From Promicromonosporaceae bacterium (GTDB taxonomy: Bacteria > Actinomycetota > Actinomycetes > Actinomycetales > Cellulomonadaceae): 11,445 nt of DNA. The DNA lies in assembly GCA_009782865.1 (NCBI GenBank), contig WRIF01000020.1:1-11445 (forward strand). The letters run 5' to 3'. The notes under the pieces are model-generated. The model was not told the origin of the DNA. It searched no databases and saw only the letters and a list, made by a program, of their open reading frames with translations. Below, piece by piece: positions 1 to 11,445 of this stretch (positions are counted from its first letter, which is position 1; every line of letters begins with the position of its first letter). A program made the position numbers and the translations under genes.

Positions 1-1
1 T

Positions 2-70
2 GCCGCCGCCAAGGCGCCCGCCGCCCCCAAGAAGCCCGCCACGAAGAAGGCGGCCCCCAAAGACCAGTAA
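2..70 (+). CDS. infC: Translation initiation factor IF-3, C-terminal tail (partial)
   Basis: Only the last 22 codons and the TAA stop lie in the window. The peptide is made almost entirely of Ala, Lys and Pro, ends in Lys-Asp-Gln, and shows no folded-domain residues. Actinobacterial IF-3 proteins commonly carry such a basic, low-complexity extension after the C-terminal domain that binds the 30S subunit. The identification rests mainly on context: rpmI (bL35) and rplT (bL20) follow directly, and infC-rpmI-rplT is one of the most conserved bacterial gene orders. IF-3 controls start-codon and initiator-tRNA selection on the small subunit. The catalytic body of the gene is off the left edge, so the function cannot be verified from residues here. 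Confidence 0.82.
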
Positions 71-78
71 GGCCCAAG

Positions 79-98
79 GTCGACGGCACCCCGCCGAC
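79..98 (+). other. Small hairpin between infC and rpmI
   Basis: GTCGACGG (79-86) and CCGCCGAC (91-98) form an 8-position stem with one A-C mismatch and a CACC loop, 8 bases after the infC stop. No T-run follows, and the rpmI ribosome-binding site comes about 40 bases later. It could be a processing or mRNA-stability element within the operon. It may also be incidental in such GC-rich DNA. Confidence 0.3.
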
Positions 99-153
99 TG
101 AAACCCAATCCGAGCCGAGAGGCGAGGACGGAAATAAAGGAGAGACGGCAGTC

Positions 154-348
154 ATGCCGAAGAACAAGACCCACTCCGGTACCAAGAAGCGTTTCCGGGT
201 AACCGGCAGCGGCAAGATCATGCGCGAGCAGGCCAACGCCCGCCACCTCCTCGAGGGCAAGCCCTCGACCCGCACCCGCCGCCTCGCCCAAGACCAGGTT
301 GTCGACCCGGCCGATGCCCCCCGCATCAAGCGCCTGCTCGGGCGCTGA
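154..348 (+). CDS. rpmI: 50S ribosomal protein bL35
   Basis: This 64-residue basic protein has the usual length for bL35. The N-terminus [20 protein letters not shown] is the family signature: a Lys-rich start, then a Ser-Gly turn. The rest, with [14 protein letters not shown] and a final IKRLLG segment, also fits. bL35 is a small component of the large ribosomal subunit, buried in rRNA. The ATG start is supported by a strong Shine-Dalgarno sequence, AAAGGAGA at 136-143, about 10 bases upstream. It lies 83 bases after infC and 164 bases before rplT, in the standard operon order. No unusual residues were seen. Confidence 0.98.
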
Positions 349-365
349 GTCACCCCACAAAGACA

Positions 366-403
366 CCCACAAAGTTCCGCCCTGTGGGCGGATACTTTGC
401 GGG
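366..403 (+). promoter_or_regulatory. Long hairpin in the rpmI-rplT gap, candidate L20 control site
   Basis: A 16-bp stem can be drawn: 366-368 pairs with 401-403, 370-375 with 394-399 and 376-382 with 386-392. It contains one A-C mismatch, one bulged T (393) and a TGT loop. The left arm motif CCCACAAAG also occurs at 354-362. The right-arm motif TACTTYGC occurs at 393-400, 414-421 and 433-440, so alternative pairings are possible. No T-run follows the stem, so it is not a classical terminator. In E. coli and Bacillus, L20 represses this operon by binding mRNA structures that mimic its 23S rRNA site. A similar role here is inference only. Confidence 0.45.
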
Positions 404-452
404 GCCCCGTCAGTACTTCGCTAACGCTCGAATACTTCGCGAGGACCCCGAC
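392..452 (+). repeat. Imperfect direct repeats of TACTTYGC before rplT
   Basis: Three copies of TACTTYGC start at 393, 414 and 433, a spacing of 21 and 19 bases. The outer two extend to about 20 bases each: ATACTTTGCGGGGCCCCGTC at 392-411, and a related copy ending ACCCCGAC at 432-452. The middle copy keeps only the core. The first copy is also the 3' arm of the adjoining hairpin. The spacing of about two helical turns would also suit a DNA-binding protein. No function can be assigned from sequence alone. Confidence 0.5.
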
Positions 453-512
453 GAGTCACCCTCCCCCCACCCCAAACGTTTCCCAGCAAGACCCAACTAG
501 AAGGAGATTCAC

Positions 513-896
513 GTGGCACGCGTGAAGCGGGCGGTCAACGCCCAGAAGAAGCGCCGCACTACCTTGGAGCGCGCCAGCGGTTACCGCGGCCAGCGCTCGC
601 GGCTTTACCGCAAGGCCAAGGAACAGGTCACCCATTCCTTGGTGTACGCCTACCGTGACCGCAAGGACCGCAAGGGCGAGTTTCGCAAGCTGTGGATCCA
701 GCGCATCAACGCCGCCGCGCGCGCGCAGGGCCTGACCTACAACCGCTTCATCCAGGGCCTCGGCCTGGCCGGTGTCGAGGTTGACCGTCGCATGCTGGCC
801 GAGCTGGCCGTCAACGACGCCCCCGCGTTCAACGCCCTCGTCGAGGTGGCCAAGCAGGCCCTGCCCGCCGACGTGAACGCCCCCAAGGCCGCCTGA
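513..896 (+). CDS. rplT: 50S ribosomal protein bL20
   Basis: This 127-residue protein aligns from end to end with bL20. It has the basic N-terminal arm [16 protein letters not shown], the [16 protein letters not shown] segment, [20 protein letters not shown], and the globular C-terminal domain with [18 protein letters not shown] and [10 protein letters not shown]. It is slightly longer than the typical length of about 118 because of an Ala/Pro-rich tail ending NAPKAA. bL20 is an early assembly protein of the 50S subunit and in several bacteria represses its own operon. The start is GTG, giving the expected MARVKR N-terminus, with AAGGAGA at 501-507 as ribosome-binding site. The methyltransferase gene follows after only 5 bases, which implies co-transcription. 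Confidence 0.98.
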
Positions 897-901
897 GCCA
901 G

Positions 902-1771
902 GTGACTTCTCCCGACGCCCGGACGGGGCGCCCGCTTGAGGTGACGCTCTCCAATGCGAGAGCCGACCGCGTCAAGCAGGTGCGCGCCCTGTCCGGGCGT
1001 TCGGCACGTCAGAGGCACGGCCAGTTTCTGGTGGAGGGGCCGCAGGGCGTGCGTGAGGCGGTTCGCTTTGCGGCCAGCGACGTCCGCGATGTCTACCTGA
1101 CCGAGGCGGCGGCCCGTCGCCATCCAGAGATCGTCGCCGCCGCGCAGGCCGCCGGCCTGTGGCTGCACCTGGGCAGCGACGAGGTGCTAGAGGCGATGAG
1201 CGCCAACAGCCAGGGCGCCCTTGCCGTGGTCAACGCCCGGACGTTTGGCGCTCCGCCGCTCGCGGGGCCCGATCACCGTCCGCGCCTGATCGCGATCCTT
1301 GCCAACGTGCGGGACCCCGGCAACGCCGGCACCGTGATCCGCGCGGCCGACGCCGCCGGCGCCGACCAGGTGCTCCTCGCCGGGGACAGCGTCGACCCGT
1401 ACAACCCGAAGACCGTTCGCTCGACCGCAGGTTCGCTCTTCCACCTGCCGGTGCGCGCCGGCCTGTCCCTGTCCGAGGCGATCGGCCAGGCGCGCGCCGC
1501 CGGCTGCACGGTCCTGGCCGCCGACGGCGCCGGCCCACATGACCTGGACGACCTGCTCGACGCGGCCGGAACCGGGCCGACCCCCGACCTTTCGCGGCCC
1601 ACCGCCTGGGTGTTCGGCAACGAGGCCTGGGGCCTCTCCCCGGCAGATCGCTCCCTCTGCGATGCGGCGGTCCGGGTTCCCCTCCGGGGCCCCGCCGAGT
1701 CTCTCAACCTGGCCACCGCCGCCGCGGTCTGCCTGTATGCCAGCTCGCGCGCCCAGCGCCGAGTTCCCTAA
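902..1771 (+). CDS. TrmH/SpoU-family RNA 2'-O-ribose methyltransferase (TsnR-like)
   Basis: This is a 289-residue SPOUT-class enzyme that uses S-adenosylmethionine to methylate a ribose 2'-OH in RNA, probably 23S rRNA. Residues about 20-110 form the substrate-binding domain, with the typical RHGQFLVEGPQGVREAV segment. The trefoil-knot catalytic domain shows motif 1 NVRDPGNAGTVIRAADAAG (135-153, with the key Asn and Arg), motif 2 VFGNEAWGLS (237-246) and motif 3 VPLRGPAESLNLATAAA (259-275). Its position after rplT matches the M. tuberculosis gene annotated tsnR. The exact target nucleotide cannot be read from the sequence. The start is GTG, 5 bases after rplT, with no clear Shine-Dalgarno site, so translational coupling is likely. 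Its TAA stop overlaps the TAG of the convergent gene. Confidence 0.93.
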   Translation: MTSPDARTGRPLEVTLSNARADRVKQVRALSGRSARQRHGQFLVEGPQGVREAVRFAASDVRDVYLTEAAARRHPEIVAAAQAAGLWLHLGSDEVLEAMSANSQGALAVVNARTFGAPPLAGPDHRPRLIAILANVRDPGNAGTVIRAADAAGADQVLLAGDSVDPYNPKTVRSTAGSLFHLPVRAGLSLSEAIGQARAAGCTVLAADGAGPHDLDDLLDAAGTGPTPDLSRPTAWVFGNEAWGLSPADRSLCDAAVRVPLRGPAESLNLATAAAVCLYASSRAQRRVP

Positions 1772-2754
1772 CACGCGGGATCGCAGATCAGGCGGGAAAG
1801 CGCCTCGGTCAAGGTGAAGGAGCCAACGCTTGAGGTGGTGGCGACCAGCGGATCGATGGCGATCCACGCGCCCCCCGCCACCGAATAGTCGCCACTCCAG
1901 AACGTGGTCAGGCGCACCTCGACATCCTCGAACCCTCCGTCGGAGCCGACCTTGGTCCAGGTGTGACCGACCCAGGAGGCGTCGGGCAGCGGCTGGCCTG
2001 GTACCCAGCGACGCCCAGGATCGCCGGTGCGCAACCGGGTGCCATCGCCGAAGTCCCACTCGTACTCGACAGGGGTGGCGCGAATCGTCACCCGCGTTCC
2101 GAGGCCGATGAACTCCTGTAACTGTGGGGCGGCCTCGACATAGACCGGGTAGTAGGTGTTCAGGAGCAGTTCGGCAATGGCCCCGGTCTGGACCTCTGCC
2201 GTGGGGGAGGCAAGGGGCAAGGAGGCCCACGCCCGGACGGCCGCCGTTTCCAGTCCGCCACTTGGACGGCAGCCCGCCGCCCGCAGGAGCCGCGCCGTGA
2301 TCACCCCATCGCGTGAGGCCAAACTCCACAACGGCGAGACGGCGTACTCGCCTAGCTCACAGGCTGGAGCGACCGCCGCCCGGTGGGCAGCTCGGCAGCG
2401 TTCGGTCTGCCAGACCTCCAAGGCGTTGCTCTCCCCGAGGGCCTCACACACCGCCTCGGGAGTGGTGACCAGGTGCCGCCGCTGCCCAGGGGCGCGCCGG
2501 CGGGAGTGGTCGGCGGGCGCGCCGGGTCCAGACCTGGACTCAACATCGAACGATCCGTCGCCCGCCGAGCCGGAATGGGTTGTGTCGTCCGCCTCGGCCG
2601 CCGGCTTCCCCGCCGATGAGACTCCGACCGGCCCGGCCACGCCGGACACGGGGTGGGGGAGGGCGGTGGTGGGGGCCAGGCCGGCCGGCAGGAGTGAGGA
2701 GATATAGAGGGCCGTGCCCAGCAGGGCGGCCAGGGGGGAGTCAAAGGGTTGCAC
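1768..2754 (-). CDS. Secreted PKD-like domain protein
   Basis: This 328-residue protein starts at a GTG with an in-frame TAA two codons upstream, so it cannot extend further on this strand. Residues about 8-30 are hydrophobic (LAALLGTALYISSLLPAGLA) and resemble a signal peptide, although no basic residue precedes them. An Ala/Ser/Asp/Gly-rich linker follows to about residue 90. Residues 231-238 read YEWDFGDG, the hallmark of PKD-type beta-sandwich domains found in surface proteins, followed by GHTW and beta-rich sequence. Several cysteines are present, including a C-terminal ICDPAC, and may form disulfides. No catalytic motif is visible. It may be a cell-surface or secreted binding protein, but the ligand is unknown. 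It converges on the methyltransferase gene with a 4-base stop overlap. Confidence 0.8.
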   Translation of the reverse strand: MQPFDSPLAALLGTALYISSLLPAGLAPTTALPHPVSGVAGPVGVSSAGKPAAEADDTTHSGSAGDGSFDVESRSGPGAPADHSRRRAPGQRRHLVTTPEAVCEALGESNALEVWQTERCRAAHRAAVAPACELGEYAVSPLWSLASRDGVITARLLRAAGCRPSGGLETAAVRAWASLPLASPTAEVQTGAIAELLLNTYYPVYVEAAPQLQEFIGLGTRVTIRATPVEYEWDFGDGTRLRTGDPGRRWVPGQPLPDASWVGHTWTKVGSDGGFEDVEVRLTTFWSGDYSVAGGAWIAIDPLVATTSSVGSFTLTEALSRLICDPAC

Positions 2755-2919
2755 GGGTTACACCCTGCTCGCGCGCCCACCCACCCGGCAATCTGCCGTT
2801 CCGCGAGGCGGACACCCGGGCGGGAGCCGCTTGACCGGCCTGGGTGGTGGGCCCGGATGCGCCGTCCGGCCGATCACTTTCGGGCAACGAGTCACCGTCG
2901 TCACCCCGGACGCATAGTC

Positions 2920-2948
2920 TTGCCGTCATCTGCATAGCCATGCACAAT
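2920..2948 (+). promoter_or_regulatory. Candidate promoter of the YjiH-family gene with small palindrome
   Basis: TTGCCG (2920-2925) and CACAAT (2943-2948) are separated by 17 bases and match the sigma-70-type consensus at four of six positions each. The predicted start site, near 2955, lies just before the GGAGAA ribosome-binding site (2962-2967). A perfect inverted repeat, TGCAT-AGCC-ATGCA (2931-2944), overlaps the spacer and the -10 box, where a repressor could act. GCATAG also recurs at 2912-2917 and 2932-2937, 20 bases apart. These are short matches and need experimental support. Confidence 0.4.
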
Positions 2949-2971
2949 GACTAGTCAATTTGGAGAACCCA

Positions 2972-4458
2972 ATGAGCACCCCAACTGGCCTGGATGAAAC
3001 GGCGGACGATGTCGACGAAGTAGTTTCCCAGAAGGATGTGGCCCAGGAGGCTGCGGTCCAGGAGGCCGAACTGCTCGCGGCCGAACTGCTCACGGCGGCC
3101 AACCCCGTCCGCGCCAGGTACGTCTGGAAGTTCCTCGGGTTCTCGCTGGTGGGGCTGGCCTTGTTCCTCACGCCGATTCCCACCGGTGACGGCGCCTTCA
3201 CCATTCCCCTGGGTTGGGCGGCGGACTGGCTGACGAGCCTGTTCAGGACGGTTCGCGACCACCACCACGTCAACCTGTGGCACCTCATGCTGCTCTCCGT
3301 GGTCACGGTCTCCGCCCTCGGCGCGTTGGTGGCCAAGCTCACCCCCTGGGAGCCAAGGAATCAGTACGCGGCCCGCGCCTTCCGGGCCGGATGGTTCTTC
3401 TTGGCCACCCGGGTGATCGGTGCCGTGATCGCCTGGATGATCGTGTTCGATTCTGGCCCCCAGTTCATCATCGGGGAAACCACCGGCGCCGAGATCATGT
3501 TTGTGATCAACGCCCTGCTGACCCTGTTCGTGTTCCTCGCCATCGCCATGCCGATTCTCACCGACTTTGGCGTGATGGAGTTTCTTGGGGCGCTGCTCTC
3601 AAGGGTGGTGCGCCCCGTTTTCACCCTCCCCGGCCGCGCGGCCGTGGACCTCGCCGCCTCCTGGTTCGGTTCCTCGGTGGCCTCCGTGCTGTTGACCCGC
3701 AATCAGCATGAGCGCAAGCACTACACCGGCCGCGAGGCCGTCGTCATCTGCACCAACTTTGCCTTCGTCTCCCTGCCGTTCTCGCTCGTGGTGGCGCAGA
3801 CCGCCGGCGTCGCCTCGCATTTCTTGCGGTGGTACCTGCTGATCTGCGCGGTCTGCGTGCTGCTCGGCGTGATCACCCCACGGATCTGGCCGCTGCGGGG
3901 CCTGTCCAACAGGTACATCGACGGCTCCGAGCAGGGCCTGATCGCCGAGGATTCCATCCCGGCGGGTCTCTCGGCCCCCCGCTGGGGTCTGCGGCTCGCG
4001 GCCGCCCGCGCTGAGCGCACCAAGGTCAGGGACGTCGCCTCCTCTGGCTTCAGGATGTACATCGACATCTACATGGACCTGATCCCAATCATCCTCGGCT
4101 GGGGGGTGCTGGCCCTCGCGGTGTTTCACTACACCGACGTCTTCCAGTGGATTTCCACCCCGATGGGCTGGTACATGGGCCTGTTTGGGATCGAGGGCGC
4201 CGCCACCTACGCCCCGGCCACGCTGATCGGATTCGTGGACATGTTTGTGCCCGCCCTGCTCGTCTCGGGTTCTGCCTACCTCAACACCCAGCTGATCATC
4301 TCGGCCCTCGCCATCGTCCAGATCATCTACCTGACCGAGACGGGAATCTCCATCCTGAAGTCGAAGATGCCGATCTCATTCGGCAAACTGTTCGCTGTCT
4401 TCATGATCCGCACCCTGATTGCCATCCCGCTGCTGACCCTGGGGGTGTGGCTGATCCT

Positions 4459-4462
<4 letters not shown>
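2972..4462 (+). CDS. YjiH-family membrane protein with nucleoside-recognition (Gate) domain
   Basis: This 496-residue integral membrane protein has an acidic, soluble N-terminus (residues about 1-40, rich in Asp/Glu) followed by many hydrophobic segments. It matches the YjiH family over its length, including the early FLGFSLVGLALFLTPIPTGDG segment, the LLTRNQHERKHYTGREAVVICTNF region, GSAYLNTQLIISALAIVQII and the ending LTETGISILKSKMPISF. These proteins carry Gate domains related to nucleoside transporters and spore maturation proteins, and their substrate is not established. I chose ATG 2972 over an in-frame TTG at 2960 because GGAGAA (2962-2967) sits ideally before the ATG and would fall inside the gene otherwise. 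It appears to be a single-gene transcript and overlaps the convergent VOC gene by 4 bases. Confidence 0.9.
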
Positions 4463-5968
<1,506 letters not shown>

Positions 5969-5969
<1 letters not shown>

Positions 5970-8560
5970 TGCCCCTCGTAGTCAAGGAATGGCTCGCCGA
6001 CCACGTCGAGTTGCCCGCCGACCTCACCGCCGCGGGCCTGGCCGAGGCGCTGGTGCGCGTCGGCCTGGAGGAAGAGGCGATCCACCCGGCGCAGGTCTCC
6101 GGTCCGCTGGTGGTCGGCCGCGTGCTGGCCGTCACCCCGGAGCCGCAGAAGAACGGCAAGACCATCAACTGGTGCCTGGTCGACGTCGGCCCGGATCACA
6201 ACGAGCCGGAAGTCAAGGGTGTCGACCCCGTCGACATTCCGGCGGGCGGCGCCCGCGGCATCGTCTGCGGCGCGCACAACTTCGAGGCGGGCGACCTAGT
6301 GGTGGTCGCCCTGCCCGGCACGGTGTTGCCCGGACCGTTCCCCATCGCCGCCCGCAAGACCTACGGCCACGTCTCCGACGGCATGATCTGCTCGAAAAAG
6401 GAGCTTGAGCTGGGCGAGGACGGCGAGGGCATCATCGTGCTGCCGCGCGACCTCGGCTTCGCCACGGCGGACCTTGCCCCCGGCCAGGACGCAATCGCCC
6501 TGCTCGGCCTGGGCGAAGAGATCCTGGAGATCAACGTCACCCCGGACCGAGGCTACGCCTTCTCCTACCGAGGAGTGGCCCGCGAGTATGCGCTGTCTAC
6601 GGGGGCCAGGTTCACCGACCTTGGGCTGCCGTCGCCCGCCTCGCCCGCCCCGGCCGGCGCCCCGCCAGCGTTTGCGGTTGAGGTGCGCGACGACGCGCCC
6701 ATTGATGGCCAGGCTGGCTGTGACCGCTTTGTCACCCAGATTGTGCGTGGCATCGACCCGGCGGCGCAGACCCCGCAGTGGATGGCCCGCCGCCTGGAGG
6801 CCTCCGGGATGCGGCCGATCTCCCTGGCCGTCGACGCCACCAACTACGTGATGCTCGACCTGGGTCAACCCCTGCACGCCTACGACCTGGCCAAGGTCTC
6901 GGCCCCCATCGTGGTGCGCCGGGCCCGCGCGGGCGAAAAGCTGACCACGCTCGACGAGGTGGAGCGCGCCCTCGATGCTGGCGACCTGCTGATCACCGAC
7001 AGTCCGTCGGCAGGGCCCGCCGAAGCCACGGGAGAACGAGTCCTCGGCCTGGCCGGCGTGATGGGCGGGGCCTACTCGGAGGTCACCGAGGCCACGCAGG
7101 ACGTGCTGATCGAGGCCGCGCACTTTGACCCGGTATCGGTGGCGCGCACCTCGCGGCGACACCGCCTGTCCTCGGAGGCCGCTAAGCGGTTCGAGCGTGG
7201 GGTGGACCCCCGGCTGCCGCTGGTGGCCGCCACCCGCGTGGCGCGAATCTTGGTCGAGTACGGCGGGGGAGTTGCCGACCCCGGGCACTTCGACCTGGAC
7301 GTCACCGCGGCCCCGGCCGCCATCGACCTGCCTGCCGGGCTTGCCTCCCGCCTGACAGGAGTCGACTACTCCGAAGCGCAGGTGGTAGAGATCCTGGAGG
7401 CAATCGGCTGCCAGGTATCGGGCACTGCCGTCACCCCGCCGTCCTGGCGACCAGACCTCACCGAACCGGTCAACCTGGTCGAGGAGATCGCCCGCATCGC
7501 CGGCTACGACCAGATTCCCTCGGTGTTGCCCGCCGCTCCCGGCGGGCGTGGCCTGACCCCAGGGCAGCGGACCCGCCGCTCGGTGGCTCGCGCGCTGGCC
7601 GAGGCGGGGCTGGTCGAGACGCTCTCGTACCCGTTTGTGGGGGACGCGCAGTTCGACGCCCTCGGGCTTCCGGTCGATGACCCGCGCCGCCACGCCGTCC
7701 GGCTCGCCAACCCGCTGGCCGACGATCGCCCGCTGCTGCGCACCGCTCTTCTGCCGACCCTGCTGGAGACGGCGCGCCGCAACGTGGCGCGCGGCCTGCC
7801 CGACGTCGCCATCTTTGAGGTGGGCCTAGTGACGCTGCCCCACGCCGGCGCCCCCGCCGCGCCGATGCTGCCGCTGGCCACCAAGCCGTCAGAGGCCGAA
7901 CTTGCCGTCTTCGCCGAGGCCGTCCCCGCCCAGCCGCGCCACGTCGCCGGCGTGTTGACGGGCCGTCTCGACCTGACCAAGCACGGCCGGATGGCGCAGT
8001 GGTCGGACGCCCTGGAACTGGTCCGCCTGGTGTGCGCCCGTGCGGGCGTGCCCATCGAGGCTACCCCTGACGCCGAGACCATGCCCTGGCATCCGGGACG
8101 CTGCGCCGCCCTTTCGGTGGCCGACGACGATGGACTCGTGCTCGGTTTTGCCGGCGAGCTGCACCCCAAGGTGTGCGAGGCCCTCGGCCTGCCGCCCCGC
8201 GCGGTCGCCTTCGAGCTCAACCTGTCTGCCCTCGCGTCTGTGGCGGGCGATGCCCCCGTTACGGCCAGCCCGGTGTCGTCGTACCCGGCGGCCAAGGAGG
8301 ACTTCGCCTTCGTGGTGCCGACAGACCTACCGGCCGAGCACCTCGCCGCCGCGATCACCGCCGGGGCGGGTGACGTGCTCGAAGACCTGACCCTGTTCGA
8401 CGTGTTCGAGGGGGAGCAGATCGGGGAGGGCAAGAAGTCATTGGCCTACGCCCTGCGCCTGCGGGCCGCCGACCACACCCTGTCCGCAGACGAGATCCGC
8501 GCGGTGCGCGAGGACGTGGTGACGGCCGCCGCCGAGGTCGGGGCGACGCTTCGTGGCTAG
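5969..8560 (+). CDS. pheT: Phenylalanine--tRNA ligase beta subunit
   Basis: This 863-residue protein is the tRNA-binding and editing partner of PheS. Residues 43-158 are the EMAP-II-like tRNA-binding domain (VSGPLVVGRVLAV to GEGIIVLP). Within it lies an apparent loop insertion (about 75-94) before GIVCGAHNF. NVTPDRGYAFSYRGVARE marks the start of the central region. The B3/B4 editing domain contains AVDATNYVMLDLGQPLHAYD and EAAKRFERGVDP. The B5 domain ends near GYDQIPSVLP, and a degenerate synthetase core follows. The last 90 or so residues form the FDX-ACB anticodon-binding domain, starting near SSYPAAKEDFAFVV. The ATG overlaps the pheS stop by one base (TGATG), indicating coupled translation and equal subunit supply. 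The loop insertion partly explains why it is longer than the roughly 800-residue norm. Confidence 0.97.
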
Positions 8561-9383
8561 CCCAGGACCCGCGAGGACCGCCCTGGTCACCGGGGCATCC
8601 CGCGGCATCGGCCGCGCGATTGCACTTGGACTGGCGGAGGCTGGGCTCGATGTTGCCTTGGTGGCGACCTCCACGGAGCGCCTGGGTGAGGTGGCCGAAG
8701 AGATCGTGGCCTTGGGTCGTCGTGCCGTCGCCATTGGCATTGACGTCTCAGACCCGGCGGGGGTGTCGGCCGCCGCCGCGCGGGCCGTCTCCGAGCTGGG
8801 CGGCATCGACCTGCTGGTCAATGCGGCTGGGGTGTTTGAGGCGGAGGTGCCGCTGTGGGAGGCCGACCCCGACCAGTGGTGGCGCACCCTGGAGGTCAAC
8901 CTGCGGGGCCCATTCCTGTTGAGCCACGCGCTCATCCCGCAGATGCTGGGGCGCGGGGGAGGGCGAGTGATCGACCTGTCGTCCGGGGCCGCGTGCTACG
9001 AGATGCAACGCTCGACGGCCTACACCGCTTCCAAGACGGCCTTGGCCCGGATGGGCGCGAGCCTGCACGACGAGGGCCACGAACTGGGGCTGAGGGTGTT
9101 CGAGTTGGCGCCGGGAGTGGTGATCACCGACATGACTCGGGACGCGCTTTTGCACGTGGGTCGTAAGGAGTGGACGCCGGTAGAGCGCTCGGTCGAACTG
9201 GCCGTCGCCATCGCGCAAGGCGATCTGGACGGTTGCTCGGGCTGGATCATCCGGGCGGGCGCCGACTCAGTGGCCGACCTGCAGGCCCTGGCCGCCGCGT
9301 CACCGCCGCCGACCGCCCGCCGCCTGCGCGTCGTCCCGGCCGCGCCGGAAGACTCCCTGTTTGGTTCTCCTGCTGCCCGCTAG
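8553..9383 (+). CDS. Short-chain dehydrogenase/reductase (SDR), classical type
   Basis: This 276-residue NAD(P)-dependent oxidoreductase has the Rossmann nucleotide motif TGASRGIG (13-20), Asp64 for adenine contact, NAAG (90-93), catalytic Asn116, Ser144, Tyr157 and Lys161 (YTASK), and the APGVVITDM segment after the active site. All four tetrad residues are present, so it should be active. Arg17 in the glycine motif hints at NADP(H), but this is weak. The substrate is unknown. A C-terminal extension after about residue 255 is Pro/Arg-rich and looks disordered. The start is GTG 8553, overlapping the last 8 bases of pheT, so it is probably co-transcribed with pheST and translationally coupled. 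Nothing in the sequence shows a link to tRNA charging. Confidence 0.9.
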   Translation: MASPGPARTALVTGASRGIGRAIALGLAEAGLDVALVATSTERLGEVAEEIVALGRRAVAIGIDVSDPAGVSAAAARAVSELGGIDLLVNAAGVFEAEVPLWEADPDQWWRTLEVNLRGPFLLSHALIPQMLGRGGGRVIDLSSGAACYEMQRSTAYTASKTALARMGASLHDEGHELGLRVFELAPGVVITDMTRDALLHVGRKEWTPVERSVELAVAIAQGDLDGCSGWIIRAGADSVADLQALAAASPPPTARRLRVVPAAPEDSLFGSPAAR

Positions 9384-9384
9384 G

Positions 9385-9447
9385 CCTGCCAGACCCCGAG
9401 GCCGCAAACCCGATGCCGGGAACCCGTCATTTGGGTGTCTGCGCAGG
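9385..9447 (+). terminator. Possible terminator after the pheS-pheT-SDR operon
   Basis: CCTGCCAGAC (9385-9394) pairs with GTCTGCGCAGG (9437-9447) with one bulged C, and CCC/GGG can extend it inward across a further bulge. It encloses about 35 bases. It begins one base after the SDR stop and is followed by a C/T-rich stretch instead of a T-run. Many actinobacterial terminators lack T-runs, so the role is plausible but uncertain. The rest of the gap, to about 9490, holds nothing I recognise. Confidence 0.3.
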
Positions 9448-9496
9448 TCACCCTACCCTTCTCGCGGCCAATGCGGCTGGAGTGCCCGAGCAGGCC

Positions 9497-9525
9497 TAGA
9501 CAGGGCGGTTCAGCGACGATAGGTT
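9497..9525 (+). promoter_or_regulatory. Candidate promoter of the secreted-peptide cassette
   Basis: TAGACA (9497-9502) matches the TTGACA consensus at five of six positions. TAGGTT (9520-9525) fits TANNNT, and the two are separated by exactly 17 bases. The predicted transcription start is near 9532, about 65 bases before the peptide ATG. This would make the cassette an independent transcription unit from pheS-pheT-SDR. Confidence 0.5.
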
Positions 9526-9530
9526 GCGAC

Positions 9531-9559
9531 CATCATCCGGACAAACGTCCCGGATGATG
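9531..9559 (+). promoter_or_regulatory. Stem-loop at predicted 5' end of the peptide mRNA, or operator
   Basis: CATCATCCGG (9531-9540) and CCGGATGATG (9550-9559) form a perfect 10-bp inverted repeat. An alternative fold gives 12 bp with an AAAC loop and one bulged C: CATCATCCGGAC against GTCC-C-GGATGATG. If the upstream promoter is real, the stem lies right at the transcript 5' end, where such hairpins protect mRNA from decay. As DNA, it could equally be a binding site for a dimeric regulator covering +1. No T-run follows, so it is not a typical terminator. Confidence 0.55.
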
Positions 9560-9596
9560 CGGGCCCGGCAACTACAAATCACGACGAGAGGGAACA

Positions 9597-9935
9597 ATGA
9601 AGCTCCAATCTAGCGTGTTACGACGCGCTTCAGCCGCGGCGATGGCAGCGGTACTTGCAATCGGCCTAGCGGCCACCCCGGCACATGCTGCATCTGCCAG
9701 CGGTACCCACAACTGCTTGACGCCAAACCAGCAGCAGGGTGTCCTCACGGCCACCGTTCAGGGTTCATGGTCGATGAGGGCGCCAGGCAGCACCGTAACC
9801 AACAGCGGTCCAGGCACTTCAGGCAACTTGACTCGGACCGAACGAGCAAACCGCTTGCTCGGCGGGACCTGGAGCATGACTGCGGGCATCCGAATCGTCA
9901 GCCGGACACCTGCATGTGTAATGAACGCCGTCTAG
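9597..9935 (+). CDS. Small secreted two-cysteine peptide, possibly bacteriocin-like
   Basis: This 112-residue precursor begins MKLQSSVLRR, continues with a hydrophobic Ala/Leu segment and ends the signal peptide at ATPAHA, with likely cleavage after Ala31. The mature peptide is about 81 residues. It has only two cysteines, Cys40 and Cys107, near its two ends, which could form one disulfide. It contains a repeated motif, QGSWSM (55-60) and GGTWSM (89-94), around a Ser/Thr/Gly/Asn-rich centre. A ribosome-binding site AGAGGGA lies at 9587-9593. Spaced G-x-W motifs in a small secreted peptide, with a lipoprotein and export adaptor downstream, recall lactococcin-972-type bacteriocins. However, the Tyr/His-rich middle of that family is missing, so the assignment is tentative. 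I do not recognise a specific family. Confidence 0.75.
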   Translation: MKLQSSVLRRASAAAMAAVLAIGLAATPAHAASASGTHNCLTPNQQQGVLTATVQGSWSMRAPGSTVTNSGPGTSGNLTRTERANRLLGGTWSMTAGIRIVSRTPACVMNAV

Positions 9936-9947
9936 GCGACCACTCCG

Positions 9948-9982
9948 CAGCGTGCGGCCCTGCCTCTTTGGGCCGCACGCTG
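9948..9982 (+). terminator. Perfect 13-bp hairpin between peptide and lipoprotein genes, attenuator candidate
   Basis: CAGCGTGCGGCCC (9948-9960) and GGGCCGCACGCTG (9970-9982) are perfectly complementary around a 9-base loop, TGCCTCTTT. It starts 12 bases after the peptide stop. No T-run follows directly, though the next stretch is pyrimidine-rich. It could act as a partial terminator that keeps peptide mRNA abundant and lipoprotein/exporter mRNA lower, as often seen after bacteriocin structural genes, or as a 3'-end stabiliser. The preferred lipoprotein TTG start (9968) begins inside the loop. Confidence 0.7.
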
Positions 9983-10642
9983 GCCCTTGCCGCGTCCTTT
10001 GTCCTTGTGGCCGCCCTGACGGCCTGCTCCGCTGACAATTCTGCCGATAACGAGGATGGCTCGCAAGCGCCATCAGCCGCCGTTGAGACAGCATCCTCGG
10101 CTGACGACCTTTCTGCCGATAACGGGGATGGGCCTCAAGTGCCGTCGACCGCTGTCGAGGCATCACCCTCAGTCGATGACGCCTTTGTTGAGCTCGAGGA
10201 GGAGTCTGGGGCAAGTCAAGACATTCGGCCAATGACGCTGCGCGAACGCAATGATGCAACCGCTGAGTGCATTCGACAGTGGGGAATAGAGGTGTTCCCT
10301 GGAAATCCGAACGAGCCTCCAAGTTCAAAGGTAGATAATACCTTGTTTGGGCCTGATCGTACATTAGAAATTATTCTTGACTGCCAAGATCGTTATCCGG
10401 ACATATCGCCGCCTTCGACGGTGGAGAGTGCTACGGAGTTTTACTATAGGCAGTTGGCTTGGTTCAACTGTATGGCTGATGCTGGGATGATCACGGCTCC
10501 GCCTCCATCCTTGGAGACTGTGGTCGATCAGATGCTTCGTCTGGGAGGGAGCGACTTCGATCCGACCGGCATGGCAATCGCTGAAGGGACACCTTTCGAT
10601 GCCGCAGTTCGCGCCTGCCCCTGGCCCGACTTCTTCGAGTAG
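9968..10642 (+). CDS. Putative lipoprotein of the peptide cassette
   Basis: A lipobox, LTAC, follows a hydrophobic segment (TLALAASFVLVAA), so the protein should be lipid-anchored on the outer face of the membrane. With TTG 9968 the signal peptide is a typical 19 residues. An ATG at 9914 is also in frame, overlaps the peptide gene by 22 bases and gives a 37-residue leader. Neither has a clear Shine-Dalgarno site. After the Cys comes an acidic Ser/Ala/Asp linker with two 24-residue tandem copies beginning SADN, then a globular domain (roughly the last 140 residues) with four cysteines (AEC, LDC, FNC, RAC) that may form two disulfides. No known domain is recognised. Its place between a secreted peptide and an export adaptor suggests self-immunity or a transport accessory role, by inference. 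The domain is noticeably richer in A/T than its neighbours. Confidence 0.75.
   Translation: MGRTLALAASFVLVAALTACSADNSADNEDGSQAPSAAVETASSADDLSADNGDGPQVPSTAVEASPSVDDAFVELEEESGASQDIRPMTLRERNDATAECIRQWGIEVFPGNPNEPPSSKVDNTLFGPDRTLEIILDCQDRYPDISPPSTVESATEFYYRQLAWFNCMADAGMITAPPPSLETVVDQMLRLGGSDFDPTGMAIAEGTPFDAAVRACPWPDFFE
10040..10183 (+). repeat. Tandem 72-base duplication in the lipoprotein linker
   Basis: Two adjacent in-frame units of 72 bases (10040-10111 and 10112-10183) each encode 24 residues, starting TCTGCCGATAACG in both copies. Fifteen of 24 residues are the same: SADN-x-DG-x-Q-x-PS-x-AVE, then Ser and DD near the end. This shows an older tandem duplication that lengthened a flexible spacer between the lipid anchor and the folded domain. 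Confidence 0.75.
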
Positions 10643-10650
10643 AGGGATGC

Positions 10651-11445
10651 ATGAGTAGAACCGGGAAGCGTGGAACGCTGGCGGCGGCGGGCTGGGTGAC
10701 GTTTGCCCTGGTGGCCGGCGCGGCCGGCGTCTTGGCCGGTCGAGGCTTTGCCGCCGACGAGGCAGAGCAGGTGGTCGAGGCGCCGGTTTCGCACGAGGTC
10801 ACGGTGGGGACGGTGGGCCACGAGGTGCGGTTTGAGGCGCAGGGCAGTTGGCCGATGGCCCCGCTCGTTTGGGCTACTCAGGGCGGAGTGGTTACCTCGG
10901 TCGACCTGCCGGACTCAGGTCGGGTTGAGGCAGGCGATCAACTGCTGTCCGTAGCCCTTCGCCCCGTGGTTGCCGTGCCCGGTGAGGTTCCGGCCTCTCG
11001 CGATCTGACGGTCGGCACGCGCGGTCCGGACGTACGGCAACTGCAGGAGTTCCTGGTGGATCAAGAGCACCTAGCCGTGGAGCCGGATGGCGTGTTTCGT
11101 GACCACACCAGGCGGGCGGTCGTCGCCTGGCAGCGCGAAGTAGGCTTCCCCGCTGACGGAGTGGTGCGGTTAGGTGACGTGGCGTTCTTCGCGGAACTTC
11201 CGGCCTGGGTGACGCTCAGCCCGGGGGTGGCGGTTGGAGCCGGCGTCGGAGCTGGTCAGCCGCTCATGGAGGGCGCCATCGGCTCTGCCGTCGTCGAGAT
11301 AGTCACCTCCCCGGAACAGGCCGCGCTGCTCCCGGAACCAAAGGCGTTGCTAGCGCAGGTGGCCGGCCATTCTTGGCCCGGAAGGTTGGGTGTTCCCGCC
11401 ACCGGCGCCGACGGTCAGGTACGAATCCCAGTGGAGTCGAACAGG
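10651..11445 (+). CDS. Membrane-anchored export adaptor with peptidoglycan-binding domain (partial)
   Basis: The frame is open from ATG 10651 to the window edge (265 codons), so the C-terminus is missing. Residues 3-9 are basic, and 10-30 form a single membrane anchor. Residues 78-101 (GGVVTSVDLPDSGRVEAGDQLL) resemble one half of the lipoyl/biotinyl-like hairpin of HlyD/MacA-type adaptors. Residues 118-180 are a PG_binding_1 domain with GTRGPDVRQLQEFL, DGVFRDHTRRAVVAWQ and the DG-x-VRLGD ending. Later sequence (VGAGVGAGQPLMEG) fits the second half of the adaptor. Such proteins usually work with an ABC ATPase and an FtsX/MacB-like permease, which would be expected beyond the right edge. The gene begins 8 bases after the lipoprotein stop with AGAGGG as ribosome-binding site, consistent with one operon. 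Confidence 0.85.
   Translation, partial: MSRTGKRGTLAAAGWVTFALVAGAAGVLAGRGFAADEAEQVVEAPVSHEVTVGTVGHEVRFEAQGSWPMAPLVWATQGGVVTSVDLPDSGRVEAGDQLLSVALRPVVAVPGEVPASRDLTVGTRGPDVRQLQEFLVDQEHLAVEPDGVFRDHTRRAVVAWQREVGFPADGVVRLGDVAFFAELPAWVTLSPGVAVGAGVGAGQPLMEGAIGSAVVEIVTSPEQAALLPEPKALLAQVAGHSWPGRLGVPATGADGQVRIPVESNR

What the first reader, a model, noticed from the sequence alone, without database searches (positions are those of the whole stretch)
9597..11445. Candidate peptide export/bacteriocin-like cassette: secreted two-Cys peptide, four-Cys lipoprotein, peptidoglycan-binding adaptor
Seen: a signal-peptide-bearing 112-residue protein, a lipobox protein and a membrane adaptor with a PG_binding_1 domain lie in tight order on one strand behind their own candidate promoter. 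Known: HlyD/MacA-type adaptors serve ABC exporters, and lactococcin-972-type bacteriocins are small Sec-secreted peptides encoded beside membrane and ABC proteins. Inferred: the peptide is a toxin or signal, the lipoprotein gives immunity or helps transport, and an ABC ATPase plus permease follow outside the window. The peptide and lipoprotein match no family I can name.
Basis: partly seen in the sequence, partly recalled or inferred. Interest (0 to 1): 0.72.

Follow-up and report, generated by a model that had tools for sequence, protein, structure and literature searches.

The report
New bacteriocin-like cassette with wall-bound pump
An actinobacterium carries a gene set, with counterparts at dozens of places in related genomes, for a small two-cysteine protein predicted to be secreted and belonging to no named family, a lipoprotein and a pump adaptor with a cell-wall-binding domain; it is likely a weapon-and-self-protection kit, because in two relatives a similar pump set follows a gene of a known bacteriocin family.

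Summary
In detail: a 112-aa protein with a signal-peptide-like start and two cysteines, a lipobox protein with four further cysteines and a PG_binding_1 adaptor lie in order; the contig ends inside the adaptor. The claimed promoter found no support. In relatives the adaptor defines a sharp subfamily (at least 218 bits versus at most 138). A two-Cys secreted ORF lies upstream in 40 of 77 subfamily copies versus 1 of 32 other adaptors; in loci fetched blind, 19 of 44. The peptide family matches no Pfam or NCBIfam model, PF09683 included, and is predicted as a confident all-beta domain. Two Pfam-certified Lactococcin_972 genes head a sister cassette in the same order. Payload genes diverge to near background while the pump stays conserved. 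Best reading: a Sec-secreted bacteriocin-like protein with a lipoprotein/MacAB-like unit that clears it from the producer's envelope. Toxicity and immunity are untested. Co-divergence of peptide and lipoprotein was not detected. It is a new variant of a known kind.

The parts
9531..9559 (+). perfect 10-bp inverted repeat (arms 9531-9540 and 9550-9559), 37 bases before the peptide start; operator or leader hairpin, role unknown
   Evidence: sequence; RNA fold of 9515-9575 -24.9 kcal/mol, z -3.3
9597..9935 (+). small two-Cys protein predicted to be secreted (112 aa; predicted signal 1-31, mature part from 9690), the payload
   Evidence: no convincing Pfam or NCBIfam family; all-beta AlphaFold2 model, mean pLDDT 91
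9948..9982 (+). 13-bp perfect stem-loop between peptide and lipoprotein, covering the TTG start; possible terminator/attenuator or start-site mask
   Evidence: fold -30.5 kcal/mol, z -4.0; perfect stems of 10 bp or more within 90 bases after the peptide stop in 6 of 39 loci, this one included
9914..10642 (+). four-Cys lipoprotein (start at TTG 9968 or ATG 9914; lipobox Cys at 10025; helical domain from about 10193)
   Evidence: AlphaFold2 model helical, mean pLDDT 82.6
10651..11445 (+). membrane-anchored adaptor with PG_binding_1 (residues 124-172), cut by the contig end; barrel-sandwich-like stretch before the PG domain, inferred from its relatives
   Evidence: subfamily

Best explanation
The window holds the first three genes of a five-gene cassette, read whole in relatives, that likely makes and manages a secreted bacteriocin-like protein: a two-Cys all-beta protein (fold and Sec export predicted), a lipoprotein, and the peptidoglycan-binding adaptor of a predicted MacB-like ABC pump. 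Shown: gene order, the PG_binding_1 domain, ATPase and permease genes after the adaptor in relatives, recurrence, the two-Cys layout, the divergence contrast, and a Lactococcin_972 gene in the payload place of a sister cassette in two relatives. Inferred: the signal peptide sends the protein out through Sec; the two cysteines form a disulfide that ties the ends of a beta sandwich; the protein attacks competitors at the cell envelope (perhaps a wall precursor, by analogy with lactococcin 972). The lipoprotein captures it at the producer's membrane and hands it to the adaptor-ATPase-permease unit, which uses ATP to push it outward, while the adaptor's PG domain moors the pump to the wall. This is self-protection in the manner of YknWXYZ against SDP.
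For: Two-Cys secreted ORFs upstream of 40 of 77 subfamily adaptors versus 1 of 32 other adaptors (Fisher p 2.7e-7); in the 44 loci fetched blind 19, plus 3 with the ORF on the divergent strand. The lipoprotein profile hits 74 of 75 subfamily loci, on either strand of the fetched stretch; the one without has 17 bases upstream. ATPase and permease downstream in 66 of 72. Real Lactococcin_972 genes (PF09683, E 1.2e-8 and 8.7e-8) head the order peptide, lipobox protein with four further Cys, adaptor-like protein, ABC_tran ATPase, 4-5-TM membrane protein in L183 and L184. In 9 non-redundant pairs with adaptor identity of at least 50%: peptide 33%, lipoprotein 36% (shuffled background 28%), adaptor 55%, permease 59%, ATPase 71%. 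Three peptide and three lipoprotein genes in one array (L068), and more lipoproteins than peptides in L066, L067 and L140. Papers: MacB-type transporters do not move substrates across the inner membrane but do work outside it, and Gram-positive adaptors may clear substances from the space between membrane and wall (PMC5985334, passages); YknWXYZ protects against the disulfide-bearing SDP toxin (PMC4887032, passages); Lcn972-type proteins are thought to be Sec-secreted, form a beta sandwich and interact with lipid II (PMC11796350, passages).
Confidence: 0.55

Rival explanations
1. Wall-passage exporter: the protein leaves through Sec, and the lipoprotein-adaptor-ABC unit with its PG domain carries it through or away from the wall to the outside; it is delivery, not immunity.
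For: The MacB family is reported to export protein toxins and signals from the periplasm (PMC5985334, passages); the PG_binding domain is in 15 of 15 adaptors of A1; the pump is conserved while the payload varies.
Against: [quoted passage not shown] pump loci without an acceptable peptide (34 of 77) would then have nothing to export.
Confidence: 0.22
2. Signal or sensing cassette: the peptide is a secreted signal and the lipoprotein and FtsX-type ABC unit sense it, as in Bce-type sensing.
For: MacB-like transporters also take part in antibiotic sensing (PMC5985334, passages); the peptides are variable.
Against: An adaptor with a PG domain suits a conduit better than a sensor (inference); no regulator gene was looked for systematically, so this is not excluded; a signal would be expected to be better conserved within a genus (inference).
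Confidence: 0.12
3. Secreted inhibitor or binder (protease inhibitor, lectin-like) of non-bacteriocin function; the pump is a general envelope pump that happens to be neighbouring.
For: A peptidase-inhibitor I36 protein (E 2e-7) precedes the lipoprotein-adaptor-ABC order in the more distant locus L090; weak fold resemblance to lectin and C1q-like sandwiches.
Against: Co-occurrence is specific to one adaptor subfamily; two PF09683 bacteriocin genes occupy the same slot of a sister cassette; fold matches are too weak to name.
Confidence: 0.11

Closest known systems
Lactococcin 972 family (PF09683), including streptococcin B and mediterrocin
   Same: small protein with a Sec-type signal, mature part of roughly 60-85 residues, predicted or solved all-beta, encoded beside ABC and membrane genes; in L183 and L184 PF09683 genes fill the same place before a lipoprotein, adaptor, ATPase and membrane protein
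   Different: no sequence or profile match; two conserved Cys; partners in relatives are a lipoprotein, an adaptor and an FtsX-type permease instead of the seven-TM DUF1430 protein described for Lcn972 loci (PMC12345188, passage)
YknWXYZ of Bacillus (immunity to SDP)
   Same: MFP adaptor, separate ATPase, MacB-like permease; guards against a toxin with one disulfide (PMC4887032, passages); Sec export of SdpC is recalled
   Different: here the payload gene is in the same cassette, the adaptor carries a PG_binding_1 domain, and a 4-Cys lipoprotein takes part; YknW was not searched for
LanI lipoprotein plus LanFEG ABC immunity of lantibiotics (recalled, no call)
   Same: lipoprotein plus ABC unit thought to protect the producer
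   Different: shared sequence was not tested; here an FtsX-type permease and an adaptor take part
Actinobacterial lipoproteins with two C-x4-G-hydrophobic repeats beside adaptor-ABC-permease operons ('CMREHGV' type; name recalled)
   Same: lipobox, several Cys, same place before an adaptor (10 of 29 control loci give weak profile hits; gene lists)
   Different: two-Cys peptide absent there (1 of 32 hits, judged chance); the adaptor scores at most 133 bits with the A1 profile

Membership tests
Lactococcin 972 (PF09683) | match to the Pfam model over its cut-off | tested here: not met
   none of 48 peptides matched it at E 0.5; hhalign against 12 PF09683 peptides of the order, probability 0.1%
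Lactococcin 972 (PF09683) | Sec signal peptide on a small protein | tested here: met
   rule-based signal detection of my own; no trained predictor was available
Lactococcin 972 (PF09683) | beta-sandwich fold like 2LGN | tested here: inconclusive
   all-beta model pLDDT 91; PDB search gave no clear match and 2LGN was not in the listed rows
Lactococcin 972 (PF09683) | seven-TM DUF1430 partner plus ABC protein | tested here: inconclusive
   in the two relatives scanned with Pfam (L033, L050) the membrane partner is FtsX; in the others it was judged by TM count, mostly 4-5; the window itself ends before this gene
MacAB/YknXYZ-type ABC unit | barrel-sandwich adaptor of the membrane fusion protein kind | tested here: met
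   Biotin_lipoyl_2 in 7 of 15 and RND_mfp in 6 of 15 adaptors at E 0.01; the window's own cut copy matches only PG_binding_1 clearly
MacAB/YknXYZ-type ABC unit | FtsX-type permease with separate ATPase | tested here: met
   PF02687 and PF00005 over cut-off in L033 and L050; in the window not readable because the contig ends
MacAB/YknXYZ-type ABC unit | protects the producer from a secreted toxin | not testable with these tools
   needs deletion and sensitivity assay
Bacteriocin (functional class) | inhibits other bacteria, producer immune | not testable with these tools
   needs expression and inhibition assay

The most novel reading that the evidence does not exclude
Actinomycetes own a plug-and-play bacteriocin platform: one conserved wall-moored lipoprotein-adaptor-MacB unit whose payload slot is filled by unrelated small secreted proteins (the new hypervariable two-Cys beta family, Lactococcin_972, probably I36-type proteins), with tandem payload-lipoprotein pairs and spare lipoproteins generating private weapon-and-immunity sets.
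Probability: 0.4. Interest if true: 0.78.

Novelty: new variant of a known kind. Interest (0 to 1): 0.62.

Why it matters
If true, it adds an unnamed, fast-diverging family of secreted antibacterial proteins that the profile libraries searched here do not see, together with a rule for finding them (look upstream of this adaptor subfamily). It would also give a handle on an open point: PMC11796350 states that the function of the immunity and transport genes of lactococcin 972 loci has not been experimentally verified; the two Lactococcin_972 genes that stand before this kind of pump make a lipoprotein/MacB route of self-protection directly testable. It would also suggest a role for a patchy but recurrent actinobacterial operon of 4-Cys lipoprotein, PG-binding adaptor, ATPase and permease.

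Full report
What is there. The window is the entire contig G000:C20 of a fragmented genome (2.0 Mb, 367 contigs, 78% complete). The genus is probably that of Xylanimonas cellulosilytica: a peptide relative is named so in the protein database on a contig of 3,742,776 bases, the length of the main contig of same-genus genome G010. The finding lies at the contig's 3' end, 213 bases after a short-chain dehydrogenase gene that follows pheS and pheT (pheS by eye). Peptide 9597-9935, lipoprotein to 10642 and adaptor 10651-11445 (cut by the contig end) follow each other on the + strand. The adaptor has PG_binding_1 (E 7.4e-10). Peptide and lipoprotein have no convincing Pfam or NCBIfam family. No sigma-70 site was found in 9350-10050. 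A 10-bp inverted repeat precedes the peptide, and a 13-bp hairpin (z -4.0) separates peptide and lipoprotein. Perfect stems of 10 bp or more within 90 bases after the peptide stop were seen in 6 of 39 loci, the window included, while in many others the candidate lipoprotein start overlaps or touches the peptide stop.

The rest of the cassette. The closest adaptor outside the genome (G007, same genus, 63% identity) is followed by an ABC_tran ATPase and an FtsX permease. A profile of 15 adaptors (A1) splits the adaptors of the family cleanly: at least 222 bits, then nothing until 138 bits, and locally at least 218 versus at most 133. At E 1e-35 33 of 150 genomes of the family have a match, six of them only by the lower-scoring kind, so 27 of 150 have the subfamily; at E 1e-55 34 of 396 genomes of the order and 9 of 394 of the class. 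These samples overlap, and only the best few candidates per genome were scored. I fetched 106 stretches around adaptors, one of them twice, giving 105 loci. With the window, and leaving out L034 and L047, which repeat L167 and L046, this gave 77 subfamily copies in 75 loci and 32 other copies. ATPase (Walker and signature motifs) and permease (at least three hydrophobic stretches) both follow in 66 of 72 subfamily copies with at least 2.2 kb downstream; L035, L144, L151, L153, L161 and L167 fail one or both of these simple tests.

The payload. The rule, set before counting but after seeing the first loci, was: signal-like start, exactly two Cys in the mature part, the first within 25 residues and the last within 10 of the ends, same strand, within 3.2 kb upstream. 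It is met by 40 of 77 subfamily copies and 1 of 32 others (p 2.7e-7). Without L043, whose hit looks spurious, it is 39; four more loci (L069, L132, L140, L166) have such a protein only on the divergent strand, together 43 of 77. The control copies are mostly the lower-scoring adaptor hits in the same genomes. Because A1 was built largely from loci where I had already seen peptides, the fairer figure is that of the 44 loci fetched by adaptor score alone (L123-L166): 19, and 22 if divergently placed peptides are counted. The 34 copies without an acceptable peptide include four with under 1 kb upstream, and some with candidates outside the rule: L161 by profile (E 1e-11), L064 and L123 with a five-Cys protein, L063 with a two-Cys protein that lacks a good signal start. 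The 48 distinct peptides (A2) share little beyond the two Cys, a frequent G-T/S shortly before the first Cys and a W-x-V near the second (mean column identity 19%). The invariance of the two Cys is partly imposed by the rule; two further peptides found by profile rather than by that rule (in L185 and L187) also have two in the mature part. No member matches Pfam or NCBIfam convincingly. AlphaFold2 gives a seven-stranded all-beta domain with mean pLDDT 91; PDB comparison shows only common-sandwich resemblance.

The lipoprotein. A profile hits 74 of 75 subfamily loci somewhere in the fetched stretch, the exception having 17 bases of DNA before the adaptor. Many of these loci supplied the seeds, but L157, L158 and L159, with the lipoprotein on the divergent strand, did not. 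In 83 aligned domains, of 90 extracted, four Cys and one Gly are invariant (the first Cys was used for trimming, and the seeds were chosen with at least three Cys). The pattern is two C-x4-G-hydrophobic repeats. The domain is predicted helical (pLDDT 82.6) with no PDB match at E 0.001.

Adaptor anatomy. In A1 the PG_binding_1 domain (profile positions about 117-172) follows a stretch that weakly matches membrane fusion proteins (positions 12-107; 9j3d E 0.0017, 3lnn E 0.0012); Biotin_lipoyl_2 is found in 7 of 15 and RND_mfp in 6 of 15 at E 0.01. Inference: the PG domain sits where Gram-negative adaptors carry the helical hairpin that reaches the outer-membrane channel, so that here the pump would be moored to the wall.

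Lactococcin 972 in the same slot. PF09683 was found in 14 of 297 genomes of the order (15 genes). In two loci (L183, L184) the PF09683 gene is followed by a lipobox protein with four further Cys, an adaptor-like protein, an ABC_tran ATPase and a 4-5-TM membrane protein. These adaptors score only 57 and 27 bits with A1, the lipoproteins E 1.5e-4 and 0.05 with the lipoprotein profile, Pfam sees no domain in the L183 adaptor, and FtsX is below its cut-off in L183 (16.1 bits) and absent in L184, so this is a sister cassette rather than the same subfamily. The other 13 genes of the order, and 10 new ones at 6 sites in the class (6 of 296 genomes), show no such lipoprotein or adaptor within 1.5 kb at E 0.01. 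Despite the shared slot, the two peptide families have no detectable sequence homology (12 PF09683 peptides compared).

Divergence. Among 27 non-redundant complete cassettes, nine pairs have adaptor identity of at least 50%. Their mean identities are peptide 33, lipoprotein 36, adaptor 55, permease 59, ATPase 71; shuffled backgrounds are 28.5 and 28.4 (Wilcoxon p 0.004 for permease against each payload gene). This is the pattern of a conserved machine with fast-changing payload. Against a simple cognate toxin-immunity pair: the partial correlation of peptide and lipoprotein identity given the pump is 0.03 (p 0.26), and lipoprotein identity follows the pump (0.40-0.49) more than peptide identity does (0.10-0.13). 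Peptide identities are close to saturation, so the test is weak.

Co-occurrence from the other side. Peptide profile hits in 150 family genomes: 27, of which 26 have a lipoprotein within 1.5 kb and 25 an adaptor within 4 kb. 24 of the 27 are the profile's own members; the three new ones are in G006:C59, G024 and the window's own genome (C13), and each of them has a lipoprotein or an adaptor beside it. Lipoprotein hits: 86, of which 56 have a subfamily adaptor within 4 kb; of the 30 others, five stand beside one of the lower-scoring adaptors, and the rest are at contig ends or have no listed adaptor near. So in this sample peptides were not found apart from the cassette, while lipoproteins sometimes are.

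Mobility and copy number. The pheT-dehydrogenase neighbourhood is kept in G007, G002 and G003, and none of the 5 same-genus dehydrogenase loci has a cassette gene within 1.5 kb. G+C falls to 0.57 over the lipoprotein against 0.63-0.75 before position 9600. The window's genome has at least two further cassette starts at contig ends: C13 (another two-Cys peptide plus a lipoprotein) and C73 (a lipoprotein). Repeats of the pump genes may have broken the assembly there (inference).

Mechanism. MacB-type transporters do not carry substrates across the membrane in which they sit but do work outside it, and Gram-positive adaptors are proposed to clear substances from the space between membrane and wall (PMC5985334, passages). 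YknWXYZ protects Bacillus from SDP, a toxin with one disulfide (PMC4887032, passages). Lcn972-type proteins are thought to use Sec, form a beta sandwich and act on lipid II, and the roles of their partner genes are unverified (PMC11796350, passages). I therefore favour self-protection of a secreted bacteriocin-like protein (0.55) over wall passage (0.22), sensing (0.12) and a non-bacteriocin role (0.11). Nothing here tests activity.

Verdict. New variant of a known kind; interest 0.62.

Noticed in passing
L185 (G000:C13, 2-776, - strand) and L186 (G000:C73, 1-528, - strand): The window's own genome has two more cassette starts, both running into contig ends: a second two-Cys peptide with a lipoprotein, and a third lipoprotein.
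   Followed up: partly
window 10025-10190: By eye, the linker of the lipoprotein contains an imperfect tandem repeat (twice roughly SADN-DG-Q-PS-AVE-S-S-DD).
   Followed up: no
L090 3754-8393: In a more distant chassis a peptidase-inhibitor I36 protein (E 2e-7) directly precedes lipoprotein, adaptor and ABC/permease reading frames: a possible third payload type.
   Followed up: partly
window 1768-2754, - strand: A 328-aa protein with a signal-like start and a PKD-like stretch (by eye) matches no Pfam family at E 1e-5.
   Followed up: no
window 9901-10800: G+C drops to 0.57-0.59 against 0.63-0.75 before position 9600, consistent with recent acquisition.
   Followed up: partly
L188 8002-8742, + strand: A second lipoprotein copy in G006 is split into two reading frames by a stop, a likely decayed copy near an intact one on the other strand.
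   Followed up: no
L036, L058, L127, L130, L150 and window, just after the peptide gene: Perfect GC-rich stems of 10-14 bp lie within 90 bases after the peptide stop; in many other loci lipoprotein start and peptide stop overlap or touch instead.
   Followed up: partly
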